DNA from: Petropleomorpha daqingensis
GTDB taxonomy: Bacteria; Actinomycetota; Actinomycetes; Mycobacteriales; Geodermatophilaceae
NCBI RefSeq assembly: GCF_013408985.1
Contig: NZ_JACBZT010000001.1
Span: 558,001 to 622,000, forward strand
Direction of reading: 5' to 3'
DNA length: 64,000 bases
Within the stretch, counting starts at the first letter, position 1, and each line of letters opens with the position of its first letter. The translations under genes and the position numbers were made by a program. The notes below the pieces were generated by a model. The model searched no databases and was not told the origin of the DNA. It saw nothing but the letters and a program-made list of their open reading frames with translations. Of the stretch, positions 1 to 64,000 are shown one piece after another.

Positions 1-60
1 GACGGCGCCGGCGCCTCGCACACCGCGCAGGTCACGCTGGCCACCGGTCCGGCGGACTGA
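1..60 (+). CDS. C-terminal fragment of an unidentified protein
   Basis: An open frame enters from the left edge and ends with TGA at 58-60, giving 19 residues that end Thr-Gly-Pro-Ala-Asp. The piece has a beta-strand-like pattern (Ala-Gln-Val-Thr-Leu-Ala) but is too short to place in a family. It lies upstream of, and on the same strand as, the TMEM175-like gene. Confidence 0.45.
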   Translation, partial: DGAGASHTAQVTLATGPAD

Positions 61-86
61 TCCCCCGTCCGCGCAGGGACGATCTC

Positions 87-92
87 TAGCCT
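87..92 (+). promoter_or_regulatory. -10 element of an apparently leaderless gene
   Basis: TAGCCT fits the actinobacterial -10 pattern TANNNT and lies exactly 6 nt before the GTG at 99. Transcription would then start at or next to the start codon. No Shine-Dalgarno sequence precedes that GTG. No convincing -35 was seen. Confidence 0.45.
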
Positions 93-98
93 GCGCGG

Positions 99-704
99 GT
101 GCGCTCAGAACGTGGGCTCGACCGGTTCGTCACCTTCCTCGACGCCGTCGTCGCCATCGCCATCACCCTGCTCGTGCTGCCGCTGGCCGAGGTGCTGCAG
201 GACGTGGAGCCGGGCCGGTCGCTGGGCAGCGTGCTGTCCGACGAGGGCGGCCAGTTCTTCGCCTTCTTCCTGAGCTTCGCCGTCATCGCGCGGTTCTGGA
301 TGGTCCACCACCGGGTGGTCGAGGGCGTCGGCGCCTACGACTCGGCCTTCCTGCTGCTCAACCTGCTCTGGATGCTGACGATCGTGCTGCTGCCGTTCGC
401 CACCCAGGTGGTCGGCAGCTACCCGCCCGAGCCGCTGGCCGTGGGGATCTACATCGGCACCATCACGGCGAGCTCGGCCAGCCTGGCCGCGGTCACGATC
501 CTCGTCTGGCGGCGCCCGGCGTTGCGGCGGGACGCCGACGAGCCCGCGCCCACCCCGTGGCCGAGCCTGGTGACCACCGGGATCCTCGTCGTCGCGCTGC
601 TCCTCGGCACGCTCGTGCGCCAGGTCAACTACGGGGCGATGCTCCTGCTGCTGCTCACCGGCCCGCTGGAGGGCTGGCTGCGCCGCAGGGAGCGCGCGAG
701 GTAG
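99..704 (+). CDS. TMEM175-like (DUF1211) integral membrane protein
   Basis: A 201-residue, largely hydrophobic protein with several predicted membrane spans. The N-terminal Arg-x5-Phe-Leu-Asp-Ala-x5-Ile-Thr-Leu-Leu pattern (residues 9-25) matches the first helix of the TMEM175/DUF1211 family, whose bacterial members are proposed potassium channels. The family hallmark is Phe-Ser-Asp; here the middle residue is Leu. A further helix near 56-71 carries the Arg-Phe-Trp-x3-His-His signature. The GTG start at 99 is supported by a -10 element 6 nt upstream. The 3' end overlaps the convergent monooxygenase gene by 76 bp. Family assignment is fairly firm; ion selectivity is inference. Confidence 0.75.
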   Translation: MRSERGLDRFVTFLDAVVAIAITLLVLPLAEVLQDVEPGRSLGSVLSDEGGQFFAFFLSFAVIARFWMVHHRVVEGVGAYDSAFLLLNLLWMLTIVLLPFATQVVGSYPPEPLAVGIYIGTITASSASLAAVTILVWRRPALRRDADEPAPTPWPSLVTTGILVVALLLGTLVRQVNYGAMLLLLLTGPLEGWLRRRERAR

Positions 705-2197
705 TCCTCGGCGCCGGCGAGGCCGACCCCCGTGCCCCGCGCGGCGACGTGCCCGTCGGGGCGGACCAGGAGCCAGCCGCTGCCGCGCAGCCCGAGCGTG
801 CGGGCGGCGGCACCCTCGAGCGTGCGGACCGCGAGCCAGGGCGCGAAGCGGTCCGGCAGATCCCCGGCACCGACGCCGCACGTCAGCAACGTGAACGCCG
901 GGCCGTCCAGCTCCTCGGACAACCACCGCTGCCCGATCCGGACGTCGGGCAGGCGGTCTCCGGGGCGCGGCTTCGGACCCGCGGCGGGCTGCACCGCCGG
1001 GCTGCGGCGGTAGCGGATGCCCAGCTGCGAGACCGTGCGGAACGCCAGCCGTCGGGCCGGCCGCAACCGGAGCGCCGACGGCAGCACGTACGGCACCAGC
1101 CGGGTGCGGGCCAGGCGCACGAGCCCCGCGTTCGACGTCGCCGCGGTGAAGGCGCGGTCGGTGAACCGGAGGACCTCCTCCCCCACCGGCCGCCGTTCGG
1201 CGTCGTAGGAGTCGAGGAGCTCCTCCGGGGCGACGCCGCGACAGACCAGCCCGAGCTTCCACCCGAGGTTGACCGCGTCCTGGATGCCGGTGTTCATCCC
1301 CTGCGCGCCGGCCGGGCTGTGCACGTGCGCGGCGTCGCCGGCGAGGAACGCCCGGCCTGCGCGGTAGTGCCGCGCACCGCGGTGCGAGACGCGGAAGGCG
1401 CTGGTCCAGACCGGATCGTGGACGTGCACCGTGCCTGCCGTCGCGTCGTCGACGAGCTGCTGAACCCGGTCCAGCGGGATCGGCCCGTCCCGAGGCCCGC
1501 CGTCGGGCACGAACGTGATGAGCCGCCACGGGGCCGGGGAGCCGAGCGGGAAGAAGAACAGCGGCCCGCCGGCGCTCAGGTAGGTGTTGACCGCGCCGTC
1601 CTCGAGACCGTCGGCCGAGAGGTCGGCGAGGCAGAACGTCTGCGGGTACCGCCCACCGGTGAAGGCGATACCGGCCTGCTCCCGGACGGTGCTGCGCGCG
1701 CCGTCGCAGCCCACGACCCAGCGGGCCGCAACCGTGCCGGCGGCGCCGTCGGGGTCGCGGAGGGTGCAGAGCAGCCGGTCGCCGTCCTGGTGGAAGGACT
1801 CGAGGCGGACGCCGCGGCGGATCGCGATGCCCCGGTGGGTGAGGTGCTCGGCGAGCACCGCCTCCGTCTCGGCCTGGGAGACGAACAGCAGGAAGGGGTA
1901 GGCGGTGTCCCCGGCACCGACGTCGAACAGCGGAGCGTGCACGACCCGGCGTCCGGCCGTGATCCGCAGCCGGACGCCACGGCTGCCACGGGCGACGAGC
2001 TCGTCGCTGACGCCGAAGGGCCGCAGCACCTCGAGAGTGCGCGGCTGGACGGCGAGCGCTCGTGACTCGTGGACCCGGTCGGTCGCCGCGTCGACCAGCA
2101 CCGGCGGGACGCCGAACGCGGAGAGCTGAGCGGCCAGGGTCAGGCCGGTCGGCCCGGCACCGACCACCAGCACGTCACAGGGCTCGATCTCGGCCAT
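629..2197 (-). CDS. FAD-dependent aromatic monooxygenase (PheA/TfdB-type hydroxylase)
   Basis: A 522-residue flavoprotein of the p-hydroxybenzoate hydroxylase-like class, which uses NAD(P)H and O2 to hydroxylate aromatic substrates. Visible signatures are the dinucleotide-binding Gly-x-Gly-x2-Gly in a Val-Val-Gly-Ala-Gly-Pro context (residues 9-18), the Cys-Asp-Gly-Ala-Arg-Ser motif near 164, and the second FAD motif Gly-Asp-Ala-Ala-His near 287. The C-terminal third resembles the thioredoxin-like domain of phenol hydroxylases. The ATG at 2197 is preferred to an upstream start because a GGGAG ribosome site lies 7-8 nt before it. The Ser/Arg-rich end overlaps the convergent channel gene. The substrate cannot be told; antibiotic-tailoring and phenol-degrading enzymes share this fold. 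Confidence 0.85.
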   Translation of the reverse strand: MAEIEPCDVLVVGAGPTGLTLAAQLSAFGVPPVLVDAATDRVHESRALAVQPRTLEVLRPFGVSDELVARGSRGVRLRITAGRRVVHAPLFDVGAGDTAYPFLLFVSQAETEAVLAEHLTHRGIAIRRGVRLESFHQDGDRLLCTLRDPDGAAGTVAARWVVGCDGARSTVREQAGIAFTGGRYPQTFCLADLSADGLEDGAVNTYLSAGGPLFFFPLGSPAPWRLITFVPDGGPRDGPIPLDRVQQLVDDATAGTVHVHDPVWTSAFRVSHRGARHYRAGRAFLAGDAAHVHSPAGAQGMNTGIQDAVNLGWKLGLVCRGVAPEELLDSYDAERRPVGEEVLRFTDRAFTAATSNAGLVRLARTRLVPYVLPSALRLRPARRLAFRTVSQLGIRYRRSPAVQPAAGPKPRPGDRLPDVRIGQRWLSEELDGPAFTLLTCGVGAGDLPDRFAPWLAVRTLEGAAARTLGLRGSGWLLVRPDGHVAARGTGVGLAGAEDYLARSLRRSQPSSGPVSSSRSIAP

Positions 2198-2219
2198 GGA
2201 CCACTCTCCCGCCGCGGAA

Positions 2220-2250
2220 ATCCGGTGGACAACGCCCCGGCGCACCGGAT
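2220..2250. promoter_or_regulatory. Inverted repeat in divergent promoter, operator candidate
   Basis: ATCCGGTG at 2220-2227 is mirrored exactly by CACCGGAT at 2243-2250, with a 15-nt spacer. The dyad sits between the divergent monooxygenase and APH-like genes. It could bind a dimeric repressor of the TetR or MarR kind, but no such regulator gene is adjacent. Confidence 0.35.
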
Positions 2251-2276
2251 CTGCTCCCCCGGTGAGCACGGGGCGG

Positions 2277-3149
2277 ATGCACGCCGACGAGGTGGGAACC
2301 GACGTGGACCTGGTGCGGCGGCTCCTCGCCGGTCAGTTCCCGCAGTGGGCGGAGCTGCCGCTGCGCCCGGTCCCCTCGTCGGGCACCGACAACGCGCTCT
2401 ACCGGCTCGGCGCGGACATGGTCGTGCGGCTGCCGCGGATCGGCTGGGCGGTGACCGACGTCGAGGCCGAGCAGCGACGGCTGCGCTCCCTGGCCCCGCA
2501 CCTCCCGCTGCCGATCCCCGAGCCGCTGGCCGCCGGGGCGCCCGGGGCCGGCTACCCGTGGTCGTGGTCGGTGTACCGGTGGCTGGCCGGCGAGGAGGCC
2601 CGGGCCGACCGGCTGCCGGACCCCGTAGGGACGGCGGAGGCGCTCGCCGGGTTCGTCGGCACGCTGCACGGCATCGAGGTGGCCGACCCGCCCGCCGGCG
2701 GTGGCCGCGGCGGCCCGCTGGCCGCCCGCGACGCCGCGACCCGGGCCGCGATCGCCGCACTGGACGGCGAGCTCGACTCCCGCGCCGTCACGGCGGTGTG
2801 GGAGCAGGCGCTCGCGGCGCCGGTCCGGGATGCCCCGCCGGTGTGGGTCCACGCGGACCTGGCGCCGGGCAACCTGCTGCTGCGCGAGGGCCGGGTGGTC
2901 GCCGTCCTCGACTTCGGGGCGCTCACCGTCGGCGATCCGGCGGTCGACCTGCTGGTCGCGTGGAACCTGTTCTCGGGTGCGGCACGCGAGCGCTACCGGG
3001 CGGTGCTCGGTGTGGACGACGCGACGTGGGCGCGCGGCCGCGGCTGGGCGGTGTCGGTGGCGCTCATCGCGCTGCCGTACTACCGCCACACCAACCCGGC
3101 GCTGGTGGCGCAGTCGTGGCGGACGCTGCGCGAGGTGCTGGCCGGATGA
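2277..3149 (+). CDS. Aminoglycoside phosphotransferase (APH)-family kinase
   Basis: A 290-residue protein of the APH/choline kinase fold. The Brenner-type catalytic motif His-Ala-Asp-Leu-Ala-Pro-Gly-Asn is at about 192-199 and the metal-binding Asp-Phe-Gly at 212-214, both intact. The N-lobe starts Met-His-Ala-Asp-Glu, a typical opening for this actinobacterial subfamily, which is why the ATG at 2277 was chosen over an upstream in-frame start that would add 27 unrelated residues. Members phosphorylate small hydroxylated molecules; few are proven to confer resistance. It is divergent from the monooxygenase. True aminoglycoside resistance is not implied. Confidence 0.8.
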   Translation: MHADEVGTDVDLVRRLLAGQFPQWAELPLRPVPSSGTDNALYRLGADMVVRLPRIGWAVTDVEAEQRRLRSLAPHLPLPIPEPLAAGAPGAGYPWSWSVYRWLAGEEARADRLPDPVGTAEALAGFVGTLHGIEVADPPAGGGRGGPLAARDAATRAAIAALDGELDSRAVTAVWEQALAAPVRDAPPVWVHADLAPGNLLLREGRVVAVLDFGALTVGDPAVDLLVAWNLFSGAARERYRAVLGVDDATWARGRGWAVSVALIALPYYRHTNPALVAQSWRTLREVLAG

Positions 3150-3155
3150 GCGGCC

Positions 3156-3578
3156 TCAGTCGGCCAGGCGGCCCTGGATCGCCTCGACGAGCCGGTCGCG
3201 GGCCCGGGCGTTGTCGGGCGAGCGGTTGGGCTTGCGGCGGCCGGCCAGGATGCCGATCTCCCAGGTCGTGCCGTCGCCGGTGGTGAGCACGAGCGTCGGC
3301 GGCCGCATCAGGCCGGGAGCGCTCTTGGCACGGGCGGCGGCGAGCGCGTCGGGCGCCTTCGTGCGGCTCTTGCCCTTGGTGAACCGCCAGGTGATCAGCT
3401 GCGGTGCCTTCTTGCCCTGCACCGGCGCGAAGACGAGCCGGCTGCTGGTGAGCACGAGGTCCCCGGGGATCGAGGACAGCGTGCCGGGGTGGACGGTCGC
3501 GACCTCGCGGAGCAGCTCGGTCTCGTCGTCGTCCATGGGGATCGGCACGACCTGCGTGCCGCCGCCGAAGAGCCCCAT
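3156..3578 (-). CDS. PH-like domain protein coupled to the WhiG-type sigma gene
   Basis: A 140-residue soluble protein with no signal peptide. After a Gly-rich start and an acidic stretch (residues 15-25) comes a beta-rich core resembling bacterial PH-like domains: leucine-valine-leucine-threonine and arginine-leucine-valine-phenylalanine strands, a basic Lys-rich loop around 55-75, then an Ile-Gly-Ile strand and a C-terminal helix. It starts 2 nt after the sigma-factor stop codon, so the two are almost certainly co-transcribed. Function is unknown; PH-like folds commonly bind lipids or proteins. Confidence 0.65.
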   Translation of the reverse strand: MGLFGGGTQVVPIPMDDDETELLREVATVHPGTLSSIPGDLVLTSSRLVFAPVQGKKAPQLITWRFTKGKSRTKAPDALAAARAKSAPGLMRPPTLVLTTGDGTTWEIGILAGRRKPNRSPDNARARDRLVEAIQGRLAD

Positions 3579-3580
3579 GG

Positions 3581-4432
3581 TCAGGCGATGTCGGCGAGCT
3601 TGGTGCGCAGGTGCAGCACGGCCTTGGTGTGCATCTGGCAGATCCGGCTCTCGGTCACGCCCAGGACCCGACCGATCTCGGCCAGGGTCAGGCCCTCGAA
3701 GTAGTAGAGGCTGACCACGACCTTCTCCCGGTCGGGCAGCTGCTCGACGGCGCGGGCGAGGAGCTGGCGGGCCTCGCCGTGCTCGGCCATGGCCTGCGGG
3801 TCCGGCGCGGTGGAGTCCTGGAGGGTGTCGACCAGCCGGGGCGAGCCGCCGCCGTCCTCGTCGACGAGGAGCTCGTCGAGGGCGACCACGTTGACGAGGG
3901 ACAGCTGGCCGAGGAACTTGCGGACCTCCTCGACCTCCATGTCCATCTCGTCGGCGATCTCCTCGTCGGTCGGCGTGCGCTGCAGCCGGCTCTCGAGCTC
4001 GGCGACCGCGCGCTCGAACTGGCGCGCCTTCATGCGCACCGAGCGCGGGATCCAGTCGGTGCTGCGCAGCTCGTCGATGATCGCGCCGCGGATGCGGGCC
4101 ATCGCGTAGCTCTCGAACTTGACCTCGCGGGTCGGCTCGAAGCGGGTGATCGCGTCGATGAGCCCGAAGGTGCCGTAGGAGACGAGGTCGGCCTGCTCGA
4201 CGTGCGCGGGCAGGCCGCTGCCGACCCGGCCGGCGACGTACTTGACCAGCGGCGCGTAGTGCAGGATCAGCCGGTCGCGCAGCTGCGGGGCCCGGTCGGC
4301 GACGTAGCGCTCCCACAGATCCGCCAGCGCGGCGTCGGCGTCCTCGCTGTGCTCGTCCAGCTCGATGGTCGCCTCAGGCACGGTCCTGCTCCCCTGCTCC
4401 CGCGTGTGTGTCCACTCGACAGTCCCCTTCAT
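3581..4432 (-). CDS. whiG: FliA/WhiG-family RNA polymerase sigma factor
   Basis: A 283-residue group 3 sigma factor. Region 2 carries Asp-Leu-Val-Ser-Tyr-Gly and the Phe-Glu-Ser-Tyr-Ala-x2-Arg-Ile-Arg-Gly core, followed by a FliA-type Arg-Ser-Thr-Asp-Trp-Ile-Pro segment. Region 4 holds the helix-turn-helix Thr-Leu-Ala-Glu-Ile-Gly-x-Val-Leu-Gly-Val-Thr-Glu-Ser-Arg. In Streptomyces WhiG commits aerial hyphae to sporulation; in motile actinobacteria the orthologue can drive flagellar genes. The ATG overlaps the xerC stop as ATGA. A GTG at 4381, 17 codons in and preceded by an AGCAGG-like site, is an alternative start. The xerC-whiG order matches the conserved actinobacterial arrangement. Confidence 0.88.
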
Positions 4433-5364
4433 GCTCGCGGGTGGGCCTGTGCATGCACTGCCCGGAGCCGTTCGACCGTCACGTGGGTGTAGATCTGCGT
4501 CGTCGCGAGGCTAGCGTGGCCCAGCAGCTCCTGGACCGACCGCAGGTCGGCCCCGCCCTCGAGGACATGCGTCGCGGCCGAGTGACGCAACCCGTGGGGT
4601 CCGATGTCGGGTGCGCCGGGCGCCTTGCGGACGGCGGCGTGCACCACCCGGCGCGCCTCGCGGGGGTCGAGCCGGCGTCCCCGGACGCCCAGCAGCAGCG
4701 CGGGGCCGGAGTGCTCGGTGGCCAGCGCGGGGCGGCCGCGGGTCAACCAGGCGTCGAGGGCGGCCTCGGCCGGGACGCCGTAGGGCACGCTGCGCTCCTT
4801 GCGGCCCTTGCCGAGCACGCGCAGCAGCCGGCGGCCGCGGTCGACGTCGTCGACGTCGAGGCCGATCAGCTCGCTCACGCGGACGCCGCTGGCGTAGAGC
4901 AGCTCGAGGACGAGGGCGTCGCGCAGCCCGACCGGCTCCTCGGCCCCGGAGGTGGCCTCCAGGACGGCGCGCGCCTGGTCCGGAGCGAGGACGTCGGGCA
5001 GCGTGCGGTGCGCCTTGGGGCTGACCAGGCGCAGGCCGACGTCCTCGCCGGCGCGGCCCGAGCGGCGCAACCAGGCGGTGAACGAGCGGGCTGATGCGGC
5101 CGAGCGGGCCGTGGTGGCGCGGCTGTGGCCGGTGGTCCGGCCCTTGGCCAGCCAGCTGCGCAGCGTGGCCAGGTCGAGGTCGGTGACGGTGGCGCCGCCC
5201 CGGCGGACGAGGTGGTCGAGCAACTGGACGACGTCGCCGACGTAGCCGCGGATGGTGTTCTCGGACAGGTCGCGGGAGGAGCGCAGGTGCTCCTCGAACC
5301 CGTCGAGGGCCTCGGCGAGCGCAAGCGGGAGCTGCGCCCGCGTCTGCGCAGTCGACCCGGCCAC
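4429..5364 (-). CDS. xerC: Tyrosine recombinase XerC
   Basis: A 311-residue site-specific recombinase that, with XerD, resolves chromosome dimers at dif. The N-terminal SAM-like core-binding domain spans about 13-105 and the catalytic domain about 125-300. Catalytic residues are visible: Arg162 (Gly-Val-Arg-Val-Ser-Glu), His257 and Arg260 (His-Gly-Leu-Arg-His), His283 (Leu-Gly-His-Ala) and the nucleophile Tyr292 (Ile-Tyr-Thr-His). The GTG at 5364 gives the usual family length. The open frame extends upstream into dprA, but that part has no homologous character. Its stop overlaps the sigma factor start. Confidence 0.9.
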
Positions 5365-5437
5365 GGGGGCACGGTCCGTGTCGCGGCCCTCGTCGTCAAG
5401 GCGCCGCGCCGATCCGTTGTCCGCAATCGATCCCCGG

Positions 5438-6685
5438 TCAGCCGGCCCGGGCCCTCGGCGCCGGCATGAGCCGCCAGCCGGTACCGGTCCACTGCACGAG
5501 CTCGGCGAGTTCCAGCGCCGGCAGGACCCGCAGGACCTCCAGGACCTCGCAGCCGGCGATCGCGGCGAGCCGCTCCGGGGCCACCCCGGTGCGCACCGGG
5601 CAGGCGTCGAGCACCCGCCGCGCCAGGTCGGAGAGACCGTCACGGACGTCGCTGCGCCGCTCGGCCGGCTCGGCGAGGTCAACCCCGATCCCGCCGACCA
5701 CGTCCAGGACGTGCGCCGCCGAGGCGACCAGCGTGGCCGCCTCGGCGTCCTGCGTGCCCCGCAACAGCTCGTGGCAGCCGACGCTCATCGCGGACGTCAC
5801 GGGGCCGGGCACCGCCATCACCTGCTTGCCCAAGCGCCGCGCCCGGTGGGCCGTGGCCATCGCACCGGACCGCGCCGCGGCCTCGACGACCACCGTGCCG
5901 CGGGTGAGGGCGGCGATCAGCCGGTTGCGCACCAGGAAGCGGTGCTGGTGCGGTGCGGCACCCGGCGGCCACTCGCTGACCAGCAGCCCGCTGTCGGCGA
6001 TCCGGTGGAGCAGCGCCCCGTTCCCGGCGGGGTAGGGCCGGTCGACGCCGCAGGCCAGGACGGCGATCGTCGGGCCGTCGGCGGCGAGCGCGCCACGGTG
6101 CGCGGCGGCGTCGATGCCGTAGGCGCCGCCGGAGACGACCGTCCACCCGCGCTCGGCGAGCTGGTAGCCGAACTCGCCGGCCACGTGCTCGCCGTACGCG
6201 GTGGCCGCCCGCGAGCCGACGATCGCCACCGAGCGGTCGGCCAGCTCGTCGACCCGGGCCGGCCCGCGCACCCACAGCGCCAGCGGCGGGACGAGGGCCT
6301 TCGTCCGGTCCGCCTGGTGCTTCGGTTCCTCCGGCTCCTCGGCCGTGGCCAGGGTCAGCGCGTGCAGCAGGTAGGCCGGCCACTCGTCGTCCTCGGGGAT
6401 CAACAGCCGCGCGCCGCAGCGCTCGGCCTGGCGGAGGTCGGCGAGGCTCGTGTCCGTCTGCGCGCGGGCGCCGACCAGGCCCAGGATGCGCGCCGGCGCC
6501 CGGCCGGACCGGATGAGCCGCACCGCCTCCACCGGGCCGACCCGGTCGACGAACCGCCAGGCGTCGACCGTGCCGGGCTCGACCGCCCGGCTCAGCCAGG
6601 CACGGGCGCGGCGGAGCCCGGGAGTCGGCTCACCGAGCTCCGCCGCCGCGTCGGCCAGATCCGCGTCGAGGTCGTCGCCGCTCAC
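5438..6685 (-). CDS. dprA: DNA-processing protein DprA
   Basis: A 415-residue protein that loads RecA on incoming single-stranded DNA during transformation. The Rossmann-like DprA domain includes Ala-Ile-Val-Gly-Ser-Arg, [12 protein letters not shown] and Gly-Cys-His-Glu-Leu-Leu, all family signatures. An N-terminal SAM-like region and a C-terminal winged-helix region flank it. The GTG at 6685 overlaps the comM stop (GTGA), giving translational coupling. Together with comM and yraN upstream it forms the standard cluster; whether this organism is naturally competent cannot be told from these genes alone. Confidence 0.92.
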
Positions 6686-8202
6686 GCCGCCGCCCGCTGC
6701 AGGCGCATGCCGAGGGCCTCGGCGACCTCGTCGGCACCGGGCACGGTCCGGCCGGCGAGGTCGCTCAACGTCCACGCGACCCGGAGCACGCGGTCGAAGC
6801 CGCGGACCGAGATCGCGCCGCGTTCCAGCGCCCGCTCCACCAGCGTCAACGCCGTCCGAGGGATGGGCCAGCGGTCGCGCAGCAGCCGACCGGGCACGTG
6901 GGCGTTGAGGCTCAGCTCGCTCCCCCGCAGCCGCTCGGCCGCCGCCGCCCGGGCCGTCGCCACCCGGCCGGCGACCGTCGCCGTCGGCTCCGGCGTGCCG
7001 AGACCGTCGAGCCAGGTCGCGCGGGTCACCGGTGGCAGGTCGACCCGCAGGTCGATCCGGTCCAGCAGCGGTCCGGACAGGCGCGACTGGTAGCGCCGCC
7101 GTTCCAGGGCGCTGCAGGTGCACGCGGTGTCGCCGGCGGCGCTCGCGCACGGGCACGGGTTGGCCGCCAGCACCAGTTGCGCCCGGCACGGGAAGGTCGC
7201 CGAGCCCGCCGCCCGCTGGATGGTCACCTGCCCCTTCTCCAGCGGCTGGCGCAGCGTGTCGAGCACCGAGCGCGGGAACTCCGGCGCCTCGTCCAGGAAG
7301 AGCACCCCCAGGTGCGCGCGGCACACCGCCCCCGGACGGATCTGCCCCGAGCCGCCACCGACCAGCGCCGCGAGGCTCGCCGAGTGGTGCGGCGACTCGA
7401 ACGTGGGACGGGTGATCAGCGGCGCCCCGACCGGCAGCGTGCCCGCGATCGAGTGGATCGCGGTGACCTCGAGCGCGGCCTCGTCGTCCAGGGAGGGCAG
7501 CAGCCCGGGCAGCCGCTCGGCGAGCATCGTCTTGCCGGCGCCCGGCGGTCCGGTCAGGAACAGGTGGTGCCCGCCGGCCGCCGCGACCTCCACCGCCCGC
7601 CGTCCGGACGCCTGCCCGACGACGTCGCCGAGGTCGGGGCCGGGCTTCGGCGGTGGTAGCGGCCCGCGGGCGTGCGGGTGCAGGCGGTCGCCCCCTGTGA
7701 GGTGGTCCACCAGGGCCGTGAGCGTCGGCGGGGCCAGCACCTCGATCCCGGTGACCAGGGAGGCTTCGTCGGCGTTCGCCGGCGCGACGACGACCTGGCC
7801 GTGCCCGGCTCGGACGGCTGCCAGGACGGACGGCAGGACACCGCGGATGCCGCGCACCGAGCCGTCGAGCCCCAGTTCGCCGAGCAGGACGAGATCCTCG
7901 ACCGCGGCGGCCGGCACCGTCCGCGCCGCGGCGAGGATGCCGACGGCCAGCGCCAGGTCGAACCCGCTCCCCTGCTTGGGCATCGAGGCCGGGGACAGCC
8001 CGATCGTGATCCGGCGCTGGGGCCAGCTCGCCCCGGCGTTGGTGATCGCCGCACGGACCCTGTCGACGGACTGCCGGACGACGGCGTCCGGCAGCCCCAC
8101 CAGAACCACCTGCGGAACGGCGGAGGACAGGTCGACCTCGATCTCGACCATCGCGCCCTGCACACCGACCAGCCCCACCGACCACGTCCGCGCGAGGGTC
8201 AC
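6682..8202 (-). CDS. comM: ComM/YifB-type Mg-chelatase-like AAA+ ATPase
   Basis: A 506-residue AAA+ protein. In Vibrio, ComM is a hexameric helicase that promotes branch migration of transforming DNA. Residues 1-170 form the ChlI-like N-terminal domain that starts with the typical Arg-Thr-Trp-Ser-Val-Gly-Leu-Val-Gly. Walker A (Gly-Pro-Pro-Gly-Ala-Gly-Lys-Thr) lies at 218-225 and the Walker B Leu-Phe-Leu-Asp-Glu-Ala-Pro-Glu-Phe about 70 residues later. A four-cysteine cluster, common in this family, follows. The GTG at 8202 overlaps the yraN stop by 4 bp. Confidence 0.92.
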   Translation of the reverse strand: MTLARTWSVGLVGVQGAMVEIEVDLSSAVPQVVLVGLPDAVVRQSVDRVRAAITNAGASWPQRRITIGLSPASMPKQGSGFDLALAVGILAAARTVPAAAVEDLVLLGELGLDGSVRGIRGVLPSVLAAVRAGHGQVVVAPANADEASLVTGIEVLAPPTLTALVDHLTGGDRLHPHARGPLPPPKPGPDLGDVVGQASGRRAVEVAAAGGHHLFLTGPPGAGKTMLAERLPGLLPSLDDEAALEVTAIHSIAGTLPVGAPLITRPTFESPHHSASLAALVGGGSGQIRPGAVCRAHLGVLFLDEAPEFPRSVLDTLRQPLEKGQVTIQRAAGSATFPCRAQLVLAANPCPCASAAGDTACTCSALERRRYQSRLSGPLLDRIDLRVDLPPVTRATWLDGLGTPEPTATVAGRVATARAAAAERLRGSELSLNAHVPGRLLRDRWPIPRTALTLVERALERGAISVRGFDRVLRVAWTLSDLAGRTVPGADEVAEALGMRLQRAAA

Positions 8203-8558
8203 GAGAACGCTCCGCGCAGGTGGGTGACCAGCGCCGGACGCTCCGGGCGGACCAGCACCCCGACGACGTCGAAGCGCAGATCCGGCGCGTGCTCGTCGTG
8301 CGCGGCCAGCCACCGCTGCGCCAGCACCCGCAGCCGCCGCTGCTTGGGAACGGTCACCGCCTCGACCGGATGGCCGAAGCCGGTGCCGCGGCGGGTCTTG
8401 ACCTCGCAGAACACGAGCGCGTCGCCCTCGCGGGCCACGATGTCGAGCTCGCCCTCCCGGCAGCGCCAGTTGCGGTCGAGGACGCGCAGGCCGGCGTCGG
8501 TCAGGTAGGCGGCGGCGATCCGCTCGCCGTGGACGCCGAGATCAGTGGTCGTGGGCAC
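8199..8558 (-). CDS. YraN/UPF0102 nuclease-fold protein
   Basis: A 119-residue protein of the UPF0102 family, with a restriction-endonuclease-like fold. The active-site pattern is visible: Glu-Gly-Glu-Leu-Asp-Ile-Val then Phe-Cys-Glu-Val-Lys-Thr-Arg. The role is unproven, but it accompanies rnhB, comM and dprA in many bacteria. The GTG at 8558 gives the family length and the typical opening before Gly-x2-Gly-Glu; a longer frame upstream would only add Arg-rich sequence. Confidence 0.85.
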   Translation of the reverse strand: MPTTTDLGVHGERIAAAYLTDAGLRVLDRNWRCREGELDIVAREGDALVFCEVKTRRGTGFGHPVEAVTVPKQRRLRVLAQRWLAAHDEHAPDLRFDVVGVLVRPERPALVTHLRGAFS

Positions 8559-8664
8559 CCCTCGACGGTCGACCGGCGGGCGGCCGGGAACCAGAGCCCG
8601 GCGCGATCTGTGGACGAGCGAGGCGGCTGTGGAGAAGGCTCGGTGCGTCGCGGAGGAGGTCGCC

Positions 8665-9642
8665 ATGATCCTCGTCGTGGGAGCCACCGGTCAGCTCGGC
8701 AGCCTCGTCGTGCGCACGCTGCGCGAACAGGGGCACCCGGTGCGTGCCATGGTCCGGGACCTCTCGACCGCGGACGACCTCGCGGCGACCGGGGCCACGC
8801 TGGTCCGCGCAGACCTGACCGAACCGGAGACCCTCGACGCCGCCCTCGAGGGCGTCACGGCGGTGGTGGCGACCGCCAACGTCGCAGCTCCCACCCGCCC
8901 CGGCGACCGCAGCGACGCCCTGGACGCCGGATATGCCCAGCTGGTCGAGCGCGCCGAACGGTCCGGCGTCTCGCGGTTCGTGCTCGCCAGCGTCCCGGGG
9001 ACGCCGGTCGACGACGAGGTCCCCGTCGCCCGCTCCAAGCGGCGGACCGAGCGGTTGCTGGCCGCCTCGGGACTCTCGTGGGTGTCGGTCCAGATGCCGC
9101 CGTTCACCGAGGTGTGGCTGGCGCTGGTCGGCAGCCGGATCCCGCTCCGCGGCGAGCAGCGCGCCACGCTCACGCGGGCGTACCCCACGCTGCGGACGTT
9201 CCGCCGGATCGCCGGCGGCACGATCGAGGACCTCGGGCTGATGCTCGTCCCCGGGCCGGCTGCAGGACGGCAGGCGTTCCTCTCCGTGCACGACGCGGCC
9301 CGCGTGCTGGCGGCCTGCGCGCTCGACGACTCGATCTCCGGGCAGGTCGAGGTCGGCGGCCCGGAGGCGCTCTCGTGGGCCGACGTCGCGCAGATCTACA
9401 GCCGCCTGCTCGATCGCCGGGTGCGGGTCGTCGCCCAGCCGGCCGCCCTGTTCACCGGGTTGCAGAAGCTGCTCGGCCCGGTGGCGCCGTCCTTGGCCGG
9501 CATCATGGCGCTCAACCGGCTGATGGCGGTCTCGCAGAGCGACTGGAACACCACCGCTGTCACCGACCGGCTGGGCGTGCACGACCTGCGCACCGTCGAG
9601 CAGGTGCTTCAGGAGAAGGCAGCGCTGGCGCCTACTTCCTGA
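8665..9642 (+). CDS. NmrA-like NAD(P)-binding protein (atypical SDR)
   Basis: A 325-residue Rossmann-fold protein. The N-terminus has Val-Val-Gly-Ala-Thr-Gly-Gln-Leu-Gly (residues 4-12), the nucleotide motif of atypical short-chain dehydrogenases such as NmrA or quinone reductase-like proteins. The usual Tyr-x3-Lys catalytic pair is not evident, which fits a binding or sensor role or an atypical reductase. ATG at 8665 follows a GGAGG site by 6-7 nt. The stop overlaps the convergent secreted-protein gene by 11 bp. Substrate unknown. Confidence 0.8.
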   Translation: MILVVGATGQLGSLVVRTLREQGHPVRAMVRDLSTADDLAATGATLVRADLTEPETLDAALEGVTAVVATANVAAPTRPGDRSDALDAGYAQLVERAERSGVSRFVLASVPGTPVDDEVPVARSKRRTERLLAASGLSWVSVQMPPFTEVWLALVGSRIPLRGEQRATLTRAYPTLRTFRRIAGGTIEDLGLMLVPGPAAGRQAFLSVHDAARVLAACALDDSISGQVEVGGPEALSWADVAQIYSRLLDRRVRVVAQPAALFTGLQKLLGPVAPSLAGIMALNRLMAVSQSDWNTTAVTDRLGVHDLRTVEQVLQEKAALAPTS

Positions 9643-11968
9643 CCGTCACGGTCGAGGAGTTCTTGTTGTCACCGGGTGTCGGATCGGTGGGCGTCACGCA
9701 GGAGGTGGCACTCACCTTGGCGTTCACGGCCGCGGTCACCTGCACCCCCAGCAGGTAGCTCGCGCTCTCCCCCGGCGCGAGGACGCCGCTGTGGCTGCAG
9801 CGCAGTCCCTTCTGGCTGCAGCTCCAGCCGGAACCGGCCCAGGTGGTCGCGGTGAGCCCGCGGCCGAGGGTCACGGTCACCACCGCCGGCGTGGTCGTGG
9901 CGGCCGTGCCGGTGTTGGTCACCGTGATCCGGTAGCCCGCGGGCGCACCGTGCTTGAACGTCGACAGCGGGTCCGTCCTGACGGCCAGGTCCGGGTGAGG
10001 AGCAGGGCCGATCGTCAGCCGGAACTGCTTCTGAGCCGTCTGCGGGACGGCCTCGGCGTCGGTCACGCGGACCGTGAAGGTGCTCGTGCAGGCCGTCTTC
10101 GGCACCCCCACGATCGTGCCGTCCGGCTGCAGGGTCAGCCCGGCGGGCAGGTGGCTGCCGGACGGGAGGGACCACCGGTAGGGCGCCACCCCGCCGGTCG
10201 CCGTGAGCGTCGCCGTGTAGGGCTGCCCGACGGTGCCGGGCGGCAGCGGGCTCGTGGTCGTGATCTGCAGCGGGGCGATGACCGCGACCGGGGTCACGGG
10301 GTTCGACGGCCCGGAGTCCGGCCCGGTCCCGGCGCCGTTGGTGGCGGCCACCGTGATCGTGTAGGTCGTCCCGTTGGTGAGCCCGGAGATCGTGAGCGGG
10401 CTTCCCGTGCCGGTGCCCGTGACGGTGGGCGGCCCGGCGACGACGGGTGTCGCGGTGGCGGTGTAGCCGGTGATGTCGGAGCCGCCGTTCGAGGACGGCG
10501 GGGTGAAGGTGACCGTCGCCGAGCCGTCCCCGGGCGTGGCCGTACCGATCGTCGGCGGACCGGGCACGGTCGCGGCGACGGTGATCGTGGAGTCGACGGA
10601 ATCCGCGCCCTCGGTGCTGGTCGCCGTGACGGTGAACGACCACGTGCCGGCCTCGGTCGGGGTGCCGGAGAGGTGCCCGTCGCCGGACAGGCCGAGCCCC
10701 GGCGGCAGGTCGCCGGAGGTCACCGACGCCGTCGGAGCCGGGTCGCCCGTCATCGCGTAGTCGAAGGCGTAGGCCGATCCGACGGTGCCGTCGGGTGGAT
10801 CACCGCTGATCGTGGGTGCGCTCGTCGCCGGCTGGATCACCAGGGTCACCGGGTCGTCGTAGCTGCCGACCGGCGTGAGCGCCTGCAACGTCAGAGGGAA
10901 CGTGCCGGCCTCTGTGGGGTTGCCGGAGAGGGTTCCGCTCCGGCTGTCGAAGCTCAGCCCGCCGGGCAGCGTGCCGGACAGGTGCAGCTCCGGCGGCGGC
11001 CACCCGGAGGCGGCGAACGTGTAGCTGTAGTCGAGGCCGACCATGCCGGTGGGTGGGGTGTCCGCGGTGAACGTCGGGGTGTCGGCCACCCCGTACTGGA
11101 CGATGACCGCGCCCTCCCCGCCGTTCGGAACGGGCGCGGCGACCCCGCGCTCGCTGACCGCGTCCAGCGCGTTGGGGGTGACGTAGTTCGAGCCGCCGGC
11201 ACCGCCACTCGCGCCGAGACCACCGCCGCCCCCGTAGTAGCCGCCGCCACCACCACCACCGCCGCCGTTCGGCTGCTGCAGTCCGGCGCCGCCGGCACCG
11301 AGGGTTCCGTTCCCGCCGTGCACCGACGGGGCGAAGTCGAAGTAGGCACCGGAGCCACCCGCGCTCTGCGTGCCCCCGGTGGCTGGGTTGGCGAACGTCG
11401 GGTCTTGCGGTGCGGTCGCCCCGACGTCGGCCCCTCCGGCTCCGCCCGGACTGTTGAAGCCGGCACCCCCGCCGCCGGCGGCGACGAGGATCCGGTTGGC
11501 CAGCCCCGAGCCGCTGGCGCGCACATCGCTGCCGCCTCCCGCGCCCCAGCCGGCGTACCCGAGACCGTTACCGTCGCCGCCAGCGCCGCCGCCGTTGTAG
11601 CCCCCGGCCCCGCCGTCGATGCCCGAGGGACCGTGCGGATCACCACCCGTGCCCCCGACGACGAGGACGTACTGGTCACCCGGGACGACAGGCAGCACCG
11701 CGTGAACGTGGCCCCCCGCGGCATGGCCGAGCGTGTCGTTGCCGCCGCCGACGGCGCCGTAGAGGTCGAAGATCGCCGTGTTCACCCCGGGCGGCACGGT
11801 CCACGTCTGCGTGGTGTGGCTGTAGAACCCGAAGTTGCCCGTGGACGCCGCCCTCGCCGGGGCTGCGACCAGCCCGACGAACGCCGCCGCAGCCGCGCCG
11901 GCGACCAACCCGGCGAGCACCCGCCGCCGCTCCGGCAGCACGCGCGTCTTCTCGAGGCAACCGTCCAT
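9632..11968 (-). CDS. Large secreted protein: glycine-rich, Ig-like, FN3 and DUF11 domains
   Basis: A 778-residue exported protein. A basic start and an Ala-rich hydrophobic segment end in an Ala-x-Ala site near residue 40. Residues 45-293 form a glycine-rich domain of repeated Gly-Gly-Ala-Gly-Gly. Two putative Ig (He_PIG) repeats follow (about 297-380 and 385-468), each with Leu-Pro-x-Gly-Leu-x6-Gly-x-Leu-Ser-Gly. A fibronectin type III domain (470-560), a third He_PIG (565-655) and a DUF11/CARDB-like end (660-778) with a Cys pair complete it. There is no C-terminal membrane span or sortase signal, so it is probably released or held non-covalently. Adhesin or matrix function is inferred from architecture. 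Confidence 0.8.
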   Translation of the reverse strand: MDGCLEKTRVLPERRRVLAGLVAGAAAAAFVGLVAAPARAASTGNFGFYSHTTQTWTVPPGVNTAIFDLYGAVGGGNDTLGHAAGGHVHAVLPVVPGDQYVLVVGGTGGDPHGPSGIDGGAGGYNGGGAGGDGNGLGYAGWGAGGGSDVRASGSGLANRILVAAGGGGAGFNSPGGAGGADVGATAPQDPTFANPATGGTQSAGGSGAYFDFAPSVHGGNGTLGAGGAGLQQPNGGGGGGGGGYYGGGGGLGASGGAGGSNYVTPNALDAVSERGVAAPVPNGGEGAVIVQYGVADTPTFTADTPPTGMVGLDYSYTFAASGWPPPELHLSGTLPGGLSFDSRSGTLSGNPTEAGTFPLTLQALTPVGSYDDPVTLVIQPATSAPTISGDPPDGTVGSAYAFDYAMTGDPAPTASVTSGDLPPGLGLSGDGHLSGTPTEAGTWSFTVTATSTEGADSVDSTITVAATVPGPPTIGTATPGDGSATVTFTPPSSNGGSDITGYTATATPVVAGPPTVTGTGTGSPLTISGLTNGTTYTITVAATNGAGTGPDSGPSNPVTPVAVIAPLQITTTSPLPPGTVGQPYTATLTATGGVAPYRWSLPSGSHLPAGLTLQPDGTIVGVPKTACTSTFTVRVTDAEAVPQTAQKQFRLTIGPAPHPDLAVRTDPLSTFKHGAPAGYRITVTNTGTAATTTPAVVTVTLGRGLTATTWAGSGWSCSQKGLRCSHSGVLAPGESASYLLGVQVTAAVNAKVSATSCVTPTDPTPGDNKNSSTVTVRK

Positions 11969-12047
11969 GGCCGTTCCCCGTGCATCGCGGCCGGACCGCT
12001 CGCCGGCGTCGTCGCAGCCGGCAGGCTAGGACCTGGGCAGAGCGTTT

Positions 12048-12065
12048 GGGAACGGGTCTGTTCCC
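12048..12065 (-). terminator. Weak hairpin after DUF2469
   Basis: A 6-bp stem (GGGAAC/GTTCCC) with a 6-nt loop lies 17 nt past the DUF2469 stop on the minus strand. There is no U-run. It may end the rnhB operon before the secreted-protein gene. Confidence 0.3.
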
Positions 12066-12081
12066 GCCGTGCAACGAAGCG

Positions 12082-12390
12082 TCAGGTGGCGGGCAGTTCC
12101 AGGTCGGGCTTGTCGAGCTCCTCGACGTTGACGTCCTTGAAGGTCAGCACCCGGACGTTGCGCACGAACCGCGCCGGCCGGTACATGTCCCAGACCCAGG
12201 CGTCGGACAGCTTGAGCTCGAAGAAGACCTCGCCGCCGGCCTCGCGCACCTGCAGGTCGACCGAGTTGGCGAGGTAGAACCGGCGCTCGGTCTCCACGAC
12301 GTAGGTGAACTGACGGACGATGTCCCGGTACTCGCGATAGAGCTGCAGCTCCATCTCGGTCTCGTACTTCTCGAGATCCTCGGTGCTCAT
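12082..12390 (-). CDS. DUF2469 family protein
   Basis: A 102-residue acidic protein matching DUF2469, a short family almost confined to Actinobacteria and nearly always next to rnhB. The opening Met-Ser-x-Glu-Asp-Leu-Glu-Lys-Tyr-Glu-x-Glu and the central Tyr-x3-Glu-Arg-Arg-Phe-Tyr-Leu-Ala-Asn are typical. No signal peptide or membrane span. Its ATG overlaps the rnhB stop as ATGA, so it is translationally coupled. The function is not known. Confidence 0.92.
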   Translation of the reverse strand: MSTEDLEKYETEMELQLYREYRDIVRQFTYVVETERRFYLANSVDLQVREAGGEVFFELKLSDAWVWDMYRPARFVRNVRVLTFKDVNVEELDKPDLELPAT

Positions 12391-13142
12391 CGCAGGTCTC
12401 CGGCCAGAGGACTCATGTCTTCATCATCGACCATGCCGGCCGCCCCGGTCAGCTGGAGTGCCCGCCCGGCGTGCGCGTCCCGTGCGCGGGCCACGTTGAC
12501 GAACCGCATCCGGTGCTCCGGACAGGGCCCGTGGCGGTCCAGCGCGGCGCTGTGGACGTCGGTGATGTAGCCCTTGTGACCGGCGAAGTCGTACTCCGGC
12601 CACTTCTCGTGCAGCTCGAGCATGATCCGGTCGCGAGTGACCTTGGCCAGCACCGACGCCGCGGCCACGCACGCGGCCACCCGGTCGCCCTTCCACACCG
12701 CGAGGTTGGGCCGGGACAGGCCGGGCACCGGAAAGCCGTCGGTGAGCACGTAGTCGGGGCCCGGGTCGAGAGCGCACACCGCCCGGCGCAGGGCCTCCAG
12801 ATTGGTCACGTGCATCCCGCGGGCGTCGAGATCCTCGACCGGGATGACGACGACCGACCAGGAGACGGCGCGGTCGACGACCTGGGCGTAGACCCGTTCC
12901 CGCGCCGCGGCGGTGAGCAGCTTGGAGTCGGCCAGCTCCGGCACCCGCCCGCGGCGGCCGGGCGGCAGCACGCAGGCGGCGGCGACCAGCGGGCCGGCGC
13001 AGGCGCCGCGGCCGGCCTCGTCGGCGCCGGCGATCGCGGAGAAGCCGCGGCGGCGCAGGCGGCGTTCCATCTCCCACAGCGAATCGGCGTCGGACACCGG
13101 CTCGGGGGAAGCGGAGCGGGCAGGGGCGGAACGGAGAGCCAT
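12387..13142 (-). CDS. rnhB: Ribonuclease HII
   Basis: A 251-residue RNase HII that nicks 5' of ribonucleotides in DNA-RNA duplexes. The catalytic signature Asp-Glu-Ala-Gly-Arg-Gly is at 41-46. Downstream are the Asp of Asp-Ser-Lys-Leu-Leu, the Thr-Asp-Gly-Phe-Pro-Val strand and the Ala-Ser-Val-Leu-Ala-Lys-Val-x-Arg-Asp motif. The first 30 residues and the last 35 are loosely conserved extensions. A TAGGGT -10-like hexamer lies 9 nt upstream of the ATG. Confidence 0.95.
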   Translation of the reverse strand: MALRSAPARSASPEPVSDADSLWEMERRLRRRGFSAIAGADEAGRGACAGPLVAAACVLPPGRRGRVPELADSKLLTAAARERVYAQVVDRAVSWSVVVIPVEDLDARGMHVTNLEALRRAVCALDPGPDYVLTDGFPVPGLSRPNLAVWKGDRVAACVAAASVLAKVTRDRIMLELHEKWPEYDFAGHKGYITDVHSAALDRHGPCPEHRMRFVNVARARDAHAGRALQLTGAAGMVDDEDMSPLAGDLR

Positions 13143-13151
13143 CGCCGTCCG

Positions 13152-13157
13152 ACCCTA
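13152..13157 (-). promoter_or_regulatory. -10 element of rnhB
   Basis: On the minus strand TAGGGT ends 9 nt before the rnhB ATG and sits in the second copy of a 10-bp tandem repeat (GTCGTAGGGG then GTCGTAGGGT). The 5' leader would be only about 2-3 nt and there is no Shine-Dalgarno site. Confidence 0.4.
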
Positions 13158-13202
13158 CGACCCCCTACGACAGAACGTCGTCGGGACAGGCGAACGCACG
13201 GC

Positions 13203-13232
13203 GGGCCGGTTCCCCCCGAGGGGAACCGGCCC
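13203..13232 (-). terminator. Strong hairpin after the LuxR-type regulator
   Basis: Perfect 13-bp arms (13203-13215 and 13220-13232) around a 4-nt loop, downstream of the regulator stop at 13284. A second hairpin with 7-bp arms (13241-13247 and 13261-13267) lies between. Tandem GC-rich hairpins without a U-run are usual actinobacterial terminators. Confidence 0.75.
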
Positions 13233-13283
13233 GTGGTGCTCGGACCGCCGAGGAGGCGGACGGTCCGGATCCCAAGGAGGGAG

Positions 13284-14012
13284 TCAGGCGTCGGCGTCAG
13301 CCGGGACGGCGCTCTGCGCCAGCCCGTGCGCGCCGCACGTGCACGCCCCGCCACCGTTGCGCGAGGAGAGCACGAGCGAGACAGCGTGCGCCCGGTCGCG
13401 GGCACCCAGCTTGCGCAGGATGGCCTTGACGTGGGACTTGACGGTGTCCTCGCTGATGAACAGGTTGCGACCGATCTGCCGGTTCGACTGGCCCTGGATG
13501 AGCTCGTCGAGCACGTCCTGCTCGCGCCGGGTCAGCGGCACCTCGGGGACGAACGGCTTGCCGGCGGGCACGGCCGACGGCTCGACCCGGCGGATCTGCG
13601 GGTCGACCACGGTCCGCCCGGCGCGGGCGGCCAGGATGGCCCAGCCCAGCAGGGTCGGCGAGGTGTTGAGCAGCAGGTACCCGCGGATACCGGCGGCCAG
13701 CGCCTCGTTGACGACGGCGGGGTCCTCGGAGGTGGCCAGCGCGACGATCGTCACGCGGGGGAAGCGGCTGCGCAGGTCGCGGCAGGCGTTGAGCGTCGCG
13801 GCCCGGCCGGCGCCCAGCTCGACGACGACGGCGTCGGGGCGGGCGGTCTCGACCAGGGTCAGGGCCCGGCGCAGCTCGCCCGGCGTGCCCACGGACTGCA
13901 TGCCGGCGGTCTCGTTGATCATGCTGACCAGACCGCGACGCAGCACAGGGCTGTCGGCGAGGAGGAGCACGCGGGTCACGCCGCGGGCGGTGCTCGCCAT
14001 GGGTGCAGACAC
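13284..14012 (-). CDS. LuxR-family regulator with a degenerate receiver domain
   Basis: A 242-residue protein laid out as a NarL-type response regulator. The receiver fold spans about 12-138 and the LuxR helix-turn-helix 158-218 (Leu-Thr-Arg-Arg-Glu-x-Asp-Val-Leu, then Ser-Asn-Arg-Gln-Ile-Gly and Thr-Val-Lys-Ser-His-Val). The phospho-acceptor Asp is replaced by Glu65, only one of the paired acidic residues remains (Ala19-Asp20), and the conserved Lys is Asn116. Phosphorylation-independent control is therefore likely. The tail has Cys224-x-Cys226-x2-His229. No kinase gene is adjacent. GTG at 14012 is chosen for the GGAG site 6 nt upstream; an ATG at 14000 is an alternative. Confidence 0.82.
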   Translation of the reverse strand: MSAPMASTARGVTRVLLLADSPVLRRGLVSMINETAGMQSVGTPGELRRALTLVETARPDAVVVELGAGRAATLNACRDLRSRFPRVTIVALATSEDPAVVNEALAAGIRGYLLLNTSPTLLGWAILAARAGRTVVDPQIRRVEPSAVPAGKPFVPEVPLTRREQDVLDELIQGQSNRQIGRNLFISEDTVKSHVKAILRKLGARDRAHAVSLVLSSRNGGGACTCGAHGLAQSAVPADADA

Positions 14013-14039
14013 TTTCGTCTCCGTTTCAACTCCGGGAAG

Positions 14040-14130
14040 TTCCAACACCTCCATCGGAAGGGTGAAACGGATGCTTGAATGCTTTCCCAGAATTTTTTTC
14101 GAAACTTCCGAAGTGCGCCCGGTCACACGC
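14040..14130. promoter_or_regulatory. AT-rich promoter region upstream of the LuxR-type regulator
   Basis: This stretch is clearly richer in A and T than any other intergenic part of the window, with seven T in a row at 14093-14099 and small palindromes such as ACTTCCGAAGT at 14104-14114. It precedes only the regulator gene. It may bind a nucleoid protein of the Lsr2 kind or the regulator itself. Confidence 0.4.
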
Positions 14131-14173
14131 GTAACGCCGGAAAGACTCCAGTGAATGGTCTATGCCGAATGGC

Positions 14174-15088
14174 TCAGCGTCGCCGGCGCCGGCGTCGCCA
14201 GAGCGCGAACGGCACCACGGCGGCCAGCGCCACCCCGTCCGGTGCCACCACCGCGCCCGGCGCGGCGGCGGCCGTGCCCTGGATGTCGGGCGAATGCAGC
14301 ACGCCGAACCGGCTCAACGGCCAGACGATGAGCGAGGCCTTTCCGATGACGTCGCTCTCGGCGATCGTGCCGTCGTATTTGTCGCCCACGTGCGAGCGGG
14401 AATCGGCCGACGCCGAACGGTGGTCGCCCATCACCCACAGCCGCCCCTTGGGCACGGTCACCGGGCCGAAGGCACGTTGGTCGATCGGGTTGTTCTCGAA
14501 GATGTAGGGCTCGACCAGCGCCTTGCCGTCGACGGTCACGTTGCCCTTGTCGTCGCAGCACTGGACCGTCTGGCCGCCGGTGGCGATCACGCGCTTGACG
14601 TAGTCGTCCTCGCTGGGCGGGGCGACGCCGATGGAGCGGCCCAGCCACAGCAGCGCCCCGGAGAACCAGTTGCTCGGCTCGTCGACCTGGACCTCCGGGG
14701 TCCAGGTCGAGGGCCCCTTGAAGACGACGATGTCGCCGGGTTCGGGCTTGCCGAACCAATACGGCACCTTGTTGACCAGCACGCGGTCGCCGGTGCAGCC
14801 CGGGCAGCCGTGCAGCGTCTGCTCCATCGACCCCGAGGGGATGAAGAAGGCCTGCACGAGGAAGGTCTTCACCAGCAGCGCGAGCACGAAGGCGATCAGC
14901 AGGAGCACCGGCAGCTCGCGCAGCAGCGAGCCCTTCTTCTTCGGTTGCTCGCGCCGGTGCCGGCGACTGCGCCGGGTGGGCCGCTCCTCGGCTGTGGTCT
15001 CGGCCTGCTCGCCCGTGCCGGGCTCCGGCGTGCCGTCGTCCCCCTCGGGAACGACACCGGCGGGACCCACGGGCCGATCGCTGCTCAT
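14174..15088 (-). CDS. lepB: Type I signal peptidase
   Basis: A 304-residue membrane serine protease that removes signal peptides from Sec and Tat substrates. A cytoplasmic Arg/Lys-rich N-terminus leads to a membrane helix at about 59-79. The nucleophile is Ser87 in Ser-Gly-Ser-Met and the general base Lys165 in Val-Lys-Arg-Val. The Gly-Asp-His-Arg-x-Ala-Ser-x-Asp-Ser-Arg box follows. The C-terminus has a second hydrophobic stretch and a run of Arg. Extracellular cysteines (Cys-Pro-Gly-Cys at 95-98, Cys-Cys at 177-178) could form disulfides. A TACGCT -10-like hexamer lies 8 nt before the ATG. Confidence 0.95.
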   Translation of the reverse strand: MSSDRPVGPAGVVPEGDDGTPEPGTGEQAETTAEERPTRRSRRHRREQPKKKGSLLRELPVLLLIAFVLALLVKTFLVQAFFIPSGSMEQTLHGCPGCTGDRVLVNKVPYWFGKPEPGDIVVFKGPSTWTPEVQVDEPSNWFSGALLWLGRSIGVAPPSEDDYVKRVIATGGQTVQCCDDKGNVTVDGKALVEPYIFENNPIDQRAFGPVTVPKGRLWVMGDHRSASADSRSHVGDKYDGTIAESDVIGKASLIVWPLSRFGVLHSPDIQGTAAAAPGAVVAPDGVALAAVVPFALWRRRRRRR

Positions 15089-15096
15089 CGCGGACC

Positions 15097-15102
15097 AGCG
15101 TA
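15097..15102 (-). promoter_or_regulatory. -10 element of lepB
   Basis: TACGCT on the minus strand lies 8 nt before the ATG, so lepB could be transcribed on its own with almost no leader, besides reading through from rplS. Confidence 0.35.
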
Positions 15103-15168
15103 CGGCCGGGTGGGACCCGCCGGAGGCAGCCGGGGTTCGCCCGGCCGGAGGTGTTGGGGGGAACCGCG

Positions 15169-15525
15169 TCAGCGCGCGGCCGGCTCCCGCTTCTCCTTGA
15201 TCTTGGCGGCCTTGCCGCGCAGCTCGCGGAGGTAGTACAGCTTCGCCCGGCGGACGTCACCGCGGGTGACGACCTCGATCTTCTCGACGACCGGGGTGTG
15301 CACGGGGAAGGTCCGCTCGACGCCGACGCCGAAGCTCACCTTGCGCACGGTGAAGGTCTCGCGGGAGCCGCCGCCCTGACGGCGGATCACGACGCCCTGG
15401 AAGACCTGGATGCGCGAACGGTTGCCCTCGACGACGCGGACGTGCACCTTGACGGTGTCGCCGGGACGGAACTCGGGGATGTCGTCGCGCAGCGAGTCGG
15501 CGTCGAGTGCGTCCAGGGTGTTCAT
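15169..15525 (-). CDS. rplS: 50S ribosomal protein L19
   Basis: A 118-residue L19 that sits at the 30S-50S interface. The signature [11 protein letters not shown], the Arg-x-Gln-Val-Phe-Gln-Gly-Val-Val-Ile strand, and the Ala-Lys-Leu-Tyr-Tyr-Leu-Arg-Glu-Leu-x-Gly-Lys-Ala-Ala end are all present. An AGGA site lies 8 nt before the ATG. It lies downstream of trmD, the usual order, with a Nudix gene and 149 bp between. Confidence 0.97.
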
Positions 15526-15674
15526 CTCAGCAGTCCTGTCGTCCTAGCGGTGGCACGTACACGGTGCGGACAGCGGCCGTCCCGGGCTGTGGACTTCCGG
15601 GGGCCGCGGCTCGCTCTTCGAGCATGCGTCGACGGGCGCCGACGTCTGCAGCAGCTCTCTACTGTGCCACAACT

Positions 15675-16175
15675 TCAGTCGACGATGCGCGGCGGCCCCG
15701 TCCAGGGCCCCCTGAGCAGCTCCGGGAGCGCCGTCGCGAGCTCCCGTGGGACGAAGATCTCCTCGCTCGCGGCGATCTCGGCCACGCTCCACCAGCGCCA
15801 CGGCTGGTCCTCGTAGGCCTCCAGCTCGGTCTGCCCGCGCACGTCCACCTCGTGCACGACGTCGCGCAGCACGAAGTAGGTCTCCCGGTGGTCGAACAGC
15901 TCGCCGAGGTGAGGGGCGACGGCACGGCGGAGCCAGACCGGGCCCTCGAGGGCACGGGGATCCACGTCGAGGCCGATCTCCTCCGCGAGCTCGCGGACGG
16001 CGGTCACCCGGGCCGACTCCCCCGGCTCGGTGCGACCGCCCGGCGTGTACCAGTACAGGACCGGTCCCGGCGGGGTCTCGAGGTCGACCAGCCGCGACCC
16101 GAACAGCAGCACCCGCGACCCGGGGTCGAGGACGACGACGCGGGCCGCGGAGCGCAGCCGCAACGACTCAGGCAT
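15675..16175 (-). CDS. Nudix hydrolase
   Basis: A 166-residue Nudix protein. The box reads Gly-Gly-Arg-Thr-Glu-Pro-Gly-Glu-Ser then Arg-Glu-Leu-x-Glu-Glu-Ile-Gly, matching the G-x5-E-x7-REUXEEXGU consensus except for the spacing typical of this subgroup. The substrate, some nucleoside diphosphate linked to another group, is not evident. Its ATG overlaps the trmD stop by 8 bp, so it is the last gene of the rpsP-trmD unit. It separates trmD from rplS, which are adjacent in many bacteria. Confidence 0.85.
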
Positions 16176-16914
16176 CCCCGTCGAGCAGCTGCCGCTCGGC
16201 CTCGGTGAGCGCCCCCTCGGGCAGCCGCAGGAGCAGGTCGGGACGGCGGGCGGCGGTGCGGCGCAGCGACTGCTCCCGCCGCCAGCGGGCGATCGCCGCG
16301 TGGTCGCCGGAGAGCAGGACCGGCGGGACGTCGTGGCCGCGCCAGGACGCCGGCCGCGTGTAGGACGGCCCCTCCAGCAGGCCGTCGGCGTGCGAGTCGA
16401 ACTCGACCGACTCGCGGTTGCCGACGACCCCGGGCAGCAGCCGGGTGACCGCCTCGACCATGACCAGCACCGCGGACTCGCCGCCGGCCAGCACGTAGTC
16501 GCCGATCGACACCTCGGAGACCGGCCCCGCCTCCGCGGCCCAGTCCGCGACCCGCTGGTCGATGCCCTCGTACCGGCCGCAGGCGAAGACCAGCCCCGGC
16601 TCGGCGGCCCACTCCGCGGCCATGGCCTGGGTGAACGGGCGCCCGGCAGGGGTCGGCACGACCAGCCGGGTGCCCGGCGGGCGGACCTCCTCGAGCGCGC
16701 GCGCCCAGGGCTCGGGCCGCATGACCATGCCGGGCCCGCCGCCGTAGGGGGCGTCGTCGACCGTGCGGTGCACGTCGTCGGTCCAGGCGCGCAGGTCGTG
16801 GACGGCGATGTCGACCAGGCCGCGCTCGGCGGCCTTGCCCAGCAGCGACTGGCGCAGCGGGGCGAGGTACTCCGGGAAGATGGTGACGACCTGGATGAGG
16901 AAACTGCTCCGCAC
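16168..16914 (-). CDS. trmD: tRNA (guanine-37-N1)-methyltransferase
   Basis: A 248-residue SPOUT methyltransferase that makes m1G37 in tRNAs and prevents frameshifting. Signatures are Val-Thr-Ile-Phe-Pro-Glu-Tyr at the N-terminus, [12 protein letters not shown], and the knot sequences Gly-Arg-Tyr-Glu-Gly-Ile-Asp-Gln-Arg and [11 protein letters not shown]. It starts 5 nt after the rimM stop. S-adenosylmethionine dependence is known for the family. Confidence 0.96.
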
Positions 16915-16919
16915 GGCGC

Positions 16920-17423
16920 TCAGAGCTCCAGCAGGCCCTCGGGCGGGTCGACCACGAGCGACCCGGCGGCGAGGTCGACGGTGGGGACGATCGCGCGCAC
17001 GAAGGGGATCAGCAGCTCGCCGGCGTCGTCGGGGCGCTGCACGACCAGCAGGTCGCTGCCCTCGTGGGAGACCGCGACGACCTCGCCCAGCGCGGTGCCG
17101 TCGGTCAGCCGGGCGGTGAGGCCGACCAGCTGGTGGTCGTAGTAGTCGTCGGGGTCGTCGAGCGCGGGCAGCGCCGACGTCTCGACGAGCAGCAGGGTGT
17201 TGCGGAGGAGCTCGGCCGCCTCGCGGCTCTCGACGCCCTCCAGGACGAGCAGCAGCACGTCACGGTGCCAGCGACTCCGCGCGACGGTCAGCGGGCCGCG
17301 CTCGGCGGGATCGGTGAGCAGCACCGCTCCGGGCGGGAAGCGCAGCTCCGGGTCGTCGGTGCGGACCTCGATGGTGACCTCGCCCCGGACGCCGTGGGGC
17401 CGGCCGATGCGGCCGACCACCAC
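16920..17423 (-). CDS. rimM: Ribosome maturation factor RimM
   Basis: A 167-residue 16S rRNA processing factor that binds S19 during 30S assembly. Residues 1-90 form the RimM beta-barrel with [14 protein letters not shown]. The C-terminal PRC barrel has Tyr-Tyr-Asp-His-Gln-Leu-Val-Gly and Leu-Ile-Pro-Phe-Val. The start is a GTG; no other canonical start lies in frame between it and khpA, and a short extension with a CTG start cannot be excluded. Confidence 0.93.
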
Positions 17424-17457
17424 GGTGTCAGGGGTGACGTCGGGAGTGCTCAGGAGT

Positions 17458-17694
17458 TCAGCGTCCGTCGGTGTCGACGACGTCGACCCGCAGGCCGCGG
17501 CCGCCGACGCCGGTCATGACCTGCCGCAGCGCCTTCGCGGTGCGACCGCCACGGCCGATGACCTTGCCCAGGTCGTCGGGGTGCACGCGCACCTCGAGGG
17601 TCTTGCCCCGCCGGCTGTTGAGCAGGTCGACGGTGACGTCCTCGGGGTGGTCGACGATCCCCTTGACCAGGTGCTCGAGCGCTTCTTCGAGCAC
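17458..17694 (-). CDS. khpA: KH-domain RNA-binding protein KhpA
   Basis: A 78-residue single KH-domain protein with the Val-Ile-Gly-Arg-Gly-Gly-Arg-Thr loop that contacts RNA. KhpA orthologues dimerise with KhpB and bind many transcripts in Gram-positive bacteria. It lies 3 nt after rpsP and before rimM, the standard order of this ribosome-assembly operon. Confidence 0.92.
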   Translation of the reverse strand: MLEEALEHLVKGIVDHPEDVTVDLLNSRRGKTLEVRVHPDDLGKVIGRGGRTAKALRQVMTGVGGRGLRVDVVDTDGR

Positions 17695-17697
17695 GTC

Positions 17698-18249
17698 TTA
17701 CTCGGCGGGCGTCTCGGCCGGGGCGCCCGAGGCCGGGCCCTCGCCGGCGGCACCGGCGGCCTCGTCCACGGACTCCGCGGCGTCGGCAGCCGGAGCGGCC
17801 TCGGCGGCGGGCGCGGCGTCGGCAGCCGGAGCGGCCTCGGCGGCGGGCGCAGCCTTCTTCGGGGCGGCCTTCTTCTTCGGCGTGGTGGCGCCCTCGGCGG
17901 GCTCCTCGCCACCGGCAGCGCGGACGGCGGCCTCGTAGAGGGCCTTCTTGTCCGGCTTCGGCTCGGCGACCTTCATCGGGGCCGGGGCCGGCTCGCCCTT
18001 GAACTTCTGCCAGTCACCGGTCACGCGGAAGATCGCGGCGACCGCCTCGGTCGGCTGCGCGCCGACACCCAGCCAGTACTGGGCGCGCTCGCTGTCGACC
18101 TCGATGAAGGAGGGCTCCTCCTTCGGGTGGTACTTGCCGATCGTCTCGATCGAGCGACCGTCCCGCTTGGTGCGGGCGTCGGCGACGACGATGCGGTAGT
18201 ACGGGGCGCGCATCTTGCCCAGGCGCATGAGCTTGATCTTGGTGGCCAC
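17698..18249 (-). CDS. rpsP: 30S ribosomal protein S16 with a long Ala-rich tail
   Basis: A 183-residue S16. The conserved domain (about 1-80) opens [11 protein letters not shown] and includes [10 protein letters not shown]. The remaining 100 residues are Ala, Pro, Lys and Glu rich, as in other Actinobacteria but long. The tail contains a duplicated 12-residue unit of Ala-Ala-Pro-Ala-Ala-Asp/Glu type encoded by a 36-bp tandem repeat. The GTG start gives the family N-terminus; a GAGGAG lies 13 nt upstream, rather far. Confidence 0.95.
17779..17850 (-). repeat. 36-bp tandem duplication inside rpsP
   Basis: The 36-bp unit starting near 17781 recurs at 17817 with almost no change, encoding two copies of an Ala/Pro/acidic dodecapeptide in the S16 tail. 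The length is a multiple of three, so unit gain or loss keeps the frame. Confidence 0.8.
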
Positions 18250-18407
18250 GGTGGGTGGTGTACTCCTCGAACACTTCGGTCGGTTGCCCGCCGGTCGGAC
18301 GTGTGGGGTACGCCGGGGCGGAGCGAGGGACACGGCCGGCAACGGTGAGAGGGCCGCCCACCGCCGTGTTCGACCGACCATCATGCCAGATCCACGAGGA
18401 GCACCTC

Positions 18408-18797
18408 ATGCCCAGCTCAGGTCTGCTGCACCACGTGGAGCTGTGGGTGCCCGATCTCACACGAGCCGAGCGCTCGTGGGGCTGGCTGCTCACCCGGTTG
18501 GGCGCCGAACCGTTCCAGTCGTGGGAGCACGGCCGCTCGTGGCGGTCCGGCGACGTCTACGTCGTCGTCGAGCAGTCCCCGGCGCTGGTCGGCGACCGGC
18601 ACGAGCGCCGCTCCCCCGGGCTGAACCACCTGGCGTTCCACACCGACGACGACCTCGAGGCGCTCGTGCGTGAGGCGACCGAGCACGGGTGGCGGCTGCT
18701 GTTCCCGGATCGACACCCGTTCGCCGGCGGCCCGGAGCACCGCGCCGCCTACCTCGAGGACGAGGACGGGTTCGAGGTGGAGCTGGTCAGCCGCTGA
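18408..18797 (+). CDS. VOC-superfamily (glyoxalase/dioxygenase-like) protein
   Basis: A 129-residue single-module vicinal-oxygen-chelate protein. It opens Leu-His-His-Val-Glu-Leu-Trp-Val-Pro-Asp, where the His is a typical metal ligand, and has a second half with Leu-Asn-His-Leu-Ala-Phe-His and a closing Asp-Gly-Phe-Glu-Val-Glu-Leu-Val. A metal site of His, His and Glu is plausible. ATG at 18408 follows a GAGGAG site by 7 nt. It ends inside the convergent transporter gene (11-bp overlap). The reaction is unknown. Confidence 0.85.
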   Translation: MPSSGLLHHVELWVPDLTRAERSWGWLLTRLGAEPFQSWEHGRSWRSGDVYVVVEQSPALVGDRHERRSPGLNHLAFHTDDDLEALVREATEHGWRLLFPDRHPFAGGPEHRAAYLEDEDGFEVELVSR

Positions 18798-19698
18798 CCG
18801 GCCGCGGGCTGCCCCGGACGGTCGGGGAGTGCGCCAGCCCGACGGCGCCCAGCGACATCAGCAGCAGCGCGATCGCCAGGGCGGCGAGCGCGCCGGCCCC
18901 GCCCCGCGTCGGCACGTCGAACGTGAGCCGCCCGAGCAGCGTGCTGACCACCGGGTTGGTCACCGTCATGGCGGCCACGGCCACCGCCAGGGAGCCGGCG
19001 GCGTAGGCCTGCTGGGCCAGCAGCACGCCCAGGGCGGTCCCGACGGCCACCGAGTAGCCCGGCCAGTCGCGCGCGGTCGCGGCCACACCCCGGTCGGCGA
19101 GGTCGGTGGTGGTCAGCTTGAGCAGCACGGCGGTGTTGGCGTTGCAGATGCCGGCGGCGACGCCGATCACGGCGGCGCGGGCGGTCGCGGAGCGGCCCGC
19201 CGCCAGGGCGACCAGCAGGACGACGACCACGGCCGAGACGGCCAGGGCCAGGAGCACGGCTTCCCGATCGGCCGCACCCTGCGTCGGGGCGGCACCCGGC
19301 ACGGCGAGGAACACGATCACCCCGGCGCAGATGGCGATCACCGACAGCCAGTCGCGCGGCAGCGGCCGCCGCCGGGAGTTCCGCGCCGACAGCGGCAGGT
19401 CGAAGACCAGCTGGGTGGTGAGCAGCGGCTGCACCTGCGCCACGGAGCCGAAGCGCAGGGCGACGGCCTGCACGAGGGTGCCCAGGGTGTTGAACACCCA
19501 GCCCAGCCACCACACCGGGTGCCGCAGCAGCCAGCGGACCTGCCGCAGCACCGGCAGGTAGCGGGTCGTCAGCGCGCCACCGGGCGCCTCGGCGACCCGG
19601 TGGCGGGCGTCGATCAGCAAGGAGGCGCGCTGCTGCAGGCCGGCGGCGATCGCGTTGCACATCGCCGCCAGCAGCGCCAGCCCCGCCCCGAGGATCAC
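18787..19698 (-). CDS. DMT-superfamily transporter (EamA-like)
   Basis: A 303-residue membrane protein with about nine to ten hydrophobic helices. The N-terminal Ala-Met-Cys-Asn-Ala-Ile-Ala-Ala-Gly-Leu-Gln-Gln-Arg-Ala and the later Gly-Ile-Cys-Asn-Ala-Asn-Thr-Ala-Val show the internal duplication typical of drug/metabolite transporters of this actinobacterial group. The short C-terminal tail is polar. Substrate unknown. It lies between proS and the VOC gene without obvious functional links. Confidence 0.8.
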   Translation of the reverse strand: MILGAGLALLAAMCNAIAAGLQQRASLLIDARHRVAEAPGGALTTRYLPVLRQVRWLLRHPVWWLGWVFNTLGTLVQAVALRFGSVAQVQPLLTTQLVFDLPLSARNSRRRPLPRDWLSVIAICAGVIVFLAVPGAAPTQGAADREAVLLALAVSAVVVVLLVALAAGRSATARAAVIGVAAGICNANTAVLLKLTTTDLADRGVAATARDWPGYSVAVGTALGVLLAQQAYAAGSLAVAVAAMTVTNPVVSTLLGRLTFDVPTRGGAGALAALAIALLLMSLGAVGLAHSPTVRGSPRPVSG

Positions 19699-19744
19699 GG
19701 CGACCGGCGTCCTCGGGCAGGAGGAGGTGCGCCGGCCGCGCGCG

Positions 19745-21493
19745 TCACCGCCGGGCCGCGTCCAGCACTCGGGCGGCGGCCTCGGCGACCGGCACCTCCT
19801 CGCGCTCCCCGGTCCTCCGGTCGCGCACCTCGATCACGCCGTCGGCCAGGCCGCGGCCCACGGTCACGATCGTCGGCATCCCGAGCAGCTCGGCGTCCTT
19901 GAACTTCACGCCGGGGCTGACCTTCGGCCTGTCGTCGTAGAGCACGGTCAGGCCGGCGGAGACCAGCTCCTGGGCGAGCGACTCGGCCGCCTCGAACACC
20001 GCGGCGTCCTTGCCCGTGGCCACGACGTGCACGTCGGCCGGCGCGATCTCCCGCGGCCAGCACAGGCCCAGCTCGTCCAGCGTCGACTCGGCGATCGCGG
20101 CGACCGCGCGCGAGACGCCGATGCCGTAGGAGCCCATGGTGACCGTGACCAGCTTGCCGTTCTCGTCGAGCACCTGGAGGTCGAGCGCGTCGGCGTACTT
20201 GCGGCCGAGCTGGAAGATGTGGCCGATCTCCACGCCGCGGGCCAGCTCCAGCGGGCCGGAGCCGTCCGGGGCCGGGTCGCCGGGCAGCACCTCGGCGGCC
20301 TCGACGACGCCGTCCCAGGTGAAGTCCCGGCCGGCGACGAGGTCGAAGACGTGCTTGCCGACGGCGTTGGCGCCGGTGATCCACCGCGTGCCCGGGACGA
20401 CGCGCGGGTCGACCAGGTAGCGGATGCCCGTCTCGCTGTCCTTGCCGAGCGCCTCGGGGCCGATGTAGCCCTTGACCAGGCCCGGGTGCTTGTCGAAGTC
20501 GGTGAACGGCTCCACCTCGGCCGGCGCGACCTGCGCCTCCAGCCGCTTGGCGTCGACCTCGCGGTCGCCCGGGATGCCGATGACCAGCGGCTCGCGCGTC
20601 CCGTCGGGGTGCACGAGGGTGACGACGACGTTCTTCAGCGTCGACGCGGCGGTGTGGCCCTCGTCGGGGAACAGCTGCTGCGCGACGGCGACCAGCGTCT
20701 CGATGGTCGGGGTGTCGGGGGTGTCCTCGACGTGCGCGGCCGGCAGCCCGTCGAGCGGGATCGGGTCGGGGACGACGGTCCGCACGGCCTCGACGTTGGC
20801 GGCGTACCCGCCGGGCGAGCGGACGAAGGTGTCCTCGCCGATCTCCGTCGGGTGCAGGAACTCCTCGCTCTTCGAGCCGCCCATGGCGCCGGACATCGCC
20901 GAGACGATCACGTACTCCAGGCCCAGCCGGTCGAAGATCTTGATGTAGGCGTCGCGGTGGCGGGCGTAGGAGGCGTCGAGGCCGGCGTCGGAGGAGTCGA
21001 AGGAGTAGCTGTCCTTCATCGTGAACTCGCGGCCGCGCAGCAGGCCGGCCCTCGGCCGCGCCTCGTCCCGGAACTTGGTCTGGATCTGGTACAGCGCCAG
21101 CGGGAGGTCCTTGTACGACGAGTACAGGTCCTTCACCAGGAGCGTGAACATCTCCTCGTGCGTCGGCCCGAGCAGCATGTCGGCGCCGCGGCGGTCCTTG
21201 AGCCGGAAGAGGTTGTCGCCGTACTCGGTCCAGCGGCCGGTCGCCTCGTAGGGCTCGCGCGGCAGCAGCGCCGGGAAGTGCACCTCCTGGGCGCCCATGG
21301 CGTCCATCTCCTCGCGGACCACCCGCTCGACGTTGCGGAAGACCCGGTAGCCCAGCGGCAGCCAGGTGAAGCCACCGGGAGCGGCGCGGCGGATGTAGCC
21401 GGCGCGCACGAGCAGCCGGTGGCTCGGGACCTCGGCGTCGGCCGGGTCGTCGCGCAGCGTGCGCAGGAACAGGGTGGACATCCGCAACAGCAC
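19745..21493 (-). CDS. proS: Prolyl-tRNA synthetase
   Basis: A 582-residue class II synthetase of the bacterial type. Motif 1 lies near Leu-Pro-Leu-Gly-Tyr-Arg-Val, motif 2 near Phe-Arg-Asp-Glu-Ala-Arg-Pro-Arg-x-Gly-Leu-Leu-Arg-Gly-Arg-Glu-Phe, and motif 3 near Gly-Ser-Tyr-Gly-Ile-Gly-Val-Ser-Arg. An INS editing domain (about 220-400), which clears Ala-tRNA(Pro), separates motifs 2 and 3. A C-terminal anticodon-binding domain follows. The start may be the GTG at 21493 or the ATG at 21481 (Met-Ser-Thr-Leu-Phe-Leu-Arg); an AACACT hexamer 6 nt before the GTG favours it slightly. Confidence 0.96.
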
Positions 21494-21640
21494 GGGATCA
21501 GTGTTCCAGCCGCCCTCAAGCGGATTGTCGGGGTGGACCCGGAGCGGGGGCCGGCTGCGCCCCTGAGAGGTCCACGGCTGGGCTCCACGGCGCTGGGGGA
21601 CGGCACCTGGCCGCGGTGTCGTCCGGAGGATGACGATGTC

Positions 21641-22123
21641 TCAGTCGTCGGAGCCGTGGCCTCCGCCGTGGCGGTTGCCGCCGTGGTCGTCGACGCCCGT
21701 GCTCGACGCGGGGACGCCCGGGGTGGACGACGGGCTGGTCGCGGCCGCGCCGCCGTCCTCGACGGTGAACTGCGGGGCACCCGTCGAGCAGTCGGCGCCG
21801 ACCTCGATCTTCGCGCTGCCGTTGCGGAACTCGACCTGGTCCGGCGACGTCTCCACCGTCCACCCCGCCGCGGGAGCGCCGGCCAGCTGCGCCGTCCCGT
21901 CGAGGCAGGTGGCGTACACCGTGCCGCCCGGGGTGCTCTGCTCGCCCGCGGCCGGTGTAACCGAGGGGTCCGTGGCCTCCGTCGCGTTCGACACGGCGGG
22001 CAGCCCCCGCTGCGCCGGGGTGGCCGCCGAGGCGTCGATCAGGGACACGGCGAGGAAGCCGACGCCGACCGCCGCGGCGGCCGCCACGACCCAGGCCGCG
22101 ACGAGGGCGAACCGGCGCTTCAT
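21641..22123 (-). CDS. Membrane-anchored protein with a His-rich tail
   Basis: An unrecognised 160-residue protein. A basic start (Met-Lys-Arg-Arg) and one hydrophobic helix (about 6-27) suggest a signal anchor with the rest outside the cell. A Thr/Pro/Ala-rich linker leads to a small domain with two cysteines (Cys73 and Cys112), probably a disulfide. The last 16 residues are Asp, Gly and His rich (four His), a possible metal-binding tail. It is divergent from the response regulator gene and shares with it a promoter region holding 11-bp-spaced repeats, so it is a likely target of that regulator. Confidence 0.7.
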   Translation of the reverse strand: MKRRFALVAAWVVAAAAAVGVGFLAVSLIDASAATPAQRGLPAVSNATEATDPSVTPAAGEQSTPGGTVYATCLDGTAQLAGAPAAGWTVETSPDQVEFRNGSAKIEVGADCSTGAPQFTVEDGGAAATSPSSTPGVPASSTGVDDHGGNRHGGGHGSDD

Positions 22124-22148
22124 GCCCCACAGCGTGCACGCCGTCGGG

Positions 22149-22175
22149 TTAAGGGAGTCCCAAGGACGGGTCAAG
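22149..22175. promoter_or_regulatory. Triple 11-bp-period repeat, likely response-regulator site
   Basis: TTAAG (22149-22153), CCAAG (22160-22164) and TCAAG (22171-22175) are separated by exactly 6 nt each. Tandem half-sites at an 11-bp period are the usual binding mode of OmpR-type regulators. The array lies between the divergent His-rich-tail gene and the regulator gene. A matching array lies at 24146-24172. Confidence 0.55.
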
Positions 22176-22213
22176 GTCCGGTCGCGATGCCCGGACGGCG
22201 GCGTTCCCGGGGT

Positions 22214-22219
22214 TAGCGT
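22214..22219 (+). promoter_or_regulatory. -10 element, leaderless response-regulator gene
   Basis: TAGCGT ends 6 nt before the GTG at 22226, so the transcript probably begins at the start codon. No Shine-Dalgarno site is present. The upstream repeat array ends about 38 bp before this hexamer, a position suited to activation. Confidence 0.5.
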
Positions 22220-22225
22220 GCGGCC

Positions 22226-22909
22226 GTGGCACAGCTGCTGGTCGTGGAGGACGACGAACGCATCCGCACCGCCCTGATCCGGGCGCTGCGGGAGCGCGGG
22301 CACGCCGTCGACTCCGCCGGCACCGCCATGAGCGGGCTGCAGCAGGCGGTCGAGGGCCGGCCGGACCTCGTCGTCCTCGACCTGGGCCTGCCCGACCTCG
22401 ACGGTGCCGAACTGCTGCGCATGCTGCGCGCCGTCTCCACCGTGCCGGTCATCGTCGCGACCGCCCGGGACGACGACGGCAGCATCGTCTCGGCGCTGGA
22501 CGCCGGCGCCGACGACTACGTGCTCAAGCCCTTCCAGGCCGGCCAGCTGGAGGCCCGGATCCGGGCCGTGCTGCGCCGGGCGGGTGGCGTCGAGGCACCC
22601 GCGGCCGTGACCGTCGGCGACCTCACCGTCGACCCGCGCACGCGCCGGGTGACGCTGGCCGGCGCGCCGGTCGAGCTGGCCCCCAAGGAGTTCGACCTGC
22701 TCGCCTACCTCGCGGCCCGGGTCGGCACGGTGGTGGCCAAGCGCGAGCTGCTGCGGGAGGTCTGGCAGCTGCCCTACGGCGGCTCGGACAAGACCGTCGA
22801 CGTCCATCTGTCCTGGCTGCGCCGCAAGCTCGGCGAGTCGGCGGCCGAGCCGCGGCTGATCCAGACCGTGCGCGGCGTCGGCGTCCGGCTGGCCGAGCCC
22901 GAGCCGTGA
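22226..22909 (+). CDS. OmpR/PhoB-family response regulator
   Basis: A 227-residue two-component regulator. The receiver has the acidic pair Asp9-Asp10, phospho-acceptor Asp52 (Val-Leu-Asp-Leu-Gly-Leu-Pro) and Lys100 (Val-Leu-Lys-Pro-Phe), all intact. The C-terminal winged helix (about 130-225) has Leu-Ala-Pro-Lys-Glu-Phe-Asp-Leu-Leu and Val-Asp-Val-His-Leu-Ser-Trp-Leu-Arg-Arg-Lys-Leu. Its stop overlaps the kinase start as GTGA. The 11-bp repeats upstream suggest autoregulation. The stimulus is unknown; the neighbouring exported proteins point to the envelope. Confidence 0.92.
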   Translation: MAQLLVVEDDERIRTALIRALRERGHAVDSAGTAMSGLQQAVEGRPDLVVLDLGLPDLDGAELLRMLRAVSTVPVIVATARDDDGSIVSALDAGADDYVLKPFQAGQLEARIRAVLRRAGGVEAPAAVTVGDLTVDPRTRRVTLAGAPVELAPKEFDLLAYLAARVGTVVAKRELLREVWQLPYGGSDKTVDVHLSWLRRKLGESAAEPRLIQTVRGVGVRLAEPEP

Positions 22910-24150
22910 GGCGCCGCATCACGCTGCTGGTGGCGGCCACCACCTCGGTCGTGCTGCTGGCGTTCCTGCTGCCGGCCGCGACCCTGGTCGCCCGCGTGGC
23001 GGAGGCGCGGGCGCTGGACGCGGCCCGCCAGGAGCTGCAGTTCCTCACCCCGTCGGTCGCCCTCGGCTCGCCGGAGAACGTGCAGACCGCGCTGGCCGGC
23101 CTCGGCGACGACGACGTCGGCGTGCTCTGGGTCGACGGGCAGTGGCTCGGCCGGACGGGCGTCACCACCACGCCCCCCACGACCGCGGAGGAGCTCACCG
23201 GCGACGAGGGCACCCGGCTGGTCCAGCCGGTGCAGCGCTCCAATGGCGATCTCGCCGTCGTCGAGGTGTTCGTGCCGGCCGCCGACCTGCACGCCGGGGT
23301 GACCCGCACCTGGCTGGTGCTGACCGGCCTCGGCGTCGTGCTCTTCGTGCTCGCCCTGCTCGTCGCCGACCGGCTGGCCCGCTCGCTCACCCGCCCGGTT
23401 ACCGAGCTCGCCGAGACGGCGCACCGGCTGGGCAGCGGCGACCTCACCGCCCGCGTGCGACCCGGGGGTCCGCCCGAGGTCCGCGAGGTCGGGACGGCGG
23501 TCAACCGGCTGGCCGGGCGGATCGGGGAGCTCCTGGCCGCCGAGCGCGAGTCGGCCGCCGACCTCGCGCACCGGCTGCGCACGCCGCTGACCGCGCTGCG
23601 GCTGGACGCCGAGTCGCTGGCCGGCCCGGACCGCGAGCGGCTGCTCGACGACGTCGACGCCCTCGGCCGCACCGTCGACGAGGTGATCGCCGAGGCCCGG
23701 CGGCCGGTGCGCGAGGGGCTCGGGGCTGCCTGCGACGCCTCCGCCGTGGTCGCCGAGCGGGTCGCGTTCTGGTCGGTGCTGGCCGAGGAGGAGGGCCGGC
23801 CCGTCGACCTGGCCCTGCCCGGGCGTCCGCTCCCGGTCCGGGTCGCGGCGGCCGACCTCGGGGCGGCGCTGGACGCGCTGCTCGGCAACGTCTTCGCGCA
23901 CACCCCCGAGGGCGCCGGTCTGCGGGTCGCCGTCCGGCCCCGGGACGGCGGCGGTGCGGAGGTGGACGTCGCCGACTCCGGACCCGGGCTGCCCGAGGCG
24001 GCGGTCGAGCGCGGGCACAGCGGCGGCGGCTCGACCGGGCTCGGGCTCGACATCGCCCGGCGCACCGCGGAGAACTCCGGTGGCGGCCTCCGGCTGGCGT
24101 CCTCGCCTTCCGGGGCCACGATCACCCTCGAGCTTGGGCCGCCTGCCTAG
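22906..24150 (+). CDS. Sensor histidine kinase with HAMP domain
   Basis: A 414-residue membrane kinase. Transmembrane helices lie at about 7-29 and 136-156, enclosing an extracytoplasmic sensor of about 105 residues with no recognised fold. A HAMP linker (157-208) follows. The phosphorylated His222 is in His-Arg-Leu-Arg-Thr-Pro-Leu, with Arg where Glu is usual. The ATPase domain shows a degenerate N box (Gly-Asn-Val-Phe-Ala-His-Thr), G1 (Asp-Ser-Gly-Pro-Gly-Leu) and G2 (Gly-Leu-Gly-Leu-Asp). It is coupled to the response regulator by a 4-bp overlap. Confidence 0.9.
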   Translation: MRRRITLLVAATTSVVLLAFLLPAATLVARVAEARALDAARQELQFLTPSVALGSPENVQTALAGLGDDDVGVLWVDGQWLGRTGVTTTPPTTAEELTGDEGTRLVQPVQRSNGDLAVVEVFVPAADLHAGVTRTWLVLTGLGVVLFVLALLVADRLARSLTRPVTELAETAHRLGSGDLTARVRPGGPPEVREVGTAVNRLAGRIGELLAAERESAADLAHRLRTPLTALRLDAESLAGPDRERLLDDVDALGRTVDEVIAEARRPVREGLGAACDASAVVAERVAFWSVLAEEEGRPVDLALPGRPLPVRVAAADLGAALDALLGNVFAHTPEGAGLRVAVRPRDGGGAEVDVADSGPGLPEAAVERGHSGGGSTGLGLDIARRTAENSGGGLRLASSPSGATITLELGPPA

Positions 24151-24172
24151 TCGCACCCAAGTCAGGACCAAG
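24146..24172. promoter_or_regulatory. Second triple 11-bp-period repeat, upstream of the lipoprotein
   Basis: CCTAG (24146-24150), CCAAG (24157-24161) and CCAAG (24168-24172) repeat the layout seen at 22149-22175: three pentamers, 6-nt gaps, same CAAG core. The array overlaps the kinase stop codon and precedes the lipoprotein gene by 65 bp. Confidence 0.5.
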
Positions 24173-24237
24173 AGGGGACGGCGAGGGTTCCTCCCGACGA
24201 GCCGCTGACCTGCGGCCCCGACCCGGACGGAGTCCCC

Positions 24238-24783
24238 ATGCGCACCCCCCGACGGCTGGCCATCCTGACCCTGGCCGCCACCGCCGGCCTGTCCCTCGCC
24301 GCCTGCTCCTCGACGGTGCACGCGACGGGATCCGCCGCCCCGACCACCGAGTCGGCGGGCGGCGAGTCCACCGACCCGGCGACCGAGGAGGCCGGCGACA
24401 CCCAGACCGTCCCTTCGGGCAGCTCCACCGACGACGAGGAGCTCCCCGAGCCCGGCGCGGGTGTGCCCGGCGACGACGGCCTGTGCCAGGCGGTCGTCGG
24501 GTGGTTCGGCTACGTGAGCCTGTCGCTGCTGGCCGCCGACGACAACGGCGAGGTCGACCCGGCCGACGTCGTCCCGCTGCTCGAGGCGCTGCGCGACGCG
24601 CCGCAGGGCCACCAGGACGCCAGCGCCGACCTGCTCGACTCGGCCGAGGCCGTCTCCTCGGCCAGCGACGAGGTCATCGACGAGCTGCAGTCCGGCACCG
24701 ACCTCTACACCGCGGTCGGCGGTCTCGAGCAGCCGGTGACCGACTTCGCCAACGCCTGCACCGCCGCCGGCGTGACTATCTGA
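24238..24783 (+). CDS. Lipoprotein of unknown function
   Basis: A 181-residue protein with a type II signal peptide: basic start, Leu/Ala-rich core, and the lipobox Leu-Ser-Leu-Ala-Ala-Cys with Cys23 as the lipidated residue. A Thr/Ser/Glu-rich linker (about 30-78) precedes a small, mostly helical, acidic domain (80-181) with two cysteines (Cys83 and Cys175) that may form a disulfide. No family was recognised. It follows the kinase gene by 87 bp and its promoter region carries the same repeats as the regulator promoter. A GGAG site lies 5 nt before the ATG. The 3' end overlaps the convergent amidohydrolase by 8 bp. Confidence 0.72.
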   Translation: MRTPRRLAILTLAATAGLSLAACSSTVHATGSAAPTTESAGGESTDPATEEAGDTQTVPSGSSTDDEELPEPGAGVPGDDGLCQAVVGWFGYVSLSLLAADDNGEVDPADVVPLLEALRDAPQGHQDASADLLDSAEAVSSASDEVIDELQSGTDLYTAVGGLEQPVTDFANACTAAGVTI

Positions 24784-25858
24784 GCAACGCGCCGCGGAGC
24801 ACGGTGAGCTGCGGCCTGGCCAGCGCGTCGAGATCGGCGCGCGGGTCGGCGTCGTAGACCACGAGGTCGGCGACCGCGCCCTCCTCGACGCACGGCAACC
24901 CGAGCCAGTCCCTGGCGGCCCATGACCCGGCCGCCAGGGCCGCCTCGGCGGGCAACCCGGCGTCGGCCAGGGCCCGGATCTCGTCGGCGATCCCGCCGTG
25001 CGCGATGCCGCCGCCCGCGTCTGTGCCCGCGTACACCGGGACTCCGGCGTCGAACGCGGCCCGGACGACCGCGCCGGCCGAGGCGTGCAGCCGCCGCATG
25101 GTGGAGGCGTACGAGGGGAACTTGGCCTCCCCCGCGGCGGCGAAACCCGGGAAGTGGGCGACGTTGACCAGCGTCGGGACGACGGCCGTGCCCCGCGCGG
25201 CCATCCGGCCGATGAGCTCCTCGGTGAGGCCGGTGCCGTGCTCGATGCAGTCGATGCCGGCGTCGATCAGGTCGGGCAGCGCGTCGGTGCCGAAGGTGTG
25301 CGCCGTGACCCGCGCCCCTTCGGCGTGCGCCGCCTCGATGGCGTCCTTGACGGCGTCGGCCGGCCACTCGGGCGCCAGGTCGCCCACACCCCGGTCGATC
25401 CAGTCGCCGACCAGCTTGACCCAGCCGTCGCCGCGGCGGGCCTGGGTGGCCACCTCGGCGGCCAGGTCGCCGGGCTCCACCTCGACGGCGATGCCCGGCA
25501 TGTAGCGGCGCGGGGCGGCGATGTGCCGGCCGGCCCGGATGATCCGCGGCAGCTCGGGGTCGTCGTCCAGGAAGCGGGTGTCGACCGGCGAGCCGCAGTC
25601 CCGCAGCGCCAGCACGCCGGCGGCCCGCTCGGTCAGCGCCTGCTCGCGCAGCTCCGCGGGATCCTCGACCAGCGCCCCACCGGGGCCGATGCCGACGTGG
25701 CAGTGCGCGTCGACCAGCCCGGGCAGGATCCACCCCCCGCGGCTCACCGTCTCGGCGCCGGGGACCGGCTCGAAGGTGATCCGCCCGTCCCGCACCCACA
25801 GGTCGCGGTGCTCCCCGTCGGGCAGGACGACGCCGGAGAGGTGGACGGCGGGGCTCAC
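24776..25858 (-). CDS. Amidohydrolase-family metal-dependent hydrolase
   Basis: A 360-residue TIM-barrel hydrolase. Metal-site signatures are His-Cys-His after Asp-Ala (near 51-53), a Lys in Gly-Trp-Val-Lys-Leu-Val-Gly-Asp, His in Thr-Ala-His-Thr-Phe, His in Ile-Glu-His-Gly-Thr, and Asp in Ala-Gly-Thr-Asp-Ala. The small beta-sandwich formed by the two ends is evident. This resembles the imidazolonepropionase/prolidase-like branch. The GTG overlaps the ffh stop (GTGA). The substrate is unknown. Confidence 0.87.
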   Translation of the reverse strand: MSPAVHLSGVVLPDGEHRDLWVRDGRITFEPVPGAETVSRGGWILPGLVDAHCHVGIGPGGALVEDPAELREQALTERAAGVLALRDCGSPVDTRFLDDDPELPRIIRAGRHIAAPRRYMPGIAVEVEPGDLAAEVATQARRGDGWVKLVGDWIDRGVGDLAPEWPADAVKDAIEAAHAEGARVTAHTFGTDALPDLIDAGIDCIEHGTGLTEELIGRMAARGTAVVPTLVNVAHFPGFAAAGEAKFPSYASTMRRLHASAGAVVRAAFDAGVPVYAGTDAGGGIAHGGIADEIRALADAGLPAEAALAAGSWAARDWLGLPCVEEGAVADLVVYDADPRADLDALARPQLTVLRGALLR

Positions 25859-27417
25859 CGGCCGCCGTCGTCCTTGAACTGGTCGAAGTTGAGCTTGGTG
25901 AGGTCGGGCAGGCCCTGACCCGGAGGCAGGCTCGGCATGCCGCCCGGGAAGCCCCCGGGCAGGCCACCCGGCAGACCGCCGGGCGGGCCGATCGGCCGCC
26001 GCGCGGGGCCGCCCTTGGCCTTGCCCTTGCCCTTCTTGCCCTTGCCGCGCGATTGCGCCTGCATCTGCCGGCCGCGGGCCTTCTTCGACATGGGTCCCAT
26101 GCCGGGCAGGCCCATGCTGCCGGCCATCTGGCCCATCATCTTCTGGGCCTGCGCGAAGCGCTCCAGCAGCTGGTTGACGTCGGTGACGCTCACGCCCGAA
26201 CCGTTGGCGATGCGGACCCGCCGCGACGCGTTGATGATCTTGGAGTTGACCCGCTCCTCGGGCGTCATCGAGCGGATGATCGCCGCGGTCCGGTCGAGGT
26301 CGCGGTCGTCGATCTGCTTGAGCTGCTCCTTCATCTGCCCGGCCCCGGGCAGCATGCCGAGCAGGTTGGCGATCGGGCCCATCTTGCGGATCGCCATCAT
26401 CTGCTCGAGGAAGTCCTCGAGGGTGAAGCCCTCGCGGCTCATGAGCTTGCCGGCCATCTTCTCGGCCTGGTCGGCGTCGAAGGCCTGCTCGGCCTGCTCG
26501 ATGAGGGTCAGCACGTCGCCCATGCCGAGGATGCGCGAGGCCATCCGCTCGGGGTGGAAGACGTCGAAGTCGGCGAGCTTCTCGCCGGAGGAGGCGAACA
26601 TGATCGGCTGCCCGGTCACGTAGCGCACCGAGAGCGCGGCACCACCGCGCGCGTCGCCGTCGAGCTTGGTGAGGACGACGCCGGAGAAGCCGACACCGTC
26701 GCGGAAGGCCTCGGCGGTGGTGACGGCGTCCTGGCCGATCATCGCGTCGACGACGAACAGCGTCTCGTCGGGGTGCACGGCGTCGCGGATGTCGGCGGCC
26801 TGCTGCATCAGCTCGGCGTCGATGCCCAGCCGGCCGGCGGTGTCGACGACGACGACGTCGTGCATGGTCCGGCGGGCGTGGTCGATGGAGTCCCGAGCCA
26901 CCTGCACCGGGTCGCCGACGCCGTTGCCCGGCTGGGGCGCGTAGACGTCGACGCCGGCCTGACCGGCCACGATCGAGAGCTGGTTGACCGCGTTCGGCCG
27001 CTGCAGGTCGGCGGCGACCAGCAGGGGCTGGTGGCCCTGCGACTTCAGCCAGAGGCCGAGCTTGCCGGCGAGCGTCGTCTTGCCGGAGCCCTGCAGGCCG
27101 GCGAGCATGATCACCGTCGGCGAGGTCTTCGCCAGCCGGATCCGGCGCGTCTCGCCGCCGAGGATCTCGATGAGCTCCTCGTTGACGATCTTGATGACCT
27201 GCTGCGCCGGGTTCAGCGCCTGGGAGACCGAGGACCCGCGGGCCCGCTCCTTGATGGCGTTGATGAACGTCCGGACGACGGGCAGCGCGACGTCGGCCTC
27301 GAGCAGCGCGATGCGGATCTCGCGCGCCGTCGCGTCGATGTCGGCGTCGGTCAGCCGACCCTTGCCTCGCAGGCCGGTGAAGACCTTGTCCAGGCGGTCG
27401 GAGAGCGTCTCGAACAC
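25855..27417 (-). CDS. ffh: Signal recognition particle GTPase Ffh
   Basis: A 520-residue SRP54 protein that binds signal sequences and, with FtsY, delivers ribosomes to the membrane. The N domain spans 1-90. The G domain has Gly-Leu-Gln-Gly-Ser-Gly-Lys-Thr-Thr, Asp-Thr-Ala-Gly-Arg and Thr-Lys-Leu-Asp-Gly. The methionine-rich M domain (about 300-435) includes the RNA-binding Arg-Ile-Ala-x-Gly-Ser-Gly. A Lys/Gly/Pro-rich tail with Pro-Gly-Gly repeats ends the protein. The GTG start is preceded by a GAGG site. The frame runs on into upstream DNA, but nothing there resembles SRP54. Confidence 0.96.
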   Translation of the reverse strand: MFETLSDRLDKVFTGLRGKGRLTDADIDATAREIRIALLEADVALPVVRTFINAIKERARGSSVSQALNPAQQVIKIVNEELIEILGGETRRIRLAKTSPTVIMLAGLQGSGKTTLAGKLGLWLKSQGHQPLLVAADLQRPNAVNQLSIVAGQAGVDVYAPQPGNGVGDPVQVARDSIDHARRTMHDVVVVDTAGRLGIDAELMQQAADIRDAVHPDETLFVVDAMIGQDAVTTAEAFRDGVGFSGVVLTKLDGDARGGAALSVRYVTGQPIMFASSGEKLADFDVFHPERMASRILGMGDVLTLIEQAEQAFDADQAEKMAGKLMSREGFTLEDFLEQMMAIRKMGPIANLLGMLPGAGQMKEQLKQIDDRDLDRTAAIIRSMTPEERVNSKIINASRRVRIANGSGVSVTDVNQLLERFAQAQKMMGQMAGSMGLPGMGPMSKKARGRQMQAQSRGKGKKGKGKAKGGPARRPIGPPGGLPGGLPGGFPGGMPSLPPGQGLPDLTKLNFDQFKDDGGR

Positions 27418-27497
27418 AGCACGTCCTCGGGTGGAGAAGTCAGGGCACGGCGCAGCCGCGCCTCCTGCCCTCCAGGGTAACGGCGCTGCGGGCGGCG

Positions 27498-27686
27498 CTA
27501 GGCCGCGTGGCGCAGAGGCACCGCGGCCACGACCACCAGGTCGCCGAGGACCAGCGCGGTGCCGCAGTCGGCGCAGGCCCACTCGGGGCACTCGCCGCCG
27601 TCCGCGGTGTGGCCGTCGACGCACGGCGGCTGCACGAAGTCGCGGTCGTCGCCGCAGGTCGGGCAGTGCCAGGTCCGGCTGTCCAC
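27498..27686 (-). CDS. Small zinc-ribbon-like protein
   Basis: A 62-residue protein with six cysteines in pairs: Cys-Pro-Thr-Cys near the start, a single Cys before Val-Asp-Gly-His, and Cys-Pro-Glu-Trp-Ala-Cys-Ala-Asp-Cys-Gly. A rubredoxin-like or zinc-ribbon knuckle is likely. The C-terminal third is hydrophobic. The GTG at 27686 follows a GAGGGGGA site by about 7 nt; starting further upstream would add only Arg-rich sequence. It lies between glnD and ffh. Function unknown. Confidence 0.6.
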   Translation of the reverse strand: MDSRTWHCPTCGDDRDFVQPPCVDGHTADGGECPEWACADCGTALVLGDLVVVAAVPLRHAA

Positions 27687-27760
27687 GCGTCGTCCCCCTC
27701 GTCGCTCGCGCGGGATCGCTCCGTCCCGCGTCTGCGACGTAACCACGAGCCACCGTCAGG

Positions 27761-27781
27761 ACGCGGGACGTCGTCCCGCGT
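27761..27781 (-). terminator. Hairpin after glnD
   Basis: A perfect 9-bp stem (27761-27769 with 27773-27781) and a 3-nt loop, 29 nt past the glnD stop on the minus strand. A weaker 7-bp stem lies next to it. It should end the amtB-glnB-glnD transcript. Confidence 0.7.
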
Positions 27782-27809
27782 GTCGCACGCCCAGGCGGGC
27801 CGCGGTGCG

Positions 27810-30152
27810 CTAGAGGACGTCGGCCGGGGCGCCGCGGGCCGCCTCGACCAGCGCCGCCTCCACCCGCGACCGCTGCTCGGGGTCGATCGGCACGCCCGAC
27901 GGGTTGACCACGTAGAAGCTGTCGGCGGCGTCGGCGCCGAAGGTCTCGATCCGGGCGCTGGTCACGTCGAGACCCTCGTCGGCGATCGCTGCGGTGAGCC
28001 GGTACAGCAGCCCGGCGCGGTCGGCCGCGCGCACCTCGACGATGCCCGTGGCCACACCGCTGACCTCGGAGTCGTGCCAGGAGATCCGCGGCGCGCCCCC
28101 GCGGGCGCCGTCCTGCCGGTAGTCGGCCTCCCGCTGGCGCAGCCGGTCGGCGAGCAGGAGCGTCCCCTCCAGCGCGGCCCGCACGCCGTCGGCGAGGATC
28201 TCCGGCACCGGCGCGCGCCCGAACCGCGGCCGGACGGCGAACACCGCCGTCGCGTAGCCCTTCTCGGCCGACACCTTCGCCGCGCGCACGTCGAGCTGGT
28301 TGAGGGCGAGCACGCCGGCCAGGCGGCTGAACAGGCCGGGCCGGTCGGGGGCGCCGATGGTCACCTGCTGGCCGTCGGCGACGTCCTCGACGCCGACGGT
28401 GACCGCCCCGTCCGCGTGGGCCGCCGGCGCGCTGACCTGCGGCTCGGTGGGGAGCAGCACGGGCTCCGGCACCGACCCGGCACCCAGCCGGGCCTGCACC
28501 CGGGCGACCAGCGCGGCGACGAGGTGCGCCTTCCACGGCGACCAGGCCGACGTGCTGGTGGCCGCGCCGTCGGCCTGGGCGATCGCGTGCAGCAGCTGCA
28601 GGACCGCCGCGTCGTGCCCGATCGTGGCCGCGACCCGCTCGACGGTCGCCGGGTCGTCGATGTCGCGGCGGGTGGCGGTGTCGGGCAGCAGCAGGTGGTG
28701 CCGCACGAGGGCGGCGATCACGTCGACGTCCTCGGGGGTGAACCCCATGCGGACGGCGATCTCCCGGGCGATCGGCTCGCCGACCACGCTGTGGTCGCCC
28801 GGCCAGCCCTTGCCGATGTCGTGCAGCAGCGCGCCGATCAGCAGCAGGTCGGGCCGGTCGACGTCGTGGGTCAGCTCCGCGGCGGCCGCGGCGGTCTCCA
28901 CGAGGTGGCGGTCGACGGTGAACCGGTGCCAGGGGTGGCGCTGCGGCAGCGAGCGCACCCGGTCCCACTCCGGCAGCAGGCGGGCGAGCAGGCCCTCCTG
29001 GTCGAGCTGCTCGAGCACGGCGACGGCGGGCCGCCCGCTGGCCAGCAGCCGGAGGAACGACCAGCGCACCTCCGCCGGCCACGGCTCGGGCAGCGGCGAG
29101 GTGTGCACCGCGAGGACCTTGAGCGTGTACGGCGACAGCGGGACGTCGACCCGCGCCGCGGCGGCCGCCGCGCGCAGCAGCAGCCCGGGGTCGGCGGCCG
29201 GCCGGGCGTCGCGGGCGAGCACGACCTCGTCGTCCTGGCGGACGACCCCCTCGGCCAGCGGCTCGCGGCGGATCCGCCGGTGGCGCCCGCGCGGCCGCCG
29301 GACCAGCGCGGCGTCGACCCGCCGCCACGTCTCGTCGGCGACGAAGGCCAGCCGGCGCCCGGCCAGGCTGACCTCGCGCAGCAGGGTGTCCTCGTCGGTG
29401 AGGCCCAGGGCGTCGGCGACCGGCCGCTGCTCCTGGCGCACGAGCACGTCGCTGCGCCGGTCGCTGCGCCGCCGCAGCTCGTCGCGGACGTCGAGGAGGA
29501 AGGAGTAGGACTGCTCGGCCTCGACGGAGGGCTCGTCGGCCAGCTGCGCGGCGGCGATCGCGCGCAGCACCTGACCCTCCCGCAGCCCGCCGTAGGCCTC
29601 CTTGAGGTCGGGCTCGAGCAGGAACGCGAGCTCGCCGACCTGGCGGGCGCGGCCGCGGCGCAGCTCCTTGAGCTCGGGCAGCAGCTTGGCCGCGGACTGC
29701 CGCCAGCTGGCCCGCGTCGCCGTCCGCAGGCTCGCGGCGAGCTCCGCGTCCCCGGCGACCAGGCGGGCGTCGAGCAGGCCCAGGCCGGCCTTGACGTCGG
29801 CCGACGCCACCGACACCGCCTCGGCCACCGACCGCACCGAGTGGTCCAGCCGCAGCCCGGCGTCCCAGATGGGGTACCAGAGGGCGTCGGCGAGGGCGGC
29901 GATCTCGGGGCGGCCGTCGTGCACCAGCACCAGGTCGACGTCCCCGTGCGGCGGGGGCTCGCGCCGGCCGAGGCTGCCGACGGCGACCAGCGCGAGGCCG
30001 TCGGTGCCGGTGCGGGGCGGCGGGCCGCCGCGGCGCTGCTTGGGCGGCGGCGTCCCCGCGACCGCGTCGGCGAGCAGGTCGGCCAGCCAGGAGTCCAGGA
30101 CCGCGACCCGGTCGGCCCGCGACTCCTTCGCCAGCGCCTCGAGATCCAGCAC
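27810..30152 (-). CDS. glnD: PII uridylyltransferase / uridylyl-removing enzyme
   Basis: A 780-residue bifunctional nitrogen sensor. The nucleotidyltransferase domain has Gly-Ser-Leu-Gly-Arg-Arg-Glu and the metal pair Asp-Val-Asp. The middle GlnE/UR helper region leads to an HD domain with Leu-Leu-His-Asp-Ile-Gly-Lys-Gly, which removes the modifying group. Two C-terminal ACT domains (starting near Gly-Ala-Pro-Asp-Arg-Pro-Gly-Leu-Phe and Ala-Asp-Arg-Ala-Gly-Leu-Leu) sense glutamine. In several Actinobacteria GlnD adenylylates GlnK instead of uridylylating it, so the nucleotide is uncertain. The GTG follows a GAGGGG site. It is third in amtB-glnB-glnD. Confidence 0.94.
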   Translation of the reverse strand: MLDLEALAKESRADRVAVLDSWLADLLADAVAGTPPPKQRRGGPPPRTGTDGLALVAVGSLGRREPPPHGDVDLVLVHDGRPEIAALADALWYPIWDAGLRLDHSVRSVAEAVSVASADVKAGLGLLDARLVAGDAELAASLRTATRASWRQSAAKLLPELKELRRGRARQVGELAFLLEPDLKEAYGGLREGQVLRAIAAAQLADEPSVEAEQSYSFLLDVRDELRRRSDRRSDVLVRQEQRPVADALGLTDEDTLLREVSLAGRRLAFVADETWRRVDAALVRRPRGRHRRIRREPLAEGVVRQDDEVVLARDARPAADPGLLLRAAAAAARVDVPLSPYTLKVLAVHTSPLPEPWPAEVRWSFLRLLASGRPAVAVLEQLDQEGLLARLLPEWDRVRSLPQRHPWHRFTVDRHLVETAAAAAELTHDVDRPDLLLIGALLHDIGKGWPGDHSVVGEPIAREIAVRMGFTPEDVDVIAALVRHHLLLPDTATRRDIDDPATVERVAATIGHDAAVLQLLHAIAQADGAATSTSAWSPWKAHLVAALVARVQARLGAGSVPEPVLLPTEPQVSAPAAHADGAVTVGVEDVADGQQVTIGAPDRPGLFSRLAGVLALNQLDVRAAKVSAEKGYATAVFAVRPRFGRAPVPEILADGVRAALEGTLLLADRLRQREADYRQDGARGGAPRISWHDSEVSGVATGIVEVRAADRAGLLYRLTAAIADEGLDVTSARIETFGADAADSFYVVNPSGVPIDPEQRSRVEAALVEAARGAPADVL

Positions 30153-30241
30153 GTCGTCCCCTCTGTGATCGCACCCACCAGATGCGTCGGCCGGGGCCGC
30201 GGGGGCTCCCCCACTGCCCCGGCCGACGGGCGTTCAGGCGC

Positions 30242-31908
<1,667 letters not shown>

Positions 31909-31993
31909 GGCAACCTCCTGAAGGGGATCGAGGGACGGGAGACACCGGCCCCCGTCCCTGGGGGCGACGTCGCGTTCACGGTGCCGTCGTCCT

Positions 31994-32032
31994 GTTTCGG
32001 CTGACGGCGCGACGCTGTTTCGGCGCGGTGAA
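31994..32032 (-). promoter_or_regulatory. Candidate GlnR binding region of amtB
   Basis: On the minus strand TTCAC-n6-GAAAC (32032-32017) matches nine of ten positions of the GlnR a/b box pattern GTNAC-n6-GNAAC. A second GAAAC (31998-31994) follows 23 bp later, close to the 22-bp period of a repeated box. It sits about 90-120 bp before the amtB start. The intervening a-site is poor, so this is a partial match. Confidence 0.4.
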
Positions 32033-32122
32033 CTCCGCGCCGCGTGTCCGCCCGTCGTGTTCCGGTCGTGTTGCGGCGACCTCGTCCCGTGGCCGGGGTC
32101 ACGGCCGCGGCGGCTCCCCGGG

Positions 32123-32144
32123 CTGTTCTTGCAAACAGTTCGCA
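32123..32144 (+). promoter_or_regulatory. Dyad overlapping the nickel/cobalt permease promoter
   Basis: CTGTT and AACAG (32124-32139) form an inverted repeat with a 6-nt centre, and TTGCAA followed by TTCGCA (32129-32144) resembles a Nur-type nickel box with imperfect spacing. It covers the -35 area of the promoter whose -10 is at 32146-32151, suiting repression by a metal-sensing Fur/Nur protein. Confidence 0.4.
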
Positions 32145-32145
32145 G

Positions 32146-32151
32146 TAAGGT
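32146..32151 (+). promoter_or_regulatory. -10 element of the nickel/cobalt permease
   Basis: TAAGGT fits TANNNT and lies 7 nt before the GTG at 32159, implying a leaderless or nearly leaderless transcript. Confidence 0.45.
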
Positions 32152-32158
32152 CGCGAAC

Positions 32159-33271
32159 GTGCCGACCGCGATCGAGATGGCCCCGCCCGACGCCGCACCG
32201 TCCAGGGGATTCACCCGTCGCGACCGCCGCTCCATCCTCGGGATGGGCCTCGTCGTCGTCCTGCTGCACGTCGTCGGGTGGGGCGTGCTGGTGCTCGCCG
32301 TCGCCCCGCACCACTACAGCCTCGGCGGCGCGGGGGTGCTCGGCGTCGGGGTCGGCCTGACCGCCTACATGCTCGGTGTCCGGCACGCCTTCGACGCCGA
32401 CCACATCGCCTCGATCGACAACACCACGCGCAAACTGGTCGGCGAGAGCAAGCCGTCGGTCAGCACGGGGTTCTGGTTCTCGCTCGGGCACTCCTCCGTC
32501 GTCTTCGGCGCCAGCCTGCTGCTCGCCCTCGGCATCCGCGGCGTGGCCGGTGTGGTGCAGGACGGCGACTCCAGCGTGGCGCAGACCCTCGGCCTGGTCG
32601 GGACGATCGTCGCCGGGGTGTTCCTGCTGCTGATCGGCCTGATGAACCTGGTGGCCGCCGTCGGGATCGCCAAGGTGTTCCGGAAGATGCGCTCCGGCCG
32701 GTTCGACGAGGCCGAGTTGGAGCACCACCTGCACAACCGCGGCTTCCTCGCCCGGCTGCTCGCCCGCGTCACCCGGCGGGTGAGCAAGCCGTGGCACCTC
32801 TACCCGGTCGGCCTGCTCATGGGCCTGGGCTTCGACACCGCCACCCAGGTCGCCTTCCTCGTGCTCGCCGCCGGCACGGCCGCGTTCACGCTGCCCTGGT
32901 ACGCGATCCTCGTGCTGCCGGTGCTGTTCGCCGCCGGGATGAGCCTGTTCGACACCGCCGACGGCGTCCTCATGTCCCGGGCGTACGGCTGGGCCCTGCT
33001 CAAGCCGGTGCGCAAGGTCTTCTACAACCTGACCGTCACGCTGCTCTCGGTCGCCGTGGCCCTCGTCATCGGGGTGCTCGTGCTCGCCGGGCTGGTCGTC
33101 GACCGGCTGGACGTGCGGTCCGGCCCGCTGAGCTGGGCGGCCTCGCTCGACCTCGAGTACGTCGGCTTCGCGATCGTCGGCCTGTTCGTCGTCACCTGGG
33201 CCGTCGCCCTGGTGGTGTGGCGGTTCGGCCGCATCGAGCAGCGCTGGGCGCCCGAACCCGCCGACGGCTGA
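32159..33271 (+). CDS. NiCoT-family nickel/cobalt permease
   Basis: A 370-residue membrane protein with eight or so helices. The family signature Arg-His-Ala-Phe-Asp-Ala-Asp-His-Ile, essential for metal binding, lies in the second helix, followed by Asp-Asn-Thr-Thr-Arg-Lys-Leu. Further signatures are Phe-Ser-Leu-Gly-His-Ser-Ser, Leu-Gly-Phe-Asp-Thr-Ala-Thr-Gln (Glu is usual for the last residue) and Gly-Met-Ser-Leu-Phe-Asp-Thr-Ala-Asp-Gly. It imports Ni2+ or Co2+ for enzymes such as urease or for cobalamin; which metal cannot be told. The GTG start is supported by a -10 element 7 nt upstream and a dyad over the promoter. Confidence 0.9.
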   Translation: MPTAIEMAPPDAAPSRGFTRRDRRSILGMGLVVVLLHVVGWGVLVLAVAPHHYSLGGAGVLGVGVGLTAYMLGVRHAFDADHIASIDNTTRKLVGESKPSVSTGFWFSLGHSSVVFGASLLLALGIRGVAGVVQDGDSSVAQTLGLVGTIVAGVFLLLIGLMNLVAAVGIAKVFRKMRSGRFDEAELEHHLHNRGFLARLLARVTRRVSKPWHLYPVGLLMGLGFDTATQVAFLVLAAGTAAFTLPWYAILVLPVLFAAGMSLFDTADGVLMSRAYGWALLKPVRKVFYNLTVTLLSVAVALVIGVLVLAGLVVDRLDVRSGPLSWAASLDLEYVGFAIVGLFVVTWAVALVVWRFGRIEQRWAPEPADG

Positions 33272-33292
33272 CCCCTGGATCGCGCCGCCGGC

Positions 33293-33362
33293 CCGAGAAG
33301 GCACTCCGTGCACGACCGGACGGCGTGTCCCGCCGTGTCGCCTGCACGGAGTGCCTTCTCGG
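33293..33362. terminator. Long inverted repeat between permease and ftsY
   Basis: Perfect 20-bp arms (33293-33312 and 33343-33362) enclose 30 nt with its own smaller stem. Each arm contains the mini-palindrome GCAC-TCC-GTGC. It lies between two convergent genes (stops at 33271 and 33371) and should end transcription in both directions. It is longer than an ordinary terminator and could be a dispersed element. Confidence 0.75.
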
Positions 33363-33370
33363 CGGACTGA

Positions 33371-34606
33371 CTATGCGGCGCGGTCGGCGTCCGCTCCCCC
33401 GACCAGGGCCTCGGCGAACGCCTGCGGCTCGAACGGGGCGAGGTCGTCCGGCCCCTCCCCCAGCCCGATCAGCTTCACCGGGATGCCGAGCTCCCGCTGC
33501 ACCGAGACGACGATGCCGCCCTTCGCGGTGCCGTCGAGTTTGGTCAGGACGATGCCGGTGACCTCGACGGCCTCGGTGAACACCCGGGCCTGGACGACGC
33601 CGTTCTGACCGGTCGTGGCGTCGAGGACCAGCAGCGTCTCGGTGACCGGGCACTGCTTCTCCACGACCCGCTTGATCTTGCCGAGCTCGTCCATCAGGCC
33701 CGCCTTGGTGTGCAGCCGGCCGGCGGTGTCGACGACGACGGTGTCGACCTCGGCCTCCGCCCCGGTGCGCACCGCCTCGAAGGCGACCGAGGCCGGGTCG
33801 GCGCCCTCCCGGCCGCGGACGGTCAGCACGCCGACGCGTTCGCCCCAGGTCTCCAGCTGGTCGGCGGCCGCCGCGCGGAAGGTGTCGGCCGCGCCGAGGA
33901 CGACGCTCTTGCCGTCGCCGACGAGCACGCGGGCGATCTTGCCGACGGTCGTCGTCTTCCCGGCGCCGTTGACGCCCACGACGAGCAGCACGCCCGGCTT
34001 GCCCTCGTGCCGGTCCACCGCGAGCGAGCGGTCCAGGTCGGGGCCGAGGACGGCGGTCAGCTCCCGGACGAGCAGCTCGCGCAGCTGCGCGGGCGAGGCG
34101 GTGGCCAGGACCATCGACTGGGTCCGCAGCCGCTCGACGATCTGCGTGGTGGCCGCGACGCCGACGTCCGCGGTCAGCAGGGTCTCCTCGACCTCCTCCC
34201 AGTCGTCCTCGGTGAGCTTCTCGCGGCCGAGCACGGTGAGCAGGCCGCGACCAAGCGAGGACTGGGAGCGGGCCAGGCGCGAGCGCAGCCGCACCAGCCG
34301 GCCGGCCGACGGCAGCGGCGTCTCGAAGACCAGCCCGGGCTCGGGCTCGGCCGGCGGCAGCACGACCTCGGGGGCGGCCTCGGGCTGCACGGTGTCCGGC
34401 TGCACCTGGTCGGCGGTCGCCGCCCCGGAGGCGGTCGCACCGGAGGGCTGCTCCGGGGCCTGGGGCGGGCGCGGCCGGGTCAGCGTCGTGCCGCTCGCGG
34501 CGTCGTCGTCCAGACGGGTGGTGCGCCGTCCCCGGCTGACCAGCAGGCTGATCCCGGCGATCAGGGCGAGGACCACGATCACGATCGCGATGACCACGTA
34601 CTCCAT
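33371..34606 (-). CDS. ftsY: Signal recognition particle receptor FtsY
   Basis: A 411-residue SRP receptor GTPase. One N-terminal helix (about 3-23) anchors it, as in other Actinobacteria, followed by a Pro/Glu/Ala-rich A region (30-95). The N domain spans about 105-190. The G domain has Gly-Val-Asn-Gly-Ala-Gly-Lys-Thr-Thr-Thr, Asp-Thr-Phe-Arg-Ala-Ala-Ala, Asp-Thr-Ala-Gly-Arg-Leu and Thr-Lys-Leu-Asp-Gly-Thr-Ala-Lys-Gly-Gly. It forms a GTPase pair with the Ffh encoded 7 kb away. The frame continues upstream without family character, and the ATG at 34606 precedes the membrane helix. Confidence 0.95.
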   Translation of the reverse strand: MEYVVIAIVIVVLALIAGISLLVSRGRRTTRLDDDAASGTTLTRPRPPQAPEQPSGATASGAATADQVQPDTVQPEAAPEVVLPPAEPEPGLVFETPLPSAGRLVRLRSRLARSQSSLGRGLLTVLGREKLTEDDWEEVEETLLTADVGVAATTQIVERLRTQSMVLATASPAQLRELLVRELTAVLGPDLDRSLAVDRHEGKPGVLLVVGVNGAGKTTTVGKIARVLVGDGKSVVLGAADTFRAAAADQLETWGERVGVLTVRGREGADPASVAFEAVRTGAEAEVDTVVVDTAGRLHTKAGLMDELGKIKRVVEKQCPVTETLLVLDATTGQNGVVQARVFTEAVEVTGIVLTKLDGTAKGGIVVSVQRELGIPVKLIGLGEGPDDLAPFEPQAFAEALVGGADADRAA

Positions 34607-34672
34607 GCCCTGATCCTCGCAGCCCGCTCCCGGGTGGGCCCGGGCGGAACTCCGTGCGACGGTGGTTGGCTG

Positions 34673-36340
34673 GTGGACGTGACCGCACCTGCCGCCGGCG
34701 ACGGCCCGTCCTTGCTCATCGGACCGCTGCTGCGGCACGTGGACCCGGTCTCGGCGACCGTCTGGGTGGAGACCGACCGGGCCTGCGAGGTCAGCGTGCT
34801 CGGCCGCAGCGCCCGCACCTTCCGGGTCGGCGGGCACCACTACGCCCTGGTCGTCGTCGAGGACCTCGAGCCGGGGAGCACGACGACGTACGACGTCCGG
34901 CTCGACGGCGCGCAGGTCTGGCCGCCCTCGACCTCGTCGTTCCCCGCGAGCCGGATCCGGACGCCCGGGCGCCCCGGCCCGTTCCGGGTCGCGTTCGGCT
35001 CCTGCCGCTACGCCTCGCCGACCACCGTCGACGTCCGCGAGGGCATCCCGCCGGACGCCCTCGACTCCTACGCCCTGCAGGTGGCCGCGACCCCGGAGGA
35101 CGAGTGGCCCGACGCGCTGGTGCTGCTGGGCGACCAGGTCTACGCCGACGAGCTGACCCCGCACACCCGGCGCTGGCTGGGTGACCGCCGGGGGGATGCG
35201 GTGCCCGAGGACGCGCAAGTGTCGGACTTCGAGGAGTACACCCGGCTCTACGCCGAGTCGTGGACCGATCCGCAGGTCCGCTGGCTGCTGTCGACGATCC
35301 CGTCGTCCATGATCTTCGACGACCACGAGATGATCGACGACTGGAACACCTCGGCCGCCTGGCGGCGCGAGGTGACGGCGTCGGACTGGTGGGCGCCGCG
35401 GATCAGCGGCGGGCTGGTGAGCTACTGGATCTACCAGCACCTGGGCAACCTGAGCCCGCAGGAGCTGGCCGAGAACAAGACCTGGCAGGCGGTGCAGGGC
35501 CTCGGCGAGGAGGACGACGACGCCGAGCCGATCCTGTGCGAGATGGCCGAGCGGGCAGATGCGGAGCCGGCGGGCATCCGGTGGAGCTTCGTGCGCCACT
35601 GGGGGTCGGCCCGGATGATCATGGTCGACAGCCGGGCGGGCCGCGTCCTCGACGAGCAGCACCGGCAGATGCTCGACGACGAGGAGTTCGCCTGGGTCGA
35701 GGCGGCGATGCGCCGGGCGTGCGACGAGGACGTCGAGCACCTCGTGATCGGGACGTCGCTGCCCTGGTTGCTGCCGCCGGCGATCCACCACCTCGAGCGG
35801 TGGAACGAGACCCTCAACACCCGCCACGAGGGCCGGCCGCTGGGCCGGCTGGCCGAGAGGCTGCGCCAGGCGGCCGACCTCGAGCACTGGGCGGCGTTCG
35901 GTGCGTCCTTCGAGCGGCTCGGCGCGGCGCTGGTGTCACTGGGCCGGGGCGAGGGCTGCCGGCCGCCCGCGACCGCGCTGGTGCTCTCCGGCGACGTCCA
36001 CCACGCGTACGCCGCCGAGCTCGTGCACCCCGGTGGGCTGACCACGCGGGTGCACCAGCTGACCGTCTCCCCGCTGCACAACCAGGCGCCGCACCCCATC
36101 CAGGTCGGCTTCCGGATGGGCTGGAGCGGCTGGGCGCGGCGGCTGACCAGCGGCCTGGCCCGCCTGGCGCGGGCGCCGCGCAGCGAGCTGGCGTGGCAGA
36201 AGCAGGCCGGGCCGTTCTTCGGCAACCAGCTCGGCGAGCTCGTCCTCGACGGGCGCGACGCCCGGTTCCGGCTGTGGGTCACCGACGGCACCGAGGAGGA
36301 GCTGCGGCAGGTGCTCGACCTGCCGCTGACCTCGTCCTGA
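34673..36340 (+). CDS. PhoD-like metallophosphatase
   Basis: A 555-residue protein of the PhoD-like phosphatase family. An N-terminal Ig-like domain (about 12-95) precedes the metallophosphoesterase core. Core motifs are Phe-Gly-Ser-Cys-Arg, Gly-Asp-Gln-Val-Tyr-Ala-Asp, Phe-Asp-Asp-His-Glu, Asp-Ser-Arg and Gly-Asp-Val-His-His. There is no signal peptide, unlike secreted alkaline phosphatase PhoD, so it is probably cytoplasmic. Two in-frame GTG codons (34673 and 34679) could start translation. The EEP hydrolase gene follows 12 nt later on the same strand, suggesting a two-gene unit. Confidence 0.85.
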   Translation: MDVTAPAAGDGPSLLIGPLLRHVDPVSATVWVETDRACEVSVLGRSARTFRVGGHHYALVVVEDLEPGSTTTYDVRLDGAQVWPPSTSSFPASRIRTPGRPGPFRVAFGSCRYASPTTVDVREGIPPDALDSYALQVAATPEDEWPDALVLLGDQVYADELTPHTRRWLGDRRGDAVPEDAQVSDFEEYTRLYAESWTDPQVRWLLSTIPSSMIFDDHEMIDDWNTSAAWRREVTASDWWAPRISGGLVSYWIYQHLGNLSPQELAENKTWQAVQGLGEEDDDAEPILCEMAERADAEPAGIRWSFVRHWGSARMIMVDSRAGRVLDEQHRQMLDDEEFAWVEAAMRRACDEDVEHLVIGTSLPWLLPPAIHHLERWNETLNTRHEGRPLGRLAERLRQAADLEHWAAFGASFERLGAALVSLGRGEGCRPPATALVLSGDVHHAYAAELVHPGGLTTRVHQLTVSPLHNQAPHPIQVGFRMGWSGWARRLTSGLARLARAPRSELAWQKQAGPFFGNQLGELVLDGRDARFRLWVTDGTEEELRQVLDLPLTSS

Positions 36341-36352
36341 GAGCCTGGAGCC

Positions 36353-37153
36353 ATGACCAAGCCGGCTCCCGGTCCCGATCAGCCGCCGATCCCGGTGCGG
36401 CTGGTCACCTTCAACATCCGCCACGGGGTCGGGGACGACGACCGGCTGGACCTGCCGCGGCTGGCGCAGGTGCTGCAGAGCGTGGACGCCGACGTGATCT
36501 GCCTGCAGGAGGTCGACCGGCACTACGGGGCGCGCAGCGAGGACGTCGACCAGCCGCTGCTGCTCTCGCGCGCGCTGGACATGCAGCTGGCCTGGGGCCC
36601 GGCGATCGAGAACCCCCGCGGCGCCGGCGCGCCGGACCGGCAGTACGGCAACGCGCTGCTGTCCCGGCTGCCGATCCTGATCAGCGACGTGCACCCGCTG
36701 CCGGGCACCGGCGAGCCGCGCAGCGCGCTGCGGACGCTGATCGAGCTCGACGGCGGCACGCTCTGGGTCACCACCACGCACCTGACCCGCAGCGGCGACG
36801 CGGAGCGGGCCGAGCAGCTGGCCCTGATCGCCGGATTGCACTCCGAGGCGATGGAGGCCGGCGTCGTCGTCGGCGACTTCAACACCCCCGCCGACGCGCC
36901 GGAGCTGGCCGAGCTGCAGGGGCTGTTCGCCGACGCCTGGGAACTCGCCCGTGACAAGCAGGACCGCTCGCGGTGGAAGCTGTGGCAGCACGACGCCGGC
37001 TTCACCCACCCGTCCGGCTCGCCGCACCGGCGCATCGACCAGTGCTGGGTGACGCACGGCGTCGCCGTCGCCTCGGCCCGGGTGGTCGACGCGCGCGGCG
37101 CCTCCGACCACCTGCCCTTGGTGGTCGACCTCGAGATCCCCTCGGGGGTCTGA
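36353..37153 (+). CDS. Endonuclease/exonuclease/phosphatase-family hydrolase
   Basis: A 266-residue EEP-fold hydrolase. Signatures are Thr-Phe-Asn-Ile-Arg-His-Gly, Cys-Leu-Gln-Glu-Val-Asp, Thr-Thr-His-Leu, Gly-Asp-Phe-Asn-Thr-Pro and a closing Ala-Ser-Asp-His-Leu-Pro. These supply the Mg2+ site and the catalytic His/Asp. Substrates in this fold range from DNA to phospholipids and inositol phosphates. No signal peptide is seen. A GGAG site precedes the ATG. It follows the PhoD-like gene closely, so both may act on phosphate esters. Confidence 0.87.
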   Translation: MTKPAPGPDQPPIPVRLVTFNIRHGVGDDDRLDLPRLAQVLQSVDADVICLQEVDRHYGARSEDVDQPLLLSRALDMQLAWGPAIENPRGAGAPDRQYGNALLSRLPILISDVHPLPGTGEPRSALRTLIELDGGTLWVTTTHLTRSGDAERAEQLALIAGLHSEAMEAGVVVGDFNTPADAPELAELQGLFADAWELARDKQDRSRWKLWQHDAGFTHPSGSPHRRIDQCWVTHGVAVASARVVDARGASDHLPLVVDLEIPSGV

Positions 37154-37213
37154 GGCATGGGAAGCGATACATGCGTTTCCAGGCAGAAAACGCACGTATC
37201 GCTTCCCATGCCT
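37153..37213. terminator. Very long inverted repeat between EEP gene and smc
   Basis: Arms of 26 bp (37153-37178 and 37188-37213) match at all but one position and enclose 9 nt. The first arm begins in the EEP stop codon and the second ends 4 nt before the smc stop. The arms are near 50% GC, well below the surroundings. It probably terminates both convergent genes. Confidence 0.75.
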
Positions 37214-37217
37214 AGGG

Positions 37218-40200
37218 CTAGGCGACCTCGGGTTCGCGGAGGCGCTGGCTGATGACGCCGGTGATGCCGTCGCCGCGCATGCTCACGCCGTAGAGGGCGT
37301 CGGCGATCTCCATCGTCCGCTTCTGGTGCGTGATGATGATCAGCTGCGAGGTCGACCGCAGCTGCTCGACGAGCGTCAGCAGCCGGCCGAGGTTGACGTC
37401 GTCCAGGGCCGCCTCGACCTCGTCGAGCACGTAGAACGGCGAGGGCCGCGCCCGGAAGATCGCCACGAGCAGCGCCACCGCGGTCAGCGACCGCTCGCCG
37501 CCGGACAGCAGCGACAGCCGCTTGACCTTCTTGCCCGGCGGCCGCGCCTCGACCTCGACGCCGGTGGTCAGCATGTCCTCCGGGTCGGTGAGCACGAGCC
37601 TGCCCGAACCGCCCGGGAAGAGCGTGGCGAAGACCTGCTCGAACTCCCGCGCCACGTCGGCGAAGGCGTTGGCGAAGACGTCGTGGATGCGCTCGTCGAC
37701 CTCGCGGACGACTGTCAGCAGGTCGCGGCGGGTGACCTTGAGGTCCTCCAGCTGCGTGGCGAGGAAGCCGTGCCGCTCCTCCAGCGCCGCGAACTCCTCC
37801 AGCGCGAGCGGGTTGACCTTGCCGAGGGTGGCCAGGTCGCGCTCGGCCTTGGCGGCCCGCCGCTCCTGGACGGCGCGGTCGTAGGGCGTCGGGTCGGGCT
37901 CGGGCTCCCCCGCCGCTTCGGCCGCGGCGATCTCCGGCGGGGTCGGCGGCACCGGCGCGGCCGGGCCGTACTCGGCGATGAGGGTGGGCAGGTCGACGCC
38001 GTACTCCTCAGCGGCGCGGGTCTCCAGCGCCTCGATCCGGTAGCGCTGCTCGGCGCGGGCGACCTCGTCGCGGTGCACCTCGTCGGTGAGCCGGTCCAGC
38101 TCGGCGGTGGCGCCGCGCACCTGCGTGCGGACCTCGAGCAGCTCCGCCTCGCGAGCGGTGCGCGCCGAGGCGAGCTCGTCGCGCTCGGTGGCGGCCCGCA
38201 CCAGCGACGTCTCCAGGGCGGCCAGTGCCACCTGGGCGTCGGCCCGGACGGCGGCCGCGACCCGGGCTCCGCGCTCGCGGGCGGCCCGCGCGGCGGCGGC
38301 CCGCTCGCGGGCGGCGCGCTCCTGGCGGGCCTGGCGGCGCAGCGACTCGGCGCGGCCGGTCAGCGCGCGGGCGCGCTCCTCGGCGGTGCGGACGGCCAGC
38401 CGGGCCTCGGTCTCGGCCTGCCGGGCGGCGGCGACCTCCAGCCGCAGCCGGTCGCGCTCCTCGGTGGAGGGCTCCTCCTCCACCGGCTCGGCCTCGGCGG
38501 CGGACAGCCGGCCCTCCAGCTCGGACAGCTTCGTGACCGCCTGCTCCAGCGCCTGCTCGGCCCGCACCCGGGCGGCGGCGGAGCGCTCGGCCTCGGCGGC
38601 GGCCGACCGGGCGGCGGCGCCCAGCTCGGCCAGCGCGGCGGCCTCGGCGGAGCGGCTCTTGTCGGACGCCTGGCGGGCGGCCAGCGCCGCGTCGACGTCG
38701 GCGGACCGTGCAGCGGCCACCTCGCGGGCGGCCGACAGCTGCTCGGCCAGCTCGGCGGCGCGCTGCTCGGCGCGGGCGAGTTCGGTGGCCGCCTCGTCGA
38801 CGCGGGCGCGGACCTCGAGCCCGGACGGCGCGTCGGCCTGGCCGCCGACCGCCCAGTCGGCGCCGACGAGGTCGCCGCCGCCGGTCACGGCCCGCACGCG
38901 CGGGTGGGTGCGCACGAGCGCGACCGCGGCGTCCAGCGTCGGGACGACGGCGACCCGCTCCAGCGCCCGGGTGAGCGCCGGCCGCAGGTCGTCGGGGGCG
39001 TCGAGGAGGTCGAGGGCCCAGCGCACGCCCTCGGGCAGCTCGGGCCAGCCGTCCCGCGGCACGGGCGGCAGCCCGGCGGTGACGAGCAGACCGGCGCGAC
39101 CGCCGTCGGTGTCCTGCAGGTGGCGCAGCGCCGCGGCCGCCTCGGCGACGCCGGAGACGACGACGGCGTCGGCCATCCCGCCGAGCGCCGCGGCGACCGC
39201 GACCTCCCAGCCGGGTGCGACCGACAGCTGCTCGGCCACCGGCCCCAGCACGCCGGCCAGCCCGGCGTCGAGGACCGCGGCGGCGCCGTCGGCCGGCTTG
39301 AGCCCCAGCGCGAGGGCGTCGCGACGGGCCTGCCAGGACGCCCGGTCGCGCTCGGCGGCGCGCTCGGCCTCGGCCAGCTCGGCCACGGCCCGGGCGGCGG
39401 CGGTGTGCGCGGCGACGGCGTCCTCGTGGGCGCCGACCAGGGCGACGTCGCCGTCCTCGGCGTCGGCGAGCTGCGCGCGCCGCTCGGCGAGCCGTTCGGC
39501 GGCGACCTCGGCGCGGTCGGCGGCCTCGCCGGCGGCCAGCGCCAGCCGCTCGATCTCGGCCTCGCCGGCGGTCACGCGGGAGCGGGCGGCGGCGACGTCG
39601 CCGGAGAGGCGGGCGAGCTTCTCGCGCCGGTCGGCCAGCGCGCGGGCGGCGGCGACCAGCGCCCGCTCGGCCTCGGTCAGCGCGGACTCCAGCTCGGCGC
39701 GCTCCGTCACGCCCGCGGCCAGCCGGGCCCGTTCGGCCTCGAGGCCGGCGGCGAGCTCGGTCTCGGTGGCCGCGACGCGGTCGGCCTCGGCCTCGAGCTG
39801 GTCGGGGTCGCGGCCGCCGGTGCCGGCGGGTGCGGCGGCGGAGAGGTGGCGGTGCCGTTCGGCGGCCAGCTGGCCGATGCCGCGGAAGCGCTCGCCGAGG
39901 GAGGAGAGGCGATACCAGGTGTCCTGGGCGGTCTGCAGCCGGGGCGCGTCGCCGGCCAGCGCCGATTCCAGCGCGGACTCGCGGCGGGACGCCTCGGCCA
40001 GCTGCGCCTCGACGGCGGCACGCCGGGTGCGGGCGGCGGTCTCGTCGGCGACGTCCTTGTCGAGGGCATCGCGCAGCTGCACGAGGTCGTCGGCCAGCAG
40101 CCGCAGCCGGGCGTCGCGGAGGTCGGCCTGCACGCCCGCGGCGCGGCGGGCCACCTCGGCCTGCTTGCCCAGCGGCTTGAGCTGGCGGCGGAGCTCCGCG

Positions 40201-40784
40201 GTGAGGTCCCCGAGCCGGTCGAGGTTGGCCTGCATCCCGTCGAGCTTGCGGAGCGCCTTCTCCTTGCGCTTGCGGTGCTTGAGGACGCCGGCGGCCTCCT
40301 CGATGAAGGCGCGGCGGTCCTCCGGGCGGCCGGAGAGGACGGCGTCGAGCTGGCCCTGGCCGACGATGACGTGCATCTCGCGGCCGATGCCGGAGTCGCT
40401 GAGCAGCTCCTGGACGTCGAGCAGCCGCACCTTGTCGCCGTTGATCTCGTACTCGCTCTCACCGGAGCGGTACATGCGGCGGGTGATCGAGACCTCGGTG
40501 TACTCGATCGGCAGGGCGCCGTCGGCGTTGTCGATGGTCAGCGTCACCTCGGCCCGGCCCAGCGGCGGGCGGCCGGCGGTGCCGGCGAAGATGACGTCCT
40601 CCATCTTGCCGCCGCGCAGGCTCTTGGCGCCCTGCTCGCCGAGGACCCAGGAGATCGCGTCGACGACGTTCGACTTGCCCGAGCCGTTGGGGCCGACGAC
40701 GGCGGTGATTCCCGGCTCGAGCCGCAGCGTGGTGGCGGACGCGAAGGACTTGAAGCCCTTGAGCGTCAGGCTCGACAGGTGCAC
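37218..40784 (-). CDS. smc: Chromosome segregation protein SMC
   Basis: A 1188-residue condensin ATPase. Walker A Gly-Pro-Asn-Gly-Ser-Gly-Lys-Ser is at 31-38. Ala/Glu/Arg-rich coiled coils flank a central hinge (about 500-650). The ABC signature Leu-Ser-Gly-Gly-Glu-Arg-Ser and Walker B Phe-Tyr-Val-Leu-Asp-Glu-Val-Glu-Ala-Ala-Leu-Asp are near the end. With ScpA and ScpB (not in this window) it organises origin-proximal DNA. The GTG start has no ribosome site; a TAGACT hexamer 9 nt upstream implies a near-leaderless mRNA. Confidence 0.96.
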   Translation of the reverse strand: MHLSSLTLKGFKSFASATTLRLEPGITAVVGPNGSGKSNVVDAISWVLGEQGAKSLRGGKMEDVIFAGTAGRPPLGRAEVTLTIDNADGALPIEYTEVSITRRMYRSGESEYEINGDKVRLLDVQELLSDSGIGREMHVIVGQGQLDAVLSGRPEDRRAFIEEAAGVLKHRKRKEKALRKLDGMQANLDRLGDLTAELRRQLKPLGKQAEVARRAAGVQADLRDARLRLLADDLVQLRDALDKDVADETAARTRRAAVEAQLAEASRRESALESALAGDAPRLQTAQDTWYRLSSLGERFRGIGQLAAERHRHLSAAAPAGTGGRDPDQLEAEADRVAATETELAAGLEAERARLAAGVTERAELESALTEAERALVAAARALADRREKLARLSGDVAAARSRVTAGEAEIERLALAAGEAADRAEVAAERLAERRAQLADAEDGDVALVGAHEDAVAAHTAAARAVAELAEAERAAERDRASWQARRDALALGLKPADGAAAVLDAGLAGVLGPVAEQLSVAPGWEVAVAAALGGMADAVVVSGVAEAAAALRHLQDTDGGRAGLLVTAGLPPVPRDGWPELPEGVRWALDLLDAPDDLRPALTRALERVAVVPTLDAAVALVRTHPRVRAVTGGGDLVGADWAVGGQADAPSGLEVRARVDEAATELARAEQRAAELAEQLSAAREVAAARSADVDAALAARQASDKSRSAEAAALAELGAAARSAAAEAERSAAARVRAEQALEQAVTKLSELEGRLSAAEAEPVEEEPSTEERDRLRLEVAAARQAETEARLAVRTAEERARALTGRAESLRRQARQERAARERAAAARAARERGARVAAAVRADAQVALAALETSLVRAATERDELASARTAREAELLEVRTQVRGATAELDRLTDEVHRDEVARAEQRYRIEALETRAAEEYGVDLPTLIAEYGPAAPVPPTPPEIAAAEAAGEPEPDPTPYDRAVQERRAAKAERDLATLGKVNPLALEEFAALEERHGFLATQLEDLKVTRRDLLTVVREVDERIHDVFANAFADVAREFEQVFATLFPGGSGRLVLTDPEDMLTTGVEVEARPPGKKVKRLSLLSGGERSLTAVALLVAIFRARPSPFYVLDEVEAALDDVNLGRLLTLVEQLRSTSQLIIITHQKRTMEIADALYGVSMRGDGITGVISQRLREPEVA

Positions 40785-40793
40785 AGAGAGTGC

Positions 40794-40799
40794 AGTCTA
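40794..40799 (-). promoter_or_regulatory. -10 element of smc
   Basis: TAGACT on the minus strand lies 9 nt before the smc GTG. The predicted leader is 2-3 nt, and no Shine-Dalgarno sequence is present. Confidence 0.45.
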
Positions 40800-40870
40800 G
40801 TCGCTGTTGCTGTAACCGGCCCAGGTCAGAGCGACCCGAGGGCGGCGTGGTGCGGCTGTGACGGAGGAGT

Positions 40871-41062
40871 TCAGGCCAGCACGGGCTCGGCGGTCTCGCC
40901 GGCCATCTTCATCAACTCGGAGGCGATGTGCGCGTCGCGCTCGGCGCGCAGCTGAGCGACTTCCTGCTCCAGCCGACGCACCTTCGCCCGGAGGGCGGCG
41001 TTCTCCTCGGCTACTCGGAGCTCCGCGGGTGCGACGACGTGACCGAACAGGGCCTTGGCCAT
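40871..41062 (-). CDS. Small coiled-coil protein upstream of smc
   Basis: A 63-residue protein beginning Met-Ala-Lys-Ala-Leu-Phe-Gly-His-Val, followed by a heptad-rich helix (Glu-Glu-Asn-Ala-Ala-Leu-Arg-Ala-Lys-Val) from about 18 to 48. Similar short Met-Ala-Lys-Ala-Leu coiled-coil proteins occur in mycobacteria and relatives; their function is not established. It resembles a mini-DivIVA or ZapA-like helix only in general terms. The ATG at 41062 was chosen because the conserved opening starts there; no strong ribosome site is seen. Confidence 0.65.
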   Translation of the reverse strand: MAKALFGHVVAPAELRVAEENAALRAKVRRLEQEVAQLRAERDAHIASELMKMAGETAEPVLA

Positions 41063-41211
41063 GACTTCGGCGGCCTTTCGACAAAGTGAGGAAACCCGGC
41101 GCCCCGGGGAAGCGGTCGGCGCGGGAATGGTGCCATCAAGGGTGACAGGCCAAGACACGCAGGTCAACGCCCAGAATGCCTACTCACCGTGTCGGGGTGG
41201 TGTCGCATTTG

Positions 41212-41487
41212 TCACAGCACGGTGAACCCGTGGCTCCCCTGCACCGCCTCGGCACGGACGTCGACCCTCGTCACGCGCCCGGGAGCCCGCGATCCGTCCA
41301 GCTCGGCGACGACCGAGCGCACGGCGTCGGCCCCGCCCTCGAGCACCACCTCGACCCGGCCGTCGGGCAGGTTGCGGGCCGAGCCGGCCACTCCGGCGTC
41401 GCCGGCGACGCCGCGGACGAAGTAGCGGTAGCCCACGCCCTGGACGTGCCCGGACACCACGGCCACCGTCCTGACCTGCTCGTTCAC
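41212..41487 (-). CDS. acyP: Acylphosphatase
   Basis: A 91-residue acylphosphatase that hydrolyses acyl phosphates such as acetyl or carbamoyl phosphate. The phosphate-binding loop Gly-His-Val-Gln-Gly-Val-Gly-Tyr-Arg (Arg catalytic) and the [10 protein letters not shown] segment (Asn catalytic) are intact. The GTG overlaps the mutM stop by 4 bp. In Actinobacteria acyP commonly lies between mutM and smc, as here. Confidence 0.93.
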
Positions 41488-42353
41488 CGAGTCCTCGGCC
41501 GCGGCTGGCAGCGCGGGCAGCTGTAGCTGGAGCGGTTCATGAACGACTCCCGGCGGATCGGCGTCCCGCAGCGGGGGCAGGGGCGGTCGGCCTGGCCGTA
41601 GACGGCGAGGAACCGCGAGAAGTAGCCGCTCTGCCCGTTGACGTCGACGTAGAGCGAGTCGAACGAGGTGCCGCCCTGCGCCAGTGCCTCGCCGAGCACG
41701 TCGCGGACCCCCTCGAGCAGCGCGGACACCTGCGCGCGGGTCAGCTTCGCGGTGGGCCGGGCGCCGTGCAGCTGCGCGCGCCACAGCGCCTCGTCGGCGT
41801 AGATGTTGCCGACGCCGCCGATCAGCGTCTGGTCCAGCAGCGCGCGCTTGACCTCGGTGTGCCGGCGGCGCAGCGCCGCGCTGAACGCGTCGGCGTCGAA
41901 CGACGGGTCGAGGGGGTCGATCGCGATGTGCGCCAGCCGCGGCGGGATGCCGTCCCCGGTCGACTCCTCCACCGCCAGGCCGCCGAAGGTGCGCTGGTCG
42001 ACGAAGCGCAGCTCGCGGCCCCCGTCGGTGAAGGTGAACCGGGCGCGCAGATGGGTCTCGTCGGGCTGCGACGGCTTCTCCACCAGCAGCTGGCCGCTCA
42101 TCCCGAGGTGCCCGACCAGCGCGCGGTCGCTGGGCGTGCCGTCGGCCTCGGCCATCGGCAGCCACAGGTACTTGCCGCGGCGGTGCGCCGCGGTGAACGT
42201 GCGTCCGGTCAGCGCCTGCACGAAGTGCTCGGTGCCCTCCAGGTGCCGGCGCACGGCGCGCGGGTGGCGCACCTCGACGGCGGCGACGGTGCGGCCGGCG
42301 ACCCACTGGTCCAGCCCGCGCCGGACGACCTCGACCTCGGGGAGTTCGGGCAC
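41484..42353 (-). CDS. mutM: Formamidopyrimidine-DNA glycosylase
   Basis: A 289-residue Fpg/MutM that excises 8-oxoguanine and nicks the site. The N-terminal Pro-Glu-Leu-Pro-Glu-Val-Glu follows the initiator, so Pro2 is the catalytic amine and Glu3 the acid. Lys near residue 64 (Arg-Arg-Gly-Lys-Tyr-Leu) and the helix-two-turn-helix [11 protein letters not shown] are present. The C-terminal zinc finger is Cys-x2-Cys-x16-Cys-x2-Cys. The GTG start begins 5 nt after the rnc stop. Confidence 0.95.
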
Positions 42354-42357
42354 GGTG

Positions 42358-43125
42358 TCAGCTCTCCGCGGAGAGGGCCCGCCACGCGGCCTCGGCGGCC
42401 TCCTGCTCGGCGGCCTTCTTGGTGCGGCCGGTGCCCTTGCCGTACACGGTGCCGGCCAGCAGCACGGCGGCGGTGAAGGTCTTGGCGTGGTCGGGGCCGT
42501 CGTCCTGCACCGAGTAGCTCGGCGGCCCGAGCCCACGGCCGGCGGCGAGCTCCTGCAGGCTGGTCTTCCAGTCCAGGCCGGCGCCGCGCGTCGAGGCCTG
42601 CACCAGCAGCGGGTCGAACAATCGGTGCACGATCGCCGCGGCGGTGTCCAGCCCCCGGCCGAGGTGGATGGCGCCCAGCAGCGCCTCGAGCGCGTCGGCC
42701 AGGATCGAGTCCTTCTCGCGGCCTCCGGTGGTCTCCTCACCGCGGCCGAGCAGCAGGTGCGGGCCGATGCCGCCGTCCCCCAGCCCGCGGGCGACGCGGG
42801 CCAGCGAGGTCATGTTGACCACCGAGGCGCGCAGCTTGGCCAGCTGCCCCTCGGGCAGGTCGGGCTGGCTGCGGTAGAGCTCGTCGGTGACGACGAGGCC
42901 GAGCACCGAGTCGCCGAGGAACTCCAGGCGCTCGTTGGTGGGCAGCCCGCCGTTCTCGTAGGCGTAGGAACGGTGGGTCAGCGCCAACGCCAGCAGGCCG
43001 CCGGGCAGCACGACACCGAGGGCGTCGTGCAGCCAGGCGGCCGCGGTGGAGGCGTGCTCCGGCCCGGCCGGGGACGTGCCGTCGTCCGGACCCTCGAGAG
43101 GTCCCGGGGCGGCGAAGGTTCCCAC
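42358..43125 (-). CDS. rnc: Ribonuclease III
   Basis: A 255-residue dsRNA endonuclease that processes rRNA precursors. The catalytic signature [13 protein letters not shown] lies near 63-75 and the second acidic site in [13 protein letters not shown]. The C-terminal dsRBD (about 175-253) ends with [10 protein letters not shown]. The GTG follows the rpmF stop by 19 nt. The first 25 residues are a variable extension. Confidence 0.94.
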
Positions 43126-43144
43126 GGCGGGCGCGGTCAGCGGA

Positions 43145-43324
43145 TCAGACCGACAGGACCTGACGGCCGGCGTACTGGCCGCAGTTCGGGCAGGCCTGGT
43201 GCGGCGGCTTGAGCTGACCGCAGGCGCGGTTCGGGCACGGGGTCAGCGACGGCGCCGACGCCTTCCACTGCGACCGGCGGGCGCGGGTGTTGGAGCGGGA
43301 CATCTTCCGCTTCGGAACGGCCAC
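43145..43324 (-). CDS. rpmF: 50S ribosomal protein L32
   Basis: A 59-residue L32 opening [13 protein letters not shown]-x-Arg-Arg. It is a zinc-binding paralogue with Cys-Pro-x3-Cys and Cys-Pro-Asn-Cys-Gly knuckles. The GTG follows a GAGGAG site and starts 1 nt after the DUF177 stop, the usual coupling with that ribosome-biogenesis gene. Confidence 0.95.
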
Positions 43325-43325
43325 G

Positions 43326-43943
43326 TCAGTTCTCCTCTGTGTTCTCGTCACCGTCGGGCGACGAAGCGAATCGGCCGGCGAGTCCGGCCCAGCGGGGGTC
43401 GAGCAGTTCGTGGGAGTGGTCGGGCGGCAGGTCGTCGAGGCGCTGGCCGCAGTCGACGCACAGGCCCTGGCAGTCGTCCGAGCACACCGGCGAGAGCGGC
43501 AGGCTCAGGACGACGAGGTCGCGGATCATCGGCTCGAGGTCGATGCGGTCGTGCTCGACCAGGCGGACCTCGTCCTCCTCGCTGGTCTCCTCGGTGGTGC
43601 TGCCCTCGTAGGCGAACAGCTCCTGCACGTCCAGTTCGAGGGTGTCCTCGACCGGCTCCAGGCACCGGGCGCACGAGCCGACCACCGGGACGTCGACCTC
43701 GCCGGAGACCAGCACGCCCTCCATGACCGACTCCAGCCGCAGCCGCAGCTCGACCTCCGCGCCGACCGGGACGCCGATGAGCTCGACCCGCCAGCCCTCG
43801 GGGGCCGGCAGCGTCTTCTCGAACGGCTGCATGGACCCGGCACGGCGGCCCAGTTCCCGCAGCTCGACGACCCAGGGGTTGCCCGACGAGCGCCGCGCGT
43901 CGGACGACGGGGCGCTGGTGCGGTGCGGGACTGGGGCAGGCAT
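43326..43943 (-). CDS. DUF177 (YceD-like) protein
   Basis: A 205-residue DUF177 protein; plant and bacterial relatives take part in 23S rRNA maturation. Cysteine pairs lie in Gly-Ser-Cys-Ala-Arg-Cys-Leu and in Cys-Ser-Asp-Asp-Cys-x-Gly-Leu-Cys-x2-Cys-Gly, probable zinc sites. The region around Leu-Glu-Pro-Met-Ile-Arg-Asp is family-typical. Start: the ATG at 43943; a GTG 20 codons upstream is possible. It immediately precedes rpmF, the conserved order. Confidence 0.87.
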
Positions 43944-44057
43944 GTCGGTACTCAGCTCGGGAACGAAAGGGTCGGGATCAGGGGCTCGGCCGGCCGGGCG
44001 CACGTGCGCCGGCTCCGGGACCGGTCAACGAGACTACCCGATCCCGGGAACGGTCCG

Positions 44058-44759
44058 TCAGCCGCGCAGGCTCCCGCGGGCTGCCTCCACCGACCGCAGC
44101 ATCCGCTCCAGCGTCGTCCCGAAGTCGGCCAGCCGCGTGTCGACGTACTCGTCGACCTCCGCCCGCATGCGCGTGACGTCGGCGACGGTCTGCGCGCCGA
44201 GCTCGTCGGAGCGGGCGACGGCGGTCCGGTAGACCTCGGTCTCGGTGACCAGCCGCTCGTGCTCGGCCTGGGCGGCGGCCAGCGCCTCGGCCTGCTGCTC
44301 GCGGGCCTCGGCCAGCAGCGCCTCGGCGGCGGCCCGGGCCTGGGCGACGATCTGCTCGGCCTCCGCGTCGGCCTGCGCGAGCAGCTCCTCGGCCTCGCCC
44401 TGCGCCTGCGCGACCAGCTCGTCGCGCGAGCGGCGGGCCATGCCCAGCACCTCGTCGCGGGTGCGGCGGGCCGAGGCCATGAGCTCCTCGCTCTCGGCCC
44501 GGGTCTCCTCGGTCAGCCGCTCGGCCTCGGCCTGCGCCTGCTCGAGGATCTCGGTGCGCTGCTCGACGATCCGCCCGGCCCGCTGCACCTCGTTCGGCAG
44601 CGACTCGCGCAGGTCGTCGAGCAGGTCGAGCAGGTGGTCGCGGGGCACCATGCAGGAGCCGGACATCGGCACGCTGCGGGCGTTCTCGATGACCGTCGTG
44701 AGCTCGTCGACGGTCTCGTAGAGCCGGTAGACGACCTCGGAGGAGTGGCTCCGCGTCAT
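44058..44759 (-). CDS. SepIVA-like DivIVA-domain coiled-coil protein
   Basis: A 233-residue, mostly helical protein. The N-terminal 60 residues (Val-Tyr-Arg-Leu-Tyr-Glu-Thr-Val-Asp-Glu-Leu, then Val-Pro-Met-Ser-Gly-Ser-Cys-Met-Val-Pro-Arg) resemble mycobacterial SepIVA, a septation factor. A long Ala/Glu/Arg coiled coil of roughly heptad order spans 65-200. Its ATG overlaps the coaD stop. The neighbourhood rsmD-coaD-sepIVA is the same as in mycobacteria, which strengthens the call. It should act at the cytoplasmic face of the division site. Confidence 0.83.
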   Translation of the reverse strand: MTRSHSSEVVYRLYETVDELTTVIENARSVPMSGSCMVPRDHLLDLLDDLRESLPNEVQRAGRIVEQRTEILEQAQAEAERLTEETRAESEELMASARRTRDEVLGMARRSRDELVAQAQGEAEELLAQADAEAEQIVAQARAAAEALLAEAREQQAEALAAAQAEHERLVTETEVYRTAVARSDELGAQTVADVTRMRAEVDEYVDTRLADFGTTLERMLRSVEAARGSLRG

Positions 44760-45250
44760 GCTCCCGCGCCCCCGGCCTGCTCCCGGTGCGCGAGCAGCCG
44801 CTCGTGCACCGCCTTGGGCACCAGGTGCGAGACGTCGCCGCCGAACTGGGCGATCTGCTTGACCAGGCTCGAGGAGAGGTGGCCGACCTGCGGCGCGGTC
44901 GGCACGAACAGCGTCTCGACGCCGGCCAGCTCGCGGTTCATCTGCGCCATCTGCAGCTCGTACTCGAAGTCGCTGACCGCGCGCAGCCCCTTCACGATCA
45001 CCGGGATGTCGTGGCTGCGGCAGTAGTCGACGAGCAGGCCCTGGAAGCTGTCGACGGTGACGTTGGGCAGGTGGGCCACCGCCTCGCGCAGCAGCTCCAT
45101 GCGCTCGTCCACGGTGAACAGGCCGGCCTTGCCGGGGTTGACCAGGACCGCGACGACGAGTTCGTCGTACAGGGCGGCAGCCCGGTTGATGACGTCGACG
45201 TGTCCGTTGGTGACCGGGTCGAACGAACCGGGGCAGACGGCACGTCTCAC
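44756..45250 (-). CDS. coaD: Phosphopantetheine adenylyltransferase
   Basis: A 164-residue PPAT that makes dephospho-CoA from 4'-phosphopantetheine and ATP. The nucleotidyltransferase motifs are Cys-Pro-Gly-Ser-Phe-Asp-Pro-Val-Thr-Asn-Gly-His (6-17) and Leu-Ser-Ser-Ser-Leu-Val-Lys. Arg in Gly-Leu-Arg-Ala-Val-Ser-Asp is also typical. The GTG at 45250 overlaps the rsmD stop by 4 bp and gives the family length. Confidence 0.95.
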   Translation of the reverse strand: MRRAVCPGSFDPVTNGHVDVINRAAALYDELVVAVLVNPGKAGLFTVDERMELLREAVAHLPNVTVDSFQGLLVDYCRSHDIPVIVKGLRAVSDFEYELQMAQMNRELAGVETLFVPTAPQVGHLSSSLVKQIAQFGGDVSHLVPKAVHERLLAHREQAGGAGA

Positions 45251-45801
45251 GACAGGCGACCGTACCGGAGCAACGCCTCTCCATAGCGGCGGTCGCGCAG
45301 TCCGGCCAGGGGTGTCGGCCATTCCCAGGGCTCCTCGCGGCTCGACCGTTCGACCACGACGACGGCGTCGTCGGCCAGCCACCTACCCGCGACCAGCGCC
45401 CGCAGCACCCCGAGCACCTCCTCGACGCCGGTGGCGTACGGCGGGTCGGCGAGGACGAGGTCGAAGCGCGCCGGTGCGGGGCCGGCCACCACCGCGGGCA
45501 CCGAGCCGGCGATCACCCGCCCGCCGGGCAGCCCGACCGCCGCCAGGTTGGCCCGCAGCACCGGCAGCACCCGCTGCCCGGACTCGACGAAGACCACCTC
45601 GGCCGCGCCCCGCGACAGCGCCTCGAGGCCGAGGGCACCGGATCCCGCGTAGAGGTCGAGCACCCGGGCGCCGTCGAGGTCGAGCAGCGAGCCGAGCGAG
45701 TTGAACAGCCCCTCGCGGGCGCGGTCGCCGGTGGGCCGCACCCCCGACGCCGGGACCTTGAGCCGCCGGCCCCCCGCGGCCCCGGCGATCAGCCGCGTCA
45801 T
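45247..45801 (-). CDS. rsmD: 16S rRNA (guanine-966-N2)-methyltransferase
   Basis: A 184-residue class I methyltransferase. The opening Ile-Ala-Gly-x2-Gly-Gly-Arg-Arg-Leu, the SAM motif Leu-Asp-Leu-Tyr-Ala-Gly-Ser-Gly-Ala-Leu-Gly and the catalytic Asp-Pro-Pro-Tyr are present. It methylates G966 of 16S rRNA. The ATG at 45801 overlaps the recG stop as ATGA. Confidence 0.94.
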   Translation of the reverse strand: MTRLIAGAAGGRRLKVPASGVRPTGDRAREGLFNSLGSLLDLDGARVLDLYAGSGALGLEALSRGAAEVVFVESGQRVLPVLRANLAAVGLPGGRVIAGSVPAVVAGPAPARFDLVLADPPYATGVEEVLGVLRALVAGRWLADDAVVVVERSSREEPWEWPTPLAGLRDRRYGEALLRYGRLS

Positions 45802-47996
45802 GCCTTCTCCAGCCACTCCGCGCGCTCGTCGGTGGCCAGCGCCGCGACCTCGGCCGCGAGCCCGGGGTGGTCGGCGAGACCGCGGTCGGACTCGAGCAGC
45901 ACCTGGGCCTCGGCCCGGGCGGCGGCGATGAGCTCCTCGTCCTCGAGCAGCGAGAGCAGCTTGACCCCCGACCGGCTGCCGGACTGCGCGGCGCCGAGGA
46001 TGTCGCCCTCGCGGCGGGTCTCCAGGTCGAGGCGGGCCAGCTCGAAGCCGTCGGAGGTGCCCGCGACCGCGGCCAGCCGGTACCCGGTCGAGGACTCCGT
46101 CGGCGCCTCGGTGACCAGCAGGCAGAGACCCTGGTGCTTGCCGCGGGCGACCCGGCCGCGCAGCTGGTGCAGCTGGCTGACGCCGAACCGGTCGGCGTCC
46201 ATGACCACCATCACCGTGGCGTTGGGCACGTCGACGCCGACCTCGACCACCGTCGTCGCGACGAGCACGTCGATCTCACCGGCGGCGAACGCGCGCATGC
46301 GGGCGTCCTTCTCCTCCGGGGCGAGCCGGCCGTGCAGGACGTCGAGCCGCAGCCCGGCGAGCGGTCCGCCCGCCAGCTCGTCGGCGACCTCGAGGACGGC
46401 CTTCGGCGGACGGCGGTCCTCCCCCGCTCCCTCGTCCCCGCTCGGCGCGCCGTCCCCGCTCTCGGGCTCGTCCGGATCGGCGCCGTCCTCGCCGATCCGC
46501 GGGCACACGACGTAGGCCTGCCGGCCGGCGGCGACCTCCTCGCGCAGCCGCACCCACGCCCGGTCCAGCCAGTTCGGCTTCTCCGCGGCCGGGACGACGG
46601 AGGAGGCCACCCCGCCGCGGCCGCTGGGCACCTGCCGCAGCACCGAGGTCTCCAGGTCGCCGTAGACCGTCATCGCGACCGTGCGCGGGATCGGCGTGGC
46701 GGTCATGACCAGCACGTGCGGCGGCCGGTTGCCCTTGGCTCGCAAGGCGTCGCGCTGCTCGACCCCGAAGCGGTGCTGCTCGTCGACGACGACCAGCCCG
46801 AGGTCGGCGAACTCGACGCCCTCCTGCAGCAGGGCGTGCGTGCCGATGACGATGCCCGCGCTGCCGTCGGCGGCCGCGGCCCGGGCCTCGCGGCGGGCGG
46901 CCGCCTTCTGCGAGCCGGTCATCAGGACGACGCGGGTGCCGTCGGGGTCGCCGTCGAGCTCCCCGGCCCGGCCGAGCGGGCCGAGCAGGGCGGAGATGCC
47001 CCGGAAGTGCTGGGCGGCGAGCACCTCGGTGGGCGCCAGCAGCGCGGCCTGCCCACCGGCGTCGACGACCTGGGCCATGGCCCGCAGCGCGACGACCGTC
47101 TTGCCGGCACCCACCTCGCCCTGCAGCAGCCGGTGCATCGGCTCCTGGTCGGACAGCTCGGCGGCCAGCTCCTCCCCCACCGCCTGCTGGCCCTCGGTGA
47201 GCGTGAACGGCAGCGCGGCGTCGACCGCGTCGAGCAGTCCGCCGGTCTTGCGCGGGCGGGCGACGCCCGGTTCCAGGGCGGCGGCGCGCCGTCGGGCCCC
47301 GAGGGTGAGCTGCAGGACCAGCGCCTCGTCCCACTTCAGCCGGTGCGCGGCGCGCTCGACGTCGTCCATGGAGTCGGGCCGGTGGATGGTGCGGATCGCC
47401 TCGTCGAGCGGCATCAGCCCGTGCCGGGCGCGCAGCTCCGCCGGCATCGGGTCGACGATCAGGCCCTGCGGGGCGGCCGGCCCGTGGACCAGCAGCTTGA
47501 TCGAGCGCTGCAGGACCCAGCTGGAGACGTCCTTGGTCGCCGGGTAGATCGGGATGAGCGCCCGCGCCCAGTCCTCGTCGTCGTCCCCGGTGAGCAGGTG
47601 GAAGTCGGGGTGGGCGAACTGCTTGGCGTTCTTGTACTGGCCGACCGTGCCGGCGAACAGGCCCTCGTCGCCCGGCTTGAGCTTGTTGTGCCTCTGGTTG
47701 AAGAAGACGAGCTGCATCGAGTTCGCGCCGTCGGTGACGGTCACCTCGGTCATCGTGCCGGGGCGGTTGCGCATCCTGCGGGTGTTCACCGTATTGACCT
47801 TGGCCAGCACGGTGACCCGGTCGCCGACCTGCAGCTCGCCCAGCTTCGCCATCTCGCCGCGCCGCGCATAGCGGCGCGGGTAGTGCCGCAGCAGGTCGCG
47901 CACCGTGCGCAGCCCCAGCGACTCCTCCACGGCCGCGCCGGTCTTCGCGCCGAGGACGCGGTCCAGCGGCGTGTCCATCGTGATGCGGGTCGTCAC
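45798..47996 (-). CDS. recG: ATP-dependent DNA helicase RecG
   Basis: A 732-residue branch-migration helicase that reverses stalled forks. The N-terminal wedge/OB domain (about 55-150) contacts the junction. Helicase motifs include Gly-Glu-Val-Gly-Ala-Gly-Lys-Thr (Walker A), Asp-Glu-Gln-His-Arg-Phe-Gly-Val-Glu-Gln, Met-Thr-Ala-Thr-Pro-Ile-Pro-Arg-Thr and Gln-Leu-x-Gly-Arg-Val-x-Arg-Gly. An acidic Gly/Pro/Glu-rich insert of about 25 residues splits the second RecA-like domain. The GTG at 47996 overlaps the DAK2 stop; the frame runs further upstream only by chance. Confidence 0.95.
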   Translation of the reverse strand: MTTRITMDTPLDRVLGAKTGAAVEESLGLRTVRDLLRHYPRRYARRGEMAKLGELQVGDRVTVLAKVNTVNTRRMRNRPGTMTEVTVTDGANSMQLVFFNQRHNKLKPGDEGLFAGTVGQYKNAKQFAHPDFHLLTGDDDEDWARALIPIYPATKDVSSWVLQRSIKLLVHGPAAPQGLIVDPMPAELRARHGLMPLDEAIRTIHRPDSMDDVERAAHRLKWDEALVLQLTLGARRRAAALEPGVARPRKTGGLLDAVDAALPFTLTEGQQAVGEELAAELSDQEPMHRLLQGEVGAGKTVVALRAMAQVVDAGGQAALLAPTEVLAAQHFRGISALLGPLGRAGELDGDPDGTRVVLMTGSQKAAARREARAAAADGSAGIVIGTHALLQEGVEFADLGLVVVDEQHRFGVEQRDALRAKGNRPPHVLVMTATPIPRTVAMTVYGDLETSVLRQVPSGRGGVASSVVPAAEKPNWLDRAWVRLREEVAAGRQAYVVCPRIGEDGADPDEPESGDGAPSGDEGAGEDRRPPKAVLEVADELAGGPLAGLRLDVLHGRLAPEEKDARMRAFAAGEIDVLVATTVVEVGVDVPNATVMVVMDADRFGVSQLHQLRGRVARGKHQGLCLLVTEAPTESSTGYRLAAVAGTSDGFELARLDLETRREGDILGAAQSGSRSGVKLLSLLEDEELIAAARAEAQVLLESDRGLADHPGLAAEVAALATDERAEWLEKA

Positions 47997-49591
47997 TCGA
48001 CTCCCACCAGCAGGAGAACACCGGCCGGGCCGCCGTCGTAGCGGGCCACCTCGACCGTCGGGTGGACGGCGGCGAGGTGCGCGCACACCGCGTCGCCGAG
48101 AACCGGATCGGGACCGACGACCAGCGTGGCCAGCTCGCCACCCGCGCCGAGCAGCCGGTCGAGCAGCTCGCAGGCCACCTCCGGCAGGTTCGGGCCGACG
48201 ACCACGACGTCGCCCTCGGCCGACCCCAGCGCGTCGCCGGGCCGGCAGAGCCCGGCGGAGGTGAGCGCCTCCTGGTCGGCGAGGGTCACCTCGGCCCAGC
48301 GGGTGGCCGCCGCGGCCTCGGCCATGGCGATGACGTCGTCGCCGAACCGGCGTCCGGGGTCGGCCACGGCGACCGCGGCCAGCCCCTGCACCGGCGAGCG
48401 GGTGGGGACGACGGAGACGTCGCGGCCCTCCTCGCGGGCGCGGGCGGCGGCGCGGGAGGCGAGCGCGGTCAGGTCGGCGTCGTTGGGCAGGACGACGACG
48501 TCCGCGGCGGTGCAGGCGAGGATCTCGGCCAGGACGTCGTCCTCCCTGACCCCGTCGGGGCCGCAGGTGACCACCCGGACCCCCTCCCCGGTGAACAGCT
48601 CGGCGAGCCCGTCGCCGTTGACGACGGCGACCACCGCGCGGGTGCCGGGCACCGGGGCCGGCGGGCGGATCGGCGCGAGCGGGGTGACCGAGATCCGGTA
48701 CGGCCGGCCGGCCTCGATGCCCGCCTCGATCGCGGCACCGATGTCGGAGACGTGCACGTGCACGTTCCAGGCGCGGCCCTCGGCGGTGTCGACGCCCACG
48801 ATGACGAGGCTGTCGCCGAGGGCGGCCAGCCGCTCGTGCAGCCGGGTGACCGCCTCCTCGTCGGTGTCGGCCAGCAGGTACTGCACCTCGCTGCCGGGGC
48901 CGGCGGGCGGCTGGTGCGGCGCGTCGTCGTGCGCGGGACGGCGGGTGCGGCGGGCCAGCGGCGGGCGGGCCGGCTCGACGCCGGTGACCGTGGTGACGAG
49001 CGCGTCGAGCACCAGGCAGAAGCCGGCGCCGCCGGCGTCGACCACCCCGGCGTCGCGCAGCGCGGCGAGCTGCTCGGTGGTGGTGTCCAGCGCCGCGCGG
49101 GCGCCGTCGGCGGCGGCCCGGACGACGGCGGCGAGCTCGGTGCGGCCCTCGTCGACGGCCTCGCCCGCCGCGCGGGCTCCGCCGCGGGCGACGGTGAGGA
49201 AGGTCCCCTCCTCGGGATCGGCCACCGCCGTGTAGGCGCTCTCGGCCGCCTTCTGCATCGCCAGGGCGAACGTGGGGCCGTCGGCCGGCTCCTGGCCGGC
49301 GAGCTGGTCGGCCAGGCCGCGGAACAGCTGGGCGAGGATGGTGCCGGAATTGCCGCGGGCGCCGAGCACCGCGCCCCGGGCGAGCACGGTCCAGGCGGAC
49401 TCCGGGCTCTCCGCGGCCTCGTCGAGCGCGGCCAGCGCGGCCTGGGCGGTGAGCAGCAGGTTGGTGCCGGTGTCGCCGTCGGGCACCGGGAAGACGTTGA
49501 GGTCGTCGAGCCGGGCCCTGGCCTCGGACAGGGCGGTGCACGCGGCGCGGCACCACCGGCCGGCCGCGGCGTCGTCCAGCGCCTCCAGCAC
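47993..49591 (-). CDS. DAK2/FakA-like kinase-domain protein
   Basis: A 532-residue protein of the YloV/FakA type. The DhaL-like DAK2 domain (about 10-190) has Asn-Val-Phe-Pro-Val-Pro-Asp-Gly-Asp-Thr-Gly-Thr-Asn, whose Asp residues bind Mg-ATP, and Arg-Gly-Asn-Ser-Gly-Thr-Ile-Leu. A middle region and a FakA-C-like end follow. FakA phosphorylates fatty acids held by FakB proteins; that role is inferred. The GTG at 49591 is fixed by a TACCCT -10 hexamer 6 nt upstream. Location before recG is the conserved arrangement. Confidence 0.85.
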   Translation of the reverse strand: MLEALDDAAAGRWCRAACTALSEARARLDDLNVFPVPDGDTGTNLLLTAQAALAALDEAAESPESAWTVLARGAVLGARGNSGTILAQLFRGLADQLAGQEPADGPTFALAMQKAAESAYTAVADPEEGTFLTVARGGARAAGEAVDEGRTELAAVVRAAADGARAALDTTTEQLAALRDAGVVDAGGAGFCLVLDALVTTVTGVEPARPPLARRTRRPAHDDAPHQPPAGPGSEVQYLLADTDEEAVTRLHERLAALGDSLVIVGVDTAEGRAWNVHVHVSDIGAAIEAGIEAGRPYRISVTPLAPIRPPAPVPGTRAVVAVVNGDGLAELFTGEGVRVVTCGPDGVREDDVLAEILACTAADVVVLPNDADLTALASRAAARAREEGRDVSVVPTRSPVQGLAAVAVADPGRRFGDDVIAMAEAAAATRWAEVTLADQEALTSAGLCRPGDALGSAEGDVVVVGPNLPEVACELLDRLLGAGGELATLVVGPDPVLGDAVCAHLAAVHPTVEVARYDGGPAGVLLLVGVE

Positions 49592-49597
49592 GGCCGG

Positions 49598-49603
49598 AGG
49601 GTA
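49598..49603 (-). promoter_or_regulatory. -10 element of the DAK2 gene
   Basis: TACCCT on the minus strand is exactly 6 nt before the GTG at 49591, so the DAK2-recG-rsmD-coaD operon is probably transcribed without a leader. No Shine-Dalgarno site is present. Confidence 0.5.
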
Positions 49604-49675
49604 CCCACGCGGGCCGACATCGCCGAGGATCCCGCGGGTTCTGGGGGTGCGGCGACGTCCTCGGCGAAGAACGGT

Positions 49676-49681
49676 TAGACT
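49676..49681 (+). promoter_or_regulatory. Possible -10 element of rpmB
   Basis: TAGACT lies 73 nt before the rpmB start and would give a leader of about 65 nt that includes the GGGAG ribosome site. No -35 was recognised at the expected distance. Confidence 0.3.
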
Positions 49682-49754
49682 CCTCGACGGACTTCTGCGC
49701 GGGCGAGATGTCGCACCGCCGATCTGCAAACGACTTTTCTGGGAGTGATCCACC

Positions 49755-49946
49755 GTGGCTGCCGTGTGCGACGTCTGTGGCAAGGGGCCCGGTTTCGGTA
49801 TGTCGGTGTCGCACTCGCACCGCCGCACGCCGCGCCGTTGGAACCCGAACATCCAGTCCGTGCGGGCGCTCGTCGCCCCCGGCAACCGCAAGCGCATCAA
49901 CGCCTGCACCTCGTGCATCCGCGCGGGCAAGGTCGTCCGCGCCTAG
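49755..49946 (+). CDS. rpmB: 50S ribosomal protein L28
   Basis: A 63-residue L28. The Ala-Ala-Val-Cys-Asp-Val-Cys opening and the [10 protein letters not shown] end supply four cysteines, so this is the zinc-binding form. The Arg-Thr-x-Arg-Arg-Trp-x-Pro-Asn segment is family-typical. The GTG follows a GGGAG site. It is divergent from the DAK2-recG operon and followed by a strong hairpin. Confidence 0.96.
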
Positions 49947-49969
49947 CACCGAGCGGCACGCGCCGTCTG

Positions 49970-49998
49970 AACCCCGGAGGTCCTCGACCTCCGGGGTT
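49970..49998 (+). terminator. Terminator of rpmB
   Basis: A perfect 13-bp stem (49970-49982 with 49986-49998) and a 3-nt loop, followed by CTTCGCGTT, starts 24 nt after the rpmB stop. Confidence 0.8.
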
Positions 49999-50015
49999 CT
50001 TCGCGTTCGCTCCGG

Positions 50016-50037
50016 GGCAGAAGTCGCGACTTCTGCC
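50016..50037. repeat. 22-nt perfect palindrome
   Basis: The sequence from 50016 to 50037 reads the same on both strands around a central CGCG. It lies between the rpmB terminator and the stop codon of the convergent cytidylate kinase-like gene (50041). It may terminate the latter or bind a dimeric protein. Confidence 0.6.
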
Positions 50038-50040
50038 GGG

Positions 50041-50670
50041 TCAGTGCGCGCCGATGCCGCGGTCGCGGGCGGCGAGCACGATGAGGTCGACCACGGTGTC
50101 CAGCGCGAGGGTCGTGCTGTCGATCACGAGGTGGTAGTGCCGCGCCGAGGCCGGGTTGCAGCGGTAGAAGTGCCGCACGTAGGCCTCGCGCGTGCGGTCG
50201 TTGGCCTCGAGGTCGCCGCGGACGTCCTCCACGGGCCGGCCGGAGCGGGCCACCGCGGCGGCCAGCCGGCGCTCGGCCGGCCCGTCGAGGCGCACGTGCA
50301 GCGCGTCGGGCCGCTCGCGCAGCACGAGCGCCGCCGCCCGGCCGAGCACCACTCCCCCGCCGGTGTCGGCCACCTCGGCGAGGATCCGCTCCGTCTGCTG
50401 CCGGTAGGCCCGCTCGTCGGGCAGCGCCGAGGTGGGCATCACCCCTCCGACCGGGTCCGGCATGGTGCCCAGCGAGGCCACCAGCCGCCACAGCCCGCGC
50501 ACCACCGTCTCGTCATTGGCCTCGGCCTCGGCGACCGGCACCCCGAGCCGGCCGGCGACCCGCGCGGGGATCGCCCGGTCGTGGAAGGTCAGGCCGAGCC
50601 GCTCGGCGACGGCGGGCGCCACCTCGGCACCCCCGGCCCCGTACGACGCGGAGATCGTCACGATGCCCAC
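50041..50670 (-). CDS. Cytidylate kinase-like protein
   Basis: A 209-residue P-loop kinase of the cytidylate kinase-like group. The N-terminal Thr-Ile-Ser-Ala-Ser-Tyr-Gly-Ala-Gly-Gly (residues 5-14) takes the place of a standard Walker A, as in this family. A closing Arg-Asp-Arg-rich helix and Asn-Pro-Ala-Ser-Ala-Arg-His-Tyr-His-Leu-Val-Ile-Asp are typical. The substrate is unproven. The GTG follows a GAGGAGG site by 7 nt. It overlaps the GNAT gene by 13 bp. Confidence 0.83.
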   Translation of the reverse strand: MGIVTISASYGAGGAEVAPAVAERLGLTFHDRAIPARVAGRLGVPVAEAEANDETVVRGLWRLVASLGTMPDPVGGVMPTSALPDERAYRQQTERILAEVADTGGGVVLGRAAALVLRERPDALHVRLDGPAERRLAAAVARSGRPVEDVRGDLEANDRTREAYVRHFYRCNPASARHYHLVIDSTTLALDTVVDLIVLAARDRGIGAH

Positions 50671-51188
50671 GACGGCACCTCCTCGGGCAGCTCGAGCGGC
50701 AGTTCCTTGCCGAGGAAGACCGCGCCCGGCGCGTCGGCGTAGACGCCATACCCAGGAACCGGCCCGTAGCCCGCACGCTCGTAGAGGGCCAGCGCCTCCG
50801 GCTGGCGGTACCCGGAGTTGAGGACGACGGCGCGGTGCCCCGCCCGGGCCGCGGTGAGCTCCAGCGCGTCGAGCAGCACCTGCGCCAGGCCCAGTCGGCG
50901 GAGCGCGGGCTCCACGTACATCCGCTTGATCTCCACCACCCCCGGCTCGTGCACCCGCCACGCGCCGCAGCCGGCCGGGACGCCGTCCACCTCGGCGACC
51001 AGGAAGAGCCCGACCGGTGGCAGGAACTCCGCCGGGTCGACGACGGCCGCGTCCGGGCCGCCGTAGCGCTCGGTGTACTCGGCCTGCACGCGGGCGACCA
51101 GCCCGCGCGCCACCGGGTCGTCGTACGGAGCCGGGGTCAGCCGCACGACGCGGCCGTCGCGCAGCCCGGCCTCAGCCGAAGTGGACAT
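50658..51188 (-). CDS. GNAT-family N-acetyltransferase
   Basis: A 176-residue acetyltransferase. The acetyl-CoA motif A lies in Glu-Ile-Lys-Arg-Met-Tyr-Val-Glu-Pro-x-Leu-Arg-Arg-Leu-Gly-Leu-Ala, close to the Arg-x2-Gly-x-Gly/Ala consensus. Motif B has Ala-Leu-Ala-Leu-Tyr-Glu-Arg-Ala-Gly-Tyr. The acceptor is unknown. ATG at 51188 overlaps the thiL stop by 17 bp and precedes the family fold; it is in an operon thiL-GNAT-kinase. Confidence 0.84.
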   Translation of the reverse strand: MSTSAEAGLRDGRVVRLTPAPYDDPVARGLVARVQAEYTERYGGPDAAVVDPAEFLPPVGLFLVAEVDGVPAGCGAWRVHEPGVVEIKRMYVEPALRRLGLAQVLLDALELTAARAGHRAVVLNSGYRQPEALALYERAGYGPVPGYGVYADAPGAVFLGKELPLELPEEVPSWAS

Positions 51189-52212
51189 GCCCCGGCGCCT
51201 CCGCTCCGACCGCCCGCACGGCCGCAGCCGCGGGCTCACCGCTCACCAGCACGGCGCCATTCTCATCAGCGTCCCGGACGGCCCCGACCTCGACCCACCC
51301 GTCGGGCAGCGCCGTCCCGGCCGGGAAGGCGGCGACCAGCGCGTGGTCCTCGCCCCCGGTGAGCACCCACGCCATCGGGTCGGCGCCCAGCGCGGCCGCG
51401 ACCTGCTGCAGCGGGCCGGGCGGCTCCAGGCAGGCGCGCACCAGCGCGGCCCGGTCGAGGTCGAACACGGCGCCGCTGGCCAGCGCCAGGTGCCCGACGT
51501 CGGCCAGCAGCCCGTCGCTGACGTCGCACATCGCCGTGGCGCCGGCGGCCGCGGCGGCCGGGCCGGCCGCGTACGGCGGGTGCGGACGGCGGTGCGCGCC
51601 GACCGCCGCCGCGGGGCTCTTGAACCCGCGGCGCAGGGCGGCCAGCCCGCACGCCGACCAGCCCAGCCGGCCGGCGAGGGCCACGACGTCGCCGGGCCGG
51701 GCGCCGGAGCGCAGCACCGGGGCGCGGCCGGCCAGATCGCCCAGCGCGGTCACCGACAGGACGACGGCCTCGCTGTCCGGCGCCGCGGCCACCGTGTCGC
51801 CGCCGACCACGGCCGCCCCCAGCGGCGCGCACTCGGCGGCCAGCCCCGCCGCGACGCCCTCCAGCCAGCTGGTAGGGGTGTCCGCCGGGCAGGCCAGCCC
51901 GACCAGCAGCGCCGTCGCCACCCCGCCCATCGCCGCGACGTCGGCCAGGTTCGCCGCGGCCGCCTTGTGCCCGATGTCCTCGGCCGAGGACCAGTCACGG
52001 CGGAAGTGCCGCCCCTCGACCAGCACGTCGGTGGTCGCCACGACCCGGCCGTCGGGCGTGCGCAGGACGGCGGCGTCGTCACCGGGCCCGACCTCGGCGG
52101 CCGCCGCGGTACCCGCCCGGGCGACCACCCGGGAGATCACGCCGAACTCGCCGACGACCCGGACGCTGTCGGCCGAATTCCCCCGGGGGACCAGCGGACG
52201 GGGTCGACTCAC
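51172..52212 (-). CDS. thiL: Thiamine-monophosphate kinase
   Basis: A 346-residue ThiL of the PurM-like ATPase fold that makes thiamine diphosphate. Signatures are Gly-Pro-Gly-Asp-Asp-Ala-Ala-Val, Thr-Thr-Asp-Val-Leu-Val-Glu-Gly-x-His-Phe, Asn-Leu-Ala-Asp-Val-Ala-Ala-Met-Gly-Gly, Val-Gly-Gly-Asp-Thr and Asp-Val-Ser-Asp-Gly-Leu. No TPP riboswitch was seen in the 113 bp before it. It is divergent from the Lrp-type gene. Confidence 0.94.
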   Translation of the reverse strand: MSRPRPLVPRGNSADSVRVVGEFGVISRVVARAGTAAAAEVGPGDDAAVLRTPDGRVVATTDVLVEGRHFRRDWSSAEDIGHKAAAANLADVAAMGGVATALLVGLACPADTPTSWLEGVAAGLAAECAPLGAAVVGGDTVAAAPDSEAVVLSVTALGDLAGRAPVLRSGARPGDVVALAGRLGWSACGLAALRRGFKSPAAAVGAHRRPHPPYAAGPAAAAAGATAMCDVSDGLLADVGHLALASGAVFDLDRAALVRACLEPPGPLQQVAAALGADPMAWVLTGGEDHALVAAFPAGTALPDGWVEVGAVRDADENGAVLVSGEPAAAAVRAVGAEAPGHVHFG

Positions 52213-52325
52213 GAGGTGACCCCCGTCGCTCCCGTAAGGTGGCGCAGCGGCCGGCAGGTCGCCGGTGCCGCACGAACGCTCGCTCGCACCGCTCCATGGC
52301 AGCGCTGCCCCAGGAAGGGTCTTCC

Positions 52326-52559
52326 GTGGTCCACGCCTACATCCTCATCCAGACCGAAGTCGGCAAGGCCGCGCAGGTCGCCTCGACGATCAGCGAGATC
52401 GACGGCGTGACCAAGGCCGAGGACGTGACCGGGCCCTACGACGTCATCGTCCGCGCCGAGGCCGAGACCGTCGACGAGCTCGGCCGCCTCGTGGTCGCCC
52501 GCGTGCAGTCCGTCGACGGGATCACCCGCACGCTGACCTGCCCCGTCGTCAACCTCTGA
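52326..52559 (+). CDS. Stand-alone Lrp/AsnC ligand-binding (RAM) domain protein
   Basis: A 77-residue protein made only of the alpha/beta RAM domain of Lrp/AsnC regulators: Val-His-Ala-Tyr-Ile-Leu-Ile-Gln-Thr at the start, Gly-Pro-Tyr-Asp-Val-Ile-Val in the middle, and Thr-Arg-Thr-Leu-Thr-Cys-Pro-Val near the end. There is no helix-turn-helix, so it cannot bind DNA alone; it may bind amino acids or pair with full-length relatives. A GGAAGGG site lies 6-7 nt before the GTG. Its TGA stop overlaps the presumed CTG start of the next gene. Confidence 0.88.
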   Translation: MVHAYILIQTEVGKAAQVASTISEIDGVTKAEDVTGPYDVIVRAEAETVDELGRLVVARVQSVDGITRTLTCPVVNL

Positions 52560-53158
52560 GCGCCCTGACCGAGCAGCCGCCGCCCCAGGCACCCCACCGC
52601 GACCCGTTCCGGCGGATCGCGCTGATCCTGACGATCGCGCTGGTGGTCGTCGTCGCCGGCGTCGTGGTGCTCGTGCGCGTGGTCGGCGGCGGCAGCGACG
52701 GCGGCAGGGGCACCGTCGCCGACATCAGCGGCACGCCCAGCCCGGAGCGGGAGGACCTGCCCCCGCTGGCGGTCGACGTCCCGCCGGTGACCGCCGAGGC
52801 CGACGCCGCCTGCCCGGCGCTGATGAGCGCGCTGCCGCTGGAGCTGGCCGGCGAGAAGTCCCGCGCGGTGAAGTCGTCCTCGCCGTTCGCCTACGCCTGG
52901 GGGGACCCGCCGGTCGTGCTGATCTGCGGCGTCGACCGCCCGGCCGGGTTCGTGGCCACGTCGGGGCTGATCCAGATCGACGCCGTCCAGTGGTACGTCG
53001 ACGACTCCGACCCGGACACCGTCGTCTGGACCGCCGTCGACCGCCCGGTCTACGTCCAGCTGTCCATCCCGAGCTCGCTGGACAGCGCGTCGGCCACCGA
53101 GCTGTCCGACGTCATCGCGAAGGTGCTGCCCGCCCAGCAGCCCCAGCCCGGCGGCTGA
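52556..53158 (+). CDS. DUF3515-like membrane-anchored protein
   Basis: A 200-residue protein with one hydrophobic helix (about 19-42) and an extracytoplasmic domain with two cysteines (Cys81 and Cys122 or nearby) and Pro-Phe-Ala-Tyr-Ala-Trp-Gly-Asp-Pro-Pro-Val, matching actinobacterial DUF3515. The frame has no ATG, GTG or TTG between mid-Lrp gene and the membrane helix, so translation probably begins at CTG 52556, which overlaps the preceding TGA as CTGA, or at CTG 52565. It is close behind the Lrp-type gene and before thiL's neighbourhood, as in other Actinobacteria. Function unknown. Confidence 0.75.
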   Translation: MSALTEQPPPQAPHRDPFRRIALILTIALVVVVAGVVVLVRVVGGGSDGGRGTVADISGTPSPEREDLPPLAVDVPPVTAEADAACPALMSALPLELAGEKSRAVKSSSPFAYAWGDPPVVLICGVDRPAGFVATSGLIQIDAVQWYVDDSDPDTVVWTAVDRPVYVQLSIPSSLDSASATELSDVIAKVLPAQQPQPGG

Positions 53159-53164
53159 CCGGGC

Positions 53165-53839
53165 TCACCCCGGTGGCAGCAGCGCCAGCTGCTGCCGCAG
53201 CGCCTCGGCCACCTCGCGCCGGGCGTGCGACGGCGAGTCGGCGACCGACGTGACCGCCACGCTGAAGACGCCGTGGCCGCACCAGGCAGAGGCGGCCGGC
53301 CCCGGCAGCCCCTCGGGCTCGTCGACGGTCACCAGCTGACACCCCCCGGGCAGCTCGTCGGGGTCCTCGCTGAGCATCCCGCGGTAGGACTCCGCGTCGT
53401 TGCCGGCGAGGTCCTCGGCGTAGGCGCTCGCTCCTGCCCGCTCGGCGAACTGGTAGACGAACACGCTGGTCACCGGGCCGGAGCCGTCCCCGGCACCCCA
53501 GAACCGCTCCCAGCCGAAGCGGAACCCGTAGCCGTCGAGCACCCCGCGCTCGTGGTCGGGATCGGGGGCGTACGCGGCGACGTCGCCCACCCACTTCTCC
53601 CCCGCCGGTGGCGACAGGGCGTCGTCCGGCACCCGTGACAGCCCCGACGGCACCGCGCGGATGATCAACCGCTCCAGCTCCTCGGGGCTCGACGGGACCG
53701 CCCCGCCGGGTGCGGCCGACGCCACCCCGGCGACCGTCCGGCCGGTGCACCCGGTCAGCAGGGGGACGGCGCACAGCAGGGCGCCGGCCACCACGCGGCC
53801 GGCCGCACCCGGTCGCGGGGACAGCCGGCCCCGGTTCAC
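53165..53839 (-). CDS. Lipoprotein of unknown function
   Basis: A 224-residue exported protein. A basic start and hydrophobic segment end in the lipobox Leu-Leu-Thr-Gly-Cys (Cys31). The mature part is acidic with aromatic strands ([11 protein letters not shown]) and two further cysteines near Gly-Gly-Cys-Gln and Trp-Cys-Gly-His. It resembles DUF3558-type sensor-lipoproteins only loosely. The GTG overlaps the ddl stop as GTGA, so it is coupled to cell-wall precursor synthesis. It converges on the DUF3515 gene with 6 bp between stops. Confidence 0.75.
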
Positions 53840-54972
53840 CGAGGTGCCCGGGCGCCCTCGCGCACAGCGGTGGCGACCAGCCGGTCGACCAGCTCGGGGT
53901 AGGTCACGCCCGTGGCCGCCCACATGCGCGGGAACATCGAGATCGGCGTGAAGCCCGGCATGGTGTTCACCTCGTTGATCACCAGCCGGTCGGAACCGTC
54001 GGGGGCGGTGCCGAGGAAGAAGTCGACCCGGGCCAGCCCGCGGCAGTCCAGCGCGAGGAACGCCCGGCGCGCCTGCTGCTGCACGGCCCGGGTCTGCTCG
54101 GGGGTCAGGTCGGCCGGCACGTCGAAGTCGACGGCGTCGTCGAGGTACTTGGCGGCGAAGTCGTACCAGTCGGTGCCCGGCCGCAGCTTGATCTCGGCGG
54201 GCACGCTGGCCTCGGGGGCGCCGCCGTCCCGGCCGGCGAGCACGCCGCACTCGATCTCGCGGCCCGGCACGGAGGCCTCGACGATCACCTTCTCGTCGAC
54301 CGCGGCGGCCGTCGCCACGGCCTCGGGGAAGTCGGCCCAGTCGGTCACCTTGGTGATGCCGATGCTGGAGCCCGCGCGGGAGGGCTTGACGAACACCGGC
54401 AGCCCGAGCCGCTCGCGGGCGGCGTCGTCGAGCAGCTTCGGGTCGGCGCAGACCGCGCCGTCGGCGTCCCGCAGGACGACGTGGTCGCCCTGCGGCAGCC
54501 CGTTGGCCTCGAGGAGCTTCTTGGTGAACTCCTTGTCCATCGACGCCGCGCTGGCGAACACCCCGGAGCCGACGTACGGGACGCCGGCCATCTCCAGCAG
54601 GCCCTGGATGGTGCCGTCCTCGCCGTAGGCGCCGTGCAGCACCGGGAAGACGACGTCGACCTCGGTCAGCGCCGGCCCGATCGCCGACCCGGGCTCGAGG
54701 ACGGCGAGACCGCGACCGGCCGGGTCGCCGACGAGCGACACCGCCGTCCCGCCGCTGACCTCCGGCAGCTCGCCCTCGGTGATCGCGAGGCGCTGGTCGG
54801 GGTCGGCGAGCACCCACCGACCGTCGGTGGCGATCCCGACGCGGACGACGTCGTAGCGCTCGGGGTCCAGCGCCGCGATCACGCTCCCCGCGGAGACGCA
54901 CGAGATCGCGTGTTCCGCGCTGCGGCCGCCGAAGACGACCGCCACGCGCACCTTGTCTGCCTTGCTGCTCAT
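53836..54972 (-). CDS. ddl: D-alanine--D-alanine ligase
   Basis: A 378-residue ATP-grasp ligase for the peptidoglycan dipeptide. Signatures include Phe-Gly-Gly-Arg-Ser-Ala-Glu-His, His-Gly-Ala-Tyr-Gly-Glu-Asp-Gly, Val-Lys-Pro-Ser-Arg-Ala-Gly-Ser-Ser, Leu-Ala-Arg-Val-Asp-Phe-Phe and [10 protein letters not shown]. The Tyr that marks D-Ala specificity is within Glu-Ile-Lys-Leu-x7-Tyr-Asp-Phe-x2-Lys-Tyr. It starts 11 nt after the PLP-enzyme stop. Confidence 0.95.
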
Positions 54973-54983
54973 CGCGCCCGACC

Positions 54984-56129
54984 CTAGCCGAGCGCCGGCT
55001 GCAGCCCCTCCAGCGCGGCGGACAGATCGGCCACCAGGTCGGCGGTGTCCTCGATCCCGCAGGAGAAGCGCACGAAGCCGGGAGGGACGGCGTCGCCGCC
55101 CCACTGGGCGCGCCGGTCCAGGGTGCTGTGCACCCCGCCGAAGGACGTCGCCGCCGTCCAGAGCCGGCTCGCGGCCGCCAGCCGGGCCACCGCCTCCTCC
55201 GACGCGAAGGTCGCCGACACCACGCCGTTGGGGCGCAGCATCTGGCGGGCGGCCAGCGCCGCCGACGGGTCCCCGGGCAGCCACGGCCAGCGGACCTCGC
55301 TCACCGCCGGCGCGCCGGCCAGCAGCTCGGCGACGGCCGCGGCGGTCGCCGCCTGCCGGGCCAGCCGCAGGTCCAGCGTGCTCATCGACCGGTGCCCCAG
55401 CCACGCCTCGAACGGCCCGGGCGTGGCGCCGGTGTGGTCGCGCCAGCTCTTCATCCGGGCGTGCAGCTCGTCGTCGGTGGTGCTGACGTGGCCGAGCAGC
55501 AGGTCGCTGTGCCCGGTCAGCGCCTTGGTGTCGCTGCCGATGGTCAGGTCGGCGCCGAGCGCCAGCGGCTTCTGGCCGAGCGGGGTCGCGGTGGTGTTGT
55601 CGACGGCGAGCACCGCGCCGGCCGCCCTCGTCGCCGCGGCGACGGCGGCGATGTCGCAGACGTCGAGCTGCGGGTTGCTCGGCGTCTCCAGCAGCACGAA
55701 CCGCGCGCCCTCCAGGTCGCCGCGGGCGGCCACCTCGCCGATCTCGGGCGTGGAGACGAGGTCGACGCGCATGCCGAAGCGGCTGAGCTCGTCGGCGGCC
55801 AGGGCCCGCGTCGCGTAGTAGCCGTCGGACGGCAGCACGACCCGGTCGCCGGCGCCGGCGCAGGCCAGCAGCGCGGCGCTGACCGCCGCCATGCCGGTGG
55901 CGAACGACAGGCAGCGGCCGCCGTCCAGCTCGCCGACGGCGGCCTCGAACACCCGCAGCGTCGGCTGCCCGGTGCGGGCGTAGCCGTCGGCACCGCCGGT
56001 TCCCGGAGGGACGTCGCCGAGGTGGAACGGCGCGGCGAACACCGGGGACGGGCGCAGCGGAGCTCCCGGGACGGCGGCGTCCTCCCCCGCGCGGACCGAC
56101 CGCGTGCCGTCCCCGTACTCCGGACTCAC
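54984..56129 (-). CDS. Cys/Met-metabolism PLP enzyme (cystathionine gamma-lyase-like)
   Basis: A 381-residue fold-type I PLP enzyme. The cofactor lysine is in [12 protein letters not shown]. Other signatures are Tyr-Ala-Arg-Thr-Gly-Gln-Pro-Thr near 50, Glu-Thr-Pro-Ser-Asn-Pro and Val-Asp-Asn-Thr. It may cleave cystathionine or act on other sulfur amino acids; the family does not settle this. The GTG overlaps the gpsA stop by 4 bp. Placement between gpsA and ddl is common in Actinobacteria. Confidence 0.87.
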
Positions 56130-57121
56130 TCGGGCTTGGCCTCCCGGCTCATGATCTCCCGCACCAGGTTCTTCGGTGACTCGCCCTCGTGGCAGACCCG
56201 GACCACCGCCTCGGTGATCGGGACGTCGACGCCGTGGGCGCGGGCCAGGTCGAGCACCGAGCGGCAGCTCTTGACGCCCTCGGCGGTCTGCTTGGTGCTC
56301 TCCTGCACCTGCTCGACCGTCATGCCCCGGCCCAGCTTCTCGCCGAAGGTGCGGTTGCGCGACAGCGGTGAGCTGCACGTGGCGACCAGGTCGCCCAGGC
56401 CGGCCAGCCCGGCGAACGTGGTCAGCTCGGCGCCGAGCGCCAGCCCCAGCCGGGCGGTCTCGGCGAGGCCGCGCGTGATCAGCGACGCCCGGGTGTTGTC
56501 ACCGAAGCCCAGGCCCTCGGCGACGCCCGCGGCCAGGGCGATGACGTTCTTCACCGCGCCGCCGAGCTCGCAGCCGACCAGGTCGGGGTTGGTGTACGGC
56601 CGGAAGTAGACCGTGTGGCAGGCCGCCTGCAGCGCCTCGGCCCGGTCGGTGTCGGGGCAGGCGATGACCGTGGCCGCCGGCTGCTCCTCGGCGATCTCCC
56701 GGGCGAGGTTCGGGCCGGACAGCGCGGCCACACGATCGGGCCCGGCGCCGGTGACCTCGCAGATCACCTCGCTCATCCGCTTGGTGCTGCCGAGCTCGAT
56801 GCCCTTCATGAGCGAGAGCAGGCTGGCCTCCGGCGGCAGCAGCGGCGCCCACTCGGCCAGGTTGTCCCGCAGCGACTGGGACGGGATCGACAGCACCACG
56901 ATGTCGGCGTCGACCAGCGCCTCGGCCGGATCGGCGGTCGTCCGGATCGCGGCGGGCAGCCGGATGCCGGGCAGGTAGTCCTTGTTCTCGCCGTCCTCGG
57001 TGATCGCCTTGGCCAGCTCGGGCCGGCGCGCGAACAGCGCGACGTCGCAGCCGGCGTCCGCCAGGACCTTGGCGAACGTCGTCCCCCACGACCCGGCGCT
57101 GAGCACCGCCGCCCGCGTCAC
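56126..57121 (-). CDS. gpsA: NAD(P)-dependent glycerol-3-phosphate dehydrogenase
   Basis: A 331-residue GpsA that supplies sn-glycerol-3-phosphate for phospholipids. The nucleotide loop reads [10 protein letters not shown], with Ser where the first Gly of Gly-x-Gly-x2-Gly is usual. Other signatures are Ser-Gly-Pro-Asn-Leu-Ala-Arg-Glu-Ile, the catalytic Lys in Gly-Ala-Val-Lys-Asn-Val-Ile-Ala and Gly-Leu-Gly-Asp-Leu-Val-Ala-Thr-Cys. Its GTG overlaps the plsC stop, linking the two first steps of phosphatidate synthesis. Confidence 0.95.
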
Positions 57122-57897
57122 GCCGCGCTCCCCGAGACGTCCCCGGGCTGCTCGCGCCGGGGGCGGGAGTAGAAGCTGTCGGGCGGGGTCTGGCCGCGCA
57201 GCTCGCCCAGCTGCTCGCGCACCCGGCTCATGATCAGGTCGGTCGTCCGGCGCAGCAGGTCGGGGGTGAGCGCCCGCCCCGCCGCGACCTCGGCGCGCAG
57301 CGCCGAGAGGTCCACCGGGTCGCCGACCAGGTAGTCCGCCGGCGAGCGCAGGCGCAGGTGCCACTTCTTGGTGTGGTAGTCGTGCAGGAGCTGCGGCCCC
57401 CACTGGGCGACCGGGACGACGACGGCGTCGGTGGTCAGCGCCAGCCGGGCGACGCCGGTGCGCGACTCCATCGGCCACCAGTCCGGATCGCGGGTCACCG
57501 ACCCCTCGGGGTAGATCACGATGACGTTGCCCTCGGCGAGGTCCTGCTGCGCGGCGGAGACCGAACCGCGGGCCTCGGCGGTGAACCGGGCGACCGGGAT
57601 CTGCCCGGCATGCCGCAGGACCCAGCCGGCGAAGCCCTTGAACAGCGACTCCTTGGCCAGGAAGTGCGGGATCCGGCCGTTGTCGAACACCAGCCGCGCG
57701 CAGGCGATCGGGTCGAGCACCGACACGTGGTTGGCCACCAGGAGCACCGGGCCGGTCGGCGGGATGCGGTCCCCGTGCCGGTAGCGCAGCCGGAAGACCA
57801 GGGAGGCGAGCGGGTAGATGGTCGCGATGCAGATCGCCATCCCGATCGGGATGGGTCTGCGGGTGCGCCACTTCGGCGGTCGCGTCGTCTTCGCCAC
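57118..57897 (-). CDS. plsC: 1-acyl-sn-glycerol-3-phosphate acyltransferase
   Basis: A 259-residue membrane-associated acyltransferase of the PlsC family. Block I is Asn-His-Val-Ser-Val-Leu-Asp-Pro (the His-x4-Asp catalytic pair), block II lies near Leu-Ala-Lys-Glu-Ser-Leu-Phe, block III is Tyr-Pro-Glu-Gly-Ser-Val-Thr, and a hydrophobic N-terminal helix precedes them. The GTG at 57897 has a strong GAGGAGGGG site; an in-frame ATG 11 codons earlier lacks one. It heads the plsC-gpsA-PLP enzyme-ddl-lipoprotein operon. Confidence 0.92.
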
Positions 57898-57969
57898 CGG
57901 CTCCCCTCCTCGAGTGTGATCTGCGACCATGATCGCCCCTGACGGGGCCCGGCACCGCAGGTGGGGTCC

Positions 57970-59403
57970 CTACGACACGCCGCCGGGAGCGGTCATCGCC
58001 GCCACCTGCGCGGCGCGCCGGGCTCGGAAGTCCGCGATCGGCCAGGCCGACCCGCCGCCGACCCGGATCCGGCGCACCCCGCCGTCGTCGGCCCACTCGT
58101 AACCCACCGTCTCCCCCGGACTGCCGAAGCCGGGCACCGTCTCCAGCCGCAGGGTGTCGGGGTCGACCACGGTCAGCTCGCTGTACTGCTCCACCGGGTC
58201 CGGCGCGTTGGGGTGCAGCAGCACCAGCCGCCCGCCGAGCAGCGCGACGTCGGTCGTGCTCCACAGGTCGGCGAACCGGCCGGTGTAGCGCCGCAGCTGC
58301 TCGGCCGGCGGCCGGTCGGCGTCCTCCGGGGCGGCGAGCGCCAGGTCCAGCAGCCGGAGCAGGCCGCGGGCCAGCCCCGCGGCCGGCCCGTCGATGGCGT
58401 TGGTCAGCACGCTGACGACGACCTGGCCGGCCGGGTCGATCCAGGTGCGCGTGATGTGCCCCGGGTAGCCGCCGCCGTGCCCGATCAGCTCGCGCTCGCC
58501 CTCCGTGCGCAGGTCGAGGCCGAGGCCGTAGTACTCCGGCTCGCCCCCGTGCGCCCGGATCTCGGACTCACGGCGGCGCATCAGCCGCTTGCTCGCGTCG
58601 GTGAGCAGGGTCTCGTCGCCCGTGAAGTGCGCCGCGCCGTAGGTGGTGAGATCCCGCGCCGTCGAGGAGAAGCCGGTCGCGGCCGCCATCGCCCGGGTGT
58701 CGACGTGCGGGATGGACAGCCGCTCGTCCTCGCCGTCGAGCAGGGCGCTGTGCCCGGCCGCGTAGTCGCCGGCGCGGGCCGGGTCCCACTCGGGCGAGGT
58801 GTCGGCCAGCCCGAGCCGGTCGATCACCGCCGCCTGCACGGCGGCGGCGTAGCCGGTGCCGGTGACGGCCTCGATGGCCAGGCCGAGCAGCGAGTAGCCG
58901 ATGTTGGAGTACTTGAAGTGCTCGTTGCGGCCGAGCACCGCGCCCTCGGCGGTGGCGATCTCGGTCAGCCGGTCGGCGTCCGGGAACGGGTGCAGCAGCT
59001 GCCAGTGGTCGCAGTCGCGGCCGTCGCGGATGACGCCGCCCTGGTGACCGAGCAGCTCGCGGACGGTCACCTCCGCGAGCGCCGAGCCGGCCAGGGCCGG
59101 CACCCACCGCACGATCGGGTCGTCCAGCCGCATCCGGCCCGCCTCGACCAGCTGCAGCACGGCCGTGGCGGTGAACGTCTTGGAGTGCGAGGCGATCCGG
59201 AACAGGTGGCCCGTGGTGAGCGGCTCGCCGGTGCTCTCGTCGGCGACGCCGACCGCCGTGTCGAGCACCAGCCGGTCCCCCACCCGGATCGCCGCCTGGA
59301 CGCCGGGGACCCTGGCCCGGCGCCGCTGGAGGTCCAGCCAGGACTCGAGGTAGGGCGCGAGCTCGGCCGCCACGTCGGCGGTCTCGGCAACGGTGCGGCT
59401 CAT
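57970..59403 (-). CDS. Serine hydrolase of the beta-lactamase class C/AmpH type
   Basis: A 477-residue protein with a penicillin-binding-protein-like hydrolase domain (about 15-340) and a C-terminal lipocalin-like domain. Catalytic motifs are Ser-His-Ser-Lys (Ser-x2-Lys, near 72-75), Tyr-Ser-Asn (Tyr-x-Asn) and Gly-His-Gly-Gly-Gly (the third motif). No signal peptide is evident, so cytoplasmic esterase or peptidase activity is more likely than antibiotic resistance. It is divergent from cofC across a 51-bp gap that holds a dyad. Confidence 0.87.
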
Positions 59404-59412
59404 GGCACCAGA

Positions 59413-59445
59413 CCACCACACCCCGCCCGGACGCCGGTGTGGTGG
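59413..59445. promoter_or_regulatory. Inverted repeat between serine hydrolase and cofC
   Basis: CCACCACACC (59413-59422) is mirrored exactly by GGTGTGGTGG (59436-59445), with a 13-nt spacer. It fills most of the 51-bp divergent promoter gap and could serve as an operator for both genes. Confidence 0.45.
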
Positions 59446-59454
59446 GCTGGGCGG

Positions 59455-60090
59455 GTGCAACGGTGGTCGGTCGTGGTCCCGGCGAAGCGGCTCGCGCTGG
59501 CCAAGACGCGGCTGCGCCCGCTCACCGACGGCGCCCGGGTCGGGCACGCCGACGTCGTCCTGGCCCTGCTGGCCGACACGGTGGCCGCGGCGCTGGACTG
59601 CCCCCGGGTGGAGCGGGTGCTCGTCGTGACGGACGACCCGGCCGCGGCCGAGACGGTCCGGGCGCTGGGCGCCGGCACGGTCGCCGACGAGCCCGACGAG
59701 GGGCTCAACCCCGCGCTCGTGCACGGCGCGCTCAGCACCGGCGCCACGGCGGTGGCAGCGCTCTCCTCCGACCTCCCCTCGCTGCGCCCCGAGGAGCTCG
59801 CCGCGGCGCTGGACGCGGCCGGGGCGGCGCCGCGCTGCTTCGTCGCCGACGCCGAGGGCACCGGGACCACGCTGCTGACCGCCGTCGGTGTCCCGCTGGA
59901 CCCCCGGTTCGGCCAGGGGTCGGCGGCCGCGCACCGGGCGAGCGGCGCCGTCCTGCTCGAGGGCGCCTGGCCGGGGCTGGCCACCGACGTCGACACGGAG
60001 GCCGCGATGCGCACCGCGCTGGCCCTGGGGGTCGGCCCGGCGACCGCCGGGGTCGCCGCCCGTCTCGGCGTCGCCAGCGGCTGCCGGTAG
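59455..60090 (+). CDS. cofC: 2-phospho-L-lactate/phosphoenolpyruvate guanylyltransferase
   Basis: A 211-residue nucleotidyltransferase of the CofC/FbiD family, which activates 2-phospholactate or phosphoenolpyruvate with GTP in coenzyme F420 synthesis. Signatures are Val-Val-Pro-Ala-Lys-Arg-Leu-Ala-Leu-Ala-Lys-Thr-Arg-Leu at the start, Leu-Ser-Ser-Asp-Leu-Pro-Ser-Leu, and Gly-Thr-Gly-Thr-Thr-Leu-Leu. Bacterial enzymes usually prefer phosphoenolpyruvate. Other F420 genes are not in the window. The GTG at 59455 fits the family N-terminus. Confidence 0.9.
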   Translation: MQRWSVVVPAKRLALAKTRLRPLTDGARVGHADVVLALLADTVAAALDCPRVERVLVVTDDPAAAETVRALGAGTVADEPDEGLNPALVHGALSTGATAVAALSSDLPSLRPEELAAALDAAGAAPRCFVADAEGTGTTLLTAVGVPLDPRFGQGSAAAHRASGAVLLEGAWPGLATDVDTEAAMRTALALGVGPATAGVAARLGVASGCR

Positions 60091-60114
60091 GAGGCGCTCC
60101 CGTCGTTCACCTCG

Positions 60115-62220
60115 GTGCGGCACGATGACGTCGTGGCCCCTCAGTCGGCATCGACCAGGACGGCACCAGCGGAGCAGACGCTGCCGGCCGACCGCTTCCT
60201 CAACCGTGAGCTTTCCTGGCTGGACTTCAACGCGCGCGTCCTCGAACTGGCCGAGGACGACGCCCTGCCGCTGCTGGAACGGGTGAAGTTCCTCGCGATC
60301 TTCGCCAGCAACCTCGACGAGTTCTTCATGGTCCGCATCGCAGGGCTCAAGCGTCGGCACAGCACCGGCCTGACCGTGCGCTCCCCCGACGGGCTGACCA
60401 TCCGCGAGCAGCTGACCCGGGTCACCGAGCGCACGCAGGACCTCGTGCACCGGCACGCGAACGTGTTCCTCAAGGACGTCACGCCGCTGCTGGAGGAGTC
60501 CGGCATCCGGATCGTCCACTGGGCCGAGATCGGCGACACCGACGCGACGCGGCTGCGGGAGTACTTCCGCGACCAGGTCTTCCCCGTGCTGACCCCGCTG
60601 GCCGTCGACCCCGCGCACCCGTTTCCCTACATCAGCGGGCTCTCGCTCAACCTCGCCGTCTCGGTGCGCGACACCGACACCGGCACCTCGCACTTCGCGC
60701 GGGTCAAGGTGCCCAACAACGTGCCGCGGTTCGTGCCCGTGGGGCAGGCCGACACCAGCGCGACGTTCCTGCCGCTCGAGGACCTCATCGCCGCGCACCT
60801 CCCGCAGCTGTTCCCGGGCCTGGAGGTGGTCGCCCACCACCTGTTCCGGGTCACCCGCAACGCCGACCTGGAGGTCGAGGAGGACCGCGACGAGGACCTC
60901 CTGCAGGCCCTCGAGCGCGAGCTCGCCCGGCGGCGCTTCGGCCCGGCGGTGCGGCTCGAGGTCACCGACGCGATGGACCCGCAGATCCTCGAGCTGCTGC
61001 TGTCGGAGCTGGAGATCGGCACCCAGGACGTCGTCGTCGTCCCGGGTCTGCTCGACCTGGCCTCGCTGTGGCAGCTGTACGACCTCGACCGGCCGGAGCT
61101 CAAGGACGAGCCGTTCGTGCCGGCCACCCACCCGCGGCTGAGCGAGGGCGAGACGCCGCAGAGCGTGTTCGCGATGCTGCGCGAGGGCGACGTCCTGGTC
61201 CACCACCCGTACCAGTCGTTCGCGACCAGCGTGCAGCGGTTCATCGAGCAGGCCGCCGCCGACCCGAACGTGCTGGCGATCAAGCAGACGCTGTACCGGA
61301 CGTCCGGTGACTCCCCGATCGTCAACGCGCTGGTCGACGCCGCGGAGGCCGGCAAGCAGGTCGTCGTCCTCGTCGAGATCAAGGCGCGCTTCGACGAGGA
61401 GGCCAACATCAGCTGGGCCCGTGAGCTGGAGAAGGCGGGCTGCCACGTCGTCTACGGCCTGGTCGGGCTGAAGACGCACTGCAAGACCGCGCTGGTCGTC
61501 CGCCGCGAGGGCGGCGTGATCCGGCGCTACTGCCACATCGGCACCGGCAACTACAACCCGAAGACGGCGCGGATCTACGAGGACCTCGGCATCCTGACCG
61601 CCGACCCGCGGGTCGGCGCCGACCTGACCGACCTGTTCAACACCCTCACCGGCTACTCGCGGCAGACGGCCTACCGCACGCTCATGGTGGCGCCGCACGG
61701 CGTGCGCAACGGGCTGCTGGACAAGATCCGGCGGGAGATGCGGCACGCGGCGGAGGGCCGGCCGGCCGGGATCCGGTTCAAGGTCAACTCGCTGGTCGAC
61801 GAGCAGATCATCGACGCGCTCTACGAGGCGTCGATCGCCGGCGTCCCGGTCGAGCTGCTCATCCGCGGCATCTGCGCGCTGCGGCCGGGGGTGGCGGGCC
61901 TGTCGGAGAACATCGAGGTCCGGTCGATCGTCGGCCGGTTCCTCGAGCACTCGCGGGTGATGTCGTTCACCAACGGCGGCGACCCGGAGTTCTGGATCGG
62001 CAGCTCCGACCTGATGCACCGCAACCTCGACCGGCGCGTCGAGGTGCTGCTCAAGGTCTGCGACGAGCGCGCCCGGGAGGAGCTGGGCGCGACGCTCGAC
62101 CGCGCGATGGCCCCGGAGGTGCGCTGCTGGACCCTCGGTCCGGACGGCGAGTGGACCCGCAGCGGCGAGTGCGACTACCAGGCCGAGCTGATCCACCAGG
62201 CCGGTGAGCAGGCCGGCTGA
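60115..62220 (+). CDS. ppk1: Polyphosphate kinase 1
   Basis: A 701-residue PPK1 that makes polyphosphate from ATP. The N-terminal domain opens [12 protein letters not shown], and the phosphorylated His lies in Cys-His-Ile-Gly-Thr-Gly-Asn-Tyr-Asn. Further signatures are Phe-Asp-Glu-Glu-Ala-Asn-Ile and a C-terminal Ser-Ser-Asp-Leu-Met-x-Arg-Asn-Leu-Asp-Arg-Arg-Val-Glu. Start GTG at 60115; GTG at 60133, preceded 6 nt earlier by CACGAT, is an alternative. The end overlaps the Nudix/phosphatase gene by 17 bp. Confidence 0.95.
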
Positions 62221-63118
62221 GCCGGTGCTCGCCGCGGGCGGTGCGGTCTGGCGGACCTCCGCCGACGGGTCGCTGGAGACCGTGGTGGTGCACCGGCCGA
62301 AGTACGACGACTGGTCGCTGCCCAAGGGCAAGCTCGACCAGGGCGAGCACGCGGTGCAGGCGGCCGTCCGCGAGGTCGACGAGGAGACCGGCCTGACCGT
62401 GGTCGTGGGCCGGCGCAGCCTCCGCACCCGGTACGCCGTCGAGGAGGGCGACAAGCAGGTCGACTACTGGCTGCAGCAGGCGATCGGCGGCGAGTTCGAG
62501 CCGAACTCCGAGGTCGACGAGCTGCGCTGGCTGCCGCTGCCGGAGGCGACCGCGCAGGTCACCCACGACCACGACCGCGCGGTGCTGGCCGACCTCGCCC
62601 GGGACGACGTCCCGCGAGCCCCCACCCTGCTGCTGGTTCGGCACGGCAGCGCCGGCGTCCGGTCGGAGTGGGACGGTCCCGACGAGCTGCGCCCCCTCGA
62701 CGCCAAGGGTCACCGGCAGGCCGCGCGGCTGGCCGAGGCGCTGTCGCTGTTCGCGCCGACGACGGTGCTGTCGGCCGAGCGGACCCGCTGCCGGGAGACG
62801 GTGCAGCCGCTGGCCGAGCGCCTGGGCCTGCCGGTGCTGCCCAGCCCGGAGCTCGGCGAGGAGGAGTTCCACGAGGACCCCCAGGCCGGGCTGGCGCTGG
62901 TGGAGCGGCTGCTGGAGCCGCGCGACCGGCCGGGCGTCACCGTCGTGTGCAGCCAGGGCGGCGCGATCCCGTCGGTGCTCATGGCCCTCGGGGTGCGCTG
63001 GGAGGGCATGACCGGGCGGCTCTACCCGCCGTCGGCCAAGGGCAGCACCTGGGCGCTCGGCGGCCGGCCCGGCGCGCTGTCCGCGGACTACTACCGCGAC
63101 TTCAACGCGCCGTCCTGA
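62204..63118 (+). CDS. MutT1-like Nudix hydrolase fused to a histidine phosphatase
   Basis: A 304-residue two-domain protein like mycobacterial MutT1. The Nudix domain (about 7-135) has [10 protein letters not shown] then Arg-Glu-Val-Asp-Glu-Glu-Thr-Gly. The histidine phosphatase domain (about 143-300) has the catalytic Leu-Val-Arg-His-Gly and a later Cys-Ser-Gln-Gly-Gly, where Gln stands in the place of the second catalytic His. MutT1 removes 8-oxo-dGTP and diadenosine polyphosphates. It is coupled to ppk1 by a 17-bp overlap. Confidence 0.9.
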
Positions 63119-63130
63119 GCCGGCCCGTCC

Positions 63131-63730
63131 TCAGCGGGCGGGCTGGGCCTGGGGCTTCCAGGAGGGGCGCTGCGCCTCGTAGGCCTCGATGTCCTCGAGG
63201 TGCCGCTCGGTGAGGCCGACGTCGTCCAGGCCCTCGAGCAGCCGCCAGCGGGTGTAGTCCTCGACCTCGAAGGTCAGGGTCACCGCGCCGTAGCGGATCT
63301 CCTTGGCCTCGAGGTCGACCGTCACCTGCAGCGACGGGTCCTCCTCGATGGCCTTCCAGAGCGCCTCGACGTCCTCCTGCGGCAGCAGGACGGTGAGCAG
63401 CCCGGCCTTGGTCGAGTTGTTGCGGAAGATGTCGCCGAACCGCGAGCTGATGACGACCCGGAAGCCGCCGTCCAGCAGCGCCCAGACGGCGTGCTCGCGG
63501 GACGAGCCGGTGCCGAAGTCCGGCCCGGCGACCAGGATCGAGGCGTCGGCGTACTGCGGCAGGTTGAGCACGAACTCCGGCTCGTTGGTCCGCCAGGCGC
63601 TGAACAGGCCGTCCTCGAAGCCGGTGCGGGTGATCCGCTTGAGGTACTCGGCCGGGATGATCTGGTCGGTGTCGACGTTGCTGCGGCGCAGCGGGGCCGC
63701 CGTGCCGGTGTGGGTGGTGAAGGCGTCCAT
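63131..63730 (-). CDS. leuD: 3-isopropylmalate dehydratase small subunit
   Basis: A 199-residue LeuD, the swivelling domain of isopropylmalate isomerase in leucine synthesis. Signatures are [12 protein letters not shown], [13 protein letters not shown] and Ser-Ser-Arg-Phe-Gly-Asp-Ile-Phe. A GGAG site precedes the ATG. It follows leuC by 5 nt. Confidence 0.95.
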
Positions 63731-63735
63731 GGTGG

Positions 63736-64000
63736 TCAGACTCCAGCCGTCTCGAGGTCTGCGGGGGCGGTCAGGCGGCCGGTCAGCGCGGTCGCCGCGG
63801 CGACGGCCGGCGAGACGAGGTGGGTGCGGCCACCCTTGCCCTGGCGGCCCTGGAAGTTGCGGTTGCTCGTGGACGCCGAGCGCTCCCCCGGCTTGAGCTG
63901 GTCGGGGTTCATGCCCAGGCACATCGAGCACCCGGCGCCGCGCCACTCGGCACCGGCGTCGAGGAACACCTTGTCCAGGCCCTCGGCCTCGGCCTGGTTC
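63736..64000 (-). CDS. leuC: 3-isopropylmalate dehydratase large subunit, C-terminal part
   Basis: Only the last 87 codons and the TGA are in the window; the gene continues past the right edge. [10 protein letters not shown] holds two of the [4Fe-4S] ligands, and Ser-Asn-Arg-Asn-Phe-x-Gly-Arg-Gln-Gly and the closing [10 protein letters not shown] are typical of LeuC. It is the partner of LeuD. Confidence 0.94.

Follow-up and report, generated by a model that had tools for sequence, protein, structure and literature searches.

A row of three tandem half-sites with an 11-bp period, lying between the genes of a two-component system and a divergent gene of Petropleomorpha daqingensis, is most probably the operator of the adjacent response regulator and would act mainly on the divergent gene. 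This reading comes from comparing the sequence of a 64-kb stretch of the genome (the window, to which positions refer unless stated otherwise) with related genomes. The first-pass annotation had proposed the row, array 1, as a binding site of the adjacent OmpR-type regulator. This proposal is strongly supported by the comparison, since the period and the position of the repeats are conserved, the repeats travel with the divergent gene, here called DV, and they decay after loss of the system. DV, the apparent main customer of array 1, with a start codon mostly 25-27 nt away from it, had been missed.

The locus and its repeats

DV (21641-22123, minus strand) encodes a protein of 160 aa, secreted or anchored in the membrane, from an unannotated family whose homologues lie beside the regulator gene. 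A -10-like element, CACGCT (22131-22136, minus strand), is found 7 nt before its start codon, and xAnnnT-like words occur at this position in many relatives. Array 1, the putative operator (22149-22175, with units at 22149-22153, 22160-22164 and 22171-22175), lies between DV and the regulator gene rr (22226-22909, plus strand), the GTG start of which is preceded at 6 nt by the -10-like TTAGCGT (22213-22219, plus strand); YTAGCGT is present in 23 of 27 loci of the family. The regulator of 227 aa matches PF00072 with 93.4 bits and PF00486 with 85.6 bits, both above cut-off, and is thus a member of the OmpR/PhoB type. It was rejected as an equivalog of CseB, MtrA, PmrA or PhoB (196, 184, 175 and 177 bits against NCBIfam cut-offs of 350, 300, 330 and 296), and assignment to a known named family was likewise dismissed, as the best NCBIfam families shown stay below cut-off. 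The gene hk (22906-24150, plus strand) encodes a sensor histidine kinase of 414 aa with HAMP, HisKA and HATPase_c domains. Array 2 (24146-24172) consists of the kinase stop codon (CCTAG) and a CCAAG doublet at 11 bp, and extends toward LP (24238-24783, plus strand), a predicted lipoprotein gene of 181 aa with a lipobox read by eye; for LP, a family match was found neither in Pfam nor in NCBIfam. Two copies of the two-component system are present in one genome, G036 (L020, L046).

The family of DV was not found in Pfam or NCBIfam. Its 45 relatives gave scattered weak matches only, with one member matching one Pfam family and up to five members matching NF038083 (best E 0.0007). Comparison with the PDB by sequence gave a best E of 0.29, and a Foldseek search with the structural model returned no match with E <= 0.001. 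The model (mean pLDDT 72.9, pTM 0.48) consists of a helix at residues 3-31 and a confident strand-rich domain at residues 59-124, which by itself exceeds 90, so that the architecture reads as signal or anchor helix, low-complexity linker and small strand-rich domain. Two cysteines (positions 73 and 112) are invariant in the 45 aligned members, for which 44 of the 75 relatives with coordinates were used. In Geodermatophilaceae the C-terminus of DV carries Gly/His/Asp-rich repeats (e.g. L025), which might bind metal.

The letters and the exact spacing given in the first-pass annotation were confirmed: 22149-22175 reads TTAAG-n6-CCAAG-n6-TCAAG and 24146-24172 reads CCTAG-n6-CCAAG-n6-CCAAG. Arrays 1 and 2 are exactly the two matches of YWAG-n7-YWAG-n7-YWAG in the window, while 100 shuffles of the window gave a mean of 0.01 triplets and none reached two. 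The doublet YAAG-n7-YAAG occurs three times against 0.29 expected, a number reached by one of the 100 shuffles, and two of the three doublets sit inside array 1. The genome-wide pattern search that the annotation had proposed as a check yielded seven exact YAAG triplets in the own genome (5.38 Mb) and none in the reversed control. With YWAG there were nine triplets against three in the control; the spacing is thus not private to the locus. Across the 112 family genomes, 84 YAAG triplets were counted against 39 control matches, which makes the triplets as a class about twice as common as the control and means that about half of them may be background. Two YWAG triplets of the own genome (C1:250499 and C1:251820; L145) are separated by 1.3 kb and lie close to a small ORF and a copper amine oxidase gene; for the second triplet a match to BTAD, the domain by which Streptomyces antibiotic regulatory proteins (SARPs) were located, was not found within 89 kb.

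Conservation, rearrangement and decay of array 1

Of the 112 genomes of the family Geodermatophilaceae, 27 have a kinase match at E <= 1e-50, the own genome included. Named genomes, many of which belong to the Streptosporangiales and Micromonosporales, contributed at least 80 further kinase loci. Before counting, L061 and L072 were dropped because the regulator was truncated or was not the neighbouring one, as were L011, a paralogue, and L045, with no regulator on the contig. Five loci of duplicate species (L047, L048, L049, L050 and L104) were excluded from the repeat, half-site and distance counts. Upstream of the orthologous regulator, a YAAG triplet at period 11 is present in 19 of the 27 family loci and, among the matches listed, in 21 of 73 other actinobacterial loci. 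Allowing YAAC as well raises the latter count to 36 of the 73 loci listed, leaving 37 that lack even the relaxed YAA[GC] triplet. Doublets at this period were found in 23 of 27 family loci and in 34 of the 73 others among the matches listed. Periods other than 11 were rejected, as no YAAG triplet was found upstream of the regulator at 8, 9, 10, 12, 13 or 14 bp; shuffled upstream regions gave none either. Distant loci often have no discernible array upstream of the regulator, those of Nocardioides and Virgisporangium being examples. Site profiles were built from 19 triplets of the two-component (TCS) type and 30 other triplets, out of the 84, and with a profile made from the relatives' sites only, array 1 is the top site of the window at 29.3 bits. 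The exact TCS-type pattern matches the own genome once, at array 1. Array 1 hereby shows the sequence features of an OmpR/PhoB-type tandem operator, namely direct half-sites with a period of 10-11 bp, placed beside the regulator gene and conserved with the regulator.

Among the matches listed, 102 of 105 loci (97 of 100 without the five duplicate-species loci) have a DV relative upstream of the regulator according to an iterated profile search. The search covered ORFs within 1300 nt upstream of the regulator; a first pass with a single sequence found 42 and the rest came through iteration. Within this distance no DV relative was found at L112, L118 and L125. Within the family, DV accompanies the kinase in each of the 27 kinase-bearing genomes, occurs alone in three and is, like the kinase, missing from the other 82. 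Distances were measured at loci with a DV coordinate, a divergent DV and a YAA[GC] triplet (20 in the family and 35 others), whereas 40 further loci, in which the triplet is absent or DV lies on the same strand, fell outside the measurement. In 17 of 20 family loci the array and the DV start codon are separated by 25-26 nt, and in 24 of 35 others by 25-27 nt; a misassigned start codon may account for some outliers. The distance from the array to the start of the regulator gene varies from 42 to 82 nt across the family and is 50 nt here. It seems to change in steps of about 10 bp, which are significant only before loci are collapsed to clusters (p = 0.07 afterwards) and were not seen in the non-family loci; helical phasing to the rr promoter is suggestive only.

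Natural rearrangements point in the same direction. In four of the six kinase-bearing genomes of genus g9, DV precedes the regulator gene on the same strand. These four loci have lost the array before the regulator gene, and 11-bp repeats lie just upstream of DV, oriented to DV as elsewhere: L135, L136 and L137 have an exact CTTR doublet and L134 has one CTTA unit and GTTG. The rr -10 element is still present in three of the four, which have no array before rr. Moreover, in G055 (L184, L185), a genome with the system, DV occurs again at an unlinked position, and this copy too has a full array at roughly the usual distance. The g9 rearrangements and this unlinked DV gene thus indicate that the repeats go with DV.

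Three genomes, G040, G049 and G063, have DV at the usual locus and lack the kinase and regulator there, as judged from a genome-wide kinase search (E <= 1e-50) and a local search at the locus. Remnants of 35 residues of the regulator in G040 and of 25 residues of the kinase in G049 were detected. No gaps are needed to align the DV promoters of all three with those of system-bearing genomes. At 23 loci with the system, 65 of 69 half-sites are intact, against one of nine in the three genomes without it, the one being in G049 (Fisher 1.8e-7, a value that ignores phylogeny). This count used 23 of the 27 family loci, without the four rearranged g9 loci, and L027 scored as intact only with the array placed one unit further from DV. 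The remainder of these promoters is well kept, with 40 of 44 non-core positions in G040 and 42 of 44 in G049 identical to L032. Compared with L032, 5 of 12 core positions against 4 of 44 others are changed in G040 (p 0.016) and 3 of 12 against 2 of 44 in G049 (p 0.06); G063, with 4 of 12 against 9 of 44, gave no significant excess, nor did any of the three when compared with L026 (p 0.27 to 1 for these comparisons together with that of G063 to L032). The DV-only genomes are few and non-independent, G040 and G049 looking alike, and perhaps one or two independent losses are seen. The first-pass annotation had named retention of the genes in related genomes without the repeats as evidence against its proposal; as far as array 1 is concerned, the half-site counts, which address this condition most directly, in the main argue for the proposal.

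The array behind the kinase gene

The annotation had regarded array 2 as the same kind of site and had proposed a local regulon of three promoters. Neither claim is borne out: array 2 scores low with the profile, is absent behind the kinase in relatives and keeps its doublet where the regulator is missing, and LP stands beside the system only in this genome among the 112 of the family. Neither of the two marks of the same operator, a profile match and conservation only with the regulator, was found for array 2.

We see about an even chance that array 2 is a coincidence of a stop codon with two CCAAG words, or else the leftover of an old promoter shared with the divergent proS. The TAG in its first unit (24148-24150) ends the kinase gene as its stop codon, and without that unit array 2 is a doublet, of a kind expected by chance at the rate per window given above for YAAG. 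CTAG at the kinase stop is common in relatives: 9 of 27 loci of family relatives show it, all of them without an array at that point. LP itself has clear homologues in four g4 genomes, all of them without the two-component system; a fifth match, in G081 on another contig, is weak and partial. Only the genome of the window, among family genomes with a clear LP homologue, also has the system (112 searched). The four g4 genes are likewise flanked by proS and by the amidohydrolase-ffh genes, with DV, regulator and kinase absent from this location. Orthologues of these three were not found elsewhere in the four genomes, whose best regulators are up to 47% identical. LP and the set of DV, regulator and kinase thus share the slot from proS to the amidohydrolase gene (L140-L143). 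Before LP, an aligned CGCAAG-n5-CGCAAG (11 bp) is present in three of the four genomes, and the fourth has CAAT for one unit; the doublet of array 2 hence persists without the regulator. In favour of this reading, the three keepers have broadly similar LP flanks; against it, both CAAG words are in register when the window is aligned with the g4 genomes, although the letters of the spacer are different.

Alternatively, array 2 may be a real operator of another OmpR-fold protein, e.g. a SARP, with CAAG heptads and 4-nt spacers, a reading that we consider conceivable if rather doubtful. BTAD matches were located in seven genomes. In five relatives all nine non-TCS triplets lie close to a BTAD match (384-841 bp); a sixth, G031, has only its TCS triplet. 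These CAAG triplets beside SARP genes look like SARP operators. In the own genome, two of the six non-TCS triplets lie within 1 kb of a BTAD match and a third at 4.7 kb, but the other three are far from any SARP. CAAG triplets at C1:2016503, C1:3435930 and C1:4704511 (L146, L148 and L150) are those tied to this proximity count, and two CAAG triplets of the own genome front FAD_binding_4 genes. With one mismatch, the TCS-type pattern has a single match (3435929), about 4.7 kb from a BTAD match and beside a FAD_binding_4 gene; with two mismatches it has four matches in the own genome, three of them CAAG triplets.

For LP, word and period fit a SARP site, the LP genomes without the system have 10-19 BTAD matches each, with the CGCAAG doublet in three of the four, and SARPs are found elsewhere in the own genome. 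PimR binds three CGGCAAG heptads with 4-bp spacers (PMC3367932). However, a BTAD match near LP was not found, the nearest one (341364 in the genome) being about 240 kb from LP (582238). The broken CAAG in the fourth LP genome also weighs against a SARP site, and the three doublet keepers are close relatives, so that their agreement may be inertia. The score of array 2 with the non-TCS profile, 16.9 bits, would fit, yet array 1 reaches 16.7 bits, so this profile does not discriminate between the arrays. Since SARPs share the OmpR-type domain and the 11-bp repeats, a site cannot be attributed to the regulator studied here from its period alone.

That array 2 is also a site of the regulator studied here, with DV, rr-hk and LP forming a regulon of three promoters, is improbable. 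Both arrays share the period and the orientation to the plus-strand genes, they are the only YWAG triplets in the window, and array 2 ranks sixth of 127,948 windows by the regulator-site profile. Its score of 2.3 bits is low, however, and units 2 and 3 reach 12.6 bits, below all 19 TCS sites scored by leave-one-out (14.8-24.5 bits). Array 2 is not within two mismatches of the TCS-type pattern. Moreover, the stop codon supplies its first unit, an array behind the kinase gene is absent from all 27 loci of family relatives (within 60 nt upstream and 300 nt downstream of the stop), and the LP doublet stands in three of four genomes without the regulator.

Control of DV or rr from outside through array 1, by a SARP or a global regulator, is most unlikely, for even though several OmpR-fold regulators use repeats of this period, the half-sites are mostly broken in genomes that lost this system, other OmpR-type regulators are present in all four related genomes without the system that were searched (the DV-only genomes not among these), and the array 1 class has its own profile, distinct from that of the SARP-neighbour class.

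A proposed mechanism and its relatives

We thus return to array 1 as the operator of the adjacent response regulator. On the DV strand, where YAAG becomes CTTR, the array appears as CTTG/CTTG/CTTA; the -10-like word comes after it, some 7 nt ahead of the start codon. This is the place where an activator overlapping the -35 region would be expected, and the DV and rr transcripts would be leaderless. The adjacent kinase would phosphorylate the regulator, which in turn would form head-to-tail dimers on the three half-sites, on one face of the helix. The bound dimers would overlap the -35 region of the DV promoter, and RNA polymerase would be recruited to the -10 element a short way upstream of the DV start codon, as in class II activation. 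Class II activation is known for PhoB and PmrA. It is from the position of the array that activation of DV appears the likelier mode than repression. The same bound array may tune transcription of rr-hk. The case for such autoregulation is weak, because the rr -10 element is kept in three of four g9 loci that have lost the array before rr and the steps of about 10 bp have p = 0.07. DV would be the main, perhaps the only, target of the exact triple motif, with LP lying outside.

Known regulators resemble the proposed one in part. The PmrA/BasR box of enterobacteria (PMC3973317) consists of head-to-tail CTTAAG and XTTAAT 5 bp apart and hence has an 11-bp period. Its CTTA core equals the half-site found here, whereas it has two half-sites instead of the usual three, belongs to another phylum and serves other targets; the regulator here, at 175 bits, stays below the 330 bits required of a PmrA equivalog. 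For MprA of Corynebacterium glutamicum, an actinobacterial OmpR-type regulator, PMC12113857 gives the motif TKTTAAGAAM, which contains TTAAG, and data that suggest positive autoregulation. This is a single loose 10-bp motif, however, and the comparison with the regulator here is by motif and not by orthology. Tandem repeats of 8 bp + 3, 9 bp + 2 or 7 bp + 4 are described for MtrA, PhoR and CopR of C. glutamicum and PhoP of M. tuberculosis (PMC4832192). These regulators share the 11-bp period and some are described as autoregulatory, but their half-site words differ and the main target inferred here is an unannotated secreted protein. SARPs such as AfsR and PimR have an OmpR-type DNA-binding domain and repeats 11 bp apart (PMC10936776, PMC10972967 and PMC3367932). 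In contrast to the regulator here they are not two-component regulators, and the sites presumed to be theirs in these genomes are of the form CAAG-CAAG-CAAG, lacking the TTAAG with which sites of the TCS class commonly begin. CutRS of Streptomyces is likewise an envelope-facing two-component system of actinobacteria; a CutR-like motif was ruled out, since TAWATAAA, the motif given in PMC12802291, differs from the repeat here. In literature on two-component systems of Geodermatophilaceae and on direct-repeat autoregulation beside divergent secreted proteins, the module was not found.

Repeats of CAAG at 11 bp are probably common to at least two regulator classes in these genomes, and spacing alone therefore does not define a regulon. 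The kind of system described here is already known, and its interest lies in the target gene and in the record of losses. As a guess from its secretion and its conserved partnership, DV could feed back on the kinase. Tentatively, and with more doubt than confidence, we propose that DV, the array and rr-hk form an unnamed actinobacterial module in which a single-target regulator controls a secreted, disulfide-containing DV that, on the outer side of the membrane, reports on or restrains the kinase in a closed feedback loop, and in which half-site decay, once kinase and regulator are lost, records regulatory rewiring. A widespread uncharacterised two-component system of actinobacteria hereby gains a concrete, testable candidate operator and a conserved target, DV, with an unannotated fold, and the natural losses predict which bases of the operator would matter.
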